From Streptomyces sp. NBC_01268 (GTDB lineage: Bacteria; Actinomycetota; Actinomycetes; Streptomycetales; Streptomycetaceae), in NCBI RefSeq assembly GCF_036240795.1, contig NZ_CP108454.1:5263501-5327500 (forward strand): a stretch of 64,000 bases of DNA, written 5' to 3'. Positions 1 to 64,000 of the stretch are shown here, piece after piece. The translations under genes were made by a program, and so were the position numbers. The notes beneath the pieces were generated by a model, which worked only from the letters and a program-made list of their open reading frames with translations, did not search any database and was not told the origin of the DNA. The number at the start of each line of letters is the position of its first letter. Positions within the stretch are counted from its first letter, which is position 1.

Positions 1-701
1 GCGGCCGCGATGCCCACGAGCCGGTTCAGCCAGGCGCGGACCAGCTCGGCGTCGGCCTGCGGCATCGTGGCCTCGTACCCCGCCACGCCCACCAGGCGCA
101 GCCGGTCCGTGGCGGCGACCGCGTCGGCGACGGCCTCGCACTCGGCCTCGGTCCGCACGCCCGTGCGCCCCGCCTCGGCCGCGCCCAGCTCGACCACGAC
201 GTCCACGGCACGCCGGGCGCCCGCCGCGCGCAGGGCCTCGTCCATCAGCTCGACGCCGCGGACGGAGTCGACGTAGCAGACGAAGCGGAAGTCCGGGTCG
301 GCGTCGAGCTCGGCGGCCAGCCACCGCAGGGCGACGGCGTCGACGAGCTCGTTGGCGAGGAAGATCGCGGAGACGCCGTGGGCGCGGTAGACGCGGGCCT
401 GGTGGGGGACGGCGGCGGTGATGCCCCAGGCGCCGTGCGCCAGCTGGCGGTCGAAGAGCTGCGGGGACATGGACGTCTTGCCGTGCGGCGCGAAGGCGAG
501 GCCGTGGCGCTCCGCGTACTCCTCCAGGAGGCGCAGGTTGTGCTCGACGGACTCGGCGGAGAGGGCGAGGACGGGGGTGGTGAAGCCGCCGGTGAAGAGG
601 TTGCGGCGCTCGGCGGCCAGCTCCCGGACGGTCAGCCCCTCGGCGTCCGGCGGCAGGGCCTTGAAGCGGTGGTCGACGACCTCGTTCGCCAGGTCCGGCA
701 T
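1..701 (-). CDS. PLP-dependent amino acid deaminase/dehydratase (D-threonine aldolase/D-serine dehydratase fold), partial
   Basis: The gene starts with ATG at 701, behind a GGAGGAGG ribosome site, and runs off the left edge, so only about 233 N-terminal residues are seen. They form an alanine-racemase-type barrel start. The motif PHGKT at residues 72-76 carries the likely PLP lysine (K75), followed by a conserved AHGAWGITAA stretch. This is the fold-type III family of D-threonine aldolase, D-serine dehydratase and 'amino acid deaminase' annotations. It is divergent from the kinase-IclR-RidA-GntP genes. That context suggests a dehydratase releasing ammonia and a 2-keto acid; D-glucosaminate dehydratase is one candidate. 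The substrate is inferred, and the metal-binding C-terminus is outside the window. Confidence 0.85.
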   Translation of the reverse strand, partial: MPDLANEVVDHRFKALPPDAEGLTVRELAAERRNLFTGGFTTPVLALSAESVEHNLRLLEEYAERHGLAFAPHGKTSMSPQLFDRQLAHGAWGITAAVPHQARVYRAHGVSAIFLANELVDAVALRWLAAELDADPDFRFVCYVDSVRGVELMDEALRAAGARRAVDVVVELGAAEAGRTGVRTEAECEAVADAVAATDRLRLVGVAGYEATMPQADAELVRAWLNRLVGIAA

Positions 702-864
702 GGGTCCTCCTCCTTGAGGGTTCCTGCGCGGGATACGGGTGTTGCAGCATGTGCAACACCCGTTGCGCGTATCGCTTATGGCTGTCTAACATCCGGGCCA
801 ACGCCGGGTCAATGGACCCGTTCGCCGACCCGCCCCCGTCGCACCAGCCTGAAGGAGCCCGAAG
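702..864. promoter_or_regulatory. Divergent promoter region with palindromic operator
   Basis: The 163 bp between the divergent PLP-enzyme and kinase genes contain a perfect 11-bp inverted repeat, CGGGTGTTGCA (736-746) and TGCAACACCCG (752-762), with a 5-bp centre. An outer GATACG/CGTATC pair (732-737 and 768-773) frames it. The TGTTGCA/TGCAACA half-sites and the nearby IclR-family gene make this the likely IclR operator controlling both directions. No -10/-35 pair could be fixed with confidence. Confidence 0.65.
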
Positions 865-2010
865 GTGACCGGAACCCCGCCCCCCGTGGACGATGCGCCG
901 GACGTCGTCTGCCTCGGCGAGTCCATGGTCACCTTCCTGCCCGACCGGGCCGGGCGCCTCGCCGACGTCCCCTCCTTCACCCGCGCCATCGGCGGCGCCG
1001 AATCCAACGTCGCCTGCGCCCTCGCCGCCGCCGGACACCGCGCGAAGTGGGTCGGGCGGGTCGGACGGGACGGCTTCGGCGACCACCTCGTCGAGGCGAT
1101 CGGTGCCTACGGGGTCGACGTCTCCGCCGTGCGCCGCGACCCGCACCGCCCGACCGGCGTCTACTTCCGCACCGCCACCGACCGGGCGAGCGACGCGCAC
1201 GAGGTCGTCTACTATCGGGCCGGGTCCGCCGCCTCCGCGATGTCGCCGCAGACCGTCCCGTACGCCGGGGTCGCGGACGGCCGGATCCTCCACCTCTCCG
1301 GCATCACCGCCGCGCTGTCCGCGCCGTGCCTGGCACTCGTGCGCGCGCTGACCGCGCCGCGCGCCGGGCGCCCGCTCGTCTCCTTCGACGTCAACTTCCG
1401 GCCGGGGCTGTGGGGCGACGAGGCGGGCGAGGGCGGGCGGGTGCTGCTGGAGCTGGCGCGCGGGGCGGATCTCGTGTTCGTCGGGGCCGACGAGGCGGAG
1501 GCGGCGTGGGGGGTGGGCGAGCCCGAGGGGATCCGGGCCCTGCTCCCCGAGCCGGCGGTGCTCGTGGTGAAGCGGGGCGGGGAGGGCGCGGTGCTGTTCG
1601 AGCGCCGCGCGGACGCCGGCCCCGCCGGCCCCGCCGACTCCGCCGGCCCCGCCGACTCCGCCGACTCCGCCGACTCCGCCGGCCCCGCCGACTCCGCCGG
1701 CCCCGCAGCCCTCGTCGACCTCGTCGCCCACGTCCCCGCCCCCCGCGTCGACGTCGTCGCGCCCGTCGGCGCCGGGGACGCCTTCGCCGCCGGGTTCCTC
1801 TCCGGGACCCTGCGCGGGCTCGGAGCGGTCGCGCGGCTGCGCCACGGGCACCTGGCGGCCGCCGCCGCGCTGACCGTGCCCGGCGATCTCGCCGCACCGC
1901 CCCGGCGCGCCCGTGCCGACCGGCTCGCCGGACTCGACGACGCGGCCTGGGGGAGACTGCACCTCGGCCCCGGGTGGACGGGGGACGACCAGGAGGTACG
2001 TACGCCATGA
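865..2010 (+). CDS. PfkB-family sugar kinase (2-keto-3-deoxygluconate kinase-like)
   Basis: This 381-residue ribokinase-fold kinase starts with GTG. It shows the N-terminal GGAESNVACALA signature (from residue 43) and the C-terminal GAGDAFAAGF signature with catalytic base Asp305. The family phosphorylates sugars or sugar acids with ATP. The GntP permease, RidA and a PLP dehydratase next door point to 2-keto-3-deoxygluconate as substrate, but that is inference. Residues of about 251-281 are a Gly-Pro-Ala-Asp-Ser repeat not normal for the family, inserted before the catalytic loop. The stop overlaps the next start (ATGA). Confidence 0.85.
   Translation: MTGTPPPVDDAPDVVCLGESMVTFLPDRAGRLADVPSFTRAIGGAESNVACALAAAGHRAKWVGRVGRDGFGDHLVEAIGAYGVDVSAVRRDPHRPTGVYFRTATDRASDAHEVVYYRAGSAASAMSPQTVPYAGVADGRILHLSGITAALSAPCLALVRALTAPRAGRPLVSFDVNFRPGLWGDEAGEGGRVLLELARGADLVFVGADEAEAAWGVGEPEGIRALLPEPAVLVVKRGGEGAVLFERRADAGPAGPADSAGPADSADSADSAGPADSAGPAALVDLVAHVPAPRVDVVAPVGAGDAFAAGFLSGTLRGLGAVARLRHGHLAAAAALTVPGDLAAPPRRARADRLAGLDDAAWGRLHLGPGWTGDDQEVRTP
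1618..1707 (+). repeat. In-frame 9/18-bp repeat inside the kinase gene
   Basis: The coding DNA alternates the 9-mers GCCGGCCCC and GCCGACTCC about ten times, giving GPADSAGPADSADS-type protein. The tract is a multiple of three and keeps the frame open. It looks like slippage expansion in a surface loop. Confidence 0.85.
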
Positions 2011-2765
2011 GCCAGACCGTCGACCGCGCGCTCAGCATCCTGCCGTTGCTCGCGCAGGGTCCCGCCGACCTCGGCCAGGTCGCCGACCGGCTCGGCGTGC
2101 ACAAGTCCACCGCGCTGCGCCTGCTGCGCACCCTCCACGAACACGGCCTCGTCCACCGGCAGCAGGACCAGCGCTACCGGCTCGGCGCCCGGCTCTTCGC
2201 CCTCGCGCAGGAGGCCGTCGAGAACCTCGACATCCGCGAGATCGCCCACCCCCACCTCGCCGCCCTCAACGAGCAGATCGGGCACACCGTCCACCTCGCC
2301 GTCCACGAGGAGGGCGAGGTGCTCTACATCGACAAGGTCGAGAGCCGCTACCCGGTGCGCATGTACTCGCGCATCGGCAAGCCGGTCGCCATCACCGTCG
2401 CCGCCGTCGCCAAGCTGCTCCTCGCCGACCTGCCCGAGCCCGAGCGGCGCGCCCTCGCCGCCAAGCTGGACTACCCCCTGTACACGCCCCGTTCGACGCC
2501 CAACGCCGCCGCCTTCCTCAAGGAGCTGGCGACCGTGCGCGAACAGGGCTGGGCCACCGACCTCGGCGGCCACGAGGAGTCGATCAACTGCGTCGGCGCG
2601 CCCATCCGCGGCGCCGACGGACGGGTCGTCGCCGCCATGTCGGTCTCCGCGCCGAACGTGGTGGTCACCGCGGAGGAACTCCTCACCCTCCTCCCGCTGG
2701 TGCGCCGCACCGCCGAGGACATCAGCCGCGACTACTCCGGAACCGCCCCCAGGAAAGACAGTTAG
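2007..2765 (+). CDS. IclR-family transcriptional regulator
   Basis: The protein has 252 residues. A winged helix-turn-helix (about residues 1-65, with LGQVADRLGVHKSTALRLLRTL-like spacing) is followed by an IclR effector domain (about 80-250). The ATG overlaps the kinase stop, and AGGAGG lies upstream, so kinase and regulator are translationally coupled. IclR proteins usually bind palindromes in the promoters they control and release on binding a small carboxylate or sugar acid. The palindrome at 736-762 is the obvious target. The gene is probably a local, autoregulatory switch of this cluster (KdgR-like role inferred). Confidence 0.88.
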   Translation: MSQTVDRALSILPLLAQGPADLGQVADRLGVHKSTALRLLRTLHEHGLVHRQQDQRYRLGARLFALAQEAVENLDIREIAHPHLAALNEQIGHTVHLAVHEEGEVLYIDKVESRYPVRMYSRIGKPVAITVAAVAKLLLADLPEPERRALAAKLDYPLYTPRSTPNAAAFLKELATVREQGWATDLGGHEESINCVGAPIRGADGRVVAAMSVSAPNVVVTAEELLTLLPLVRRTAEDISRDYSGTAPRKDS

Positions 2766-2779
2766 GAAACAGGAACCGC

Positions 2780-3190
2780 ATGACCGAGAAGATCGCCCTC
2801 GTCCCCGCCACCCACACCACCCCGCCCGCCAAGTTCTCCCACGGAGTGAAGAAGGGCAACATCCTCCAGGTCGCCGGCCAGGTCGGCTTCCTGCCCGCCG
2901 TCGAGGGGCAGCCCCCGACGCCGGCCGGCCCGACCCTGCGCGAGCAGACCCTCCAGACCTTCGCCAACGTCAAGGCGATCCTGGAGGAGGGCGGCGCCAC
3001 CTGGGACGACGTGATGATGATGCGCGTCTACCTCACGGACGTCGACCACTTCGCCGAGATGAACGAGATCTACAACGCGTACTTCGAGGAGCAGGGCCTC
3101 AAGGCCCCCGCCTCGGCCCGCACCACGGTCTACGTCGGCCTGCCCAAGGGCCTGCTCATCGAGATCGACGCCCTGGCGGTCCTCAGCTGA
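2780..3190 (+). CDS. RidA family reactive enamine/imine deaminase
   Basis: The 136-residue protein shows the RidA/YjgF core: GNILQVAGQVGF near the N-terminus, the central VKAILEEGGATWDDVMMMRVYLTD segment in separate pieces, and the C-terminal ARTTVYVGLPKGLLIEIDALAV stretch carrying the conserved Arg. RidA proteins hydrolyse enamines and imines leaked by PLP dehydratases. Its place 14 bp after the IclR gene, in a cluster with a PLP dehydratase-like enzyme, fits cleanup or completion of that reaction. A hairpin follows the gene. The start is ATG after AGGAA. Confidence 0.9.
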   Translation: MTEKIALVPATHTTPPAKFSHGVKKGNILQVAGQVGFLPAVEGQPPTPAGPTLREQTLQTFANVKAILEEGGATWDDVMMMRVYLTDVDHFAEMNEIYNAYFEEQGLKAPASARTTVYVGLPKGLLIEIDALAVLS

Positions 3191-3215
3191 TCCCGCCGCA
3201 CCACCGGCCGCTCCA

Positions 3216-3248
3216 CGGCACGGCGTTCACCGACGGAACGCCGTGCCG
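3216..3248 (+). terminator. 13-bp perfect hairpin between RidA and GntP genes
   Basis: Arms 3216-3228 and 3236-3248 pair perfectly around a 7-nt loop. There is no T-run, as is usual in Streptomyces. It may attenuate transcription into the permease. Because it covers the upstream GTG at 3243, it supports the later permease start. Confidence 0.6.
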
Positions 3249-3302
3249 CGCTCCACCCTGCCCAGAATCGAGACACGGAACCGAGATCCGAGGTCCCCCG
3301 CC

Positions 3303-4769
3303 ATGCGCCTCCCCCTCCTCGCCGCCGAAGCGCCGCCCGCCCCTCCCCACACCGGCGGCCTGCTGCTCCTGATACCCGGCACCGCGGGACTGCTCACCGT
3401 CGCCGCGCTCGGCATCGCCCTGCTGCTCGTCCTCATCATCAAGGTGCGGCTCCAGCCCTTCGTCGCGCTGCTCGCCGTCTCCCTCGCCGTCGGCCTCGCG
3501 GCCGGCCTGTCGGTCACCGAACTCTTCGGCACCGTCCAGAAGTCCGCCGCCACCTCCGTCATCGAGAACGGCATGGGCGGCATCCTCGGCCACGTCGCCA
3601 TCATCATCGGCCTCGGCACCATGCTCGGCGCGATCCTCGAGGTCTCCGGCGGGGCCGAGGTGCTGAGCGGGCGTCTGCTCAGGCTCTTCGGCGAGAAGCG
3701 CGCCCCGCTCGCGATGGGCCTCACCGGCCTCATCTTCGGCATCCCCGTCTTCTTCGACGTCGGCATCTTCGTCCTCGCGCCGATCGTCTACGCCGCCGCC
3801 AAGCGGTCCGGAAAATCGATCCTGCTGTACTGCATGCCGCTGCTGGCCGGCCTGTCGATGACCCACGCCTTCCTGCCGCCGCACCCCGGCCCGGTCGCCG
3901 CCGCGGGCCTGCTGCACGTCTCGCTCGGCTGGGTCATCCTCATGGGCGTCGTCGTCGGCGTCCCCGCCGTCCTCGCCGCCTGGGCGTACGCCGCCTGGAT
4001 CGGGCGGCGGATCTTCGTCGAGGTCCCGCAGGACATGGTCGACGCCGCCGAGGAGGCCAGGCGACAGGTGACCGCCGGACGCGCGGACGGCTCCGAGGCA
4101 CCCGTACCGCTGGGCACCGTCCTGTTCATCATCGGCACGCCGCTGGTGCTCATCCTCGCCGCGACCTTCTCCTCCATCGCGCTCGACCCCTCCACGCCCC
4201 GGTCGGTGATCGAGTTCTTCGGCAACCCGTTCGTCGCCCTGACGATCGCGCTGCTCCTCGCGTACTACCTGCTCGGCATCCGGCGCGGCTGGAGCCGTAG
4301 GTCCCTGGAGCAGGTGTCCACGTCCTCCCTCAAGCCGGTCGGCAACATCCTGCTCGTGGTCGGTGCGGGCGGCGTCTTCGGTGCGGTCCTCAAGGCCAGC
4401 GGGGTCGCGCAGGCCCTCTCCGACACCTTCAACGACGTCGGCCTGCCCGTGATCGTCCTGGCCTACCTGATCTCCCTGGTCCTGCGCGTCGCCCAGGGCT
4501 CGGCCACCGTCGCCATCGTCACCACGGCCGGCATCGTGCTCCCGCTGGTCGAGGGCGGCGGGCACTCCCAGGCCTTCCTCGCCCTGGTCATCATGGCGAT
4601 CTCGGCCGGCTCGATCTTCGCCTCGCACGTCAACGACGGGGGCTTCTGGATCGTCTCCACGTACTTCGGCATCTCGGAACGGGACACCCTGAAGTCCTGG
4701 ACGGTGCTGGAATCGGTGCTGTCCCTGGCCGGTTTCGCGGTGGCCGCGGCGCTGAGTCTCGCCGTCTAG
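3303..4769 (+). CDS. GntP-family gluconate:H+ symporter
   Basis: This 488-residue integral membrane protein has about 12-14 hydrophobic segments. Family features include the GLTGLIFGIPVFFDVGIF segment and a C-terminal ASHVNDGGFWIV stretch. GntP transporters import gluconate and related aldonates with protons. ATG 3303 was chosen because a GTG at 3243 lies in the preceding hairpin, and because MRLPLL leads into a membrane segment. Its position in the kinase-IclR-RidA cluster makes it the likely uptake system for the compound degraded here. Confidence 0.88.
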   Translation: MRLPLLAAEAPPAPPHTGGLLLLIPGTAGLLTVAALGIALLLVLIIKVRLQPFVALLAVSLAVGLAAGLSVTELFGTVQKSAATSVIENGMGGILGHVAIIIGLGTMLGAILEVSGGAEVLSGRLLRLFGEKRAPLAMGLTGLIFGIPVFFDVGIFVLAPIVYAAAKRSGKSILLYCMPLLAGLSMTHAFLPPHPGPVAAAGLLHVSLGWVILMGVVVGVPAVLAAWAYAAWIGRRIFVEVPQDMVDAAEEARRQVTAGRADGSEAPVPLGTVLFIIGTPLVLILAATFSSIALDPSTPRSVIEFFGNPFVALTIALLLAYYLLGIRRGWSRRSLEQVSTSSLKPVGNILLVVGAGGVFGAVLKASGVAQALSDTFNDVGLPVIVLAYLISLVLRVAQGSATVAIVTTAGIVLPLVEGGGHSQAFLALVIMAISAGSIFASHVNDGGFWIVSTYFGISERDTLKSWTVLESVLSLAGFAVAAALSLAV

Positions 4770-4840
4770 CCGGGCACCCGCGGGAGGGCTTGGCGAGGGG
4801 CGCCTGACGTTCTCACAGCATCGTCGTCCATACTTCCCGC

Positions 4841-5377
4841 GTGGAGCAGAGCACAGGACCCAGCAGCATTCCGCCCCTCCAAGGCGCCGCGGCCGATCCG
4901 GCGTTCGTCCCCGGCATCACGGGGCCACGCCCTGACGCGGCGGCGGTGACGGCGGTGAGTGACGAGGCCGACGCGGCGATCGAGCCCGACGAGGCCGACG
5001 CGCCCGACGCGGCCGGCGGAACCGACGAGGCCGATGCCGTCGTCGAGGACGCCGTGCCGGAGGAGGGCGGTGCCGACGCCGACGCGGCCCCGGAGGGGCC
5101 CGTCTTCGAGGCCGCCGACCGGCGGGCCCGGATCGTCGCCGACGGCGCGGGCGTACGGCTGAGCCTCGACGAGGAGAGCTGCGACTTCCGCTGGGACGAG
5201 ATCGGCGCGGTCGAGACCGCGTCGGGGCGCTTCGGCAAGCGGTTCACCGTCACCGTGCACACCCCTGACCGGCGCTGGTACCCGATCGAGATCGACGCAC
5301 CGGCCAGGGGGCACATCACGGAGTGGGAGTCACAGCTCGACGCCGTGCTGGACGCCTACTTCGACGAGAACGCCTAG
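4841..5377 (+). CDS. Conserved hypothetical protein with acidic N-terminus and PH-like C-terminal half
   Basis: The start is GTG and the product has 178 residues. Residues of about 35-90 are a low-complexity Asp/Glu/Ala region. The C-terminal half (about 88-178) is ordered, with RWDEIGAVET and RWYPIEIDAPARGH patches typical of a small beta-rich domain conserved in streptomycetes. There is no signal peptide or membrane segment. The function is unknown. The stop codon lies inside the first unit of a 13-bp tandem repeat. Confidence 0.75.
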   Translation: MEQSTGPSSIPPLQGAAADPAFVPGITGPRPDAAAVTAVSDEADAAIEPDEADAPDAAGGTDEADAVVEDAVPEEGGADADAAPEGPVFEAADRRARIVADGAGVRLSLDEESCDFRWDEIGAVETASGRFGKRFTVTVHTPDRRWYPIEIDAPARGHITEWESQLDAVLDAYFDENA

Positions 5378-5467
5378 CGAGAACGCCGAGCGAGAACGCC
5401 GAGCGAGAAGCCCGGCGAGGACACCTGGCGAGGACACCCGGCGAGGACACCTGGCGGGAACGCCCGG
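5365..5467 (+). repeat. Eight 13-bp tandem repeats spanning a stop codon
   Basis: Units of the form CGAGAACGCCGAG run head to tail: 5365-5377, 5378-5390, 5391-5403, a 12-bp unit 5404-5415, then four more to 5467 drifting to CGAGGACACCTGG. The first unit is the last three codons plus TAG of the preceding gene. The array therefore appears to have grown out of the gene end. Confidence 0.9.
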
Positions 5468-5482
5468 CGCGTGCGCCGGGCG
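5461..5482. terminator. Bidirectional 10-bp hairpin between convergent genes
   Basis: CGCCCGGCGC (5461-5470) pairs with GCGCCGGGCG (5473-5482) around a 2-nt loop. It sits between the 3' ends of the + strand hypothetical gene and the - strand carboxypeptidase gene, so it can end both transcripts. Confidence 0.65.
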
Positions 5483-5489
5483 TGCGCGC

Positions 5490-6839
5490 CTAGCAGTACT
5501 GCGCCGCCTTGCCGATCGAGCGGTACATGCAGTCGCTGTTCTCCAGGAGTTGCAGCACGGCGTCCCGGTTGCGGCTGGTCTCCCGCTCGATCACCTCGTC
5601 GGGCGGGTAGAAGCCGCCGCTCCAGGAGTCGGTCGGGTACATCTCGAAGGTGTAGCTGAAGATCTTGTGCGCGCCCCACAGGTAGTCGTCGATCGACCCG
5701 TCCGTGATGTAGAGGTCGCTGGACTGCTCGGGGGTGTAGCGGTTGCTCGTCGCCATCTTCTTGCCGACCGTGGCGAAGGCGTCGCGGTCGTCCTGGGTCA
5801 TGCCCGTGGCGGTGTCCGCGTTGGTCCAGCCGAAGGGCCACAGGACCAGTTCGCTGTAGGTGTGGAAGTCGATGCCGGTCTTGATCTGCTGCTTGCCGCC
5901 GACGATCCGGGAGCGGACGAAGTCGGCGACGACCTTCACCTCGGGCGCGGACTCGGGCGCCGTGCCGCGGTAGGTCTCGGAGCTCTTGGAGCCGGAGGAG
6001 CCGCCGCAGCAGCCCCACTTGTAGTCCCAGTTGCGGTTGAGGTCCGTACCGACGTACGAGGAGCCGGAGTTGGGCTGGCGGTTCTTGCGCCAGCTGCGGT
6101 AGGAGCCGCTGGCGATGTCGTACTCGCCGCCGTCCGGGTTGAGGTCGGGGACGATCCAGATCTCGCGGTTGTTCACCATGTCGGTGATCCGGGAGTCGGT
6201 GCCGTAGCCGGCGCCCAGCTCGCGCAGGAGGTAGAGCGCCATCTCGACGGTGAGGTGCTCGCGGGCGTGCTGGTGGTGCGTGAAGAGGACCTCGGGCTCG
6301 CTCTCGTCGGTGGCGACGTTGTCGCTCACCTTGATGGCGATGATGTCGCGGCCCTGGTACGTCTTGCCGATCACCCGCTTGTTCATGATGTTCGGGTAGG
6401 CGGCGAGGCGCTGGTCGATCTCGGCGTTCATCTCCGCGTAGTTGTGGTACTTCGCGTCGGCGGAGGGGAAGTCGAGCGGACCGACGCCCTGGACCGGGCT
6501 CGTGCCCCCGCTCCGGTCGGGCGGGGCGGGCAGGGCGACGGCGCGGTAGCCGAGGCTCTTGAGGTGGGCCACCTGCCGGGCGTTGGCGCTGACGACGACC
6601 GAGCGGGCGTCGACCTCGTCGATGGAGACGCCGGTGGCGGCGAGGGCGGTGCGTTCGGCGGCGGTGGCGGGTCCGGCGATCTCGTACTGCCGGATCACCT
6701 CGTCCCCGTCGCGGGTGGCGGCGGCCGGTGCCGGGTCGGCCCCGGCGGGTGTCGCGAGTGCGGAGATCGGCGCCGCGAGGGCGAGCGCCAGGAGGCCGGC
6801 CAGTGCGGCGGACCTTCTTCCGCGGATACGAAGTCGCAT
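5490..6839 (-). CDS. Secreted zinc carboxypeptidase, M14 family
   Basis: The 449-residue precursor has an Arg-rich signal peptide ending near AGADP (about residue 35), then a propeptide-like region and the M14 domain. The zinc motif H191-A-R-E194 lies in HHQHAREH. The third zinc His is in [15 protein letters not shown], and the catalytic Glu is probably in [13 protein letters not shown]. The [11 protein letters not shown] substrate-binding patch is also present. The enzyme should cleave C-terminal residues from peptides outside the cell. ATG 6839 was chosen for its AGGAGA site; a start at 6914 would precede the signal peptide. Confidence 0.9.
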
Positions 6840-7062
6840 GCTGTCTCCTGGGTGGGGAGTGTGGGGGAGTGCGACAGACGGACGTGCGGTGCTGACATCG
6901 TGCGGCTGTGACATGGACCGGTCAAGCAGTGAGGTTCGGCCACATTCTTCCGGCCCCGGACCCGGGAAACGGCGCAGCGCCGCCGGGGGAGCGGCGGCGC
7001 TGCGGTGGATTCCCCCGAAGGGGGGAGGGCGGACGGGGGTGCGGGGCGAGCCGCGGGGGCGG

Positions 7063-8745
7063 TTACGGGAGGCCGTGGACGTGCGGGCCGACCGCGTTCG
7101 ACCAGGCGTTGCCCGCCGTGGCGTCCCAGTTGGTGGACCAGGTCATCGCGCCGCGGATGTTCGGGTAGGTCTGCGACGGCTTGAAGCTGCCGCAGCCGGT
7201 GCCCTTGGCGAGGCAGTCCAGCGCGTTCTTCACGATCTGCGGGTCGACGTAGCCGCTGCCGGCGCCCCGGGTCGACGCGGGGACGCCGAAGCCGATCTGG
7301 GAGGCGTCGAGGCCGCCCTGGAGCTGGATGCAGGCGAGCGCGGTGAGGAAGTCCACCGAGCCCTGGCTGTAGACCTTTCCGTCACAGCCGAGCATCGAAC
7401 CGCTGTTGTAGTACTGCATGTTGACCACCGTCAGGATGTCCTTCACGGCGAGCGCGGTCTTGAAGTACTCGGTCCCGGTCGACTGCATGTCGATGGTCTG
7501 CGGGGCCATCGTGAGCACGAGCGACGAACCGGCCTTGGCGGAGAGCTGGCGCAGCGCCTTGGTCAGGTACGTGGCGTTGATGCCGTGCTCCAGGTCGATG
7601 TCGACGCCGTTGAAGCCGTACTCCTGCATCAGGGCGTACGCGCTGTCGGCGAAGGCGGTCGCGGAGGCGTCACTGTTGATGGTGACGTTCCCCTTCTCGC
7701 CGCCGACCGAGAGGATGACGGACTTGCCGGCCGTCTTCTTCGCGGCGATGTCGGCCTTGAAGTCGGCGGTGGAGGCGTAGCCGACCGCCGGGTCGAGGTT
7801 GAAGGTGAGCTGGCCGGCGGTGGTGGTCGCGTCGGCGAAGGAGACCGCGATGATGTCGTACTGCGACTGGACGTCCCGCAGCTTCTGCTTGGCGGCGCCG
7901 TTGTCGAAGTTCTGCCAGTAGCCGGTCAGCGCGTGCTTGGGCACGGCCGGGCCGGGGCCCGGGTCGGTGACCTGGGCGGTCTTCGCGGAGACGGCGGCCG
8001 ACTTGGCGGACTCGCCGGCGGCGTTGGTCGCGGAGACCTGGAACTGGTACGTCGTGTTGGCGGTCAGGCCGGTGACGGTGGCCGAGGCGCTGTTGACCGT
8101 GGTCGCGAGGGCGCCGTCCTTGTAGACCTTGTAGCCGGTCGCGTTGGAGACCGCGCCCCAGCTGAGCGGGACGGACGAGGAGGTGGGCGTGCCCGCGGCG
8201 AGGCCGGCCGGGGCGGCCGGGACCGTCGGCGTCGGGTCGGTGCCGCCGCCCCCGTCGGGCCCGAAGACGCTCACGTCGTCGACGGAGTACGCGGCCGTGC
8301 CGTACCAGCCGTGCGTGTAGACCTGCACCGAGGTGGTGTTCGCCCCCGTGGTGAAGGTGGTCGTCAGCTGCTTCCAGCCGGCGCTGTCCGGCGTCCAGGT
8401 GGAGACGTCGGTGGTGCCGGTGCCGGCCGCGCCGAGATACGCGTAACCGCCCTGCACCCACGCGCTCAGGGTGTACGTGGAGCTGGGCTTGACCGTCACG
8501 GCCTGGGTGCACTTGGCGTTGTCGAGGCCGGCCGGGGTGGCCCGCAGGGCGCCGGCCCCGGTGCGGACCGGCGAGGAGACGACGGCGCCGCTGCCCGCGG
8601 AACAGGACCAGTTGGCGAGGCCGTTCTCGAATCCGGCGTTCTTGGCCACGTTGACGTCCGCGGCCTGCGCGACGCCGGTACCGCCGACGAACACGAGCCC
8701 GGCGCCGACGGCGAGCGCCAGTGCGGCTCTGGTGGTGCGGTCCAC
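7063..8745 (-). CDS. Secreted GH18 chitinase with N-terminal carbohydrate-binding and fibronectin III domains
   Basis: The 560-residue protein starts with GTG behind GGAGG. Its parts are: signal peptide (to about 29), a carbohydrate-binding beta-sandwich (about 30-165), a Gly/Pro linker, an FnIII domain (about 185-270), another linker, and a GH18 barrel (about 275-560). The barrel has the SxGG strand (ILSVGGEKG) and the DxxDxDxE motif [11 protein letters not shown] with proton donor Glu386. It should hydrolyse chitin outside the cell. DasR-type boxes lie about 117 bp upstream, so induction by chitin breakdown products is expected. Confidence 0.93.
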
Positions 8746-8861
8746 TTGCTGCCTCCGGGGGGGGGAGTGGGGGAGCGGGGGAGTGGGGATCGGGGGAGGG
8801 GTGGAGGCCGTACGTCTTCGTACGGAGGTGCGGAACGGTGGCCACCGTCGGGGGAACAAGC

Positions 8862-8891
8862 TGGTCCAGACCAATCGGCTTGTCAAGACCT
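8862..8891 (-). promoter_or_regulatory. Chitinase direct repeat / DasR-responsive element
   Basis: TGGTCCAGACCA at 8862-8873 is followed six bases later by the imperfect copy TTGTCAAGACCT at 8880-8891. This matches the paired 12-bp direct repeats known upstream of Streptomyces chitinase genes and the DasR dre core. The first copy is also nearly palindromic. Confidence 0.8.
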
Positions 8892-8939
8892 CTGGCGGGA
8901 ACCGCAGTTCAGGACCGCCGCCCGTGGGCGCGCGACGAG

Positions 8940-9011
8940 GGGCGCGGCGACGCGCCGGACGACGGGCGCGGCGACGCGCGGGGCGACGGGCGCGGCGACG
9001 CGCGGGGCGGG
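8940..9011. repeat. Three 24-bp tandem repeats upstream of the chitinase promoter
   Basis: Units at 8940-8963, 8964-8987 and 8988-9011 share GGGCGCGGCGACGCGC, with small changes at their ends; a degenerate partial copy precedes them. The array is noncoding in the divergent region 8746-9091. Apart from these repeats and the DasR-type boxes, nothing else was recognised in that 346-bp gap. Confidence 0.85.
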
Positions 9012-9091
9012 AGGAGAACGGCGCAGAAAGTGACGGAGCTTGAAGGATTGTCTGTTCACCACCCCGGGGGACGTGGATAAAGTGCAGAGGC

Positions 9092-10006
9092 GTGACGCTG
9101 CGAACGCAGCAAGTAGTGGTCAGTGAGGGATCGGGGGAGCCCGGCGTGCCGACAGCGATTGCGGTCACCAGCCCCGATCTGGTGTTGCCGCCCACCGATC
9201 CGCAGACACCCCCCGCCGCGGTCCTGCCCGGCCCCGGGACCCGCCCCCTCGACGCCGCCCTCGCCGACGTCCAGCTCCTGCTCGAACGCCACGGGCACGT
9301 GATCGTCGTCTGCCCCGCCTCGGCACCGGCCGCGACCGAACGGCGCCTGCACACCGTCCGCTCGCTGCTCGAATCCGACCGGATCGCCATCGTCAGGACC
9401 GCGCTGCCGCCGCTCGGCGCCGCCGTCCTCGTCCGCCAGCTGCGCCAGCTCTCCGGCTGCGACTTCAGCCCCGGCGTCCTCGCCTCCGCCGCCCGGCTGC
9501 TCACGCACTACGTGTACGCGGGCGCCGTCCTCGGCTCCGTCGCCAAGCTGGACCGCGTCCCCGTCGGGCTCACCTCGCACGTCAAGGGCTGGCTCCCCGG
9601 CGCCCAGTTCGGCGTCCTCGCCGGACCCGTCCCCGAACTCGTGCGGATCGGATCCGGCGGCGCCGCCGACACGCTCACCGGACCGGAGTTCACCACCGAC
9701 CTCGTGCTCGCCCGAGGCCAGCTCCAGACCGACTGGCCCGCCACCGCCCTCGCCCCGCGCTGGCAGGTCCGCGCCGTCCAGGAGACCGCGCTGCCCGAGT
9801 CCTCGCCCCGCTGGTGGGGCACGCCCAAGCTGGTCGAGTTCGCCGCCCACCTCGCCGACCTGCCCGTCCTGCACCAACTGGTCTCCTCCGTACGGCGGGA
9901 GACCTGCCACTGGTGCCGGATGGAGCTCATCGGCGACCGCTGCGGCTTCTGCGCCGCCCCGCTGCCCACGGCCGAGCCGACCGCGGCGACCGCCCTGACC
10001 CGCTAG
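9092..10006 (+). CDS. Conserved protein of unknown function with C-terminal zinc ribbon, first gene of Tad locus
   Basis: The 304-residue protein is not a known Tad component. Residues of about 45-140 resemble an alpha/beta fold (VIVVCPASAPAATERRL). The C-terminus has two Cys pairs, CHWC and CGFC, separated by 11-12 residues, which is typical of a zinc ribbon. There is no signal peptide or obvious membrane helix. It lies directly before the pilus genes in the same orientation. A second possible start is GTG 9146, which has a GGGGGAG site; the longer form is kept here. Confidence 0.75.
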   Translation: MTLRTQQVVVSEGSGEPGVPTAIAVTSPDLVLPPTDPQTPPAAVLPGPGTRPLDAALADVQLLLERHGHVIVVCPASAPAATERRLHTVRSLLESDRIAIVRTALPPLGAAVLVRQLRQLSGCDFSPGVLASAARLLTHYVYAGAVLGSVAKLDRVPVGLTSHVKGWLPGAQFGVLAGPVPELVRIGSGGAADTLTGPEFTTDLVLARGQLQTDWPATALAPRWQVRAVQETALPESSPRWWGTPKLVEFAAHLADLPVLHQLVSSVRRETCHWCRMELIGDRCGFCAAPLPTAEPTAATALTR

Positions 10007-10010
10007 CCCC

Positions 10011-10157
10011 GTGAACCCGCCCGCCCCGCCCGCCCCCTCGGCCCCCGCCCCCGTCCCCCGTGCGGGCCGCCCGTCCCGCCGGGCCTACCTGCCCCGCCTG
10101 TCCCGCCCCTCCCGTCATCAGCGCCCCACGTCCACGATCGAGGTAGTACGGCCATGA
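10011..10157 (+). CDS. Possible 48-residue Pro/Arg-rich leader ORF before cpaB
   Basis: A GTG-started ORF fills the gap between the zinc-ribbon gene and the CpaB gene. Its TGA overlaps the CpaB ATG (ATGA), the usual sign of translational coupling here. The peptide is rich in Pro, Ala and Arg, and no ribosome site is visible. It may be chance in a C-rich spacer. Confidence 0.25.
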   Translation: MNPPAPPAPSAPAPVPRAGRPSRRAYLPRLSRPSRHQRPTSTIEVVRP

Positions 10158-10858
10158 ACTCCCGCCAGCGCCGTGGTGTCATCCTGCTGCTGCTCTCCGT
10201 CCTGTGCGCCCTCGGTGCCTTCGCCGGGGTGCTCTCGGTGATCAGCGACGTGAACTCCAAGGTCGGACCCGAGGTCACCGCGTACCGCGTCAAGGACGAC
10301 ATCAAGCCGTACACCCCGCTCGGCCCGGGCCGGTTCGAGAAGATCACCATGCCCGAGCGCTGGCTGCCGGAGACCGCCGTCACCGACCTCGCGCAGACCG
10401 AGGGCAAGATCGCCGTCACCACCCTCAAGGCCGGCTCGCTCCTGCAGAGCGACATGATCGTCAAGCGTCCCGCGCTCGAACCGGGCCAGCAGGAGATCGC
10501 CATCATGATCGACGCCGCCACCGGAGTGGCCGGCAAGATCACCCCCGGCTCCACCGTCAACATCTACGCCACCTTCGCGGGCGAACGCGGCGGCCAGGCC
10601 GCCCAGTCCAAGATGATCGTCGCCGGCGCCCGGGTCATCGACGTCGGCGAACTCACCGCCCTCACCCCCGACCGCGAGGACCGCAACCGCGCCACCGAGG
10701 CCGTCCCGATCACCTTCGCGCTCTCCACCGTCGACACCCAGCGCGTCGCCTACGCCGAGTCCTTCGCCCAGCACGTCCGCCTCGCCCTCGTCGCGCCCGG
10801 CGGCAGCAACGCGCCCGACGCCCGCGACCGCACCTACACGCTCGACAAGGACAAGTGA
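10154..10858 (+). CDS. cpaB: Flp pilus assembly protein CpaB/RcpC (SAF domain)
   Basis: The 234-residue protein has an N-terminal membrane anchor (about residues 8-28) and a SAF-like domain (DDIKPYTPLGPGRFEKITMP, about 48-110 in pieces). A second half contains the motif PGSTVNIYATF. CpaB/RcpC proteins belong to the Tad pilus machinery outside the membrane. It overlaps the putative leader ORF and is followed 8 bp later by the TadZ gene, so it is part of the operon. Confidence 0.85.
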   Translation: MNSRQRRGVILLLLSVLCALGAFAGVLSVISDVNSKVGPEVTAYRVKDDIKPYTPLGPGRFEKITMPERWLPETAVTDLAQTEGKIAVTTLKAGSLLQSDMIVKRPALEPGQQEIAIMIDAATGVAGKITPGSTVNIYATFAGERGGQAAQSKMIVAGARVIDVGELTALTPDREDRNRATEAVPITFALSTVDTQRVAYAESFAQHVRLALVAPGGSNAPDARDRTYTLDKDK

Positions 10859-10866
10859 GGCCCCGC

Positions 10867-12120
10867 ATGACCACCAGGATCCTGCCGGCGGTCGGCGACC
10901 CGGACGCGGCCCGCGCGGTCACCACCCTCATCGGCCAGCTCCCCGACGCCGAACCCGCCGCCCCCGTCGGCGACTCCACCCAGCTCGTCGACACCCTGGG
11001 CCGCCTCGCCGCCGAGTCCCTCGACGAACTCCCCGAGGTCGTCCTCGTCCACGAGCGGATCGGGCCCGTACCGGCGCTGGAGCTGATCCGCGAGGTCGCC
11101 CTGCGCTTCCCCGCCGTCGGCGTCGTCCTCATCACCGCCGACGCCAGCCCCGTGCTCTTCTCGGCCGCCATGGACTCCGGCGCCCGCGGCCTCGTCACCC
11201 TCCCCCTCGGCTACGAGGAGCTGGCCAGCCGCGTCCAGGCCGCCGCCCAGTGGTCCACCGGCGTCCGCCGCCACCTCGGCGGCGGCACCGAGGCCCTCAC
11301 CGGACCCGGCGGCCGGGTCGTCACCGTCAGCGGCGCCAAGGGCGGCGTCGGCACCACCGTCACCGCCGTCCACCTCGCCCTCGCCGCCCGCGCCTCCGGC
11401 CACACCGTCGCCCTCGTCGACATGGACCTCCAGGGCGGCGACATCGCCTCCTACCTCGACGTCCAGTTCCGCCGCTCGCTCGCCGACCTCGCCGCCGTCG
11501 ACGACATCTCGCCCCGGGTCCTCCAGGACGCCGTCTTCGTCCACGAGACCGGCGTCAGCCTGCTCCTCGCGCCGGCCGAGGGCGAACGCGCGGAGGAGGT
11601 CACCGACCGCTCCGCCCGCCAGATCGTCAGCGCCCTGCGCAGCCGGTACGAGATCGTCGTCATCGACTGCGGCACCCACCTCGACGGGGCCGGCGCCGCC
11701 GCCGTCGAGATGGCCGACACCGCCCTCCTCGTCACCACCCCCGACGTCGTCGCCGTCCGGGCCGCCAAGCGGGCCGTACGGATGTGGGACCGGCTCCAGG
11801 TGCGCAAGCCGGAGGAGACGACCATGCTGGTCAACCGGCACCAGCGGGCCACCGAGATCCAGCCTCCCCTGGTCCAGAAGATCACCGGCACCCGCATCGC
11901 GGGCGTCACCGTCCCCGCCCACTTCAAGGAGCTCGCCGCCGTCGTCGACGCGGGCCGCCTGCACGACCTGGACGCCCGCTCCACCGTCAAGCAGGCGCTG
12001 TGGGCGCTCGCCGGCGAGCTGGGCCTCGTGAAGACCGGCGCGAGCTCCCACGGCAAGGAGCTCGTACGGGGCGGGGACCGCGGCGCCCTCGGGCTGCGGC
12101 GGCGCGGGGCGGGGCGCTGA
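10867..12120 (+). CDS. tadZ: TadZ/CpaE-like pilus-localising ATPase
   Basis: The protein has 417 residues. An atypical receiver-like domain (about 1-140) precedes a MinD/ParA-type ATPase. The deviant Walker A SGAKGGVGTT is at 155-164, and VDMDLQGGD follows. TadZ/CpaE proteins place the Tad secretion apparatus in the cell. The receiver-like half lacks the usual phosphorylation context, as in other TadZ proteins. The short basic C-terminal tail (LGLRRRGAGR) is unusual. The next gene starts one base after its stop. Confidence 0.88.
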   Translation: MTTRILPAVGDPDAARAVTTLIGQLPDAEPAAPVGDSTQLVDTLGRLAAESLDELPEVVLVHERIGPVPALELIREVALRFPAVGVVLITADASPVLFSAAMDSGARGLVTLPLGYEELASRVQAAAQWSTGVRRHLGGGTEALTGPGGRVVTVSGAKGGVGTTVTAVHLALAARASGHTVALVDMDLQGGDIASYLDVQFRRSLADLAAVDDISPRVLQDAVFVHETGVSLLLAPAEGERAEEVTDRSARQIVSALRSRYEIVVIDCGTHLDGAGAAAVEMADTALLVTTPDVVAVRAAKRAVRMWDRLQVRKPEETTMLVNRHQRATEIQPPLVQKITGTRIAGVTVPAHFKELAAVVDAGRLHDLDARSTVKQALWALAGELGLVKTGASSHGKELVRGGDRGALGLRRRGAGR

Positions 12121-12121
12121 C

Positions 12122-12490
12122 ATGAGACGCGCCGAGCGGGACGACAGGGGACAGGTGGCCGTCGAGTTCGTCGGCATGCTGCCCCTGATCCTGCTCACGC
12201 TCGTGCTGCTGTGGCAGTGCGTCCTGATCGGCTACACCTTCACCCTCGCCGGCAACGCGGCCGACGAGGCGGCACGGGCCGCGGCCGTCGGCGACGACTG
12301 CGGCGCGGCGGCCAGGCGACACCTGGACGGCGCCTGGGCCTCGGGCGCCTCGGCCGACTGCGGCCGGGACGGCGGGATGGTGCGGGCGACGGTGGGACTG
12401 CGGGTGCCCGTGCTCTTCCCGGGCGCGATCAGCTTCCCGTTCGACGTGACCGCCGAGGCCGGGGCCGTATGGGAGGGGGATCCGCGATGA
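12122..12490 (+). CDS. TadE-like minor pseudopilin
   Basis: The protein has 122 residues. A short basic leader is followed by GQVAVEFVGMLPLILLTLVLLWQ, a prepilin-like cleavage and membrane segment with Glu at position +5 after Gly, the mark of TadE/pilin signals. The C-terminal part has two Cys (near residues 60 and 80). It should be cut by the A24 peptidase at 23162-23908. It overlaps the following TadE-like gene by an ATGA. Confidence 0.82.
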   Translation: MRRAERDDRGQVAVEFVGMLPLILLTLVLLWQCVLIGYTFTLAGNAADEAARAAAVGDDCGAAARRHLDGAWASGASADCGRDGGMVRATVGLRVPVLFPGAISFPFDVTAEAGAVWEGDPR

Positions 12491-12665
12491 GGCGATCCGG
12501 TCGATGGGGGACGGGGCGACTCGGGCGCTCCGCGATGAGGCGATCCGGGCGATCCGGGGCGGTGGGCCGACTCCGGCGAACCGGGCGATCCGGGCAGGTG
12601 GGCCGGCTCCGGCGCTCCGGGGCGGCGCGACTCGGGCGATCCTCGATGAGGCTACTCGGGCGCTC
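12487..12665 (+). repeat. Degenerate GATCCGG/CTCCGG repeat tract at the 5' end of the second tadE gene
   Basis: Short units such as GCGATCCGG and GGCGCTCCGG recur through about 180 bp. The 19-mer CCGCGATGAGGCGATCCGG is duplicated at 12482-12500 and 12530-12548, which also duplicates a start codon. The encoded peptide is RSGR-like low complexity. Confidence 0.85.
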
Positions 12666-13059
12666 CCCGGCCGCACGGCTCCGGGGACGCGACCGGGGCC
12701 AGGTGGCCATCGAGTACCTGGGCTTCCTCCCGATCCTCCTGCTCGTCGGCCTCGTCGGCGTGCAGTTCGGCGTCGCCGCGTACGCCGCCCAGCAGGCGGG
12801 CACGGGCGCGCGGGCGGCGGCCCGGGCGGCCAGCGTCGACGACACCGACTCCGTACCGGATCCGGCGTCCGCCGGGAAGGCGGCGATGAGCGGCTGGATC
12901 GCGGGCCGCAGCGGCGTCGAGGTGTCCGGCGGGGCGTCCACCGTCTCCGTCACCGTCACCGTCAAGGTCCCCTCGCTCATCCCGTTCACGCACTTCGACG
13001 ACGTGTCGAGGACCGCCGTCATGCCCCTGCCCGACGCCCCCCAGGAGGACCGGCCATGA
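12487..13059 (+). CDS. Second TadE-like pseudopilin with repetitive basic N-terminal extension
   Basis: From ATG 12487 the protein has 190 residues. The first 60-65 are Arg/Ser/Gly repeats, then GQVAIEYLGFLPILLLVGLVGVQF gives the prepilin motif and membrane helix, followed by a beta-rich C-terminus. Three repeated ATGAGGC starts exist (12487, 12535, 12646). The last gives a normal short leader and may be the true start; the first overlaps the previous stop. The gene ends in an ATGA overlap with tadA. Confidence 0.78.
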   Translation: MRRSGRWGTGRLGRSAMRRSGRSGAVGRLRRTGRSGQVGRLRRSGAARLGRSSMRLLGRSPAARLRGRDRGQVAIEYLGFLPILLLVGLVGVQFGVAAYAAQQAGTGARAAARAASVDDTDSVPDPASAGKAAMSGWIAGRSGVEVSGGASTVSVTVTVKVPSLIPFTHFDDVSRTAVMPLPDAPQEDRP

Positions 13060-14399
13060 GCCTGAGGTCCCGTATCGGCCACCCCGAGGAGACCGGCGCC
13101 GGCGGCGGCCGGGAGGACGGACACCTCGTCGCGTCCTTCCGGGCCAAACTCCTGGAGGAGATCGACCTCACCGAGATGTCCGCGCTCGCCGCCGCCGAGC
13201 GCCGGGCGCGCCTGGAACGGGTGCTCGGCCACATCATCAGCCGCGAGGGCCCCGTCCTGTCCACGGCCGAACGCTCCCAGCTCATCCGCCGGGTGGTCGA
13301 CGAGGCCCTCGGACTCGGCGTGCTCGAACCACTCCTCGAAGACGCGTCCATCACCGAGATCATGGTCAACGGACCCGACCAGATCTACATCGAGCGGGCC
13401 GGCCGGGTGGAGCTGCTGCCGCTGCGCTTCGCCTCGCACGAGCAGCTGATGCAGACCATCGAGCGGATCGTGTCGACGGTCAACCGGCGGGTCGACGAGT
13501 CCAACCCGATGGTCGACGCCCGGCTCCCCTCCGGCGAGCGCGTCAACGTCATCATCCCGCCGCTCTCCCTCACCGGGGCCACGCTCACCATCCGCCGCTT
13601 CCCCCGGGCGTACACCCTGCACGAGATGGTCGGCCTCGGCTCGCTCGACGAGCAGATGCTGCTGCTGCTCTCCGGGCTGGTCCAGGCGAAGTTCAACATC
13701 ATCGTCTCCGGAGCGACCGGCACCGGGAAGACCACGCTGCTCAACGCCCTGTCCGGGCTGATCCCCGACCGCGAGCGGGTCATCACCATCGAGGACTCGG
13801 CCGAACTCCAGCTCCAGCAGTCGCACGTCATCCGACTGGAGGCGCGCCCGCCCAACATCGAGGGCCGTGGCGCGGTCACCATCCGCGACCTGGTCCGCAA
13901 CTCGCTGCGCATGCGTCCCGACCGGATCGTGGTCGGCGAGGTCCGCGGCGGCGAGACCCTCGACATGCTCCAGGCGATGTCCACCGGCCACGACGGGTCG
14001 CTCGCCACCGTCCACGCCAACTCGGCCGAGGACGCCCTCATGCGGCTCCAGACCCTCGCGTCGATGTCGGAGGTCAAGGTCCCCTTCGAGGCGCTGCGGG
14101 ACCAGATCAACAGCGCCGTCGACGTCCTCGTCCAGCTCACCCGCCACCCCGACGGCACCCGCCGGATCACCGAGATCGCGATCCTCGCCTCCGACGGGCG
14201 CGAGCGCTACCTCCTCGCCACCGTCTGCGGCTTCCTGGCGCAGCCGCTCGCCGCCGACGGGCGGGTGTACGGGGAGTTCGCGTACCACCCGCTGCCGCGC
14301 CGGGTCGCCCAGCGGCTCTACATGGCCGGGCAGCCCATTCCGCAGGCCTTCGGGGTGGCCGTGCACGACACGCAACTGGCCGTGCGGGAAGCGAAGTAG
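13056..14399 (+). CDS. tadA: TadA/CpaF secretion ATPase
   Basis: The 447-residue type II/IV secretion ATPase has an N-terminal helical domain (about 20-110), then the catalytic domain with Walker A GATGTGKT (219-226), an Asp box (ITIEDSAELQL), a VRGGETLDMLQAMSTGHDG region in pieces, and a His box (ATVHANSAEDAL). It powers Flp pilus assembly. It is coupled by ATGA to the upstream pseudopilin gene, with tadB following 15 bp later. Confidence 0.95.
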   Translation: MSLRSRIGHPEETGAGGGREDGHLVASFRAKLLEEIDLTEMSALAAAERRARLERVLGHIISREGPVLSTAERSQLIRRVVDEALGLGVLEPLLEDASITEIMVNGPDQIYIERAGRVELLPLRFASHEQLMQTIERIVSTVNRRVDESNPMVDARLPSGERVNVIIPPLSLTGATLTIRRFPRAYTLHEMVGLGSLDEQMLLLLSGLVQAKFNIIVSGATGTGKTTLLNALSGLIPDRERVITIEDSAELQLQQSHVIRLEARPPNIEGRGAVTIRDLVRNSLRMRPDRIVVGEVRGGETLDMLQAMSTGHDGSLATVHANSAEDALMRLQTLASMSEVKVPFEALRDQINSAVDVLVQLTRHPDGTRRITEIAILASDGRERYLLATVCGFLAQPLAADGRVYGEFAYHPLPRRVAQRLYMAGQPIPQAFGVAVHDTQLAVREAK

Positions 14400-14414
14400 G
14401 GAAGGAAGACCGAC

Positions 14415-15359
14415 GTGAATCCGACTCTGCTGACCGCGGGCGTGGCGCTGATCTGCTGCGTCCTGGCCGTGCTCGGCGTCCACACGTACGCGAGCGGGGC
14501 CGCGCAGCGGGCCGCGCTGATCGCCCGCCTGTCCCAGTCCGGCGAGGGCGGCGAGGGCGGCACGGGAGGGCGGCGCCGCTTCTTCCGGGGCGTCGACCGC
14601 CGTGTCCGCCGCACGGCCTTCGGGCGCAGGCTGGAACTGCGGATCTCCGCCACGGGGCTCGACGTCACCCCGGGGGAGTTCGTGGTCGCCATGGCGGCGA
14701 CCGTCGCCGTCCTCTGGATCGCCGGGCAGGCGCTGCTGTCGCCGTTCTTCGGGCCGATCTGCGGCTTCCTCGGCCTGTGGGTGGCGATGGGCTTCCTCAA
14801 CTGGCAGCGCCAGAAGCGCATCGAGAAGTTCATCAACCAGCTCCCGGAGCTCTCCCGCATCCTCGCCAACGCCACCCAGGCGGGACTGGCGCTGCGGATG
14901 GCCCTCTCCCTCGCCGCCGACGAGCTGGAGGCCCCGGCCGGCGACGAGCTGGAGAAGGTCGCCCAGCAGCTCGCCGTGGGCACCTCGGTCGACGACGCGC
15001 TCGGCGAACTGGCCGAGCGCCTGCCCTCGCGTGAGCTCGTCGTCCTGGTGACGACACTGGTCCTGGCCAACCGGGCCGGTGGCACCGTCGTCTCCTCCCT
15101 GCGCAACCTCACGGAGACGCTGGAGGAGCGCAAGGAGACCCGCCGCGAGGTCCGCACCCAGCTGTCGCAGGTGAGCCTCACGGCGTACGCGGTGCCGGTC
15201 ATCGGCGTCGGCTCGCTGCTGCTCATCGACAACATGCAGCCGGGCGCGCTGGACCGGATGACGGGCTCGGGCATGGGACAGCTCGCCGTGGTGATCGCCT
15301 TCGCGCTCTACGGGGTGGGCTTCGTCGCGATCCGCCGCTTCTCGAAGATCGACGTGTAG
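14415..15359 (+). CDS. tadB: TadB inner-membrane pilus assembly protein (type II secretion F domain)
   Basis: The 314-residue protein starts with GTG. One or two N-terminal membrane helices, a Gly-rich linker (SGEGGEGGTGG), the T2SSF domain (NQLPELSRILANATQAGL, in pieces) and two C-terminal helices are visible. With TadC it forms the membrane platform for TadA. A GGAAGGAAG site precedes the start. Confidence 0.9.
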   Translation: MNPTLLTAGVALICCVLAVLGVHTYASGAAQRAALIARLSQSGEGGEGGTGGRRRFFRGVDRRVRRTAFGRRLELRISATGLDVTPGEFVVAMAATVAVLWIAGQALLSPFFGPICGFLGLWVAMGFLNWQRQKRIEKFINQLPELSRILANATQAGLALRMALSLAADELEAPAGDELEKVAQQLAVGTSVDDALGELAERLPSRELVVLVTTLVLANRAGGTVVSSLRNLTETLEERKETRREVRTQLSQVSLTAYAVPVIGVGSLLLIDNMQPGALDRMTGSGMGQLAVVIAFALYGVGFVAIRRFSKIDV

Positions 15360-15365
15360 GGGCGT

Positions 15366-16259
15366 GTGACCGTGGACCTGCTGCTGGCCCTCCTCGCCGG
15401 GCTCTCCGTCGCCGGCGCCTGCTACGGCGTCCGCCTCTACCGCGCGGACGTCAAGCTGCCCTCCGACCTCCAGCTCGCCCTGGAGGTCGGCGCCACCCGC
15501 ACCGGCGCCGTCGACTCGCTCGTCGACCGGCTCGGCATGCGCTGGTCGCCCGCCGTGCTGCGGCTCATGGGCCCCAAGCGGGTCGGCTCGGTACGCCGCC
15601 GGATCGACCTCGCGGGCAACCCCGGCGGCCTCACGATCGACCGGTACGGGGCCCGGCGCGCCGTCTACGGCTTCCTCGGCGTCCTCGGCGGGCTGCTCAT
15701 GCTGGCGCGGGGCTCGTTCCTCGTCGCGGTGCTGCTCTTCGCCTTCGGCGCGTTCTGGACCGAGGTCGGCATCTGGTCCGCGGTCCGCATCCGCAAGGAC
15801 CAGATCGAGCGCACCCTCCCCGACTTCCTCGACGTCCTCGCCGTCGTCGTCTCCGCCGGGCTCGGCTTCCGGCAGGCGCTCGAACGCGTCGCCGAGAAGT
15901 ACGAGGGGCCGTGGGCCGACGAACTGCGCATCACCCTGCGCCAGATGGACATGGGCGTCAGCCGCCGCCAGGCCTTCGACGAGCTGCGGCGGCGCAACGA
16001 CTCGGAGCAGGTCGCGCAGTTCGTCACCGCCCTCCAGCAGGGCGAGGAACTCGGCGCCCCGATCGTCGACACCCTCATCCAGATCGCCAACGACATGCGG
16101 CGCACCGACGCGCAGAACGCCCGGCGCAAGGCGGCGAAGGCGGTCCCCAAGGCCACGATGGTGATCACGACCCTGATGGTCCCGGCGACGATGATCCTGC
16201 TGGGGGCGGGCCTGTTCCTCGGCACGGGCACCGACTTCGGCTCGATCACGGGCGAATGA
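15366..16259 (+). CDS. tadC: TadC inner-membrane pilus assembly protein (type II secretion F domain)
   Basis: The 297-residue protein starts with GTG (a second GTG lies 6 bp later). It has an N-terminal helix, a central hydrophobic pair (about 98-135), a T2SSF core (LPDFLDVLAVVVSAGLGF and QFVTALQQGEELGAP) and a C-terminal helix. It is the usual partner of TadB and lies 6 bp after it. Confidence 0.9.
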   Translation: MTVDLLLALLAGLSVAGACYGVRLYRADVKLPSDLQLALEVGATRTGAVDSLVDRLGMRWSPAVLRLMGPKRVGSVRRRIDLAGNPGGLTIDRYGARRAVYGFLGVLGGLLMLARGSFLVAVLLFAFGAFWTEVGIWSAVRIRKDQIERTLPDFLDVLAVVVSAGLGFRQALERVAEKYEGPWADELRITLRQMDMGVSRRQAFDELRRRNDSEQVAQFVTALQQGEELGAPIVDTLIQIANDMRRTDAQNARRKAAKAVPKATMVITTLMVPATMILLGAGLFLGTGTDFGSITGE

Positions 16260-16267
16260 GGACCGCG

Positions 16268-16858
16268 ATGAGAGTCCTGGTGGCGAGCGCGAACCCGGTG
16301 GTACGAGCCGGCCTCACGGCCCTCCTGGGCACCCGCGCCGACCTGCGGGTCGTGGCGGAGACACCCGACCCCCACGACACCCTCCCGACGGCCCGCCGCA
16401 CCACCCCGGACCTGATCCTCCTGGACGCCCCCACCCCGCTCCCCGCCCTGCCGCCCCTGACCTCCGTCGCCCCGGTCCTCCTCCTGACCCACCCGGGCCA
16501 GGACGTCCCGCGGGGCGTGACCTCCCTGGTCCACGGCGCGTTCACCCTGGACGAGCTCTTACGGACCATGCGTGCGACTGCACACACTGGCGCGGGCTCA
16601 ACTGTCTCGAATATATTGCGTTTCAGGAATCCAGCTTCGCAAGTGCAACCAGATGTGGGACGGTTCGGTCTGAGTGTGAGGGAGGCGGAGGTGATGGACC
16701 TGATCGCGTCGGGCATGACCAACCAGCAGATCGCCGCCACCTGCTTCATCACCGAGAAGACCGTCAAGAACCACATCAACCGCATCTTCGCCAAACTCGA
16801 CAGCTCCACCCGCGGCGAAGCGATCGCCTCCTGGCTCGGCACGAGGACGGCGTCATGA
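16268..16858 (+). CDS. LuxR-type response regulator of the Tad locus, contains a TTA codon
   Basis: The protein has 196 residues: a receiver-like N-terminus (about 1-105, where the phosphoacceptor region reads LILLDAPTP), a linker, and a LuxR/NarL helix-turn-helix (about 135-196: SVREAEVMDLIASGMTNQQIA in pieces, KTVKNHINRIFAKL). ATG 16268 has a GAGGA site; ATG 16256 overlapping the tadC stop is the alternative. Leu98 is encoded by TTA (16559-16561), so translation probably needs the bldA tRNA. The linker DNA just after it is unusually A/T rich. Confidence 0.87.
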   Translation: MRVLVASANPVVRAGLTALLGTRADLRVVAETPDPHDTLPTARRTTPDLILLDAPTPLPALPPLTSVAPVLLLTHPGQDVPRGVTSLVHGAFTLDELLRTMRATAHTGAGSTVSNILRFRNPASQVQPDVGRFGLSVREAEVMDLIASGMTNQQIAATCFITEKTVKNHINRIFAKLDSSTRGEAIASWLGTRTAS

Positions 16859-16948
16859 CTACCCACCGTGATTGGGCCTACGGACCCTGTGAACACCCCA
16901 CCCTCCCGGCGTACCCTGCCCGCGTCGCCGGACACGGAGGGGAACACC

Positions 16949-17158
16949 ATGAACGACGCACTGCTGAAGCTCCTGACCAAGGCCCGCGTACGGGCCGGAA
17001 GTTGGTCGAGGGGGCGGGGGGACCGGGGGCAGACGGCGGTGGAGTACCTGGGGATCATCGTGGTGGTGGTGGCGATCGTGGTCGCGATCACGGGCACGGA
17101 CATCGGGTCCACGATCAAGTCGGCCATCACGAACAAGATCGCCGAACTGACCAAGTAA
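16949..17158 (+). CDS. flp: Flp-type major pilin
   Basis: The protein has 69 residues. A basic leader of about 30 residues ends at GDRGQ, followed by TAVEYLGIIVVVVAIVVAI, the class III prepilin signal (Gly, then Glu-Tyr) fused to a long hydrophobic helix, and a short C-terminus. GGAGGGGA precedes the ATG. It is probably the structural subunit of the fibre. The 90-bp gap before it may hold its own promoter, as pilin is needed in excess. Confidence 0.88.
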   Translation: MNDALLKLLTKARVRAGSWSRGRGDRGQTAVEYLGIIVVVVAIVVAITGTDIGSTIKSAITNKIAELTK

Positions 17159-17199
17159 CGCCGGCCGGCAGGGACCCGGAGGCGGGGCAGGCCTTCCCG

Positions 17200-17841
17200 G
17201 TGTACATCACCGTGGTGGCGGCGCTCCTCTTCCTCGCGTTCGTCTACTTTGCCGTGGGACAGGCGGCGGTCGTACGCAACAGCGGGCAGACCGCCGCGGA
17301 CTCCGCAGCGCTCGCCGCGGCCCAGGACGCCAGGGAGCAGCTCAGGGACGGCTGGCTCGACGTGATCCTCGATCCGGCCGAGTGGGCCGTGTACCTGCAG
17401 GGCGAGGAGTACGACACGGTCTCCGCGTGCCGGTACGCCGCGGTGTTCGCGGAGAAGAACGACGCCGAGCTCTGGGGTGACCGGTGCGTCCGGCTGTCGG
17501 ATGAGGAAGGGTTCCGCGTGACGATCCGCACCCTGGACACCGTGGGCGACTCGGTCGTCCCGGGAACGGCGGACCGGCACGCCTCGGCGACGGCGACCGC
17601 CGTGCTGGAACCCCGCTGCTTCTTCGACCCCCCTGCCCCGACGGTGCCTCCGCCCACGACCCCGCCCCCCACGACCCCGGCCCCGACGGGCACGGCCACA
17701 CCCGAACCGACCCCCACTCCGAGCCCTGAACCCGAGCCGATCACCGGCCTGTTCTGCGACGGCGTCGAGTGGACGATCGACCCGGAGCACCCGAGGCTGC
17801 CCGACGCGGCCGACCTCTTTACCGTCCGACTGGCCGACTGA
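17200..17841 (+). CDS. TadG/TadE-like pilus protein with Thr/Pro-rich linker; start uncertain
   Basis: The reading frame is convincing from about 17185: GQAFPVYITVVAALLFLAF, then VGQAAVVRNSGQTAADSAAL, the family's N-terminal helix and following motif. A Pro/Thr linker (about residues 148-185 of the GTG form) and a short C-terminal domain follow. The only in-frame start after the pilin stop is GTG 17200, which cuts off the conserved GQAFP. No ATG/GTG/TTG lies between the pilin stop and that motif. The true start is therefore unclear. Confidence 0.65.
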   Translation: MYITVVAALLFLAFVYFAVGQAAVVRNSGQTAADSAALAAAQDAREQLRDGWLDVILDPAEWAVYLQGEEYDTVSACRYAAVFAEKNDAELWGDRCVRLSDEEGFRVTIRTLDTVGDSVVPGTADRHASATATAVLEPRCFFDPPAPTVPPPTTPPPTTPAPTGTATPEPTPTPSPEPEPITGLFCDGVEWTIDPEHPRLPDAADLFTVRLAD

Positions 17842-17862
17842 CGAGCGAAGGACCTTGTTCTC

Positions 17863-18450
17863 ATGAGAGTGCGGCACGCAACGAAGGCCGGCAGAGGAGT
17901 GGCCGCGGCGGCCATGGCGGCCGGACTGATCCTCGGCCTCGCGGGCTGCGGCGGCGAGGGGCAGCAGCCGCAGCAGGACAAGCCGAAGGGGACCACGGCG
18001 GCACCCCGGGACACGGCGAGCGGGAACGCGCAGCCGCAGTCCGAGGAGCCGGCCGAGCCGATCGCCGTCCTCAAGGGGCAGGATGGATTCGAGCTGGCGA
18101 TCACCTCCGCCGAACGGGACGCGGGCGGATTCCTCACCGTCAAGGGCTCGTTGAAGAACACCTCGGAGAAGGGCCGCGCCGTTCCCGTGGGCACGCGCGG
18201 CAACGAGACGGAGGTGCTGAAGCACGGCAACTCCCTGGGCGGGGCCACGCTCGTGGACACGCAGGGGAAGAAGCGCTACTACGTGCTGCGCGACACGGAC
18301 GGGCGGCCCCTGACCACCACCGGGCTGGACATCCTCGGCTCCGGGGAATCGGCCGCGGTCTTCATGCAGTTCCCCGCCCCGCCCGCCGGCACCACCGAGG
18401 TCTCCCTCCAGCTCCCCACCTTCGACCCCGCCACCATCAAGCTCTCCTGA
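17863..18450 (+). CDS. Putative lipoprotein of the Tad locus
   Basis: The 195-residue protein has a signal peptide ending in the lipobox LAGC (Cys near residue 30), then a Gln/Pro/Thr-rich spacer. A beta-rich domain (ELAITSAERDAGGFLTVKG onward, in pieces) resembles DUF4352-like extracellular folds. It should be anchored to the outer face of the membrane. It lies 21 bp after the TadG-like gene and 10 bp before the OmpA-domain gene, so it is probably co-transcribed with the pilus genes. Confidence 0.8.
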   Translation: MRVRHATKAGRGVAAAAMAAGLILGLAGCGGEGQQPQQDKPKGTTAAPRDTASGNAQPQSEEPAEPIAVLKGQDGFELAITSAERDAGGFLTVKGSLKNTSEKGRAVPVGTRGNETEVLKHGNSLGGATLVDTQGKKRYYVLRDTDGRPLTTTGLDILGSGESAAVFMQFPAPPAGTTEVSLQLPTFDPATIKLS

Positions 18451-18460
18451 GGGCGCAGCC

Positions 18461-19087
18461 ATGACGACGACACCCCGCCGACTCGCCGCTCTCACCACCA
18501 CCCTGGTCCTGCTGTCCGGCACCGCGGGTGCCGTCGGCACGGCGCGGGCCGACGACCCGCCCGGCTCGACCTCCAGCGCGTCCCCGCCGCCCGCGATCGA
18601 CGCGAACTCGCCCGCGCTCATGCTTCCCGACGGTGCCACCCTCGCCCCCGCGAAGATCCTCGACATCAAGCAGATCGTCGAGGAGCAGGGCGGCGAGCAG
18701 CGCCGCGAGGACACCAACGTCGACGTGACGTTCGCGCTCCAGGCCGAGGTGCTGTTCGCGAAGGACAGCGCCAAACTGGGCCCCGCCGCCACCGCCCGCA
18801 TCGCCGCCATCGCCGCGGAGATCAACAAGCAGGGCTCCGGCCGGGTCCGGGTCTTCGGGTTCACCGACAACCTCGGCTCGTACGAGCACGGCCTGAAGCT
18901 CTCCAAGGCCCGCGCCGACGCGGTGCAGCTGGAACTGGCGAAGAACCTCGACCCGGGGACGACCTTCGACATCCGCGGCTACAGCGAGGACTACCCGATC
19001 GCCGACAACGGCACCGAGGACGGCCGCAAGAAGAACCGCCGCGTCGAGGTGTCCTTCCCGCGCACCTCGGGCTCGGGAGGCGGGTAG
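18461..19087 (+). CDS. Secreted OmpA-family peptidoglycan-binding protein
   Basis: The 208-residue protein has a signal peptide ending near ARADD (about 30). After a linker, an OmpA C-terminal domain (about 85-205) has the segments FALQAEVLFAKDSAKL, GFTDNLGSYEHGLKLSKARADAV and GRKKNRRVEVSF. The Asp and Arg that bind diaminopimelate are present. It probably ties the pilus machinery to the cell wall. It closes the operon and is convergent with the next gene, whose stop starts at the following base. Confidence 0.85.
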   Translation: MTTTPRRLAALTTTLVLLSGTAGAVGTARADDPPGSTSSASPPPAIDANSPALMLPDGATLAPAKILDIKQIVEEQGGEQRREDTNVDVTFALQAEVLFAKDSAKLGPAATARIAAIAAEINKQGSGRVRVFGFTDNLGSYEHGLKLSKARADAVQLELAKNLDPGTTFDIRGYSEDYPIADNGTEDGRKKNRRVEVSFPRTSGSGGG

Positions 19088-20029
19088 TCACCGCCCGCCG
19101 AGCGCCGCGAGCGCCTCGTGGATCGTCGTCGTCATGCGGTCCGGGCGGGTGAAGACCTCGCGGGCCGTGAAGCGCAGGACGCGGCGGATGTCCGGGCAGG
19201 TCTGGAGGGCGTTGAAGCGGTGGACGTCGCGTTCGTGGGCCTGGCGGGTGCCGTGGAAGGCGAAGCCTTCGATCTCGACGGCCAGGCCCTCGGCGCGGAA
19301 GTAGAAGTCCGGGTGCAGGGCGCGGCCCGCGGGGGTGTGGAGGGTGGGCTGGATCTCGGGGTGGAGGCCCGCGTCGCGCATGCGGAGGCGGGCGACCGTC
19401 TCGGCGGGGGAGCCCGAACCGGCGTGGGCCAGCGGCAGTCGGCGGCGGGCCAGCGGAGCGCCCGGGCGGTGGGGCGCCGCGAGCTCCGCGGCCAGCTGCT
19501 CGCGGTCCACCACCGGGTCCCGGCGCAGGCCCGCGACGAAGCGGCGGGAGAGCGCCGAGTCCGCGACGACCACCGCCGCCTCGCGTGTGGCGGCGGTCCG
19601 TATCAGGTCGGCGACCGTCCGGGCGGGGCTCGTCACCCGCAGGCCTCGCCGGACGGTGCAGTCACGGTCCGTCAGGGCAAGCGTCCGGTGCACTCGGATC
19701 CAGCCAGGGGAGGATCCGCCTCCACGGGCGGTGAAGTCCAGGGGATCCGAGGCTTGCGGCGCGTCCGTGCCGTGCGCGAGCAGTTCGATGCGGTGCAGCG
19801 CCGCCGCCGTGCGGTGGCTGCACACCAGGCCGGGGCGGAGCAGCTGGACCGCGCCCGCCCGCACCCTCCAGTCCACCTCCTTCCCCGGGACCGCCCACGC
19901 GCCCCTGCAGATCCGCTGCCAGCCGTCCCCGAGCAGCCGTCCGTCCAGCCGGCCCCGCGGCCAGCCCGCCGCGAGCGCCCACGCCGTGAGGAGCACCCCG
20001 CCCCGGGCGAGTGCCACCAACTCGTACAT
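19088..20029 (-). CDS. AbiEi-like/DUF559 endonuclease-domain protein
   Basis: The protein has about 313 residues from ATG 20029; a longer start at 20086 is possible, and neither has a clear ribosome site. The N-terminal half has AbiEi-antitoxin-like features (CRGAWAVP, a VCSHRTAAALHRIELL patch, and TSPARTVADLI). The C-terminal part (PDFYFRAEGLAVEIEGFAFHG, in pieces) matches the very-short-patch-repair-like DUF559 nuclease fold with its D-x(n)-E-x-E pattern. The role is unknown, and no AbiEii toxin is next to it. Confidence 0.7.
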   Translation of the reverse strand: MYELVALARGGVLLTAWALAAGWPRGRLDGRLLGDGWQRICRGAWAVPGKEVDWRVRAGAVQLLRPGLVCSHRTAAALHRIELLAHGTDAPQASDPLDFTARGGGSSPGWIRVHRTLALTDRDCTVRRGLRVTSPARTVADLIRTAATREAAVVVADSALSRRFVAGLRRDPVVDREQLAAELAAPHRPGAPLARRRLPLAHAGSGSPAETVARLRMRDAGLHPEIQPTLHTPAGRALHPDFYFRAEGLAVEIEGFAFHGTRQAHERDVHRFNALQTCPDIRRVLRFTAREVFTRPDRMTTTIHEALAALGGR

Positions 20030-20198
20030 AAGCGCAACGATCCACGAATGGGGGAGCTTTCGCACCCCCTGTGGAAAACCCGGCATAAGACGTCGTCAGG
20101 AAAGCGCAAAAGTGACGGGACGGTGCACTTCAGGAGGAGCATGCTGGTCGGAAGAGCAACAGCTACAGAGCGCTTTCGAAGTCCGAAATGGGCAGCCG

Positions 20199-20555
20199 AT
20201 GACGACCACGACCCCGAGTGTCCAACTGGTCAGCGACCTCGTCGCCCGGATCCCCGAGTTCCGTGACGCGTACGAGTCGCACCTCTTCACCCAGGGCGGT
20301 GTCCTGCCGCACGTCTTCTTCTGGGACGTGGTCCAGGGCACGGTCAGCTCCTTCCTGGAGGACCAGGACCGCTGGCGGCGCACCCTGGACTTCCTGGAGG
20401 AGCAGTGCTGCCGGGGCGTCCTCGGCATCGACGAGGTGATCACCACCTCGTTCCTGGGCGACCTGCCCGCCCCGCCCGAGCCCGGCCACGAGATCGCGGG
20501 CCAGCTCGGTCCGGTCCTCTCGGCGCGGTTCCTGAGGATCCGGCCCCTCGGCTAG
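20199..20555 (+). CDS. Small conserved protein of unknown function
   Basis: The 118-residue acidic soluble protein starts with ATG. It is mostly helical by composition, with PHVFFWDVVQGTVSSFLED and a CCRGVLGIDEVITTSFLG segment. There is no signal peptide or membrane helix. The family was not recognised with confidence. It stands alone between the endonuclease-like gene and the membrane mannosyltransferase gene. The 169-bp gap before it contains no clear consensus promoter. Confidence 0.7.
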   Translation: MTTTTPSVQLVSDLVARIPEFRDAYESHLFTQGGVLPHVFFWDVVQGTVSSFLEDQDRWRRTLDFLEEQCCRGVLGIDEVITTSFLGDLPAPPEPGHEIAGQLGPVLSARFLRIRPLG

Positions 20556-20585
20556 GCGCTGCCGGCGCCGGACATAATCGATCGC

Positions 20586-21683
20586 ATGTCCCGCACCGCC
20601 CCCGCCCCGCCCTGGGCCGCCCTCGGCGGCTATGCCGCCACCCGTCTGCTCGGTCTCGCCGCGCTCGCCGTCGTCGCGGCGGCCACCGGCAAGGACGGGC
20701 TGCACCGGCTCATGGGGCGCTGGGACGCGGTCTGGTACACCCGGATCGCCGAGCACGGCTACGGCTACCAGGTCACCCTGCCCGACGGCAGCGTCCACGC
20801 CGACCTCGCCTTCTTCCCCCTCTTCCCCGCCCTGGAACGGGCCGTCGCCGCCGCCCTGCCCGTCGACGTGCCCACCGCGGGACTGCTCGTCTCCTGGGCC
20901 GCCTCGCTCGCCGCCGCCTGGGGCATCTACGAGGTCGGCGCGCACGTGGCCGGGAAGCGCGCCGGGATCGTGCTCGCCGTCCTGTGGGGCGTGTACCCGA
21001 CGGCGTTCGTGCAGTCGATGGCGTACACGGAGACGCTCTTCACCGCGCTCGCCGCCTGGTCGGTCCTCGCCGTGCTGCGCGGGCGCTGGATCCTCGCGGG
21101 CGCGCTCTGCGTCCTCGCCGGGCTCACCCGGCCGACCGCCGCCGCGCTGATCGCCGCGATCGGGATCACCGCCCTGGTCACGGTCGTACGGGAGCGCCGG
21201 CTGAGGGCCCCCGTCGTCGTGGGCGCGCTGCTCGCGCCGCTCGGCTGGCTCGCGTACATCGTCTACGTCGGCGTCCGGCAGGGCGCCGCGACCGCCTACT
21301 TCGACGTCCAGGCCGCCTGGGGCAACTCCATCGACGGCGGCGTCGCCCTCGTCCGCTTCATCGCCGGGCTGCCCTGGCCCGCCGCCCTCGGCCTGTGCGC
21401 CGCGCTCGGCCTGCTCGCCTGGCTGGTCGCCCTGTGCGTGCGGCAGCGGCAGCCGCTCCCGCTGCTCGTCTACTCGGTCACCGTCGTCGTGATCTCCCTG
21501 GTCGGCGCCGCGTACTTCGGCTCCCGGCCGCGCCTGATGATGCCCGCGTTCGGTTTGCTCCTGCCGCCCGCCGCGGCCCTCGCCCGGCTCCGGCCCCGTA
21601 CCGCCGTGCCGGTCCTCGCCGTGCTGGCGCTCGGCTCGGGCGTCTACGGGGCGTTCACGCTGCTGGGCTCCGGCCCGCCCTGA
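20586..21683 (+). CDS. PIG-V/mannosyltransferase-family membrane protein
   Basis: The 365-residue polytopic protein has about 8-9 membrane segments. The lumenal-type motif GRWDAVWYTRIAEHGY near residue 45, followed by LAFFPLFPAL, is characteristic of the PIG-V-like glycosyltransferase group (GT-C fold), which uses polyprenyl-phosphate sugars. A TRPTAAAL loop is also present. The substrate is unknown. The last 40 bp overlap the 3' end of the convergent DUF192 gene. Confidence 0.8.
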   Translation: MSRTAPAPPWAALGGYAATRLLGLAALAVVAAATGKDGLHRLMGRWDAVWYTRIAEHGYGYQVTLPDGSVHADLAFFPLFPALERAVAAALPVDVPTAGLLVSWAASLAAAWGIYEVGAHVAGKRAGIVLAVLWGVYPTAFVQSMAYTETLFTALAAWSVLAVLRGRWILAGALCVLAGLTRPTAAALIAAIGITALVTVVRERRLRAPVVVGALLAPLGWLAYIVYVGVRQGAATAYFDVQAAWGNSIDGGVALVRFIAGLPWPAALGLCAALGLLAWLVALCVRQRQPLPLLVYSVTVVVISLVGAAYFGSRPRLMMPAFGLLLPPAAALARLRPRTAVPVLAVLALGSGVYGAFTLLGSGPP

Positions 21684-22051
21684 CGGTCCACCGTGACCCG
21701 TACGCCCCGGCGCAGCCCCCAGTCGGCCATCGCGCCGCCCGCCGCCTCCAGGACGTGCCGGCCGCGCGGGCGGATCATGCCCAGCCGACCGGGGCGCATC
21801 GTCACCACGTCGAGGACGGTCAGCGAACGGTCGAGATAGGCGACGTCGATGGTGAAGCGCATGCCGAAGGTGTGCACGCTGTTGGTCGGCGTGATGAGCA
21901 GCGCGCCCGCGATCCCGTCCCGGCCGAGCAGCCCCCGGCGACGGGCCCGATAGGAAGCGGCGATCTCCAAGGGCACCGCCCCGCCGTCCGGCGTGACCAG
22001 TGACCCCGTGCCGTCCCGCCAGGCCCGCCCCGCACTTCCGCTCCACCCCAT
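21644..22051 (-). CDS. DUF192 family protein
   Basis: The 135-residue protein shows the DUF192 pattern: RRRGLLGRDGIAGALLITP, HTFGMRFTIDVAYLD, and a C-terminal HVLEAAGGAMADWG stretch. The function is unknown; the fold is a small beta barrel. An IS481-family element now sits 15 bp upstream of its ATG, so its natural promoter is cut off. It is co-oriented with the transposase gene, whose stop lies only 10 bp before this start. Confidence 0.85.
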   Translation of the reverse strand: MGWSGSAGRAWRDGTGSLVTPDGGAVPLEIAASYRARRRGLLGRDGIAGALLITPTNSVHTFGMRFTIDVAYLDRSLTVLDVVTMRPGRLGMIRPRGRHVLEAAGGAMADWGLRRGVRVTVDRQGGPEPSSVNAP

Positions 22052-22060
22052 GGGGCAGAC

Positions 22061-23123
22061 CCTAGGTGTATTGACCCGCAGGGTTGTTGACGCGGCTGAT
22101 GGGCGGGTGTCCGTCGAGTGCGGTGTGGCAGCGGTGGTGGTTGTAGGTGCGGAGGAAGTCTGCCAGGGCCGCGGTCCGCTCGTCGTTTGAGGTGTAGGGC
22201 CGTAGGTAGGCCCATTCGTCGAGGAGGGTGCGGTTGAAGCGTTCGACTTTGCCGTTGGTCTGGGGCCGGTAGGGGCGGGTGAGTTTGCCGGTCGCGCCGA
22301 GGTCGGCCAGGACGTTCTTCCAGGCCAGGCCCTTGCGGTAGGCCCAGGCGTTGTCGGTCAGGACCCGCTCGATGCGGTCGATGCCCTGGGCCTGGAAGAA
22401 CGCGGCCGCGCGGGTCAGGAACCCGGCGCAGGTCGCGACCTTCTCATCGCCGTGGATCTCGCTGTAGGCGAGGCGGGAGTGGTCGTCGACGGCGGAGTGG
22501 ACGTAGTCGAAGCCCATGCCGCGGATCGGACGGCCGGCCTCGCGGCCGTTGGCCTTGTGGCCGCCGCCGTCGGGAATCCGGCCGAGCTTCTTCACGTCCA
22601 CGTGGATCAGCTCGCCGGGTCGCTCACGCTCGTAGCGGCGGATGACGGTGCCGGTCGGGCGGTCGATCCATGCGAGCCGGTTGAGCCGGTGGCGGGTCAG
22701 GATCCGGTGCACGGTCGAGGTGGGCAGGCCCAGGATCGGGCCGATCCGGGCCGGGCCGAGTTTGCGGTTCCGTCGCAGGTCGCAGACCTGTTCTTCCACG
22801 GCGGCCGCGGTCCGGTGCGGGGTGGTGTGAGGCCGGCTCGGCCGGTCGTGCAGGCCTGCCTCGCCCTCGGTCCGCCACCGGCGGATCCATTTGTGGGCGG
22901 TGGCCCGGGAGATGCCCATCTCGGCAGCCACATGGGCGACCGGACGGCCTGAGCAGACACGTTCGACCAGCAGTCTCCTACCGAAGACGGTCAGCCGGGC
23001 ATTACGGTGGGGCACGAAGACCTCCGTGCGGTGAGTTCCTAGACAGCTCCCACCACATCGGAGGTCTTCGCCATGTTCAAGACCGAACCGGTGTCAACAA
23101 CGCTCGTGATCAATACACCTAGG
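22061..23123. mobile_element. IS481-family insertion sequence with 6-bp target duplication
   Basis: The element spans 22067-23117 (1051 bp). Its ends read TGTATTGA...GTTGTTGAC inward from both sides: 20 of the first 25 positions match. Outside lie identical CCTAGG copies (22061-22066 and 23118-23123), a target duplication of the NCTAGN type known for IS481. The element carries one intact transposase gene. The perfect duplication and open reading frame suggest a recent insertion. Confidence 0.93.
22062..23015 (-). CDS. IS481-family transposase
   Basis: The 317-residue protein has an N-terminal helix-turn-helix (VAAEMGISRATAHKWIRRW, about 28-46), a second winged helix, and an rve/DDE core. The catalytic residues lie in the segments ELIHVDVKKLG (first Asp), RVLTDNAWAYR (second Asp) and NGKVERFNRTL (Glu). 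It appears intact. The TAG stop is not encoded by the element: it lies in the duplicated target CCTAGG (22062-22064). Confidence 0.95.
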   Translation of the reverse strand: MPHRNARLTVFGRRLLVERVCSGRPVAHVAAEMGISRATAHKWIRRWRTEGEAGLHDRPSRPHTTPHRTAAAVEEQVCDLRRNRKLGPARIGPILGLPTSTVHRILTRHRLNRLAWIDRPTGTVIRRYERERPGELIHVDVKKLGRIPDGGGHKANGREAGRPIRGMGFDYVHSAVDDHSRLAYSEIHGDEKVATCAGFLTRAAAFFQAQGIDRIERVLTDNAWAYRKGLAWKNVLADLGATGKLTRPYRPQTNGKVERFNRTLLDEWAYLRPYTSNDERTAALADFLRTYNHHRCHTALDGHPPISRVNNPAGQYT

Positions 23124-23161
23124 GCCTGCGGCCCGTCCGCCCCAGGCCCTAGGGTCGCCCC

Positions 23162-23908
23162 GTGGACGCCGCCTGGATCACCCTCGTCTGTGCCGCCGCC
23201 CTGTGGGGCGCGGCCCTCGGCCGTCTCGTGCCCCGGGCCGCGTACCGGCTCTCCGTCGCCGCGGACGAGCCCTGGCGCGACCGCTGTCCCGCCGGGCACC
23301 CCTTCGCCGGTCCGGCGCGCGGCTGGCTGGGCGGCCCCGGGCGGGCCGGGTGCGCCACCACCCCCGCACCCCTGGCCGCGCCGCTGCTCACGGCGCTGGC
23401 CTGCGCGGCGCTCGCCGCCGCCGTCGGCGGGCCGCGGCCGGAGCTGCTGGTCTGGCTGCTGGTCGCGCCCTTCGGCACGCTGCTCGCCTGGGTGGACGTG
23501 CGCGTCCACCGGCTGCCCGACCGGCTGACCCTGCCGCTCGCCGGGGCGCTGCCGCTGCTGCTCGCGGTGGCCGCGGTCCTCCCGTACGCGGCGGGCTCCT
23601 GGGTCCACGCCCTGCTGGGCGCGCTCGCCCTCGGCGGCGGCTATCTGCTGCTCTTCCTGGTCCACCCGGACGGCATGGGCTTCGGCGACGTGAAGCTGGC
23701 CGTCCCGCTCGGTGCCGCCCTCGGCTGGTACGGCTGGGGCGTGCTGTTCGCGGGGGCGTTCGCGGGCTTCCTGCTCGGCTCGCTGTACGGCCTCGGGCTC
23801 GTCCTGGCCCGGCGGGCGGGCCGCGGGTCCGCGATCCCCTTCGGCCCCTTCATGCTCGGCGGCGCCCTCCTCGGCCTGCTCCTCGGCGCGTTCACCGCCA
23901 CCCCCTGA
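23162..23908 (+). CDS. A24-family prepilin peptidase (TadV/CpaA type)
   Basis: The 248-residue polytopic protein starts with GTG. The two aspartates of the GxGD family lie in WVDVRVHRLPDRLT and GMGFGDVKLAVPL. A zinc-type CxxC loop is absent and the methylase part is short, with RCPAGHPF in its place. It should process the Flp pilin and the TadE-like pseudopilins encoded at 12-17 kb. The IS481 element ends 45 bp before the start and interrupts the probable promoter or operator. Confidence 0.87.
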   Translation: MDAAWITLVCAAALWGAALGRLVPRAAYRLSVAADEPWRDRCPAGHPFAGPARGWLGGPGRAGCATTPAPLAAPLLTALACAALAAAVGGPRPELLVWLLVAPFGTLLAWVDVRVHRLPDRLTLPLAGALPLLLAVAAVLPYAAGSWVHALLGALALGGGYLLLFLVHPDGMGFGDVKLAVPLGAALGWYGWGVLFAGAFAGFLLGSLYGLGLVLARRAGRGSAIPFGPFMLGGALLGLLLGAFTATP

Positions 23909-23934
23909 GGGGACCGGCCCTAGCATCACCCCAT

Positions 23935-25461
23935 ATGCGGACAATCGTTGAGAAACCGGCATCGGGTGCGTACGGTCCGGAGCGTCCCGCCCCCACCCCC
24001 TGGTACCGGCGCCCCGCCGCCCTGCCCTGGGCCTGGGCCCTCGCCCTCTGCCTGCTCTACGCGACCGTCGCCGTACGCCGCCACCAGCTCATGCGCACCA
24101 CCGGATACGACCTCGGCATCTTCGAGCAGGCCGTCCGCGGCTACGCCGAACTCCGCGCCCCCGTCGCCCCCTTGCGCGGTGCGGGCTTCAACCTCCTCGG
24201 CGACCACTTCCACCCCCTGCTCGCCGCCCTCGCCCCGCTCTACCGCCTCTGGCCCTCGCCGCTCACCCTGCTCGTCGCCCAGTCCGCGCTCCTCGCCCTC
24301 GCCGTCGTCCCGCTCGCCCGCTGGGCCGACCGCGCGCTCGGCCGCCGCGCCGCCCACGCCGTCGCCGCCGGGTACGGGCTGAGCTGGGGCGTCGCCTCCG
24401 CCGCCGCCTTCGACTTCCACGAGGTCGCCCTCGCGGTGCCCCTGCTCGCCTTCTCCCTGGAGGCGCTGGGCCGGCAGCGCTGGCGGACCGCCGTCGGCTG
24501 GGCCGCGCCGCTGCTCCTGGTCAAGGAGGACCTGGGCCTCACCCTCGCCGCCGTCGGCGGCTACGTCGCCGCCCGGGGCCGCGCCGACCGGGGCGCGCTC
24601 CGGCTCGGCCTCGCCACGGCCGCCGCGGGCCTGCTCGGTTCGCTCCTGGAGATCAAGGTCCTGCTGCCCGCCCTCGGTCCCACCGGCGGCTACGCCCACG
24701 GCGGCAACCTCGCGGCGGCCCACGGCTCGCTCCTCGGCGCCCTCGCCCACGCCCCGCTCGACCTGCTGCGCCCCGAGACGAAGGCGACCACCCTCGTGCT
24801 CGTCCTCGCCCCGTCCGCGCTGCTCGCCCTGCGCTCCCCGCTCACGCTGATCGCGCTGCCCACCCTGGCCTGGCGGATGGCCTCGGAGAACGGCTTCCAC
24901 TGGGGGACCGCCTTCCACTACAGCGCGATCCTCATGCCCGTCGTCTTCGCCGGGCTCGTCGACGTCCTCGGCCGCGAGACCGACCCGCGCACGATCCGCG
25001 CCTCGCTGGCCACGGTGCTCGCCGTGACCGCCGTCCTGCTGCCCTCGTTCCCGCTGGCGCAGCTCGCCCAACGGGCCACCTGGCACACCACCGGGCACCT
25101 GCGGGCCGCCCGCGCGCTGCTCGACGAGATCCCCGACGGCGCCACCGTCGCCGCGTCCAACCGGCTCGCCCCGCAGCTCACCTCGCGCTGCGCCGTCGTC
25201 CTCTTCCCGACCTTCCCGGTCGGCGGACGGCTGTACGCGTACCCCCGCGAGGACCTGCCGCCGCCCACCGCCGAGTGGATCATCCACGACAGCCGGGCCC
25301 CGGAGGCCTGGCCGTACAAGCCGGGCCACTGGCCCTACCCGCTGCCCCAGCAGCTCGACGAGCTCCGGGCCGCGCAGCGCGAGCACGGTTACGAGCTGGT
25401 CGCCCGCCGTGACGGCATCACCCTGCTGCACCGCGTGCGGCCTCCGCGCACCCCGTCCTGA
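23935..25461 (+). CDS. DUF2079 family polytopic membrane protein
   Basis: The 508-residue protein has about ten membrane segments. The DUF2079 hallmarks GYDLGIFEQAVRGYA and GDHFHPLLAALAPLYRLWPS are near the N-terminus, followed by FDFHEVALAVPLL and LLVKEDLGLTLA. The family resembles GT-C glycosyltransferases, but its reaction is unproved. It begins 26 bp after the prepilin peptidase stop and may share its transcript. Confidence 0.82.
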   Translation: MRTIVEKPASGAYGPERPAPTPWYRRPAALPWAWALALCLLYATVAVRRHQLMRTTGYDLGIFEQAVRGYAELRAPVAPLRGAGFNLLGDHFHPLLAALAPLYRLWPSPLTLLVAQSALLALAVVPLARWADRALGRRAAHAVAAGYGLSWGVASAAAFDFHEVALAVPLLAFSLEALGRQRWRTAVGWAAPLLLVKEDLGLTLAAVGGYVAARGRADRGALRLGLATAAAGLLGSLLEIKVLLPALGPTGGYAHGGNLAAAHGSLLGALAHAPLDLLRPETKATTLVLVLAPSALLALRSPLTLIALPTLAWRMASENGFHWGTAFHYSAILMPVVFAGLVDVLGRETDPRTIRASLATVLAVTAVLLPSFPLAQLAQRATWHTTGHLRAARALLDEIPDGATVAASNRLAPQLTSRCAVVLFPTFPVGGRLYAYPREDLPPPTAEWIIHDSRAPEAWPYKPGHWPYPLPQQLDELRAAQREHGYELVARRDGITLLHRVRPPRTPS

Positions 25462-25663
25462 CCTGCGCCGCCGCGTCAACCGGGCGACCCGGCGCGGGGG
25501 TCCCCCGTCGGAGGTACGGATTCCGCCGCCACGCCCGGGCGCAAACCCGCCACCGGGCCCTACAGCCCTTGTGCTGCTTGGCCTCCGGAGATTCCGCGAC
25601 GCTCCGGTCTGCGCGGGTGGCGCGCAGGACGACTAATGAAGGGTTATGGTGGAAACCCCCCCT

Positions 25664-25704
25664 CGGGCCGGTCCGTATCCCCCCCCACGGACCGGCCCGT
25701 TTTT
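25664..25704 (+). terminator. Strong rho-independent terminator with T-tail
   Basis: CGGGCCGGTCCGT (25664-25676) pairs perfectly with ACGGACCGGCCCG (25687-25699) around a C-rich loop, followed by TTTTTCTTT. The 200 bp between the DUF2079 stop and this hairpin contain no gene; this could be a long 3' UTR or the body of a small RNA. Confidence 0.88.
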
Positions 25705-25744
25705 CTTTCCTCCGCCTCCGCCTCCGCCTCCGCCCAGGGGCGCG

Positions 25745-26782
25745 TCAGCCCCGGCCGGCCCAGATGTTGGTGCCCTCGGTGTCGACGGCGAAGGAGTCGA
25801 TCTCCTTCAGCTCCTCCTCCGTCAGCGGCGCCCCGGCGAGAGCCGCGATGTTCTCCTCCAGCTGGGCCACGCTCGACGCGCCGATCAGCGCCGAGGTCAT
25901 CCGCTCGTCCCGGAGCACCCACGCCAGCGCGAGCTGCGCCAGCGACTGGTCGCGCCGCTCGGCGATGTCCGCCAGGCCGCGCAGCCGGCGCAGCACCTCG
26001 CCGGAGAGCAGGTTCGGGTCGAGGGACTTGCCCTGGGTGGCCCGCGAGCCCTCCGGGATGCCCTTCAGGTACTTGTTGGTGAGCAGTCCCTGCGCCAGCG
26101 GCACGAAGGAGATGCAGCCCATGCCGGCCGCCTCCAGCGTGTCGAGGAGGCCGTCGTCCTCCGTCCAGCGGTTGATCATCGAGTACGAGGGCTGGTGGAT
26201 CAGGGCGGGGACGCCCATCTCCTTGAGGATCCGCGCGGCCTCGGCGGTCTGCTCGCTGTTGTACGAGGAGACGCCCACGTACAGCGCCTTGCCCTGCTGG
26301 ACGGCGGAGGCGAGCGCCCCCATCGTCTCCTCCAGCGGCGTGTGCGGGTCGAAGCGGTGCGAGTAGAAGATGTCGACGTAGTCGAGGCCCATCCGCTTCA
26401 GGGAGGCGTCGAGCGAGGACATCAGGTACTTGCGCGAGCCCCACTCGCCGTAGGGGCCGGGGTGCATCTCGTAGCCGGCCTTCGTCGAGACGATCAGCTC
26501 GTCCCGGTAGGGCGCGAAGTCCTGCGCGAAGATCTTGCCGAAGTTCAGCTCGGCGGAGCCGGGCGGCGGTCCGTAGTTGTTGGCCAGGTCGAAGTGGGTC
26601 ACGCCCAGGTCGAAGGCCCGGCGCAGGATCGCCCGCTGGGAGTCGAGGGTGCGGTCGTCGCCGAAGTTGTGCCACAGGCCGAGGGAGACCGCGGGCAGCT
26701 TGAGCCCGCTGCGGCCGGTGCGGCGGTACTCCATGGAGTCGTAGCGGTTCGAGGCGGCGCGGTACAGGGGGGAATCAGTCAC
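25745..26782 (-). CDS. Aldo/keto reductase, L-glyceraldehyde 3-phosphate reductase (YghZ) type
   Basis: The 345-residue (alpha/beta)8 reductase starts with GTG behind AAGGAG. The catalytic tetrad is visible: Asp and Tyr in THFDLANNYG, Lys in VSTKAGYEMHPGPYG and His in DIFYSHRFD. The KAGYEMHPGPYGEWGSRKYL region is typical of the YghZ subgroup, which reduces L-glyceraldehyde 3-phosphate with NADPH and detoxifies methylglyoxal. It is divergent from the cis-prenyltransferase gene, 110 bp away. Confidence 0.88.
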   Translation of the reverse strand: MTDSPLYRAASNRYDSMEYRRTGRSGLKLPAVSLGLWHNFGDDRTLDSQRAILRRAFDLGVTHFDLANNYGPPPGSAELNFGKIFAQDFAPYRDELIVSTKAGYEMHPGPYGEWGSRKYLMSSLDASLKRMGLDYVDIFYSHRFDPHTPLEETMGALASAVQQGKALYVGVSSYNSEQTAEAARILKEMGVPALIHQPSYSMINRWTEDDGLLDTLEAAGMGCISFVPLAQGLLTNKYLKGIPEGSRATQGKSLDPNLLSGEVLRRLRGLADIAERRDQSLAQLALAWVLRDERMTSALIGASSVAQLEENIAALAGAPLTEEELKEIDSFAVDTEGTNIWAGRG

Positions 26783-26892
26783 GTATCTCTCCTTATCACG
26801 GACTTGTGACAGTCCCGGGCTGGGAGCCCGTGACCCGTGCGCAGTAATGTGGCGGCTTCGGGGGGCCGACACTCATGGAGGGGTAAAGAACG

Positions 26893-27654
26893 GTGAACCT
26901 GCGTGACCTGGTGTACGGGCTGTACGCACGCCGGGTGGAAGGCCGACTCGACCACGCCCAGGTGCCCAAGCACATCGGTGTCATCCTCGACGGCAACCGC
27001 CGCTGGGCCAAGGCCGCCGGCGGCACCCCCGAGCAGGGTCACAAGGCCGGCGCGGACAAGATCCAGGAACTGCTCGGCTGGTGCTCCGAGACGGACGTCG
27101 AGGTCGTCACCCTGTGGATGCTCTCCACCGACAACCTGAGCCGCCCGGAGGAGCAGCTGGTCCCGCTGCTCGCGATCATCGAGGACGCGGTCCGCGCGCT
27201 CGCCGCCGACGGCCGCTGGCGGGTGCACCACGTGGGCACCATGGACCTCCTGCCGGCCCGCACCCAGTCCGTGCTGAAGGAGGCCGAGCAGGCCACCCAC
27301 GACAACACGGGGATACTCGTGAACGTCGCGGTGGGCTACGGCGGTCGCCAGGAGATCGCGGACGCGGTCCGCTCCCTGCTCCTGGAGCACGCGGAGAAGG
27401 GCACCAGCTTCGAGGAGCTCGCCGAGATCGTCGACGTCGAGCACATCTCCGAGCACCTCTACACCCGAGGCCAGCCCGACCCGGACCTGGTGATCCGCAC
27501 CAGCGGTGAGCAGCGCCTGTCCGGGTTCATGCTGTGGCAGAGCGCGCACTCCGAGTACTACTTCTGCGAGGTGCACTGGCCGGCCTTCCGCAAGGTCGAC
27601 TTCCTGCGCGCGCTGCGCGACTACGCGGCCCGTCACCGCCGCTTCGGTTCCTGA
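26893..27654 (+). CDS. uppS: Isoprenyl transferase (cis-prenyltransferase, UppS family)
   Basis: The 253-residue protein starts with GTG. The diphosphate-binding motif HIGVILDGNRRWA is near residue 27, GHKAG follows, and the C-terminal RTSGEQRLSGFMLWQ and SEYYFCEVHWPAF motifs are intact. The enzyme condenses isopentenyl diphosphate onto allylic diphosphates in cis configuration, making carrier lipid for cell wall synthesis. Streptomycetes often have two such genes; which paralogue this is cannot be told from sequence alone. A tandem repeat begins right after the stop. Confidence 0.92.
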   Translation: MNLRDLVYGLYARRVEGRLDHAQVPKHIGVILDGNRRWAKAAGGTPEQGHKAGADKIQELLGWCSETDVEVVTLWMLSTDNLSRPEEQLVPLLAIIEDAVRALAADGRWRVHHVGTMDLLPARTQSVLKEAEQATHDNTGILVNVAVGYGGRQEIADAVRSLLLEHAEKGTSFEELAEIVDVEHISEHLYTRGQPDPDLVIRTSGEQRLSGFMLWQSAHSEYYFCEVHWPAFRKVDFLRALRDYAARHRRFGS

Positions 27655-27658
27655 GGCC

Positions 27659-27743
27659 CCCCGGCACCACCGCCACCCCGGCACCACCGCCACCCCGGCA
27701 CCACCGCCACCCCGGCACCACCGCCACCCCGGCGTCACCGGCA
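27659..27743 (+). repeat. Five 17-bp tandem repeats just after the uppS stop
   Basis: Four perfect copies of CCCCGGCACCACCGCCA (27659-27675, -27692, -27709, -27726) and one diverged copy follow the stop codon by 4 bp. The unit is not a multiple of three and is noncoding. Confidence 0.92.
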
Positions 27744-27792
27744 TCCCCGGCACCGCCGGTGCCTTCGGCACCCCTGGTCACCCCTTGTTCAC

Positions 27793-27832
27793 GAACACGC
27801 CGTCATATGCCATGGCATGACGGCGTGTGTTC
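27793..27832. terminator. Long imperfect hairpin downstream of uppS
   Basis: GAACACGCCGTCAT on the left pairs with ATGACGGCGTGTGTTC on the right with small bulges, around the palindrome ATGCCATGGCAT. It probably terminates uppS transcription; being so symmetrical it could also be an operator for the genes downstream. Confidence 0.6.
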
Positions 27833-27854
27833 GAGGGCATATCCCTGGTGAAGT

Positions 27855-27965
27855 GAGCGGCACGGAGACCGCCACCCGGGAGGCCCTTTGCACCAGGACG
27901 ACCGTGCAGGACATGTACGGACGACGCGGAGGGCCGGAGCTCGGCCCGCGCATCGCGGCCTGAGC
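27855..27965 (+). CDS. Possible 36-residue small protein
   Basis: A GTG-started ORF of 36 codons has G or C at nearly all third positions. Its peptide begins MSGTETATREALC and ends GPELGPRIAA. A TGGTGAA lies upstream as a weak ribosome site. It sits between the uppS hairpin and the phoH gene and could be a leader peptide. It is supported only by composition. Confidence 0.3.
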
Positions 27966-28057
27966 CCGGTCCCATTCCGCAGCGACGGCGGCTCCACCGT
28001 GGGCGGAGCCGCCGCACCCCGACCTGACAGGGGTGCCCGAAGGGGGTCTGTCCTTCC

Positions 28058-29380
28058 GTGGTGACCAGCACTAAGCGCCGCTTGTCCGACAGGCGCACCT
28101 ATGTTCTCGACACCAGCGTCCTGCTGGCCGACCCGAGCGCGATGTCCCGCTTCGACGAGCACGAGGTCGTGCTCCCGATCGTCGTGGTCACCGAGCTGGA
28201 GGCCAAGAGGCACCACCCCGAACTCGGCTACTTCGCGCGCCAGGCCCTGCGCCTCCTCGACGACTTCCGGGTCCGGTACGGACGCCTCGACTCCCCGCTT
28301 CCCATCGGGGACCTGGGCGGGACGCTCCGCGTCGAACTCAACCACTCGGACCCCGGCGTCCTCCCGGCGGGCTACCGGCTGGGGGACAACGACTCACGGA
28401 TCCTCGCGGTCGCGCGCAACCTGCAGGCGGAGGGGTACGACGTCACGGTCGTCTCCAAGGACCTGCCGCTGCGCATCAAGGCGTCCTCGGTCGGTCTCCT
28501 CGCCGAGGAGTACCGGGCGGAACTCGCCATCACGGACTCCGGCTGGACCGGCATGTCCGAACTGGCCCTCTCCGCGGACCAGATCGACACCCTCTACGAG
28601 CAGGAGACGCTGCACGTGCCCGAGGCGGCCGAGCTGCCCGTGCACACCGGACTGGTCCTCCAGTCCGAGCGCGGCAAGGCGCTCGGCCGGGTCGCGGCCG
28701 ACGGCGGCGTCCGGCTGGTGCGCGGCGACCGGGAGGTCTTCGGGATCCGCGGCCGCAGCGCCGAACAGCGGATCGCGCTGGACCTGCTGCTCGACCCGGA
28801 CGTCGGCATCGTCTCGATGGGCGGCCGGGCCGGCACCGGCAAGTCGGCGCTCGCGCTCTGCGCGGGCCTGGAGGCGGTCCTGGAGCGCCGTCAGCACCAG
28901 AAGGTGATGGTCTTCCGTCCGCTGTACGCGGTCGGCGGCCAGGAGCTCGGCTATCTGCCGGGCACCGAGGCCGAGAAGATGAGCCCCTGGGCCCAGGCGG
29001 TCTTCGACACCCTCTCGTCCGTGGCGGGACGTGAGGTGATCGAGGAGGTGCTCGGCCGGGGCATGCTGGAGGTGCTCCCGCTCACCCACATCCGGGGCCG
29101 CTCGCTGCACGACGCGTTCGTCATCGTGGACGAGGCCCAGTCCCTGGAGCGGAACGTGCTGTTGACCGTTCTGTCCCGGATCGGGGCGAATTCCCGGGTC
29201 GTCCTCACCCATGACGTCGCCCAGCGCGACAACCTGCGGGTCGGGCGGTACGACGGAGTGGTCGCCGTGGTCGAGAAGTTGAAGGGGCATCCGCTCTTCG
29301 CGCACATCACGCTCACCCGCTCCGAGCGCTCGCAGATCGCCGCGCTCGTGACCGAAATGCTGGAGGACGGGCAGATCTGA
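28058..29380 (+). CDS. PhoH-family ATPase with N-terminal PIN domain (PhoH2 type)
   Basis: The 440-residue protein starts with GTG. The PIN domain (about 12-160) has acidic residues in [18 protein letters not shown] and GDNDSRIL. The PhoH ATPase (about 225-440) has Walker A GRAGTGKS and Walker [12 protein letters not shown]. PhoH2 proteins are sequence-specific RNA helicase/RNases, often paired with a small antitoxin (PhoAT) in mycobacteria. No clear antitoxin is seen here, except the speculative 36-residue ORF upstream. A strong hairpin follows the stop. Confidence 0.9.
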
Positions 29381-29399
29381 CCTGAATCGCACCGCAGTT

Positions 29400-29441
29400 G
29401 GCGCCGCCCGGCAAAGCGCAGGATCTTAGCCGGGCGGCGCC
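29400..29441 (+). terminator. 13-bp hairpin after phoH
   Basis: GGCGCCGCCCGGC (29400-29412) pairs perfectly with GCCGGGCGGCGCC (29429-29441) around a 16-nt loop, 20 bp after the stop codon. It isolates phoH from the long leader of the next gene. Confidence 0.75.
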
Positions 29442-29740
29442 GCGTTGTCCGCCGTATCGCCCAAAACCCGTGCGTCTGTTCAGGTGTGAGCTTTCACACG
29501 CAGTGGGGAATTGCCTTGCGGTACAGGCGTCCGGCAGAGTCTTGCTTCCGTCAGGCCCCGCATACGGCACACGTGCACCCTCAGCGGTGTGGCACCACAC
29601 AACTGAACAGCCGTCAGCCGTATGCCGCCCACAGCACCACGGGCCCGTGTCTTCTGTGACCCAGCAGTTCGGAGACCAGCGCCAGGGGCACGATTTCGCC
29701 CGCTTGGTCACCTGCGCGGGCGATGCTGGAAGGAAACCGT
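29442..29740 (+). promoter_or_regulatory. Long leader; candidate ydaO-type cyclic di-AMP riboswitch
   Basis: The 299 bp before the SLT-like gene contain no ORF. Near its end, TTGGTCACCTGCGCGGGCG followed by GGAAGGA closely resembles the 3' part of actinobacterial ydaO riboswitches (TCACCT..GC.GGGCG..GAAGGA). A GTGGGGAATTGCC segment at about 29503 resembles the 5' conserved GGGGA part. Such riboswitches control cell-wall hydrolase genes in Streptomyces, which fits the downstream gene. A covariance search is needed to decide. Confidence 0.45.
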
Positions 29741-30433
29741 GTGAGCCGGATCTCGGTCCGGGGATTCGCGGTGGCTTCGGCCACTGCGGTCACCACTGTC
29801 GGCGCCGTCGTCGGCGTCGCCTCGGGCAATGCCGCGCAGCCTGCGGACGACAACTTCGAGGCCACCGCGGCCGACACCACGCTGCTCGCGGACATTCCCG
29901 CGGGCGAGCAGGCCCAGGTACAGGTCTCCTCCCTCTCGGAGCAGGCCGACGTGCAGGCCGCCGCTGCCGACTCCCTCGCGCGCAAGTCCGCCGAGGAAGC
30001 CGCCCGCGTGCAGGCAGCCAAGGACGCCGAGGCGAAGAAGAAGGCCGCTGACAAGGCCGAGAAGGAGCGCAAGGAAGAGGCCGAGCGGGCCAACCGCTCC
30101 TCCCTGCGCGACGCGAGCAGCTTCTCCGCCCAGGGCTCGTACAGCGTCTCCGAGGTCAAGGCGATGGCTCGCCAGATGATCCCGGCCGACCAGTTCCAGT
30201 GCTTCAGCAACATCGTGGACCACGAGTCCGGGTGGAACTACCGCGCGGTCAACGCGGGCTCGGGCGCCTACGGCCTGGTCCAGGCGCTCCCCGGCTCGAA
30301 GATGTCCTCGGCCGGCGCCGACTGGCAGACCAACCCCGCCACCCAGATCAAGTGGGGCCTGAGCTACATGGACGGCCGTTACGGCAGCCCGTGCGGCGCC
30401 TGGTCCTTCTGGCAGGCCAACCGCTGGTACTAG
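29741..30433 (+). CDS. Secreted transglycosylase (SLT/lysozyme-like) domain protein
   Basis: The 230-residue protein starts with GTG behind AAGGA. It has a signal peptide (ending near residue 33) and a coiled, Ala/Lys/Glu-rich region (about 55-125; AKDAEAKKKAADKAEKERKE). The C-terminal lytic domain (about 145-230) has the catalytic Glu in DHESGWNYRAVN and YGLVQALPGSKM. It probably cuts peptidoglycan during growth or germination. An in-frame ATG at 29723 lies within the ribosome-site region and was not chosen. Confidence 0.88.
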   Translation: MSRISVRGFAVASATAVTTVGAVVGVASGNAAQPADDNFEATAADTTLLADIPAGEQAQVQVSSLSEQADVQAAAADSLARKSAEEAARVQAAKDAEAKKKAADKAEKERKEEAERANRSSLRDASSFSAQGSYSVSEVKAMARQMIPADQFQCFSNIVDHESGWNYRAVNAGSGAYGLVQALPGSKMSSAGADWQTNPATQIKWGLSYMDGRYGSPCGAWSFWQANRWY

Positions 30434-30453
30434 TACCGGCCGCTCAACTTCGC

Positions 30454-30486
30454 GCAGCCCCTCGCCGTCCTACGGTGGGGGGCTGC
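30454..30486 (+). terminator. Hairpin after the SLT-domain gene
   Basis: GCAGCCCC (30454-30461) pairs with GGGGCTGC (30479-30486) across a 17-nt loop, shortly after the stop codon. Confidence 0.5.
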
Positions 30487-30529
30487 GTGCGTGTAGGTTC
30501 GGGGGTTCGGAGGGGGAGAGGGAAAGAGC

Positions 30530-32014
30530 ATGTCGAGACTGCCAGGATGGCTGAACCGGTTGGGCGCCAGCTTCAGCCGCATGGGCGAGCGCCTTGACGA
30601 GCGCCGCGCGGAGGCCGAACGCGGGGACCCGCTGGGTCCGCCGTACGTCGTCCCGGACGTCCCGGCGTACGCGCCCGCGTCCGCCGCCACGCCCGCTCCC
30701 GCTGCCGCGGCCGCCACCACCGTGTCCGTCGCGGACCCGGTCGCGGACCCGCGCCCCGGCCCGGACAAGGGCGGGCCCAGCGGGCCGGACCCGGAAGCCG
30801 GCGAGGCCGCGGCCTCCACCGCCTCCGTCCCGGCACCGCCCGCCTACGCGCCCGCCGTCGCCGCCCGGCCCGACCCCGTCGCCGCGATCCCGTGGGGCAT
30901 GCGGGTCGCCGCCGAGGCCGGCTGGCGGCTGCTCGTCCTGGCCGGCACGGTCTGGGTGCTGATGAAGGTGATCAGCTCCGTCCAGTTGGTCGTGCTCGCC
31001 TTCGTCGCCGCCCTCCTCATCACCGCGCTGCTCCAGCCCACGGTCGCCCTGCTGCGCCGCAAGGGCCTGCCCCGCGGTCTGGCCACCGCCGTCACCGCCG
31101 TCTCCGGCTTCGTCGTGATGGGCCTGGTCGGCTGGTTCGTGGTCTGGCAGGTGATGGACAACATCGACAACCTCTCCGACCAGGTCAGGGAGGGCATCGA
31201 CGACCTCAAGCGCTGGCTGCTCGACAGTCCGTTCCACGTGACCGAGTCGCAGATCAACGACATCGCGAAGAACCTCAGCGACACCATCGGCGCCAACGCC
31301 GAGCAGATCACCTCCGCCGGGCTCCAGGGCGTGACCGTGATCGTCGAGGCGATGACCGGCATCCTGCTCGCCATGTTCTCCACCCTCTTCCTCCTCTACG
31401 ACGGGAAGAAGGTCTGGGAGTGGACGCTGAAGCTGGTGCCCGCGCAGGCCAGGCCCGGCGTCGCCGGAGCCGGTCCGCGGGCCTGGCGCACCCTCACCGC
31501 GTACGTCCGCGGCACGGTGCTCGTCGCCCTGATCGACGCCGTCTTCATCGGCCTCGGGCTCTACTTCCTCGACGTGCCGATGGCCGTGCCGCTCGCCGTC
31601 TTCATCTTCCTCTTCGCCTTCATCCCGATGGTCGGCGCCGTGCTCTCCGGTGCCCTCGCCGTCGTCGTCGCGCTCGTCACCAACGGGGTGTTCACCGCCC
31701 TCATGGTGATCGTGGTGGTGCTCGCCGTGCAGCAGATCGAGGGCCACGTCCTCCAGCCGTTCATCCTCGGCCGGGCCGTGCGGGTGCACCCCCTCGCGGT
31801 GGTCCTCGCGGTCGCGGCCGGCGGACTGACCGCCGGCATCGGCGGCGCCGTCGTCGCCGTCCCGCTGGTCGCCGTCTCCAACACGGTGGTCGGCTACCTG
31901 CGGGCGTACAGCCACGAACAGGCCCTGCGCGCCTCACCGGAGCCGCGCGGTGCCACCGCCTTCGAGGTCGCGCCGACCCCCGCGCCGGGGGCGGCCGACC
32001 GGGTGGACGGATGA
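30530..32014 (+). CDS. AI-2E transporter family membrane protein
   Basis: The protein has 494 residues. The first 115 are a Pro/Ala/Asp-rich cytoplasmic tail. The rest is the AI-2E/PerM-type domain with about eight membrane segments, a QINDIAKNLSDTIGANAEQ coiled part, and the C-terminal FAFIPMVGAVLSGALA and QQIEGHVLQPFILGRAV motifs typical of the family. Family members include autoinducer exporters and Na+/H+ antiporters; the substrate here is unknown. The stop overlaps the next start (ATGA). Confidence 0.87.
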   Translation: MSRLPGWLNRLGASFSRMGERLDERRAEAERGDPLGPPYVVPDVPAYAPASAATPAPAAAAATTVSVADPVADPRPGPDKGGPSGPDPEAGEAAASTASVPAPPAYAPAVAARPDPVAAIPWGMRVAAEAGWRLLVLAGTVWVLMKVISSVQLVVLAFVAALLITALLQPTVALLRRKGLPRGLATAVTAVSGFVVMGLVGWFVVWQVMDNIDNLSDQVREGIDDLKRWLLDSPFHVTESQINDIAKNLSDTIGANAEQITSAGLQGVTVIVEAMTGILLAMFSTLFLLYDGKKVWEWTLKLVPAQARPGVAGAGPRAWRTLTAYVRGTVLVALIDAVFIGLGLYFLDVPMAVPLAVFIFLFAFIPMVGAVLSGALAVVVALVTNGVFTALMVIVVVLAVQQIEGHVLQPFILGRAVRVHPLAVVLAVAAGGLTAGIGGAVVAVPLVAVSNTVVGYLRAYSHEQALRASPEPRGATAFEVAPTPAPGAADRVDG

Positions 32015-32682
32015 TCTCGGAACCGGAGCTGGTCGGCGGTACGGAGTTCCCGGCCGCCCTGGAGCCACTCCCGGCCGAGCCGGCGCGGCGCGGGCCCCGG
32101 CGCCCCTGGCTGTGGGCCCTGGGCGGGGCGGTCGTCGCCTCGGCGGTGTGGGCCGGCGGCCTCGTCGCGTACGACCGGCAGGAGGACGGGCGCGGGCCGG
32201 ACCTGAAGGGCTACCGTCTCGGCGTCGACCCGTGCGGGCGGGCCAAGCTGGACGGGCTGGCCTCGGCCTTCGGGCGCAGGGGCGAGCCGACCAACCCCAT
32301 CACCGTGGAGCAGCCCGCCCTCTACCGGGCCCAGTGCATGGTGCCGCTGGAGGGGAAACCCCTCTTCTACGAGGTGCAGGTGACGTACACCGTGCACCGG
32401 GTCACGGACCCGGGCCCGGAGTTCGAGGCCCTGCTGAACGACCCGCTGGAGGGCGGCGAGCAGGTCTCCGGGGTCGGCGAGGTCGCCGAGTTCACGAACG
32501 GCGGCGGCCAGACGTCGCTGCGCGTCCTGGACGGGCAGGCGGTCATCGAGCTGACGCTCTCCCCGAACCTGATGTACGACGGCGTCGGCCCGCCGCCCGA
32601 GCCCCCCGAGCTCGACCCCGCGGCGACCCGCACCTTCCTCGTGGAGGACGTCACCGCGCTGATGGCGGCGCTGCGGGCATGA
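32011..32682 (+). CDS. Membrane-anchored protein of unknown function
   Basis: The 223-residue protein is translationally coupled to the AI-2E gene. It has a cytoplasmic N-terminus, one membrane helix (about 34-54), then an extracellular domain with two Cys (GVDPCGRAKL and YRAQCMVPL) that could form a disulfide. No known family was recognised. The coupling suggests it works with the transporter. The stop codon lies at the base of a very strong terminator. Confidence 0.75.
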   Translation: MISEPELVGGTEFPAALEPLPAEPARRGPRRPWLWALGGAVVASAVWAGGLVAYDRQEDGRGPDLKGYRLGVDPCGRAKLDGLASAFGRRGEPTNPITVEQPALYRAQCMVPLEGKPLFYEVQVTYTVHRVTDPGPEFEALLNDPLEGGEQVSGVGEVAEFTNGGGQTSLRVLDGQAVIELTLSPNLMYDGVGPPPEPPELDPAATRTFLVEDVTALMAALRA

Positions 32683-32727
32683 CACGAAGGGCCCCGGGGC
32701 GTGCTGCGCCCCGGGGCCCTTCGTGTC
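32681..32727. terminator. Perfect 21-bp bidirectional terminator
   Basis: Arms 32681-32701 and 32707-32727 are perfectly complementary around the 5-nt loop TGCTG. The stem begins inside the TGA of the upstream gene. It separates the convergent AI-2E and ahpCD transcripts. Confidence 0.9.
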
Positions 32728-32761
32728 GTACTCCTGCGGAGTCCCGCGTACGGACCCGGCC

Positions 32762-33295
32762 CTACTCGGCCAGGACCGCCTCGGCGTCCAGCGTGACGCC
32801 GACGGCCTGGATGACCGCGGCGATCTTCACGGCCTCCTGGATCGTCTCGCGGTCGACGCCGGCCTTGCGCAGGACCTGCTCGTGCGAGTCCAGGCACTGG
32901 CCGCAGCCGTTGATCGCGGAGACGGCCAGCGACCACAGCTCGAAGTCGACCTTGTCGACGCCCGGGTTGCCGATGACGTTCATCCGCAGACCGGCGCGCA
33001 TCGTCCCGTACTCCGGGTCCGACAGCAGGTGCCGGGTCCGGTAGAAGACGTTGTTCATCGCCATGATCGCGGCGGCCGACTTGGCGGCCTGGTACGCCTC
33101 GGGCTTCAGGTTGGCCTGGGCCTCGGGCTCCAGCTCCTTGAGTACCTTCGGCGAACGCGAGGCGATCGCGCAGGCGAGCACCGTGCCCCACAGCTGCTGC
33201 TGCGGGAGGTCGCTGTTGCCGATGACCGAGCCGAGGTTCAGCTTGAGGTCCTTGGCGAAGTCCGGGACGGCGGCCTTCAGCTCATCGAGCGCCAT
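32762..33295 (-). CDS. ahpD: Alkyl hydroperoxide reductase AhpD
   Basis: The 177-residue all-helical carboxymuconolactone-decarboxylase-fold protein has the redox motif C131-G-Q-C134 followed by H138 ([10 protein letters not shown]). AhpD reduces AhpC using lipoamide-linked electron supply. ATG 33295 was chosen over a GTG at 33301; both lie at the end of ahpC, so the genes are coupled in one operon under OxyR. Confidence 0.95.
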
Positions 33296-33297
33296 GC

Positions 33298-33852
33298 TCA
33301 CTCACCGGCCAGGAGCGCGCCGGCGTCCAGGGTGTCCTCACCCTTGTTCCAGTTGCACGGGCACAGCTCGTCGGTCTGCAGGGCGTCCAGGACCCGCAGG
33401 ACCTCCTTGGGGTTACGGCCCACGGAGCCGGCGGTCACCATGGTGAACTGGATCTCGTTGTTCGGGTCGACGACGAAGACGGCGCGCTGGGCGAAGCCGT
33501 CGGCACCCTCGACGCCGCAGTCGCGCATGAGCTCGTGCTTCGAGTCGGCGAGCATCGGGAAGGGCAGGTCACGCAGGTCGGCGTGGTCCTTGCGCCAGGC
33601 GTGGTGCACGAACTCGGAGTCGCCGGAGACGCCGAGGATCTGGGCGTCGCGGTCGGCGAACTCGTCGTTCAGCTTGCCGAAGGCGGCGATCTCGGTGGGG
33701 CAGACGAAGGTGAAGTCCTTCGGCCAGAAGAACACCACGCGCCACTTGCCCTCGTAGGCCTTGTGGTCGATCTGCTCGAACTCCTTGCCGCTCTCCAGCG
33801 ACACGCAGGCGGTCAGGTCGTAGGTGGGGAACTTGTCACCGACAGTGAGCAC
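33298..33852 (-). CDS. ahpC: Alkyl hydroperoxide reductase AhpC (peroxiredoxin)
   Basis: The 184-residue typical 2-Cys peroxiredoxin has its peroxidatic Cys51 in [12 protein letters not shown]. The resolving Cys is in [10 protein letters not shown] near the C-terminus. It reduces hydrogen peroxide and organic peroxides. The GTG start has an AAGGAG site at a good distance. It is divergent from oxyR and is expected to be activated by oxidised OxyR. Confidence 0.95.
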
Positions 33853-33986
33853 GCGCTCTCCTTGCAGTTCGGAAGGGTCCCTTTTGAGGTCTTCCGTGAG
33901 GGGTTGGACGAATCCCCAGCATGGCACGGAGTGCATTGATCAGTGAAATAGCTAGACTGGCTCAGGTTGATCGAAGGTGGTTATCA
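33853..33986. promoter_or_regulatory. oxyR-ahpC divergent control region
   Basis: The 134-bp region is A/T richer than its surroundings. It contains ATAGCTAGAC and repeats of ATCAGTGA (33938-33945 and 33983-33990) and TTGATC (33935, 33966). An OxyR-type site is expected here by gene order; the exact half-sites could not be fixed. Confidence 0.6.
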
Positions 33987-34940
33987 GTGATTCCGTCCCG
34001 GCGTGTGAAACAACCCAGCCTGTCCCAGCTCAGAGCCTTCGCGGCGGTCGCGGAGCACCTGCACTTCCGCGACGCGGCGGCAGCCATCGGGATGAGCCAG
34101 CCCGCCCTCTCGGGTGCGGTGTCGGCCCTCGAAGAGGCACTCGGTGTCCAGCTCCTCGAGCGTACGACGCGCAAGGTACTGCTCTCGCCCGCGGGGGAGC
34201 GGCTCGCGGTCCGGGCCGGTGCCGTGCTCGACGCGGTCGGCGAGCTGATGGAGGAGGCCGAGGCGGCGCAGGCCCCGTTCACGGGCGTGCTGCGGCTCGG
34301 GGTCATCCCGACGGTCGCGCCGTACCTGCTGCCGACCGTGCTGCGCCTGGTCCACACCCGCTACCCGGAGCTCGACCTCCAGGTGCACGAGGAGCAGACC
34401 TCCTCGCTGCTCGACGGGCTGGCCGCCGGGCGGCTCGACCTGCTGCTGCTCGCGGTGCCGCTGGGCGCCCCCGCGGTCACCGAACTCCCTCTGTTCGACG
34501 AGGACTTCGTGCTGGTCACCCCCGAGGGGCATCCGCTCGCCGGGCGGGCGGACATCCCGCGCGAGGCACTCAAGGAGCTCAAGCTGCTGCTCCTGGACGA
34601 GGGGCACTGCCTGCGCGACCAGGCCCTCGACATCTGCCGCGAGGCCGGACGCACCGAGGGGGCGCCGGTCACCACCACCGCGGCCGGCCTCTCCACCCTG
34701 GTCCAGCTGGTCGCGGGCGGCCTCGGCGTGACCCTGCTGCCGCGCACCGCGGTCAAGGTCGAGACGGCCCGCAACGCGGCCCTGCACACCGGCTGCTTCG
34801 CCGCCCCGGCGCCGTCCCGCCGGATCGCGCTCGCCATGCGCACGGGCGCGGCCCGCCAGTCCGAGTTCGGGCAGCTGGCGGGCGCGCTGCGCGAGGCGAT
34901 GCGTCGCCTGCCGGTACGGGTGGTGGGCGCGGAGGCCTGA
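33987..34940 (+). CDS. oxyR: Hydrogen peroxide-sensing LysR regulator OxyR
   Basis: The 317-residue LysR protein has a helix-turn-helix in the segment FRDAAAAIGMSQPALSGAV (about 25-45). The effector domain carries the conserved redox Cys region DEGHCLRDQALDICREAG, matching Streptomyces OxyR. GTG 33987 follows GGTGG. ATG 33921 and GTG 34005 are alternatives, but the first would run through the promoter. It controls ahpCD from the shared region. Confidence 0.92.
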   Translation: MIPSRRVKQPSLSQLRAFAAVAEHLHFRDAAAAIGMSQPALSGAVSALEEALGVQLLERTTRKVLLSPAGERLAVRAGAVLDAVGELMEEAEAAQAPFTGVLRLGVIPTVAPYLLPTVLRLVHTRYPELDLQVHEEQTSSLLDGLAAGRLDLLLLAVPLGAPAVTELPLFDEDFVLVTPEGHPLAGRADIPREALKELKLLLLDEGHCLRDQALDICREAGRTEGAPVTTTAAGLSTLVQLVAGGLGVTLLPRTAVKVETARNAALHTGCFAAPAPSRRIALAMRTGAARQSEFGQLAGALREAMRRLPVRVVGAEA

Positions 34941-35001
34941 GACCCCCGCGCCCACCCCGGGGCGCCGGGACCGCAGACCCCCGCGCCCACCCCGTACCCC
35001 G

Positions 35002-37350
35002 CTACTCCGTCCTGAGCCCGTCGGCCCGCATCAGGCGCCACAACAGCGGCAGGCTCAGCAGGGTCACCGCGGCGATCAGCGCCGCGCCGACACCGGCCAC
35101 CGGCAGGAAGATCCACCAGTCCTCGACCTGCTTGCCGATCATCTTCAGCAGCACCGCGCCGAGGCCGAGTCCGCCGACCACCGCGAGGGCGAGCCCGAGG
35201 ACGATCGGCACGGTCGTCTGCCACAGCACCGACCAGCCGAGCGTGCTGCGCCGGGTGCCGAAGGCGACCAGCGAGGACAGCAGCCGCCGGCGTTCGCGCA
35301 GCTGCTCCAGGGTGGTGACCAGGAGCGAGGCCGCCACGAGGAGCATGGTGAGCGTGGCGCCCACCAGGATCCCGGTGCGGACGCTCGCGTACTGCGCGTC
35401 GCGCTCCATGTTCTGCAGGGTGTCGACGCGGGTCAGCGGGTCGAGCGCGGCGACCGCGTTCCGCACGTACTCGGGGGCGTCCGGCACCGCCGGATCGATC
35501 CGGATCATGGCGTTGACGCCGGGGGTGTCGAGCCGCGCCGCGTCGATCGCCTTCGGGGTCGCGAGGACCCCGAACTGCACCATGCCCATGGGGTCGCGGC
35601 GCGCGTCCACCGTGCGGGCGGAGGCGGGGATGCGCCAGGTGGGCGGCGGCCCGGCCTTGTGGAGCTCCGCATCGCGCAGGTCCACCAGCGCGCCCGCCCT
35701 CGCGGTCCGGGTCACCCAGGCGTCCTCGGGCCCCTCCGCTCCGTGCGCGAGGGCGACGAAGACGTCGCCGTCCTTGCAGGAGGGCAGCGTGGCGAGCTCC
35801 TTCAGCGAGGCGCAGTCGCCGACGGCGATCGAGGTGATCGGGCGCATCTCCTCGCCCTTCGCGAGCGGACCGGGCCGCCACACGTTGGACTCGATGGTGC
35901 CGGCGACCCCGGTGACGCCCTTCGTCCTGGCCAGCTTCTCGATCATGACCCGGGCCGCGTCGCCGTCGCGGGCGTGGACCCTGGTCTGCATCTGGGCCCG
36001 GGCGGTGTCCATGTTGGTGGGCTGCATGAAGTCGTTCTGCATCGCCTGGAACAGCATCAGCAGGGCGATCGCCCCGGTCGCCGCGACGACGATGCCGCTG
36101 ACCGTACGGGCGGCGGCGCTGCTGCTCAACTGGAGCCTGCGGACGGCCAGCTGCCAGGCCACCGGACCGCCGTGCAGCCGCTTCACCAGGGCCTCCACCA
36201 GCCAGGGCAGCAGGGTGGTGAGCCCGATCAGGGCCAGGGTGGTGCCGCCGGCGACCCACACCGTGTCGATCTGTGTCTGCTCGATCCGCACGCCCGAGAC
36301 GGACGGCACGAGGAGCGCCGCACCGGCCAGCACGAGGACCAGTCGCCAGGCGAGGCGGCGGGGACGCGGAGTGGCGGTCCTGACGACGCCGAGCGGTTCG
36401 ATCGCGACCTCGCGCAGCGCGAAGAGGGTGACCGCGACGGCCGCGACCGGCACCGCACCGACGATCAGGGCGGCCAGCCAGGGCAGCGGGGACACGTCGG
36501 ACGGGAAGGCGTTGACGTCCCAGAACCGCACGGTGCCGGCGAACTGCCGGGCCACGGCGAAGAGGACGGCGCCGGTGCCGAGCCCGAGCAGCGCGCCCGC
36601 GAGGGACTCGCCGGCCGCGATCCGCCGGGTCATCGCGTTGTCCGCGCCGACCAGCCGCAGCGCCGCGAGCCGCCGGTCGCGCTGTTCGCCGCCGAAGCGG
36701 ACCGCGGTGGCGATGAAGACCAGCACCGGCAGCAGCAGCACCACGCAGCCGATGACGACGAGCAGGAGCAGGAAGGCGTTCTTCGGCTCCTCGGGCACCG
36801 ACCAGCCGTACGTCCTTCCGCGGCCGTCGTAGTTGTCCGTGGTCAGGGTCGAGCTGCCGGCCACGTACCGCAGTTCCGCCGGGCCGATCAGCCCGGCCTC
36901 ACCGAGGGTGCCGACGGTCCGGTACGGGATCCGCTCGCGCAGCAGCGCCCCCTCGGGGGAGCCGAGCAGGTCGGCGAGGGCGGGGGAGACCAGCATCTCG
37001 CCCGGGCCCGGCATCGCGGCGGCGCCGGGCGGCAGCGCGGGGCGCACGCCCTCGGGCCGCAGGAGCAGGCCGGTGACGGCCTCGCCCCGGTACTCGGTCC
37101 GGTGGCCCACGTGCAGAAAGGTGTCGGGGCCGGGCTTGGCGACCTCGTAGCTCGCGTCGGGCACCCGGGCGGACTCCCGCACCTCCCGCTGGAAGAGCAT
37201 GTTCGGCAGCGAGGCGGCGACCAGCAGCAGGGCCACGCCGCATCCGATGCCGGTCGCCGTCAGCGCCGTACGGATCCAGCCGCCGCGGCCGCCGGTGAGG
37301 GCGAAGCGCGCGCCGAGGGCCAGGTCGCGCGCCCAGGTCCGCAGGTTCAT
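35002..37350 (-). CDS. ABC transporter permease (FtsX/MacB-like, two FtsX domains)
   Basis: The 782-residue protein has an N-terminal membrane helix, a large extracellular region, three helices (about 200-310), a second FtsX-like unit beginning near WQLAVRRLQLSSSAAAR, another extracellular region, and three C-terminal helices. This 10-helix layout is that of bacteriocin or antibiotic-type exporters regulated by PadR or two-component systems. It is ATGA-coupled to its ATPase. The substrate is unknown. Confidence 0.85.
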   Translation of the reverse strand: MNLRTWARDLALGARFALTGGRGGWIRTALTATGIGCGVALLLVAASLPNMLFQREVRESARVPDASYEVAKPGPDTFLHVGHRTEYRGEAVTGLLLRPEGVRPALPPGAAAMPGPGEMLVSPALADLLGSPEGALLRERIPYRTVGTLGEAGLIGPAELRYVAGSSTLTTDNYDGRGRTYGWSVPEEPKNAFLLLLVVIGCVVLLLPVLVFIATAVRFGGEQRDRRLAALRLVGADNAMTRRIAAGESLAGALLGLGTGAVLFAVARQFAGTVRFWDVNAFPSDVSPLPWLAALIVGAVPVAAVAVTLFALREVAIEPLGVVRTATPRPRRLAWRLVLVLAGAALLVPSVSGVRIEQTQIDTVWVAGGTTLALIGLTTLLPWLVEALVKRLHGGPVAWQLAVRRLQLSSSAAARTVSGIVVAATGAIALLMLFQAMQNDFMQPTNMDTARAQMQTRVHARDGDAARVMIEKLARTKGVTGVAGTIESNVWRPGPLAKGEEMRPITSIAVGDCASLKELATLPSCKDGDVFVALAHGAEGPEDAWVTRTARAGALVDLRDAELHKAGPPPTWRIPASARTVDARRDPMGMVQFGVLATPKAIDAARLDTPGVNAMIRIDPAVPDAPEYVRNAVAALDPLTRVDTLQNMERDAQYASVRTGILVGATLTMLLVAASLLVTTLEQLRERRRLLSSLVAFGTRRSTLGWSVLWQTTVPIVLGLALAVVGGLGLGAVLLKMIGKQVEDWWIFLPVAGVGAALIAAVTLLSLPLLWRLMRADGLRTE

Positions 37351-38030
37351 ACCGCCCACTCCGTGTTCCGTACGGAGCCGTCGCGGACCACGACCTCGCG
37401 GTCGGAGTAGGCGGCGACCCGGGCCTCGTGGGTGACCAGGACGACGGCGGCGCCGGTGTCCCGGGAGGCGTCGGTGAGCAGCCGCATCACCCGCTCGCCG
37501 TTGAGCGAGTCGAGGGCGCCGGTCGGCTCGTCGGCGAAGATCACCCGCGGGGCGGTGACGAGGGCGCGGGCCACGGCGACCCGCTGGCCCTGGCCGCCGG
37601 AGATCTCGCCGGGGCGCTTGCCGGCCACGTCCTCGACCTCCAGGCGCGTCAGCCAGGTGCGCGCCTTCTCCTCGGCGCTCCTGCGCCGCTCGCCGTTCAG
37701 ACGCAGCGGAAGGGCCACGTTCTCGACGCAGGTGAGCTCGGGGACCAGCTGGCCGAACTGGAAGACGAAGCCGAAGTCGGCGCGGCGCAGGGCGCTGCGC
37801 TGTCCGTCGGTGAGGGCGGTCAGCTCGCGCCCGTCGTAGTGGATGGTCCCGGCGTCGGGGCGGACGATGCCGGCGAGGCAGTGCAACAGGGTGGACTTGC
37901 CGGAGCCGGAGGGGCCCATCACGGCGACGACCTCCCCGGCCCGCAGGGCGAAGTCGGCCCCGGCGAGCGCGGGCGTCGGACCGTACGCCTTGTCGATCCC
38001 GCTCGCCCGGAGCAGCGGCTCGGCGGTCAT
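37347..38030 (-). CDS. ABC transporter ATP-binding protein (MacB/LolD type)
   Basis: The 227-residue ATPase has Walker A GPSGSGKST, the signature motif ISGGQGQRVAVARAL (a Gln variant of SGGQQQR) and Walker B VIFADEPTGALD followed by the H-loop VLVTHEARVA. It powers the FtsX-type permease downstream. Its ATG overlaps the padR stop and its stop overlaps the permease start, so all three are translated together. Confidence 0.93.
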   Translation of the reverse strand: MTAEPLLRASGIDKAYGPTPALAGADFALRAGEVVAVMGPSGSGKSTLLHCLAGIVRPDAGTIHYDGRELTALTDGQRSALRRADFGFVFQFGQLVPELTCVENVALPLRLNGERRRSAEEKARTWLTRLEVEDVAGKRPGEISGGQGQRVAVARALVTAPRVIFADEPTGALDSLNGERVMRLLTDASRDTGAAVVLVTHEARVAAYSDREVVVRDGSVRNTEWAV

Positions 38031-38551
38031 CGGCGGACCTCCTCGGCGAGCCGGTCGAGGCGGGCGGCGGTCAGTTCCAGCCAGCGCAGGTCGGCCTCCA
38101 GGTGGAACAGGGCGTGGTCGCAGATCAGCTGGTCGGCGAGGTCGCCGTCCTTCTTGCGCCGGGTGAGCTCGCGCATCAGGCGCAGGTGCTCGGTGCGCTG
38201 GACGTCGAGGAGCTCGGCGGCCCCGCGCCCGGTGAGCAGGGCGAGGACGACCTTGGTGTAGAGCGTCGACTGGAGGTACGGCTCGGGCTTCTCGGGGGTG
38301 GCCAGCCACCCGGCGACGTCGGTGATGCCGGCCTCGGTGATGGCGTACCGCTTGCGCTCGGGACCGCCGCCGGCCTCGATGCCGTCGACCTCGACGAGAC
38401 CGTTCTTCAGGAGCCGGGACATGGTCGAGTAGACCTGCCCGTAGTGCAGCGGCCGGTCGTGACCGAACCGCTCGTCGAAGGCGCGCTTGAGGTCGTAGCC
38501 GTGGCGCGGGCCGGACTCCAGGAGTCCCAGAAGGGTGTGACCGATGGACAT
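38027..38551 (-). CDS. PadR-family transcriptional regulator
   Basis: The 174-residue protein has the PadR winged helix (about 1-85: ESGPRHGYDLKRAFDERF, HYGQVYSTMSRLLKNGLV) and a C-terminal dimerisation helix region. PadR proteins repress ABC exporter operons and release on drug binding. ATG 38551 was chosen because the upstream ORF extension runs through the likely promoter. It is the first gene of the exporter operon. Confidence 0.9.
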   Translation of the reverse strand: MSIGHTLLGLLESGPRHGYDLKRAFDERFGHDRPLHYGQVYSTMSRLLKNGLVEVDGIEAGGGPERKRYAITEAGITDVAGWLATPEKPEPYLQSTLYTKVVLALLTGRGAAELLDVQRTEHLRLMRELTRRKKDGDLADQLICDHALFHLEADLRWLELTAARLDRLAEEVRR

Positions 38552-38561
38552 GGCGCCACTG

Positions 38562-38595
38562 TACATGGCGTGTATACGCACGATGTATAGCCCTG
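38562..38595 (-). promoter_or_regulatory. Probable PadR operator/promoter
   Basis: Just upstream of padR the sequence has TGTACATGG and repeated TGTATA units (GTGTATACGCACGATGTATA), including the palindrome GTATAC. The ATGT/ACAT-type content is usual for PadR operators, and the position suits autoregulation. Confidence 0.4.
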
Positions 38596-38780
38596 GTGGT
38601 GCCCCCGTGCGAGCGGGGTGTGACCGGCGGCACACAACCATCGGGCGCTCTGGAGCGTCGGTTCCGTCGGGAGCGGGTGCTGATTGTCACGTCCGGTAAA
38701 TACGGATCGATCGCCCTTTGTCTCCATGGGCGGTGTTAGCTTTCTGAGCTGATTCCACGACGAGCGGAGCGACGGAAGAC

Positions 38781-40976
38781 ATGGGCCGAACGAGCAAGGG
38801 CCAGGCGAAGAAGGGCGGGCGCATACGCCGGCTCTTCACCTGGAAGAAACTCCTGGGCACGTTCTTCGTGGGATGCCTGCTCGTCATGGGCGCCTTCTAC
38901 GCGGTCTACGTGATGGTCCCGGTGCCGACCGCCAACGCCGACGCGACGCTGCAGAGCAACGTCTACAAATACTCCAACGGCAAGGTCATGGCCCGCACGG
39001 GCAAGATCAACCGCGAGATCGTCGGCCTGGAGAAGGTCCCCCAGGACGTCCAGCGGGCGTTCGTCGCCGCGGAGAACAAGACCTTCTACAAGGACAACGG
39101 CGTCGACATCAAGGGCACCGTCCGCGCCGCGTGGAACACCCTCACCGGCAAGGGCAAGCAGGGTGGTTCGACGATCACCCAGCAGTACGTGAAGAACTAC
39201 TACTTGAGCCAGGACCAGACGGCCACGCGCAAGCTCAAGGAAATGGTCATCGCGATCAAGGTCGACGAGAACATGTCGAAGCCCGAGATCCTGGCCGGCT
39301 ACATCAACACCAGCTACTACGGCCGCAACGCCTACGGCATCCAGGCCGCCGCCCAGGCGTACTACGGCATCGACGCCGCCAAGCTGAACGTCGCCCAGGG
39401 CGCCTACCTCGCCTCCCTGCTCCAGGCCCCCAGCCAGTACGACTGGACCTCCGCGAGCGCCGAGGGCCGCAAGCTGGTCGAGCAGCGCTGGAACTACGTC
39501 CTCGACAACATGGTCGGGGAGGGCTGGCTCGACTCCGGCAAGCGCGCCGGGATGAAGTTCCCCGTCCCGCAGAAGCCCAAGGCCCCCAAGGGCATGAGCG
39601 GCCAGAGCGGCTACATCGTCGAGGCCGCCAACCAGGAGCTGATGCGCCAGGGCGTCAGCGAGGAGGACCTGAAGGCCGGCGGCTGGACGATCACCCTCAA
39701 CATCGACGAGAAGAAGCAGAAGGCGCTCGTCCGGGCCGTCGACGACCAGCTCGAGGACAAGCTGGACCGCAAGGGCAGCAAGAAGCAGGCGAGCGTCCAG
39801 GCCGGCGCCACCTCCGTCGACCCGAGGACCGGCGCGGTCGTCGCCCTCTACGGCGGCATCGGCGCCACCGAGCACTGGACCAACAACGCCACCCGGCGCG
39901 ACTACCAGCCCGCCTCGACGTTCAAGCCGCTCGTGCTCGCCTCCGCGCTCGACAACGACGCCGTGACCCAGGACGGGCGCAAGATCGGCCTCGGCACGAT
40001 CTACGACGGCACCAGCAAGCGCGCGGTGGTCGGCAGCTCCATCCCGTTCAACCCGGAGAACGAGGACAACCAGAGCTACGGCCCGGTCAGCGTCCAGAAG
40101 GCCACCAACAGCTCGATCAACTCGGTCTACGCCCAGATGATCGTCGACGTCGGCCCCACCAAGGCCAAGCAGACCGCGATCGGCCTCGGCATGAAGGACG
40201 GCGTCGACTTCGGCGCCACCCCGTCGATGTCGCTCGGCGTCATGGGCGCCTCCACCATGGACATGGCCGGCGCCTACGCCACCCTCGACAACCACGGCGT
40301 CAAGGTCACCCCGACCCTCGTGAAGTCCGCCGAGCACAAGGACCGCACGGCCGACCCCGTGAAGTCCATCGGCGACCGGGTGATCAGCCGCGAGGCCGCC
40401 GACACCACCACCAAGGCCATGCAGGGCGTCGTCCAGTCCGGCTCCGGCTTCCGCGCCGCCGGCGACTACGCGGCGGCGGGCAAGACCGGCACCTCCGAGA
40501 ACAACCGCTCGGCCTGGTTCGTCGGCTACACCCCCGAGCTGGTCACCGCCGTCGGCCTCTTCGGCGAGGACGCCAAGGGCAACCAGGTCACCCTGACCGA
40601 CACGATCAACCCGGGCCGCGCCAACGGTGGCCGCACCCCCGCCCAGATCTGGGGCGCCTACACCACCGACGCGCTCGGCGGCGGCTCCGACGCCTCGTTC
40701 GACCTGAAGACCGACGGCACCTCCGGCGGCGACGGCACCGTCCCGACGCCGACCGCGACCACCGGGTCGCCCACGCCGACCACGACGCCGAGCGACGAGG
40801 CCACCACGCCGACCCGGCCGCCGACGTCCACGGCCACCACGCCGTCCCGGCCGCCCACGTCGACGGCCACGACTCCGCCCACGCCGCCGCCGACGAAGAC
40901 GGACGAGCCGACGACCGAGCCGCCGCCGGACGGCGGCGACGGAAACGGCATCGTCGACGGCCGACCGGGCCAGTGA
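38781..40976 (+). CDS. Bifunctional penicillin-binding protein (GT51 + transpeptidase)
   Basis: The 731-residue class A PBP has a basic cytoplasmic start, one membrane helix (about 25-45), a glycosyltransferase 51 domain with Glu98 (AAENKTFYKDNGVD) and GGSTITQQYVKN, and a transpeptidase domain with S379-T-F-K382, S445-I-N447 and K568-T-G-T. The C-terminal 80 residues are a Thr/Pro-rich tail. It polymerises and crosslinks peptidoglycan. It is monocistronic with a strong terminator. Confidence 0.95.
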   Translation: MGRTSKGQAKKGGRIRRLFTWKKLLGTFFVGCLLVMGAFYAVYVMVPVPTANADATLQSNVYKYSNGKVMARTGKINREIVGLEKVPQDVQRAFVAAENKTFYKDNGVDIKGTVRAAWNTLTGKGKQGGSTITQQYVKNYYLSQDQTATRKLKEMVIAIKVDENMSKPEILAGYINTSYYGRNAYGIQAAAQAYYGIDAAKLNVAQGAYLASLLQAPSQYDWTSASAEGRKLVEQRWNYVLDNMVGEGWLDSGKRAGMKFPVPQKPKAPKGMSGQSGYIVEAANQELMRQGVSEEDLKAGGWTITLNIDEKKQKALVRAVDDQLEDKLDRKGSKKQASVQAGATSVDPRTGAVVALYGGIGATEHWTNNATRRDYQPASTFKPLVLASALDNDAVTQDGRKIGLGTIYDGTSKRAVVGSSIPFNPENEDNQSYGPVSVQKATNSSINSVYAQMIVDVGPTKAKQTAIGLGMKDGVDFGATPSMSLGVMGASTMDMAGAYATLDNHGVKVTPTLVKSAEHKDRTADPVKSIGDRVISREAADTTTKAMQGVVQSGSGFRAAGDYAAAGKTGTSENNRSAWFVGYTPELVTAVGLFGEDAKGNQVTLTDTINPGRANGGRTPAQIWGAYTTDALGGGSDASFDLKTDGTSGGDGTVPTPTATTGSPTPTTTPSDEATTPTRPPTSTATTPSRPPTSTATTPPTPPPTKTDEPTTEPPPDGGDGNGIVDGRPGQ

Positions 40977-40981
40977 GACAC

Positions 40982-41022
40982 GGCGACGGCCGGGCCCCCC
41001 GCACAGGGGCCCGGCCGTCGCC
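40982..41022. terminator. 17-bp hairpin with T-rich tail
   Basis: GGCGACGGCCGGGCCCC (40982-40998) pairs perfectly with 41006-41022 around a 7-nt loop, followed by TTTCTC. It lies between the convergent PBP and phosphatase genes. Confidence 0.88.
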
Positions 41023-41049
41023 TTTCTCGTACGTCCTCCGCGCGCCGGG

Positions 41050-42906
41050 TCAGCGCGTGGCCAGCTCGAACCAGACCACCTTGCCGCCGGAGAGCCGCGT
41101 CGCGCCCCACCGCCGCGCCAGCCGGTTCACCAGGAACAGGCCGCGCCCGCCCTCGTCGGTGTCCCGGGCCCGCCGCTGCCGGGGCAGCTGCGGGGAGTCG
41201 TCGCCGACCTCGCAGCGCAGCACGTCGGTACGGAGCAGGCGCAGCGTCACCGGACGCTCCGCGTACCGCACCGCGTTGGTCACCACCTCGCTGATCAGCA
41301 GCTCCACCGAGTCCGAGAGCTCCTCCAGGCCCCAGCGCTCCAGCGCCCGCCGGGCGAGCCGCCGGGCCCGGCCCGGGGCGGCGTCCTCCGGTTCCAGGAA
41401 CCAGTACGCCACGTCGCTCGGCGCGATCCCGTCGAAGCGGGCCGCGAGCAGCGCGATGTCGTCGTCCCGGTCGCCCGGACCCAGCATGTCGAGCACGTCG
41501 TCGCAGAGCGCCTCCAGCGGAGGCGAGTGGTCGGGGCCGGTGAGCTGGGCGGTCGCCGCGAGCCGCTCGCGCAGCTGCTCGATCCCGGTCCACACGTCCC
41601 GCAGCCGGGACTCCACCAGGCCGTCCGTGTACAGCAGCAGCGTGGCCCCGGCCGGTGCGTCCAGCTCCACCGCCTCGAAGTCCACCCCGCCGACGCCGAT
41701 CGGCGCGCCCGGCGGCACCCGCAGCACCTCGGCCCGGCCGCCCAGGTGCAGCAGTATGGGCGGCGGGTGGCCCGCGTTGGCGATGGTGATCCGGTGCGAG
41801 ACCGGGTCGTACACCGCGTACATGCAGGTGGCCATCCGGTTCTCGCCGAGCCGCTGGGCCTGCTCGTCCAGGTGGTGCAGCACCTCCTGCGGGGGCAGGT
41901 CGAGCCCGGCCAGGGTCTGCGCCGTCGTGCGCAGCTGGCCCATGATCGCCGCCGAGGTCATGGAGTGGCCCATGACGTCGCCGACGACCAGCGCCACCCG
42001 GCTGCCGGGCAGCGGGATCGCGTCGTACCAGTCGCCGCCCACCCGGGCCGTCTCGGCCGCCGGCAGGTAGCGCGAGGCGAGCCGCACGCCGGTCGGCTGC
42101 GGCAGCGAGTCCGGCAGCATGGTGCGCTGCAGCTCGTCCGCGATGTACGCCTCGCGCCCGTACAGCACGGCCTTGTCGATGCCGAGCGCCGTGTGGGTCG
42201 CCAACTGGGCCGCCACGAGCAGGTCGTTCGGCTCGAAGCCGCCGCGCTCGGGGCGGCGCAGGAACACGGCCGCGCCGATCACCCGGCGCCGGCCGCGCAG
42301 CGGCGCGAGTATGGCCCGCTGCCCGCCGGGCACCGGGTGGTCCGGGCCGAGCAGCTCGGGCAGCGCCGCCCGGGCCGCGGCGGAGTCGCCGGGGACCGGC
42401 CGCACCCCGCGCAGCACCTCGGCCAGCGCACTGCCCGAGCGGACCTCGCACAGCTCGGCCGCGGGGGTCGGGTCCGGGTCGGGGACGAGGACGAGCTCCT
42501 CGCCCTCCAGGTCCGTTAAGCGCAGCCGGTCGGTGCGGCGCAGCCGCAGCACGAAGGGCTCCGCGGGGCGCTCGTCGCCCACCGGCAGCGGGTCGCGGAG
42601 GTAGACGAGGATCGCGTCGGAGAAGGTCGGCACGGTCGCCCGGCACAGGCCGAGGACGATCTCGTCCAGGTCGAGGCCGCGCGCGATCCGCCGGGTCGCG
42701 GCGCCCACGAACCGCAGCCGGTCGCCCTCGCGCCGCGCCGCGGCACCGTCCGCGCCGTTGCCGCCACCGCCGCCGGGGGAGGGTGCGGGCACCGCGACGG
42801 CGGCCGCGGCCGCCGTCGCCGCCGTCTCCTGACGGGGGCGAGCGCTTTCCTGCGGCCGGGCGGCCATCGCCTTGCGGCCTTCGTGGGAGGTGGGATGCTC
42901 CGTCAC
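41050..42906 (-). CDS. GAF-PP2C (SpoIIE)-HATPase regulatory protein, contains a TTA codon
   Basis: The protein has 618 residues from GTG 42906 (ATG 42867 is an alternative). An Ala-rich tail precedes a GAF domain (about 65-250), a SpoIIE-type PP2C phosphatase (about 265-480; GGDWYDAIPL, VGDVMGHSMTSAA, LLLYTDGLVE) and a C-terminal anti-sigma HATPase kinase domain (about 495-618; EVVTNAVRYAE, GGRGLFLVNRLA). It should reset an anti-anti-sigma/anti-sigma pair. Leu130 is TTA (42517-42519), so bldA control is likely. Confidence 0.92.
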   Translation of the reverse strand: MTEHPTSHEGRKAMAARPQESARPRQETAATAAAAAVAVPAPSPGGGGGNGADGAAARREGDRLRFVGAATRRIARGLDLDEIVLGLCRATVPTFSDAILVYLRDPLPVGDERPAEPFVLRLRRTDRLRLTDLEGEELVLVPDPDPTPAAELCEVRSGSALAEVLRGVRPVPGDSAAARAALPELLGPDHPVPGGQRAILAPLRGRRRVIGAAVFLRRPERGGFEPNDLLVAAQLATHTALGIDKAVLYGREAYIADELQRTMLPDSLPQPTGVRLASRYLPAAETARVGGDWYDAIPLPGSRVALVVGDVMGHSMTSAAIMGQLRTTAQTLAGLDLPPQEVLHHLDEQAQRLGENRMATCMYAVYDPVSHRITIANAGHPPPILLHLGGRAEVLRVPPGAPIGVGGVDFEAVELDAPAGATLLLYTDGLVESRLRDVWTGIEQLRERLAATAQLTGPDHSPPLEALCDDVLDMLGPGDRDDDIALLAARFDGIAPSDVAYWFLEPEDAAPGRARRLARRALERWGLEELSDSVELLISEVVTNAVRYAERPVTLRLLRTDVLRCEVGDDSPQLPRQRRARDTDEGGRGLFLVNRLARRWGATRLSGGKVVWFELATR

Positions 42907-43242
42907 GCCTGGGATTCCGTCCGTCCGGGCCGGTGGTGCGCTGCACTCGCTCTTCTCGCCGATGCCGCGCCTTCGGCAGGGCTAAACCCCCGGCACGCGG
43001 TGGATGTGGACGCCGTGCGGGCAGGGGCGGCGAAGGGGGTGCGGACACCCGGGCGCACGTCGGGCACTGCTCTCCCCCTCATGAGGACCTCATGGATGAC
43101 TTGCGGTCAGTTCCTGCGCCGTGCTCAGTGGTTGACGTCCCGTTCGGGTGGGACATCGGGTGGGGCGCCGGGTAGGCCGCCGATGATCGACTGCTTGCGG
43201 AGGACGATCCTACGGTTGCACCCGGGGGGCGCATCAAGGGTC
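42907..43242. other. 336-bp gap upstream of the PP2C gene
   Basis: Nothing firm was found. It probably holds the phosphatase promoter. A 27-codon ORF (43091-43174, +) is present but has no ribosome site and was not called. Confidence 0.5.
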
Positions 43243-43908
43243 TCATGGCGCTGTGTGCGCCGGGGTGCGATCCCAGTCGGCCGGCAGCCGGGGCACGGGC
43301 CAGGCGGGGTCCGGCCGCCAGTCCTCCCAGCCGTCGCAGAACGGTGCCCCCCAGGAGCGGATCAGTTCGACGGCGGACCGGCCCGCCGCCTTGACGCGCG
43401 CCGCTTGCGCCGGGTCCATCAGACCGGCCCGCTGGGCCTGGGCGAACTCGTCCTCGTCCCGCCACAGCCAGCTGCGGTCGGGGTAGACGGAGATGTCGAG
43501 GAAGTGGTCCTCGGAGTCGACGCCCCCGGACCAACGGGTCCGGGGCTCCTCCAGGTTCACGTACCAGCTGCGGAAGCGCCAGCCCCGCTCCCAGAACAGC
43601 CAGACCGACCACGGCTGCGAGGGAGCGGCCAGCTTGAGCACGCCGGTGCCGAACCACTGCGAGCGGGTGGTGGTGCGCGGCGCCGTGTACCGGGTGGCCA
43701 GCGGCTCCTCGTGCACCGGGGTGCCGTCGGTCAGGACCGGCTTGACGCATTCGGTGCCGGGCGCCATCCACACCGCGAGCAGCTCCGGGGTGTCCCGCAC
43801 GACGGTCACCGGGCGGCAGATGTGCACGTCGCCGGTGCCGTTGTCGCGGTAGCGCCAGAGGATGTGATCCCCCGGCGCCCAGTGCTGGGGGCGGCCGGAT
43901 CCTGTCAT
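43243..43908 (-). CDS. DUF402 domain protein
   Basis: The 221-residue soluble protein has the FomD/DUF402 pattern: GDHILWRYRDNG, WYVNLEEPRTRW, and DHFLDISVYPDRSWLWRDEDEF with clustered acidic residues that bind divalent metal in relatives (some are nucleoside diphosphate phosphatases). The role is unknown. It stands between the PP2C and fumC genes, all in the same orientation. Confidence 0.85.
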   Translation of the reverse strand: MTGSGRPQHWAPGDHILWRYRDNGTGDVHICRPVTVVRDTPELLAVWMAPGTECVKPVLTDGTPVHEEPLATRYTAPRTTTRSQWFGTGVLKLAAPSQPWSVWLFWERGWRFRSWYVNLEEPRTRWSGGVDSEDHFLDISVYPDRSWLWRDEDEFAQAQRAGLMDPAQAARVKAAGRSAVELIRSWGAPFCDGWEDWRPDPAWPVPRLPADWDRTPAHTAP

Positions 43909-44027
43909 GCGCAGATCTTAGGGGCGCGCCCCCGGCACCGCTGCGGCGAAGGTCACGGAGGGGCCGGCGGTAGGCGAGAACGGGTCAGGGCGCCCCGACC
44001 GGCCGGCCGGGGCGGGACGAGGGCGCG

Positions 44028-45428
44028 TCAGGGCCGGGTCATGCGCAGGACGTCGAGGGCCTCGTCGAGCTGCTCCAGGGTGAGGTCGCCCCGCTCCACG
44101 TACCCGGACTCCAGGACCACTTCGCGGATGGTCCTGCGCTGGGCCAGCGACTTCTTGGCGACCTTGGCGGCCTCCTCGTAGCCGATGTACTTGTTCAGCG
44201 GGGTGACCACGGACGGCGAGGACTCGGCGTACTCGCGGGCCCGCTCCACGTTGGCGGTGATGCCGTCGACGGTGCGGTCCGCGAGCAGCCGGGAGGCGTT
44301 GGCGAGCAGCCGGACCGACTCCAGGAGGTTCTTGGCGATCACCGGGAGCATGACGTTGAGCTCGAAGTTCCCGGCCGCGCCCGCGACCGCCACCGTGGTG
44401 TCGTTTCCGGTCACCTGGGCGGCGACCATCAGGACCGCCTCGGGGATCACCGGGTTCACCTTGCCGGGCATGATCGACGAGCCCGGCTGGAGGTCCGGCA
44501 GGTTGATCTCGGCGAGCCCGGTGCGCGGTCCCGAGGACATCCAGCGCAGGTCGTTGGCGATCTTCGTGAGGGAGACCGCGATGGTCCTGAGCTGCCCGGA
44601 CGTCTCCACCAGGCCGTCCCGGGCACCCTGGGCCTCGAAGTGGTCGCGGGCCTCGGTGAGCGGCAGTCCGGTGGCCCGGGCGACCTCGGCGATGACGGCG
44701 GCCGAGAAGCCGGGCGGCGTGTTGATGCCGGTGCCCACCGCCGTTCCGCCCAGGGGGAGTTCGGCGAGCCGGGGGAGTACGGCGCGCAGCCGCTCCACGC
44801 CGTACCTCACCTGGGCCGCGTAGCCGCCGAACTCCTGGCCGAGGGTGACCGGGGTGGCGTCCATGAGGTGGGTGCGGCCGGACTTCACCACGTCCGCGAA
44901 TTCGGCCGATTTCCGCTCCAGGGACTCCGCCAGATGGGCGAGGGCCGGGATCAGGTCGTGGGTGACGGCGGCGGTGGCGGCGATGTGGATCGAGGAGGGG
45001 AAGACGTCGTTGGAGGACTGCGAGGCGTTGACGTGGTCGTTGGGGTGCACCTCCCGGCCCTCGGGCAGGCGCTCGCCGGCGAGGGTGGCGAGCACCTCGT
45101 TGGTGTTCATGTTCGACGAGGTGCCGGAGCCGGTCTGGAAGACGTCCACGGGGAACTGCTCGTCCCAGCGCCCCTCCGCGACCTCCTCCGCCGCCTCCTG
45201 GACCGCCTGCGCGACCTCCTCGTCGAGCACGCCGAGTTCGGCGTTGACCTTGGCGGCGGCGGCCTTGATCCGGGCCAGCGCCGCGATGTGGGCGCGCTCC
45301 AGGCGCTGGCCGCTGACCGGGAAGTTCTCCACCGCGCGCTGGGTCTGGGCGCGCCACTTGGCGTGGGCGGGGACGCGGACCTCGCCCATGGAGTCGTGCT
45401 CGATCCGGTAGCCGGCTTCGTCGTTCAT
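44028..45428 (-). CDS. fumC: Class II fumarate hydratase
   Basis: The 466-residue enzyme carries the superfamily signature [11 protein letters not shown] and the substrate-binding segments [29 protein letters not shown] and [21 protein letters not shown] (in parts). It is oxygen-stable and iron-free and interconverts fumarate and malate. ATG 45428 was chosen: AGGAGG lies nine bases before it, whereas ATG 45437 abuts that site. A class I fumarase is encoded about 3 kb away. Confidence 0.95.
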
Positions 45429-45524
45429 CTTCGTCATCCTCCTGGCTGTGCTGGTCGGGGGGTGACCTCCCGAACCCCCCGAAAAACATGAGCACTTGTC
45501 TTGTTCGACGTATTCCCAAGACGC

Positions 45525-45538
45525 TTACCGGCCAGTAA
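45525..45538. promoter_or_regulatory. Near-palindrome TTACCGGCCAGTAA upstream of the SGNH hydrolase
   Basis: A 14-bp near-perfect inverted repeat lies 34 bp before the SGNH hydrolase gene. Closely similar boxes lie before the acid phosphatase gene (48455-48492). TetR-type regulators bind such sequences, but the regulator is not known. Confidence 0.55.
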
Positions 45539-45571
45539 AAACCGTGGGTAACCCCACTTCCAGGAGGCGCA

Positions 45572-47101
45572 ATGAGGCGCACCAGGTACAGACTCCGCTG
45601 GCCGGTCGCGGCCGTCGCCGCTGCGGCGGCGGCCCTCGGCAGCATGACGGCCGCCACCCCCGCCGGCGCGGCCGACACGAGCAACACGGTCCAGATCGCC
45701 TCCGTACCGCTCCCTCCGGAGCTGGAGGCGGTCCGGGCCGCCGAGGCGACGAAGATCTACGGCAGCCCGGAGGAGCGCCCGCTCGCCCAGCGCAAGACCG
45801 GTCTCATCTCCCTCGGCGACAGCGAGATCTCCGGCGAGGGCGTCGGCAGCTACGAGTCGCCGACCAACGGCCCCACCAACTGGTGCCACCGCTCGCCCGA
45901 CGCCGCCATCCACCGCACCGGGATCCCCGCGGACCTCACGTTCAACGTGGCCTGCTCCGGCGCGTACACCGGCAACATCCGCATCGGCGGCTCGAAGCAG
46001 TACGGGGACGAGCTCGTCCAGAGCGACAACCTGGCCGTCAAGGCGCGCAACACGCGCCTCAAGATGGTGCTCCTCGTCGCCGGGGCCAACGACGACCTCC
46101 AGTTCGGCCCCGTCATGACCGACTGCGTCCAGCGCTACCTGCTCCTCCAGGGCGCCTGCGAGCCCAAGTACGCCCCCGGCTGGCAGGCCCGCGTCGACGC
46201 CCTGGTGCCCAAGGTCGAGCAGACCGTCCGCGACCTGCGGACCGTCATGCGCGACGCCGGGTACGCCGACGCCGACTACAAGCTGGTCCTGATGGGCTAT
46301 CCGAGCCCCATCGGGCCGGACTTCGGCGACAACCCGAACTTCCCCGGCAAGCTGGCCTGCGGCGGCCTCGGCTACGACTCCGACACCAAGTGGGGCCGCA
46401 ACACCGCCGTCCCGGCCTTCGAGCGCGGCATGCGCAGGGCCGCCGCCGACACCGGGGCGGTCTTCCTGGACAACTCGCGGCTCTTCCACGGCCACGAGGT
46501 CTGCATGGAGGACACCTGGGCGCGGGGCCTCTACATCGACCTCTCCAAGCCCGGCACCCCGGACGAGAACTCCGTCCGCCAGTCCTTCCACCCCAACTAC
46601 CGGGGCCACGGCGCCTTCGCGTCCTGCCTGACCCAGATCTACGGCTCCGGCCTGCGCGAGGCGAGCTGCGCGGACGTCGACTCCAGCGGCACCCCGACGC
46701 TCTTCCCGCTCGCCTGGGACGACGCGTACAAGCCGCTGAAGAACGCGGCCACCGGAAACTGCCTGGACGTGAACGCCTCCGAGTCGGCCAACGGCACCGC
46801 CGTGCTCGGCTGGGACTGCCACGGCGGCCGGAACCAGAACTGGTGGTACGACTCGGCCCGCCGCACCGTCCACACCGGGCTCACCCAGGACCGCTGCCTG
46901 GACGTCCCCGGCGCGAACTACGCGGCCGGCACCGCGCTCATCGTGTGGAACTGCCACGGCGGCGCCAACCAGCGGTTCGTCCGCGACGGGGACACCGTGC
47001 GCCCGGCCGCGGCGACCGGCCTGTGCCTGACCCAGGGCGCGGCGAAGGAGGCGATCCGGCTGCAGACCTGCACCGGCTCGGCCAACCAGCGCTTCGTCTG
47101 A
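45572..47101 (+). CDS. Secreted SGNH/GDSL hydrolase with C-terminal ricin-B lectin domain
   Basis: The protein has 509 residues. A signal peptide (to about 34) is followed by an SGNH domain: the nucleophile Ser in ISLGDSEISGEG, a VAGANDDLQFGP block III, and the catalytic Asp/His region SFHPNYRGHGAFASC. Several Cys suggest disulfides. A ricin-type beta-trefoil (about 385-509) has repeated WxCxGGxNQ motifs for sugar binding. It is probably an extracellular esterase or lipase acting on carbohydrate-linked substrates. Confidence 0.9.
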   Translation: MRRTRYRLRWPVAAVAAAAAALGSMTAATPAGAADTSNTVQIASVPLPPELEAVRAAEATKIYGSPEERPLAQRKTGLISLGDSEISGEGVGSYESPTNGPTNWCHRSPDAAIHRTGIPADLTFNVACSGAYTGNIRIGGSKQYGDELVQSDNLAVKARNTRLKMVLLVAGANDDLQFGPVMTDCVQRYLLLQGACEPKYAPGWQARVDALVPKVEQTVRDLRTVMRDAGYADADYKLVLMGYPSPIGPDFGDNPNFPGKLACGGLGYDSDTKWGRNTAVPAFERGMRRAAADTGAVFLDNSRLFHGHEVCMEDTWARGLYIDLSKPGTPDENSVRQSFHPNYRGHGAFASCLTQIYGSGLREASCADVDSSGTPTLFPLAWDDAYKPLKNAATGNCLDVNASESANGTAVLGWDCHGGRNQNWWYDSARRTVHTGLTQDRCLDVPGANYAAGTALIVWNCHGGANQRFVRDGDTVRPAAATGLCLTQGAAKEAIRLQTCTGSANQRFV

Positions 47102-47120
47102 CCAGCGCGTACGCGACGAG

Positions 47121-47152
47121 GGCCCCGGCCACCGAGGGGGGTGGCCGGGGCC
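47121..47152 (+). terminator. 13-bp hairpin after the SGNH hydrolase gene
   Basis: GGCCCCGGCCACC (47121-47133) pairs perfectly with GGTGGCCGGGGCC (47140-47152), about 20 bp after the stop codon. Confidence 0.78.
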
Positions 47153-47244
47153 TCGCGCGTTCGCCCGAGTGGGCGAATCCGAGGAGCCCGTCGCACAATG
47201 TGAAGCGGGCTCGGGGAGAACAGCCACCTCGCGGGAGGCAGCAC

Positions 47245-47748
47245 ATGATCCGCAGCTCCAGGAGGATGGGCGCGCTCGGCGTCTGCACGGTCGCCGTCCT
47301 CGCCCTCGGTCCCGTCGCCCCGGCCTCGGCCGACACCGTCGACGGGTTCGAGTTCACCCTGTACGCCAAGGAGGTCCCCGGGCCGTCGCCGAGCGCGAGC
47401 GCGCCGGCGCCCGAGGTGGGGGACACCATGGCCTTCGCCGACGACCTCTACAAGACCAAGGACGCCGGCGGCGACAAGGTCGGCCGGGACGGCGCCGTCT
47501 GCGTCGTGGTGCGCACCGGGGACCCGATGGACCTCCAGTGCGTGGGCACCGTCGTGCTGAACGGCGGCCCCGGCGGGACGCTCGCGCTGCAGACCCTCGC
47601 CGCCGTCGACCCCACCGACCAGGCGCCGCCCGCGCTGGACATCGCGATCACCGGCGGCACCGGCGACTTCAAGAACGCGCGCGGCTGGGTCCGTTCCACC
47701 CCGGACGGCGACTGGTCGAAGATGGAGTTCCACATCGCCACGCGCTGA
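47245..47748 (+). CDS. Secreted small beta-barrel protein (allene oxide cyclase-like/dirigent-like)
   Basis: The 167-residue precursor has a signal peptide ending near ASADT (about 29). The mature part (FEFTLYAKEV, GDTMAFADDLYKTKD, VCVVVRTGDPMDLQCVGTVVL and ITGGTGDFKNARGWVR) has the pattern of the allene oxide cyclase/dirigent barrel: an ordered run of strands with a GGTGxFxxARG loop near the end. Two Cys could form a disulfide. The function is unknown. GGAGGCAG precedes the ATG. Confidence 0.78.
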   Translation: MIRSSRRMGALGVCTVAVLALGPVAPASADTVDGFEFTLYAKEVPGPSPSASAPAPEVGDTMAFADDLYKTKDAGGDKVGRDGAVCVVVRTGDPMDLQCVGTVVLNGGPGGTLALQTLAAVDPTDQAPPALDIAITGGTGDFKNARGWVRSTPDGDWSKMEFHIATR

Positions 47749-47769
47749 GGCCGCCCGACGGCGGGCCGG

Positions 47770-48402
47770 CTAGGACAGCTTGCCGCCGTAGTCCGGCAGC
47801 TTGAACGTGCGCTCGGCGTGGCCGCCGACCAGGTCGCTCGTGTTGTTGCCGATGTTCGCGACGATCGTGTAGCCCTTGGCCTCGATCTCCGCGCGCTTCT
47901 CCGTCTTGTACGCGCTGACCTCGGCGAACAGGTCGGGCAGGGAGCGCACGTACAGCCCGTCGACCGGGTAGCCGGCCCGCTTCAGGTTCCAGTCGGTGAG
48001 GGACTGGATGATGCCGGGGCGGGCCGTCACGAAGAAGACCGCCACGCCGCGCTCGTGGGCGTCCCGGACCAGGTCGCGGACGTCGGCGATCGCAGGGGTC
48101 GGCAGCTCCCAGAACGGGTGGAAGTCGGTCTCCAGGGAGGAGTTGTCGATGTCGAGGACGATCGCCTGCTTCTCGCGGCCGGCGTCCGCGGCCCGCTCCT
48201 CGATGTAGGGCCGCGCCTCGGCCACCACGGCGGCCACGTCACGGCGCCAGGTCGTGTAGTCGACGTGCTTGACGGCGGCGGTCGACGTCACGTGGGTGTC
48301 CGGGTCGGCCGCGGAGGCGGCGGGCGCGGGGCCGACGACGAGGAAGGCGGTGGTCAGGGCGACGGCGGCGGTTGCCGAGGCCTTGGCTTTGACGGAGGGC
48401 AT
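47770..48402 (-). CDS. Secreted HAD-family acid phosphatase (class B-like)
   Basis: The 210-residue protein has a signal peptide ending near ASAAD (about 32) and a HAD domain with the nucleophile motif VLDIDNSSLETD (DxD), motif II FFVTARPG and a C-terminal GNNTSDLVGG acidic motif. It should hydrolyse phosphate esters outside the cell. ATG 48402 has a GGGAG site; the longer ORF upstream covers the promoter boxes. It is convergent with the barrel-protein gene. Confidence 0.9.
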   Translation of the reverse strand: MPSVKAKASATAAVALTTAFLVVGPAPAASAADPDTHVTSTAAVKHVDYTTWRRDVAAVVAEARPYIEERAADAGREKQAIVLDIDNSSLETDFHPFWELPTPAIADVRDLVRDAHERGVAVFFVTARPGIIQSLTDWNLKRAGYPVDGLYVRSLPDLFAEVSAYKTEKRAEIEAKGYTIVANIGNNTSDLVGGHAERTFKLPDYGGKLS

Positions 48403-48454
48403 GGGGGGCTCCCGAGGGGTCGACCGGCTCAGTGGTTGACATGCTCGCGGCCAA

Positions 48455-48492
48455 TACTGGCCAGTAAGTGACGTCACGGCTACCGGTCGGTA
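48455..48492. promoter_or_regulatory. Two palindromic boxes before the acid phosphatase gene
   Basis: TACTGGCCAGTA (48455-48466) is a perfect palindrome; TACCGGTCGGTA (48481-48492) is nearly so. They lie 53 and 79 bp upstream of the start and match the box before the SGNH hydrolase gene at 45525. Confidence 0.6.
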
Positions 48493-48552
48493 GCCACTTT
48501 CTGAGCGGAGATCGACGACGGGCGGGGACCGACGGCGGCCGGGGAACGCCGA

Positions 48553-48582
48553 CGCCCCCCGGTCCCGAAGGACCGAGGGGCG
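48553..48582 (-). terminator. Hairpin after the class I fumarase gene
   Basis: CGCCCCCCGGTCC pairs with GGACCGAGGGGCG across a CGAA loop with a small mismatch, about 22 bp beyond the fumarase stop on the - strand. Confidence 0.7.
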
Positions 48583-48604
48583 CCGTGCCACGAGAGCCGC
48601 AGGG

Positions 48605-50272
<1,668 letters not shown>

Positions 50273-50515
50273 GACGGCGGCCATTCCTCACTCGGCAGAC
50301 AGCTGCGCCGCCTCCGTTGGCGGCGCGCCCTCCAGCGTAAGACGCGCGCGCGGCGCGGATCCTGTGAGGTAAGGCTCACTAGGCGCCCGGACCACTCCAC
50401 GATGGCGCGTTCCGCACCCTCGACGGCGCCCGCCCCGCCCCTCGCCGGTGCCTTGTCCACAGGACACGACTCCCTCCCCTGGTCGCGATCTATCGCGTTT
50501 CGCTAGGCTGAGGCC

Positions 50516-51226
50516 GTGGACCTCGAAAAGCAGCCCCAGCAGCCGGTCGCTCCCACCGAGCCCGCCCCCGCGCCCCGGCCCGCCTACGCGGACCCGGAAG
50601 GGTCGCTGCGTGCCTCGGACGCCGACCGGGACCGGATCGCGGACATCCTCAGGGACGCCCTGGCCGAGGGGCGGATCGACGCCGAGGAGCACTCGGACCG
50701 CATCGACTCCGTCTACCGCGCCAAGACCGTGGGCGAGCTGGAGCCGCTGGTGCGGGACCTGCCGGCGGCCCGCTCCGGCGCCGCCCCGGCGCCCGCCCCG
50801 CTGTACGGCCCCGAGGAGGCGGAGGGCCCCGCCGACAACCTGGTCGCGGTCTTCTCCAGCACCACCCGCAAGGGCCGCTGGCGGGTGGGCCGCAAGACCA
50901 ACGCCTTCTCGCTCTTCGGCAACATCGAGATCGACCTGACCGAGGCGATCTTCGCCCAGCGCCTCACCACCATCAACGCCACCTCGATCTTCGGCAACGT
51001 GGAGGTCCGCGTCCCGGAGAACATCAGCCTGCGCGGGAGCGGCACCGGCATCTTCGGCAACTTCGAGGTGGTGACCCTGGAGGGCGCCGACCCGCAGGCC
51101 CCGCTGGTCGTCGTCAACGGTTACGCCGTCTTCGGCAACGTCGAGGCCAAGCCCAAGCGCGGCAAGTGGATCACGGACCTGCAGGGCCGCGTCCAGGACA
51201 AGCTGCGCAAGCGCCTCGACGACTGA
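50516..51226 (+). CDS. DUF1707 / LiaF-like (cell wall-active antibiotics response) protein
   Basis: The 236-residue protein starts with GTG. After a Pro-rich tail, a DUF1707 domain (about 30-82: LRASDADRDRIADILRDALAEGRID in parts) precedes a right-handed beta-helix-like LiaF C-terminal domain (about 105-225) with repeated IFGNVEV/SLFGNIEI strands. There is no membrane helix. Related proteins take part in envelope-stress sensing; the role here is unknown. Confidence 0.87.
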   Translation: MDLEKQPQQPVAPTEPAPAPRPAYADPEGSLRASDADRDRIADILRDALAEGRIDAEEHSDRIDSVYRAKTVGELEPLVRDLPAARSGAAPAPAPLYGPEEAEGPADNLVAVFSSTTRKGRWRVGRKTNAFSLFGNIEIDLTEAIFAQRLTTINATSIFGNVEVRVPENISLRGSGTGIFGNFEVVTLEGADPQAPLVVVNGYAVFGNVEAKPKRGKWITDLQGRVQDKLRKRLDD

Positions 51227-51408
51227 CGCCGGCGGTCCGCTTCGCGCCGGATTGCCGGGTCTCCTCGGGCGGCGATCCGGAGTGACCGGAATTCGCCGCC
51301 CGGTGTCCGCGCTGCGGAACTCGGGGGCACGCAGTGCATAGGCACGCGCACAGCGGGTAGGGCTGGTGCATCGTCGCTCGCTCGCGAAGCCGTCGTCAGG
51401 AGTAGACC

Positions 51409-51777
51409 GTGCTGCCCATGCCGCATCAGCCCCTCCAGGTCGCCGCCGTGCCGTCCCAGCGCGTCCCCGCTCGGGAGGACGAGGCCGGCCCCTGGCACAC
51501 GGAGGCGGTGTGCCGCCGGGACGAGGCGGGACTGTTCTTCGCCCCGTCCAAGGAGCCCACCGCCGCCCGGCTCTCCCGCGAGGAGGCCGCCAAGCGGGTC
51601 TGCGCCCGCTGTCCCGTGATGGTCGCGTGCCGCGAGCACGCGCTGCTCCAGCCCGAGCCGTACGGGGTGTGGGGCGGGCTCACCGCAGCCGAGCGCCGTG
51701 TCGTGCTCGCCCGCCGCCGGCGGCGCGAGGTGGAGCTCAGGAAGACCGCCACCGAGGGCATCGCGAAGGCCGGCTGA
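51409..51777 (+). CDS. wblI: WhiB-family iron-sulfur regulator (WblI-like)
   Basis: The 122-residue protein has the four WhiB cysteines C35, C65, C68 and C74 (VCARCPVMVAC) for a [4Fe-4S] cluster. The GVWGG turn (residues 86-90) and a basic tail (VLARRRRREVE) follow. The N-terminal PHQPLQVAAVPSQRVP segment and its place between fumarase and glpX match wblI of S. coelicolor as recalled from memory. WhiB proteins act with the main sigma factor. AGGAG precedes the GTG. Confidence 0.88.
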   Translation: MLPMPHQPLQVAAVPSQRVPAREDEAGPWHTEAVCRRDEAGLFFAPSKEPTAARLSREEAAKRVCARCPVMVACREHALLQPEPYGVWGGLTAAERRVVLARRRRREVELRKTATEGIAKAG

Positions 51778-51790
51778 CGGGTCCGTCGCC

Positions 51791-51840
51791 CGTACGGGAA
51801 GGGGCGCCCCCACCGCACATGGGGGCGCCCCTCTTCGTAC
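51791..51840. terminator. Bidirectional hairpin between wblI and glpX
   Basis: AGGGGCGCCCCCA (51800-51812) pairs perfectly with 51820-51832; the stem extends outward to GTACG/CGTAC with two mismatches. It lies between convergent genes. Confidence 0.85.
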
Positions 51841-51885
51841 CGTCGTCGCGTCGGCCGCCGTCCGGGCGGGCCGTTCGACCGTCTG

Positions 51886-52917
51886 CTACTTCGCGCGGTC
51901 GAAGTCGATCTTGCTGTACGCGCGCAGCTTCGAGAGCCGGTGCGTGGAGTCGATCTGGCGGATCGTGCCGGACTTCGAGCGCATGACGAGCGACTGGGTG
52001 GTCGCCGTCTCGGCGCGGTAGCGCACCCCGCGCAGGATCTCGCCGTCGGTGATGCCGGTGGCGACGAAGAAGACGTTGTCGCCGGAGACCAGGTCGTCCG
52101 TGGAGAGCACCCGGTCCAGGTCGTGGCCCGCGTCGAGGGCCTTCTGGCGCTCGGCCTCGTCCTTGGGCCACAGCTTGCCCTGGATGACGCCGCCGAGGCA
52201 CTTTATGGCGCAGGCGGAGATGATGCCCTCGGGGGTGCCGCCGATGCCCATGAGCATGTCGACGCCGGTGCCCTCGCGGACGGCCATGATCGAACCGGCG
52301 ACGTCGCCGTCCGAGATGAACTTGATCCGGGCGCCGGTCTCACGGATCTCCTTGACGATGCCCTCGTGACGCGGGCGGTCCAGGATGACGACCGTGATGT
52401 CCTCGGGGGAGGAGTTCTTGGCCTTGGCGACCCGGCGGATGTTGACCGAGACGGGGGCGTTGATGTCGACGAAGTCGGCGGCCTCGGGGCCGGTGACCAG
52501 CTTGTCCATGTAGAAGACCGCGGACGGGTCGAACATGGCGCCGCGGTCGGCGGCGGCCAGCACGGCGATCGCGTTCGGCATGCCCTTGGCGTTCAGGGTG
52601 GTGCCGTCGATCGGGTCGACCGCGATGTCGACCTCGGCGCCGGTGCCGTCACCGACGCGCTCGCCGTTGAACAGCATCGGGGCTTCGTCCTTCTCGCCCT
52701 CGCCGATGACGACGACGCCGTTCATCGAGACGGTGGAGATCAGGGTCCGCATGGCGTTCACCGCGGCGCCGTCCGCGCCGATCTTGTCACCGCGGCCGAC
52801 CCAGCGGCCGGCGGCCATGGCGGCCGCCTCGGTGACGCGGACCAGTTCGAGGGCGAGGTTGCGGTCGGGGGCCTCCGGAGAGACCTCCAGCTCGGGCGGG
52901 AGGTGGTGCTCGGTCAT
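51886..52917 (-). CDS. glpX: Class II fructose-1,6-bisphosphatase GlpX
   Basis: The 343-residue enzyme shows the lithium-sensitive phosphatase fold motifs [25 protein letters not shown] and [11 protein letters not shown], with the metal-binding Glu/Asp residues intact. It converts fructose 1,6-bisphosphate to fructose 6-phosphate in gluconeogenesis and is the main FBPase of actinobacteria. The start is ATG at 52917. It is divergent from the DUF4245 gene. Confidence 0.95.
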
Positions 52918-53034
52918 CGGAGCGCACCTTTCTGTACGGCGACGGCCGGAAAAAAGAGGGTGCTGCGACTCTATCGTCAGGTCGACAAATTGAGCAGAGG
53001 GGCCCACGTATGAGCACAACACCATGATGCGACC

Positions 53035-53568
53035 ATGGGGGGCGTGGCAGGTATGCGAGGCAGGCAGACGGTACGAGGGATGTTCCAGTCCCTCGGGGTG
53101 ATCATGGTCGCCGCGGGCGTGATGTATCTCTTCATCCCGCACGACGACAAGGCGGACCCGGTCCCGGCGAAGGACTACCGGGTCGAGCTCCTGACGGCCC
53201 AGCGGGCGGCGCCGTACCCGGTGCTGGCCCCCGAGGGCCTCGGCGACGACTGGCGCGCGACGGTCGTCTCGTACAAGCGGGAGAACCACGACGCGTGGCA
53301 GCTCGGCTTCCTGGACCCGGACACCCAGTACGTGGCGGTCCACCAGTCGACCGAGGAGGCGCGCAAGTACGTGCCCGACGTCACCCAGCAGGCGAAGAAC
53401 TCCGGGAAGACCCAGACGGTCGCCGGCAAGCCCTGGCAGCGCTGGGAGGGGCCGAAGTACGACGCCCTGGTGCGCACCGAGAACGGCGCGACGACCGTCG
53501 TGACCGGCACCGCCTCGTTCGACCGCCTCGCGCAGATGGCGGGCGCGCTGCAGGCGAAGAAGGCCTAG
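53035..53568 (+). CDS. DUF4245 domain membrane-anchored protein
   Basis: The 177-residue protein has one N-terminal membrane helix (about 16-34) and an extracellular domain ([37 protein letters not shown]) typical of DUF4245. The function is unknown, but the gene is conserved next to glpX in streptomycetes. Starts at 53044 (GTG) and 53053 (ATG) are alternatives to ATG 53035. Confidence 0.87.
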
Positions 53569-53594
53569 ACGCTCCGACCGACACCGGACGCGAC

Positions 53595-53639
53595 ACGTGA
53601 AGAACCCCCGGGCGCTGGGCGCCCGGGGGTTCTTCACGT
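53595..53639. terminator. Perfect 21-bp bidirectional terminator
   Basis: Arms 53595-53615 and 53619-53639 are perfectly complementary around a 3-nt loop, between the convergent DUF4245 and nitroreductase-type genes. Confidence 0.92.
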
Positions 53640-53669
53640 CTGGGTCCGGACGGATCGGTCCGGGAGGGA

Positions 53670-54263
53670 TCAGACGGTGGTGATGACGTCCTCGTAGGCG
53701 AGGCGCGGCTGGCGCGGGAACGGGGAGGCGTCCTCGCCCGGCTTGCCGATGTTGATGACCATCAGCGGGCTGTGGTCGGCGTCCAGGAACTCCTTCTGGA
53801 CGCCGGCGAAGTCGAGACCGGTCATCGGGCCGGCGGCCAGGCCGGCGGCGCGGACGCCGATGATGAAGTACGCGGCCTGCAGGGCGCCGTTCAGCAGAGC
53901 GGACTGCTCGCGGACCGGACGCTCGGAGAAGAAGAGGTCCTTGGCCTGCGGGAAGTGCGGCATCAGGGCCGGGAGCTCCTCGTGGAACTCGTTGTCCGCG
54001 GAGAGGATCGCGACCAGCGGGGCGGCGGCGGTCTTGGGCTGGTTGCCCTCGGCCATGTGCTTCACCAGGCGCTCGCGGGCCTCGGGGGAGCGGACCAGGG
54101 TGATGCGCAGCGGGGTCTGGTTGAAGGCGGTGGGACCGTACTTGACCAGGTCGTAGATCGCCTGGACCTGCTCCTCGGTCACCGGCTCGTCGGTGAACGT
54201 GTTGGCGGTGCGGGCCTCACGGAAGAGGAGGTCCTGGGCGGTGGGGTCAAGGGCGAGGGACAT
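53670..54263 (-). CDS. Malonic semialdehyde reductase/nitroreductase family (RutE-like)
   Basis: The 197-residue FMN-dependent nitroreductase-fold protein has [30 protein letters not shown] and an internal [11 protein letters not shown] segment matching the RutE/HadB group, which reduces 3-oxopropanoate with NAD(P)H. The real substrate is uncertain. ATG 54263 was chosen; the upstream ORF part is A/T-rich promoter DNA. Confidence 0.87.
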
Positions 54264-54397
54264 GCTGCGTACCTTCCGGGTGTACGGGGCTATGGCTCGA
54301 CAGTACGCCCAAGGTAGGTGAAACTTCAACAATCCTATCCGGATAGTGATCCGCTTCACAGGTCGAGTCTACATCGACGCCTCCGAGGCCCCGCTGC

Positions 54398-54655
54398 CTA
54401 CTCGTCCCCGGAGCCGTCGGCACCACCCGGTGACCCCTCCGGCCGCTCCGCGGCGAGCGAGGCGTCCAGACGGGCGCGAGCCCCCTCCAGCCAATGCCGG
54501 CAGACCTTCGCCAGCTCCTCGCCGCGCTCCCAGAGCGCCAGGGACTCCTCCAGCGTCGTACCGCCCGCCTCCAGCCGCCGCACGACCTCGATGAGCTCGT
54601 CGCGCGCCTGTTCGTAGCCGAGTGCAGTCTCTTCCGCGCCCGTGCGTGCCGCCAT
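54398..54655 (-). CDS. xseB: Exodeoxyribonuclease VII small subunit
   Basis: The 85-residue helical protein has the XseB pattern [40 protein letters not shown] and RLDASLAA. It forms exonuclease VII with XseA. ATG 54655 gives a better ribosome-site distance (AAGGGTGG) than ATG 54664. A 319-bp gap with tandem repeats separates it from xseA, though the two are often closely spaced. Confidence 0.93.
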
Positions 54656-54830
54656 GCCATCCACCCTTGTCTGTCAGATCCTTGACGTACTTCTGTACTT
54701 CCCGACACCGCTCTGACGCTCAGGCCGCGTCGGGGAGCGCTCCGGCTCGGTGGGAGCATCCTGGCCGATCCGGGGGCCCGGGTCGGGCGGGGAGCGTCCT
54801 GGTCGATCCGGGGGTGCCCGGGTCACGTGG

Positions 54831-54956
54831 GGAGCGTCCCCGCCGAGCCGGGACGTTGCTCCGGCCGGGTCGGGGAGCGCCCCGGTCGAGTCGGGAGCGT
54901 CCCCGCCGAGCCGGGGCGTTGCTCCGGCCGGGTCGGGGAGCGCCCCGCCCGGGCCC
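54831..54956. repeat. Two 63-bp tandem repeats between xseA and xseB
   Basis: Copies 54831-54893 and 54894-54956 are nearly identical and start GGAGCGTCCCCGCCGAGCC; shorter related GGGAGCG..CCGATCCGGGG units precede them from 54734. The rest of the 319-bp gap shows nothing else. Confidence 0.9.
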
Positions 54957-54974
54957 GGACGTGCCCCGGCCGCC

Positions 54975-56186
54975 TCAGGGGGCCGTCCGGCGCACCGCGA
55001 ACTCGCCCGCGGCCACCCGCGCCCGCAGCTCCTCGTCCACCGCCACCTCCACCGGATCCCGGACCACCGACCCGTCCGCCCGCTGCAGCACCGCGTACCC
55101 CCGCTCCATCGTCGCCGCGGGCGACAGCGCCCGGACCCGCGCCCGCGTGTGCGACAACTCCGACTCGGCCCGGTCCAGCAGATGCCCGAAGGTCCGCCGG
55201 CCCCGCGCGAGCAGCGCCCCGACCTCGTCCTCGCGGACCTCCACCATCCGCTGCGGGTGCTCCATCACCGGCCGCGCCAGCGCGTGCGCGAGCCCCCGCT
55301 CCTCCCGGTCCAGCAGCCCCCGCACGGTCCGCAGCGCCCGGTCCCGCAGGCCCTGCACCCGGTCCAGCTCCTCGCCCACGTCCGGCACCACCTTCTTGGC
55401 GGCGTCCGTCGGCGTCGACGCCCGCAGGTCCGCGACCAGGTCGAGCAGCGGCGAGTCCGGCTCGTGCCCGATCGCCGACACCACCGGCGTACGGCACTCC
55501 GCCACCGCCCGGACCAGCTGCTCGTCCGAGAACGGCAGCAGGTCCTCGACGCTGCCGCCGCCCCGCGCCACGATGATCACGTCCACGCCCTCGTGCGCGT
55601 CCAGCTCCCGCACCGCCCCCACCACCTGGGGGACGGCCTTCACGCCCTGCACCGCCACGTTCCGCACCTCGAAGCGCACGGCGGGCCAGCGCCGCCGCGC
55701 GTTCTCCAGTACGTCCCGCTCGGCCGCCGAGGCCCGCCCGACGACGAGCCCCACCAGCTGCGGCAGGAACGGCAACGGCTTCTTCCGGTCCAGGGCGAAC
55801 AGCCCCTCCGCCCCCAGGCTCCGCTTCAGCTGCTCCAGCCGGGCGAGCAGCTCACCGATCCCGACCGGCTTGATCTCCACCGCCCGCAGCGACAGCTGCC
55901 CCCGCGGCGCGTACCACTCCGGCTTCGCGTGCACCACGACCCGGGCGCCCTCCGAGACGACGTCGGCGACGGCGTCGAAGACCTGGCGGTAACAGGTGAC
56001 GTTGATCGAGATGTCGTACGAGGGATCCCGCAGCGTCAGGAACACGACCCCGGCACCCGGCCGCCGCGACAACTGCGTGATCTGCCCCTCGACCCAGATC
56101 GCCCCCAGCCGGTCGATCCACCCCCCGATGAGCCGGGAGACCTCCCCGACGGGCAGCGGCGCTTCGGCGGACGTGTTCAGACCCAT
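54975..56186 (-). CDS. xseA: Exodeoxyribonuclease VII large subunit
   Basis: The 403-residue protein has an N-terminal OB fold (about 10-110; [22 protein letters not shown] in parts), a catalytic domain with [19 protein letters not shown] and [27 protein letters not shown] motifs, and a C-terminal coiled region. It degrades single-stranded DNA with XseB. ATG 56186 starts at a typical [13 protein letters not shown]; the long upstream ORF is repeat DNA. Confidence 0.95.
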
Positions 56187-56310
56187 GAGCCGAGCGTAAC
56201 GGGAGGGTAGGACAGAGGAGCCGTGTGCCGTGCCGCCGTCCGCGCGGGGTGCCTCGGGCGCCTCCGCCCCTGGCCCCCACCCCGCCGGCCCCGCTCCCCG
56301 TCGCGCGCCG

Positions 56311-56436
56311 CCCCGGCACACCCCGCGCCGCGACCCTGCACGTCGAGCGGCGCCCCGGCACACCCCGCGCCGCGACCCTGCACGTCGAGCGGCGCCCCCT
56401 CACACCCCGCGCCGCGACCCCTGCACCGCCAGCACC
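56311..56436. repeat. Three 42-bp tandem repeats over the 3' end of the APC permease gene
   Basis: Units start at 56311, 56353 and 56395 and share CACCCCGCGCCGCGACCC. The third covers the last codons and stop of the permease gene; the other two lie beyond it. The array looks like duplication of the gene end. Confidence 0.9.
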
Positions 56437-57767
56437 ACCAACCCGACCCCCAGCCAGATCACGCCCACCACCTGCGCCGCCGGCGACGCCTCCACGATGA
56501 CCGCGACCAGGATCGCGGCACCCAGGACCGGGGCCACGACATGCTTGAACCAGTGCGGCGGCCCCTCCATGCGCCGCACCGCGAACCAGCCGACCACGCT
56601 CGCGTGCAGCAACACGAAGGCCGTCAGGGCGCCCACGTCCACGACCGACACCAGATGGTCGAGCCCGTCGTCGCGCCGGGCCGCCCACACCGCGGCGATC
56701 ATCGTCACCGTCGCCGCCACCAGCAGCGCCACCCGCGGCACCCCCGAGTCCGTACGCGCAAGCACGTGCGGCAGCCGTCGGTCGCGGCCCATCGCGAACA
56801 GCAGCCGCCCGCCCGCCGCCTGCCCGGCCAGCGCCGCGAACGCCGCCCCGATCGCCTTCGACACCGCCACCAGGTCGTGCAGCCAGTCGCCGACCGCCGC
56901 GTCGACCGCGTCGTAGAAAGCGGAACCCTGCGAGGCCGGATCCGCCGCCAGCTCCTTGGAGGAGAGCGGTTCGAGCAGCGCGATCAGCCAGGTCTGCGCC
57001 ACGAACAGCACACCGGCCAGCGCCAGACAGAACAGCACCGCCCGCGCCACCTTCGCCGACCCCCCGGTCACCTCCTCCGCGAAGGCGGCGATCGCGTCGA
57101 AACCGAGGTACGACAGGACCGCGACCGACACCGCCCCCAACACCGCCGCGGCCGAGAACCCGGCGTCACCGGTGAGCGGCGACCACCAGTCGCGCTGCGC
57201 CCCGTCCCGTACGAGCACGACCACCGCCGACACGACGAACACCAGCAGGACCACGATCTCCATGGCCAGGACCGCGAAGCCGACCCGGGCCGCCGCCCGC
57301 ACCCCCCAGAGGTTGAGCAGGGTCGTCACGACGACCGCGATCGCCGTCCACACCCAGCGGTCCACCTCCGGGACCAGCGCCTCCATGGCGATCCCCGCGA
57401 AGAGGTACGCCACGGCCGGGATCAGCAGGTAGTCGAGCATCGCCATCCACCCGGCGATGAACCCCGGCCCCTCCCCGAGCCCCTTGCGCGCGTACGTGAA
57501 CACGGACCCGGCCTGCGGCGCGACCCGCACCATCTGCGCGTAGCTCAGCGCCGTGAAGGCCATGGCGACGGTCGCCACCAGGTACACCAGTGCGACCGCG
57601 CCGTGCGATTTCGCGTCGAGCGTGCCGTACACGCCGACCGGCGCCATCGGGGCGATGAACAGCAGTCCGTACACGACGAGGTCGCGGAACCCGAGGTCCC
57701 TGCGCAGCCCCGTGTGCTCCGCGACCCGCGCTTCCTCCCCTGCCCGCCCCCGCCCGTCCTCAGCCAT
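56400..57767 (-). CDS. APC-superfamily amino acid/polyamine permease
   Basis: The 455-residue protein has 12 membrane segments, with the APC helix-1 motif [12 protein letters not shown] and helix-6 [15 protein letters not shown]. It probably imports an amino acid or amine; specificity cannot be read. ATG 57767 was chosen. It is divergent from ispH. The C-terminal residues QGSRRGV and stop lie in a 42-bp repeat unit that is repeated twice downstream. Confidence 0.88.
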
Positions 57768-57830
57768 GGCGCCAGTCTCGGCCACCGCACCGCTCCAAAC
57801 GCTGACCGACGCGGCCTTACGATGGGACGC

Positions 57831-58841
57831 ATGACTGCAACGCCCGCGTCGACGCCCGCGACGAACCGCCCGAAGCGTGTCCTGCTCGCCGCTCCCCGCG
57901 GCTACTGCGCGGGTGTGGACCGTGCCGTGATCGCCGTGGAGAAGGCCCTGGAGCAGTACGGGGCCCCCATCTACGTCCGCCACGAGATCGTCCACAACAA
58001 GTACGTCGTGCAGACCCTGGAGCGGAAGGGCGCGATCTTCGTCGACCAGGCGACCGAGGTGCCGCCGGGCAACATCGTGATGTTCTCCGCCCACGGAGTC
58101 GCCCCCACCGTGCACGAGGAGGCCCGCCAGGGTCGGCTCGCCACCATCGACGCCACCTGCCCGCTGGTGACGAAGGTCCACAAGGAAGCCGTCCGCTTCG
58201 CCAACGAGGACTTCGACATCCTCCTCATCGGCCACGAGGGCCACGAGGAGGTCATCGGCACCTCCGGCGAGGCCCCCGACCACATCCAGCTCGTCGACGG
58301 CCCCGAGGACGTCGCCAAGGTCGAGGTCCGCGACCCGTCCCGGGTCGTCTGGCTCTCCCAGACCACGCTCTCGGTCGACGAGACCATGGAGACGGTGGAC
58401 GCGCTGAAGGAGAAGTTCCCGCAGCTGATCTCCCCGCCCTCCGACGACATCTGCTACGCCACGCAGAACCGTCAGATCGCGATCAAGGAGCTCGCCGGCC
58501 AGGCCGAGCTCGTCATCGTGGTCGGCTCCAAGAACTCCTCGAACTCGATCCGCATGGTCGAGGTCGCCAAGCAGGCCGGCGCCCCCGCCGCGTACCTCGT
58601 CGACTTCGCCAGCGAGATCGACGAGGCCTGGCTGGAGGGCGTCACCAGCGTCGGCCTCTCCTCCGGCGCCTCCGTCCCCGACGTGCTGGTCCAGGAGGTC
58701 CTGGAGTGGCTGTCCCAGCGCGGCTACGCCGACGTGGAGCTGGTCAAGACGGCCGACGAGTCGCTGACCTTCTCGCTGCCCAAGGAGCTGCGCAACAAGG
58801 ACCTGCGCGCCGCGGCGGCGGCCCTGCTCGAAAACGAGTGA
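57831..58841 (+). CDS. ispH: 4-hydroxy-3-methylbut-2-enyl diphosphate reductase (IspH/LytB)
   Basis: The 336-residue protein has the three cluster cysteines C26 (PRGYCAGV), C110 (IDATCPLV) and C208 ([11 protein letters not shown]). [10 protein letters not shown] and [11 protein letters not shown] motifs are also present. It makes isopentenyl and dimethylallyl diphosphate in the MEP pathway. An ATG at 57822 (three codons earlier) is an alternative. It is divergent from the APC permease and followed 30 bp later by ppgK. Confidence 0.95.
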
Positions 58842-58871
58842 CGCAGGGCTCCGGCCCGTAACGTTGGGTCC

Positions 58872-59618
58872 ATGAACGTCTTCGGAGTGGACATCGGCGG
58901 CTCGGGCATCAAGGGAGCCCCCGTGGACCTGGACCGCGGCGACCTGACCGAGCCGCGCCACAAGGTACTGACCCCGCAGCCCGCCACACCCGACGAGGTG
59001 GCGGGCTGCGTCGCGGAGGTCGTGGCGCACTTCGGCTGGCAGGGACCGGTCGGCGTCACCTTCCCCGGCGTCGTGACCGGCTCCACCATCCGCACGGCGG
59101 CCAACGTGGACAAGTCCTGGATCGGCGTCGACGCGGGCAAGCTGCTCGGCGACCGCCTCGGCGGCCTGCCGGTCACCGTCCTGAACGACGCCGACGCCGC
59201 CGGCGTCGCCGAGATGGCCTTCGGCGCCGGCCGCGGCCGCAAGGGCACCGTCATCCTGCTCACCCTCGGCACCGGCATCGGCTCCGCCGTCTTCGTCGAC
59301 GGCCGGCTCGTTCCCAACACCGAGCTCGGCCACCTGGAGCTCAAGGGCCACGACGCCGAGAAGCGCGCCTCGTCGAAGGCCCGCGAGGACGAGGACCTCA
59401 CCTGGGAGCACTGGGCGACGCGACGCGTGCAGAAGTACCTGGCGCACGTGGAGATGCTGTTCTCGCCGGAGCTCTTCATCATCGGCGGCGGCGTCAGCCG
59501 CAAGGCGGACAGGTTCCTGCCGCTGATCGAGGGCGTCAACGCGGAGATCGTCCCGGCGGAGCTGCAGAACAACGCGGGGATCGTGGGGGCGGGGATGGCG
59601 GCGGGGCTGCTCGGCTGA
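58872..59618 (+). CDS. ppgK: Polyphosphate glucokinase
   Basis: The 248-residue ROK-fold kinase has the phosphate loop VDIGGSGIKGA, the catalytic LNDADAAGVAEMAFG, and TLGTGIGSAVFVDG. The NTELGHLELKGHDAE segment is typical of actinobacterial polyphosphate/ATP glucokinases. It phosphorylates glucose using polyphosphate. A 37-bp perfect inverted repeat lies after the gene. Confidence 0.93.
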   Translation: MNVFGVDIGGSGIKGAPVDLDRGDLTEPRHKVLTPQPATPDEVAGCVAEVVAHFGWQGPVGVTFPGVVTGSTIRTAANVDKSWIGVDAGKLLGDRLGGLPVTVLNDADAAGVAEMAFGAGRGRKGTVILLTLGTGIGSAVFVDGRLVPNTELGHLELKGHDAEKRASSKAREDEDLTWEHWATRRVQKYLAHVEMLFSPELFIIGGGVSRKADRFLPLIEGVNAEIVPAELQNNAGIVGAGMAAGLLG

Positions 59619-59656
59619 CCGGTCGGCGTCTTCGGACCCTTCACCGGTGGTCCGAC

Positions 59657-59773
59657 GGGGGCCGGTGCCGGAGCGGGGGTGGGGGTGTCCGGACTGCGAC
59701 CTTCACTTCGCTTCGCTCGTTACGGGCGCCGCCACGTCCGGACACCCCCACCCCCGCTCCGGCACCGGCCCCC
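59657..59773. repeat. 37-bp perfect inverted repeat with 43-nt loop
   Basis: Arms 59657-59693 and 59737-59773 are exactly complementary; the loop 59694-59736 contains a TTCGCTTCGCTCG stretch. It lies between the convergent ppgK and DUF6542-like genes and can act as a terminator, but is longer than needed. Confidence 0.95.
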
Positions 59774-59790
59774 TCCCGCCGTCGTCCCGC

Positions 59791-60402
59791 TCAGCCGCGC
59801 TCGGGGGCGGGGCGCCGCACCGGGCGTACGGCGGACCCGGCGGCCCGCTGGCGTCGGCCCATGTCCCGCACCTTGCGCACGCTGGCGATCACACCGGCGA
59901 CGAGCGTGCCCCCGTACAGCCACCCGGCGTGCACGGCGAGCGCCGTCACCAGCGCCATCGCCTGTCCGCCGACCCCGCCCGTACCGCCCGAGACGGGCAC
60001 GACGCCGACGGCGAACGCGATGGGGACACTGATCGGGGCGGTCACGAGGTCGGCGGTACGGACCCACAGCGCGGTCAGGGCGCTGACCGGCAGGAACAGC
60101 AGCCCGAAGACGAGCGGCGAACTGTCGAACAGCAGCCAGTCGAGGAAACCGAGCACCAGCATCACGGCGGAGGCGAAGAGCCCCGCCCCGAGCCCGGTGA
60201 GCCGCGGGTTCGGCAGCTTGCGCAGCGCCACCACGACCGGCGGCGCCGGCCGCTCCACCCGGGGCTTGCCGGGGCGCGGACGGGCGGCGACGCGATAGAC
60301 CGCGGCGCCCTCGACCAGCGCGCCGGGCGGCGTCAGAGGGGTCTGCGGCGGGTGCCCGGCGGGGCGCCGCGACTGCGGCTTGCGTGTCCTGTGCTGCTCC
60401 AC
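59791..60402 (-). CDS. Membrane protein of unknown function (DUF6542-like)
   Basis: The 203-residue protein starts with GTG. A basic, Pro-rich N-terminal tail of about 65 residues precedes four membrane helices (about 70-175) and a basic C-terminal tail. The family is recalled as DUF6542, conserved in streptomycetes beside ychF and ppgK; this assignment is from memory. It is divergent from ychF. Confidence 0.72.
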   Translation of the reverse strand: MEQHRTRKPQSRRPAGHPPQTPLTPPGALVEGAAVYRVAARPRPGKPRVERPAPPVVVALRKLPNPRLTGLGAGLFASAVMLVLGFLDWLLFDSSPLVFGLLFLPVSALTALWVRTADLVTAPISVPIAFAVGVVPVSGGTGGVGGQAMALVTALAVHAGWLYGGTLVAGVIASVRKVRDMGRRQRAAGSAVRPVRRPAPERG

Positions 60403-60553
60403 ACCACCAACGTAGGTCGGAACGGGCCGGGAACCACGTGCGGGACACGCCCTTTGGGTGACCTTGGCGCGAAGAGCGCCGTCGGGGCGCGGTCCGGTGC
60501 CCCCGTAAACTGGGGGATCGCCCCACCTCCACTCCTCTAGGGAAGTCGCCACC

Positions 60554-61623
<1,070 letters not shown>

Positions 61624-61642
<19 letters not shown>

Positions 61643-61696
61643 GCGGATGAAATAACACCACGTCGCTGACGTGGCGAACATGCAGGTCAGAAGGGG
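61624..61696 (+). repeat. ychF 3'-end duplication, copy A
   Basis: This 73-bp segment covers the last ychF codons and downstream DNA. It matches copy B at 62453-62525 at both ends (GTTCCGYTTCAACGT; TGCAGGTCAGAAGGGG) with identical total length and a diverged middle. Confidence 0.8.
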
Positions 61697-61722
61697 TCGG
61701 ACTCTGTCGAGTCCGACCCCTT
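61691..61722 (+). terminator. 13-bp hairpin after ychF
   Basis: AAGGGGTCGGACT (61691-61703) pairs perfectly with AGTCCGACCCCTT (61710-61722) around CTGTCG. Its left edge overlaps the end of duplication copy A. Confidence 0.82.
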
Positions 61723-61728
61723 CGCCGT

Positions 61729-61753
61729 CACCGTGCTGGATGGGTGCTGGATA
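61729..61753. repeat. 25-bp direct repeat, left copy (right copy 62381-62405)
   Basis: A perfect 25-bp match built from GTGCTGGATG units flanks the toxin-antitoxin pair. A further degenerate GTGCTGGAT run lies at 62356-62375. Confidence 0.88.
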
Positions 61754-61776
61754 TTCTGACGTGGGGTCAGCGGCAG

Positions 61777-62040
61777 TCAGGTCTCGTTAACGGTGGACCG
61801 GTGTCCGACATGAACGACCCAGACCACCAGCTCTCCGTTGTCGAGGGTGTAGACGACGCGGTAGTCGCTGACGCGCAGGCGGCGTCGCTCGGGCTGGGAC
61901 ACGAGTGCGGTGGTGTTGAAGCCGAGAGGGTCGGTCTCCAGCTCGGTCAGCTTGGCCAGGATGCGCAGCGCCATGTCACGAGGGATCTTCCGAAGCTCGG
62001 CCTGGGCCTCAGGTCGGAAGACGGTTCGGTACTCACTCAC
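61777..62040 (-). CDS. relE: RelE/ParE-family mRNA interferase toxin
   Basis: The 87-residue protein starts with GTG and overlaps the antitoxin gene by 8 bp. It shows the RelE core: FRPEAQAELRKIPRDMALRILAKL, then RLRVSDYRVVYTLDNGELVVWVVHVGHR with the conserved Arg/Tyr/His-type C-terminal residues. Such toxins cut mRNA at the ribosome. It looks intact. Confidence 0.9.
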   Translation of the reverse strand: MSEYRTVFRPEAQAELRKIPRDMALRILAKLTELETDPLGFNTTALVSQPERRRLRVSDYRVVYTLDNGELVVWVVHVGHRSTVNET

Positions 62041-62302
62041 CTCGCGCCAACGTCTCCCGCATGATGTCCTCGATCGGGATGCCGGGCGCAGGGTTGGCCA
62101 TGCGCTCGTCGATGATCCGGTTGATCTCGCGCTCTTCCCACTCCTGGTACTTGCGCAGCACCTCGATGGAGACGACGGCGGCGACTTCCTTGCCCCGGCG
62201 CGTGATGATCGTGGGTACGTCGTCGCGGTCCGCACGCTCCACGACTTCCGCCAGGTGGGCGCGCACGTCCCGAATGGACTCTATGGGCAGCGGCTGCGTC
62301 AT
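62033..62302 (-). CDS. Phd/YefM-family antitoxin
   Basis: The 89-residue protein has the Phd/YefM N-terminus IRDVRAHLAEVVERADRDDVPTIITRRGKEVAAVVS (in parts), which binds DNA and represses its own promoter. The acidic, flexible C-terminus (EWEEREINRIIDERM) neutralises RelE. It is first in the operon. Its promoter should lie in the A/T-richer DNA just above 62302. Confidence 0.92.
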   Translation of the reverse strand: MTQPLPIESIRDVRAHLAEVVERADRDDVPTIITRRGKEVAAVVSIEVLRKYQEWEEREINRIIDERMANPAPGIPIEDIMRETLARGE

Positions 62303-62452
62303 GCGCTCAAGCGTACCGAGTGTGCCATGTGTACACAACTGTGTCCGGCCGTGTGGTGCTGGATGTGCTGGATGGGCGCGCACCGTGCTGGATGGGTGCT
62401 GGATAGCCACTCTCAGAACCGTGTTTTCGCAGGTCGGAGCTCTGCGTTGAAC

Positions 62453-62525
62453 GTTCCGCTTCAACGTGTAGTCGTGTCGTTACTGCACGCTAGCTACGTT
62501 CGACAAACGTGCAGGTCAGAAGGGG
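62453..62525 (+). repeat. ychF 3'-end duplication, copy B
   Basis: The copy reads in-frame TTC CGC TTC AAC GTG TAG, that is FRFNV-stop, the end of YchF with different codons, and ends with TGCAGGTCAGAAGGGG like copy A. It abuts the truncated Uma2 gene. Confidence 0.78.
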
Positions 62526-62749
62526 GTTGGATACTTGCGGAGTCTTACTGTGCGATCGCGATGGGCGGACTCAGGGGAGACGACCTCGATGACGAGCCGG
62601 ACGTCCTCCGGTGCGAACCAGGTACGGTCGCCGTCGAAATCGGCCGTCGTCACCAGCAGGTCCGGTTCGGGACGGTTGCGCGGGTCGAGGTCCTCCGCGA
62701 ACCAGCCTTCCGCGCGCGGCGGGCGCATCCAGTCGGGCTGTGCGGTCAT
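62516..62749 (-). pseudogene. Uma2-family (DUF820) endonuclease remnant
   Basis: This 77-codon remnant starts like an intact Uma2 protein (PRAEGWFAEDLD). It then jumps directly to NRPEPDLLVTT, missing roughly 50 residues of the usual N-terminal half. It keeps the nuclease motif EVVSPESAHRDRT but ends at LRKY followed by PTPF, where duplication copy B begins. The C-terminal 80 or so residues are missing. It is non-functional. Confidence 0.8.
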
Positions 62750-62824
62750 GGCTTCGCGGTAGGGGCCCGCAGCTCAGGCTGGGGGGTGGACGACTCGTCG
62801 GTGCAGCTGCCACGCAGACGTCCC

Positions 62825-63454
62825 CTACGTGCGGGTCCATCCGTTGGCGAACTCGCAGTGGAGGTCCGCCCAGCGACGCTGTTCGGCGGGGGTGTGGCTG
62901 GAGTGGCCGAGGCGTCCCACGCCCTTGACCCACTCGTCCCAGAGGCCGTCGGGCTCCGTGAAGCGGTCGGCGTGGCCGGTACCGAGGAGGGCGTCGAGCC
63001 GGAGGAGGGCGCCCAGGGCGGCGGGCTGGTCGTAGTGGAGGTCGGTGCGGGGGAGGTAGTGGTCGAGGTAGGCGGTGAGGATCTCGGCGTCGGCGTGGGT
63101 GCCGAAGCGGGCCAGGGCGAAGCAGTAGGCGCCGCCGGAGTAGCAGACCTCGCTGGCCAGGAGCAGGTCGCCGATGCGCGCTCGGAACCGTTCGCGGCGG
63201 TCGACACCGATCAGCCAGCCGGCGGTGAGGCGTGAGCGCCATTCGTACCCGAGGAGGGCTTCCAGTTCCCCGTCGTCGATCGCGGCGGCGTCGGCGAGCA
63301 GATGCCGGGTAAAGCGAGTGGTGTGCCACCACCGGGGGCCCAGGAACCGCCCGCCATTCAGTACGAGATAGCGCGGGAGGCCGCCGTACATCCTCGTCAC
63401 GTAGCTCTCGACCACATGGCCGTAGCCGACTTCCTCGGGGTGTGGGGACGGCAT
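62825..63454 (-). CDS. DUF6000-like protein of unknown function
   Basis: The 209-residue soluble protein has YVTRMYGGLPRYLVLNGGRFL near the N-terminus and SGGAYCFALARFGTHADAEIL plus LRLDALLGTGHADRF later. This is the pattern recalled for DUF6000 proteins, thought of as possible immunity-type proteins in streptomycetes. There is no toxin partner in view. It lies between the Uma2 remnant and the rRNA promoter region. Confidence 0.72.
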   Translation of the reverse strand: MPSPHPEEVGYGHVVESYVTRMYGGLPRYLVLNGGRFLGPRWWHTTRFTRHLLADAAAIDDGELEALLGYEWRSRLTAGWLIGVDRRERFRARIGDLLLASEVCYSGGAYCFALARFGTHADAEILTAYLDHYLPRTDLHYDQPAALGALLRLDALLGTGHADRFTEPDGLWDEWVKGVGRLGHSSHTPAEQRRWADLHCEFANGWTRT

Positions 63455-63840
63455 CGGTCACCTCTCCGGGTGCAGGTCGGTACGGTCGATGTACGGGCCT
63501 CTTCGCCCAGGTAGATGATGTGGCAGGTCATGACGCGGAGTGGTCCCGGCGCCAGAAGGCGGGAAGCCACCAGCAGAGCGCGGCCCGTAGGCGTGGGCGA
63601 CGGGAGCTCCGTCAGCCTCATGGCCCCCGGTGAGTGGGGCGGGGCGGGCCGGCGGGCCCGAAGTTGACATGGCTTCTCCCGATGCGTAGTGTCCTCCGAG
63701 CTGTCCGACGTGAGCACCGATGCAGATCGGCCCCGGGCAGCCATCCCGCAAGACCTACAGAAGCCGACGGTTCTTTGTCGTTCCGTCATGTCTTCTCGTG
63801 CGTGTTTGCGGAATGGGGAATCCCTGTCCGAAGGATTCGA
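63455..63840. other. Gene-free stretch upstream of the rRNA promoter region
   Basis: The 386 bp contain no convincing gene. Composition becomes clearly less G+C-rich from about 63665, which is usual for the upstream control region of rRNA operons. Confidence 0.6.
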
Positions 63841-64000
63841 GTGCGAGTCGCTCGATTGGCTTCGGGGGCAAGGAATCCGCTAAAGTCTCACTCGTCGGAA
63901 CGGCCCAACAGCCGCGAAGGCAAAACCCGCTGACTGGGATTCAGGCCCGAAAGGATCTGATAGAGTCGGAACCGCCGGAAGGGCCCGGAGCGAAAGCGAA
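63841..64000 (+). promoter_or_regulatory. rRNA operon promoter/leader region (rrn P elements), continues beyond window
   Basis: GATTGGCTTC and CCGCTAAAGTCTCACT (-10-like TAAAGT at 63881) are followed by CGCTGACTGGGATTCAGGCC, CGAAAGGATCTGATAGAGTC (second -10-like TAGAGT at 63961) and GAAGGGCCCGGAGCGAAAG. These elements are characteristic of Streptomyces rrn promoters and the 16S leader. 16S rRNA should start a few hundred bases past the edge. Confidence 0.75.

Follow-up and report, generated by a model that had tools for sequence, protein, structure and literature searches.

A toxin–antitoxin pair between integrase-type attachment ends at the 3' end of ychF: a probable integrase-less cassette of tandem arrays in Streptomyces and relatives

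In the window, the whole 64-kb stretch of DNA analysed here, the 3' end of ychF is followed by a toxin–antitoxin (TA) pair enclosed by two attachment-like ends, and then by a truncated Uma2 gene and a DUF6000 gene. The locus consists of the following features:

60554..61642, + strand: ychF (Obg-like GTPase/ATPase, 362 aa; Pfam YchF-GTPase_C 131 bits, MMR_HSR1 78 bits), with its 3' end as the attachment site
61624..61638, + strand: attL core, which is the core of copy A, GTTCCGTTTCAACGT
61639..61728, + strand: left end of the TA cassette, with the stop codon, the TGCAGGTCAGAAGGGG block (61681-61696) and a perfect 15-bp hairpin (61690-61723)
61733..61753, + strand: left arm-type pair GTGCTGGATGGGTGCTGGATA, common to other cassettes
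61777..62040, − strand: toxin of the ParE/RelE superfamily, 87 aa, GTG start (ParE_toxin PF05016, 47.9 bits, cut-off 23)
62033..62302, − strand: antitoxin of the Phd/YefM family, 89 aa (PhdYeFM_antitox PF02604, 50.0 bits, cut-off 29.8; TIGR01552, 44.5 bits)
62356..62373, + strand: right arm-type pair 1, GTGCTGGATGTGCTGGAT, aligned with the right ends of integrase elements
62385..62405, + strand: right arm-type pair 2, GTGCTGGATGGGTGCTGGATA, 48 bp from its second repeat to the core
62453..62467, + strand: attR core, which is the core of copy B, GTTCCGCTTCAACGT
62468..62531, + strand: left end of the probable next cassette, B type, with similar ends in loci L128, L136, L073 and L126
62516..62749, − strand: Uma2 remnant of that next cassette, with an internal deletion and the C-terminus lost (PF05685, 33 bits)
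62825..63454, − strand: DUF6000 gene (PF19463, 255 bits)

The toxin and antitoxin genes are adjacent, overlap by 8 nt and are both located on the minus strand, so that the operon is directed towards ychF. The first-pass annotation of this DNA had described an intact RelE/YefM pair as the only cargo, with no integrase, and both points hold: the domain scores identify the two proteins, only two genes are called between the cores, and neither of the integrase families introduced below matches there. On the toxin, TIGR02385 scores 24.1 bits, under its cut-off of 27.9. By adjacency, overlap and domains the pair belongs to the Phd/YefM–ParE/RelE type II family, with toxicity and neutralisation as predicted activities. 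Further downstream, the two pieces of the Uma2 remnant match separated parts of the gene in relatives (the Uma2 protein of L136 has 193 aa), and DUF6000 genes near the ychF site also occur in L076, L078, L083, L086 and L197, that of L086 inside one core-delimited unit. The window contains no tRNA, and a tRNA target was rejected. On the 3' side of the array, an rRNA-leader-like sequence (63957-63971) precedes 23S and 5S rRNA genes, and the place of the 16S gene reads N in the fetched stretch of this genome; no such leader-like sequence is present in the fetched stretches of the other 80 loci.

Copy A (61624-61696) and copy B (62453-62525, 829 bp downstream of A) each span 73 nt, match at their ends and encode FRFNV-stop, as originally noted. 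Their identity of 41/73 is unevenly distributed over a 5' part (14/15), a middle (8/38) and a 3' part (19/20), and the two cores differ at one position. Within the 64-kb window the 20-nt 3' block is seen only at the two copies, even with up to three mismatches (0.00 expected), and the 15-nt core only at the two copies with no mismatch. With up to three mismatches the core has four matches in the window, a number that 9/100 shuffles also reach; taken by itself, the core therefore provides little evidence inside the window. Calling A and B diverged versions of a single 73-bp repeat is not the best description: resemblance to a true attachment core is confined to the first 15 bp, and the divergence of the middles comes from the two different left ends that come next. 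Copy A is the 3' end of ychF. The earlier proposal that A came with the insert and restored the gene stands in that FRFNV-stop is kept, but we infer that A did not arrive whole, the coding part of ychF being the host's and the insert supplying the last bases, the stop codon, the hairpin and the arm sites.

The key to the locus is an inner repeat that the first-pass annotation did not mention. Between copies A and B, a repeat finder returns a perfect direct repeat of 25 bp (61729-61753 and 62381-62405), and paired GTGCTGGAT repeats are present at both ends of the A-B unit. These paired repeats are read, by analogy, as arm-type integrase sites. Cores A and B, with the arm pairs on their inner side, retain attL and attR in the geometry seen in integrase elements. 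A short direct repeat, here the 15-bp core, at the 3' end of a restored gene is the arrangement of an autonomous integrative element; the internal integrase gene of an autonomous tyrosine-integrase element is not found between A and B.

The site was followed in a set of 392 genomes, 390 of which have a ychF match, as well as in a smaller sample of 91 genomes, each with a match (91/91). The ychF end and about 10 kb beyond it (less at contig ends) were fetched for 79 of the 91, eight of these stretches being lengthened because an integrase was known further downstream. The remaining 12 comprise the window genome, G068, which was fetched separately, and ten genomes of at least 150 contigs each that were left out; the 79 stretches, G068 and the window make up 81 loci. 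In the 857 kb downstream of ychF, there are 25 extra GTTCCGCTTCAACGT cores with at most one mismatch, all on the plus strand and none on the minus; they fall in 23/81 loci, six of which (L077, L100, L107, L118, L131, G068) have a core only more than 10 kb away, in lengthened or selected stretches. At up to two mismatches the counts are 35 plus versus 4 minus, in 29 of the 81 loci; L146 has no core at this threshold. A pattern search places a short repeat pair ahead of 20/25 cores, at a distance that varies by repeat type: 64 nt for GTGCTGACT (4/4), 50-52 nt for GTGCTGGAT (7/7), 42 nt for GTGCTGGGAT (2/3; 48 in L080) and 103 nt for AGTCCGCAG (5/6; 102 in one). Left ends with a perfect stem of at least 8 number 23/81, versus 12/231 random stretches. 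The stretch from the ychF stop to TGCAGGTCAGAAG (left ends of L072-L150 and L183-L204) takes at least two forms, GCGGATGAAATAACACC.. and TAGTCG..GTTACTGCA.., which swap between otherwise similar TA cassettes.

Copy B had been taken for the displaced native end of ychF, an assignment that the comparison of ychF ends does not support. The best matches to the 65 nt after core B are the ychF ends of L126, L128, L119, L073 and L136 (scores 78.5-87.5; shuffled maximum 38.5). In all five the TA pair is not directly behind ychF; it is located further downstream in L126, L128 and L136, while a Uma2 gene lies directly 3' of ychF in L073, L128 and L136, and Uma2 also follows B in the window. In G071, a TA cassette is followed by a longer Uma2 gene at the same place as the window remnant. 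The hairpin typical of other left ends is not kept in the B-type left end (62468..62531). Five ychF ends running into B-like sequence, together with the Uma2 context, suggest that this ychF most likely ended in B before the TA cassette came. B is probably the start of a decayed Uma2 cassette, and a native gene end is disfavoured by the Uma2 gene after B, by G071 and by the ychF ends themselves. The expectation that cassette-free strains end like B is matched by these five loci but not by the sample at large, since of 80 ychF ends 31 are nearer A, 10 nearer B and 39 resemble neither. Similarly, the predicted relation of B to ychF ends in relatives is seen in the five, but B-like left ends also stand directly on TA cassettes (L183, L186, L198, L199, L204).

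Larger elements with integrases, proposed at the outset as something to look for at the same site, are found there. In G331, the end of a tyrosine recombinase gene is positioned directly beside such a core. Relatives of this integrase (family 1) are present in 47/392 genomes at E<=1e-40, and the core (at most one mismatch) lies 87-142 bp past the integrase stop in 13 of the 30 loci examined out of 58 places listed; four of the 30 lack the catalytic motif by pattern and one ends at a contig end. G041, G043, G080 and G072 combine a left end at ychF with an integrase-core end of the same arm type, the G072 integrase being frameshifted. Pfam confirms the Phage_integrase domain in the integrases at the site; also encoded by the G043 element are a Type ISP restriction enzyme and an excisionase-like protein of the HTH_17 type. 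Members of a second integrase family, about 28% identical to family 1 over the aligned part, are located directly behind the core and point back to ychF in L205, L088 and L103. As genes of both families stand beside one core, two integrase families appear to use it.

No close integrase of either family is found in the window genome: the best family-1 matches are 37% identical over part of the protein (with an in-frame stop) and 30%, and the family-2 matches, at the same two places, reach 37% over part and 28%. It is thus possible that the cassette is now stranded in this genome. Family 1 has no match in plasmids at E<=1e-30, and phage records hold only a 34% relative. Two IMG/VR contigs classed as viral (L211 and L213, 64 and 96 kb) combine a family-1 integrase with a right end of the same kind, and the autonomous partners may include prophages. 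In the IMG/VR contigs L209 and L212, an integrase element lies directly in front of a window-type TA cassette, so a helper would be next door. No intermediate with the TA pair inside an intact integrase element is seen; the cassette ends are common to integrase elements. One candidate, in G080, was rejected, as the second integrase of L151 ends right before the TA pair in what looks like a deletion joining two units.

Right ends were located with an exact, gene-blind DNA pattern (arm pair, 35-60 nt, core) on genome contigs, which returns 25 of them in named genomes, two of these in one Kitasatospora genome. The gap, for which the pattern allows 26 values, is 48 nt in 20/25, 47 in one and 37 in four. 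Of the 25 right ends, 15 are preceded by a window-type TA pair, six by a family-1 integrase, one by a VapC-like gene and three by no query protein; for 10 of the 15 with the TA pair, ychF too is present on the upstream side. The six integrases lie within 2 kb and end 107-755 bp from the core end, and the 48-nt spacer of the window is identical to those of the six integrase ends at 27-36/48 positions, against a shuffled maximum of 21-24. Measured from core to core, the TA unit spans 813-857 bp in 10/15 TA right ends and 829 bp in the window. The nearest upstream core is 2940 bp away in L188 and 1819 bp in L190, and none is found within the fetched stretch of L191, L201 and L206.

Cassettes follow one another in arrays. 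In G266, ychF is succeeded by a PIN/VapC unit, a second VapC-like unit (its VapC-like gene has no Pfam match) and a window-type TA unit, each closed by core-like sequence. With cores at up to two mismatches and units below 4.2 kb, the window included, 24 core-delimited units are obtained; by our own reading, and as a raw count, 16/24 contain a TA module. The window-type TA pair is found in seven units (L111, L113, L120, L125, L126, L136 and the window), a PIN-type toxin with a partner in seven (L094, L121, L137, L139, L142, L145, L149; the partner tested has no Pfam match) and YefM/YoeB in two (L080, L111). The remaining units, eight in number, contain Uma2, DUF6000, further large genes, fragments of integrases or short unassigned ORFs. 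The TA unit occupies differing positions in the arrays. In L136 and L126 the TA pair shares one core-to-core unit with other genes, and some genomes, L083 for example, retain the left end and the TA pair with no recognised right core; decay or fusion of units is therefore common.

DNA of the window TA pair is present in 87/392 genomes, the window genome counted. Among the matches listed, 52 of these genomes have the TA and ychF coordinates on one contig, and in 46 of the 52 the TA pair follows ychF on its strand at a downstream distance of up to 35 kb; this sample leans to ychF ends resembling that of the window, because the ychF coordinates come from the best matches listed. Ten of 12 further TA stretches, including the six exceptions, have no core or arms, which shows that members of the TA family can exist independently of these ends. 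For 35 loci, with duplicate genomes removed (L113 = L184, L175 = L125 by identity), the TA tree and the ychF tree reject each other (delta lnL 409 and 741; KH, SH and AU tests) and share 0/32 splits, those with support of at least 95 being few (5 and 3). Pairwise third-position identities of TA and ychF show a weak correlation of 0.29 (595 pairs). In Marinactinospora thermotolerans, of the Nocardiopsidaceae, a TA unit is located at ychF; compared with the window, the C-terminal part of YchF is 72% and the TA pair 92% identical in amino acids, and the left end is closely similar. Judged by sequence, the tree conflict and the Nocardiopsidaceae copy indicate that the TA cassette moves horizontally.

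The first interpretation of the locus, site-specific integration at the 3' end of ychF, is upheld by the core, the arms and the integrase elements at the same site. Because TA units and integrase elements have right ends in common and the core lies near integrase stops, the A-B unit is very probably an integrase-less element of the CIME kind, in which integrase-type ends surround a TA pair that would be mobilised in trans as one unit of tandem arrays. The cassettes have complete docking ends but encode no enzyme to act on them, and larger elements that share the site appear to lend them one. Excision or insertion of the cassette would be carried out in trans by an integrase of the GTGCTGGAT arm type, encoded in the same array or in a passing element. 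The left end would supply the ychF stop codon and the hairpin at 61690-61723, a possible ychF terminator. Addiction to the TA pair would discourage loss of the cassette and so stabilise it, and repeated insertion at the same core would build the tandem arrays.

A decayed stump of a larger integrative element, a classical CIME that lost its integrase by deletion and is now immobile and vertically inherited, would likewise account for a genome with no cognate integrase and for the truncated Uma2 gene adjoining the cassette, and it fits the CIME definition of PMC5704250. This origin is less likely: the TA-only unit recurs at 813-857 bp in 10/15 TA right ends, TA ends outnumber integrase ends 15 to 6 among the 25, the TA tree conflicts with the ychF tree, and the unit changes its array position and is present in another family. 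Chromosomal integron arrays also consist of small tandem cassettes rich in TA modules, but an integron-like system proper, with attC-type cassettes and an integron integrase, is highly improbable here. The recombinase at the site reaches 42.7 bits against a cut-off of 265 for the integron-integrase model, far below it, and the ends are a gene-derived core with distant arm repeats; no integron integrase is found beside the array. A match of A and B at only 41/73 positions might suggest that the end of ychF was duplicated locally or is resembled by chance, and that the TA pair enclosed is unrelated. The chance of this is negligible, as the pattern recurs across the genus, is oriented and spaced, and is common to integrase elements. 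Broader than the integrase-less, trans-mobilised element favoured here is the proposal that the 3' end of ychF is a standing docking platform in Streptomyces and relatives, where sub-kilobase TA cassettes travel between species as units of their own and are stacked in trans by integrases of two or more unrelated families, resulting in an integron-like reservoir of TA and defence genes in which no integron is involved; we lean neither for nor against it.

Tycheposons and MITE-like non-autonomous elements are cargo units that depend on recombinases encoded elsewhere, and the present cassette differs from them in that it has the att ends of an integrase element, is located at a protein gene and occurs in Actinomycetota. 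TA pairs often reside in small islands without a recognisable mobile gene, and the ends of this cassette illustrate a route by which recombinases of other elements could move such a pair. Among known systems, the CIME with its tandem accretion comes closest; PMC5704250 defines it as keeping attL and attR, being without integrase and transfer genes and standing in tandem with other elements, with accretion related to ICESt1. The cassette resembles it in having attL and attR, in the absence of integration and transfer genes and in its tandem position; it differs in its size of less than 1 kb, in recurring as a TA-only unit in many species and another family, in the arm repeats at both ends and in outnumbering its integrase-bearing relatives in one scan. 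In Streptomyces, several elements (AICEs/IMEs) are accreted at one tRNA-Arg site, according to PMC9513070. Accretion at one site is shared, and the G043 element at ychF carries an HTH_17 protein and an integrase, whereas the target here is the 3' end of ychF and the cassettes are without integrase or transfer genes. PAISt of Streptomyces turgidiscabies likewise involves a tyrosine integrase at a gene 3' end, that of bacA, with modular excision via an internal att copy (PMC4057263), but is one large island with its own integrase at another site. Functional TA pairs are reported for Streptomyces in PMC3303803 and PMC4989188, and one published account places a pneumococcal satellite prophage upstream of ychF. 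In the literature searched, with most subscription papers and preprints outside its scope, no report was found of the ychF 3' end as an attachment site or of TA-only integrase cassettes. The ychF site offers a testable model of satellite-like integrase use and of the spread and persistence of TA cassettes, and it is perhaps a natural integration site common to many Streptomyces, with the gene end kept and a hairpin supplied.

Two further arrangements are observed at a larger scale. In L056 (G296), L057 (G248) and L050 (G157), a family-1 integrase on the ychF strand, about 54-165 kb further downstream, is followed by the ychF core and a new cassette left end, representing very long arrays or large elements. 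In L032/L033 (G068:C1 7402761-7432646), a 30-kb stretch lies between ychF and a TA cassette, delimited by cores bearing GTGCTGGGAT arms; neither integrase family matches in it. Besides very long ORFs it contains genes for a protein kinase and for an SNF2 helicase that PADLOC DrmD-type models match, and the stretch is possibly a defence island at the ychF site.
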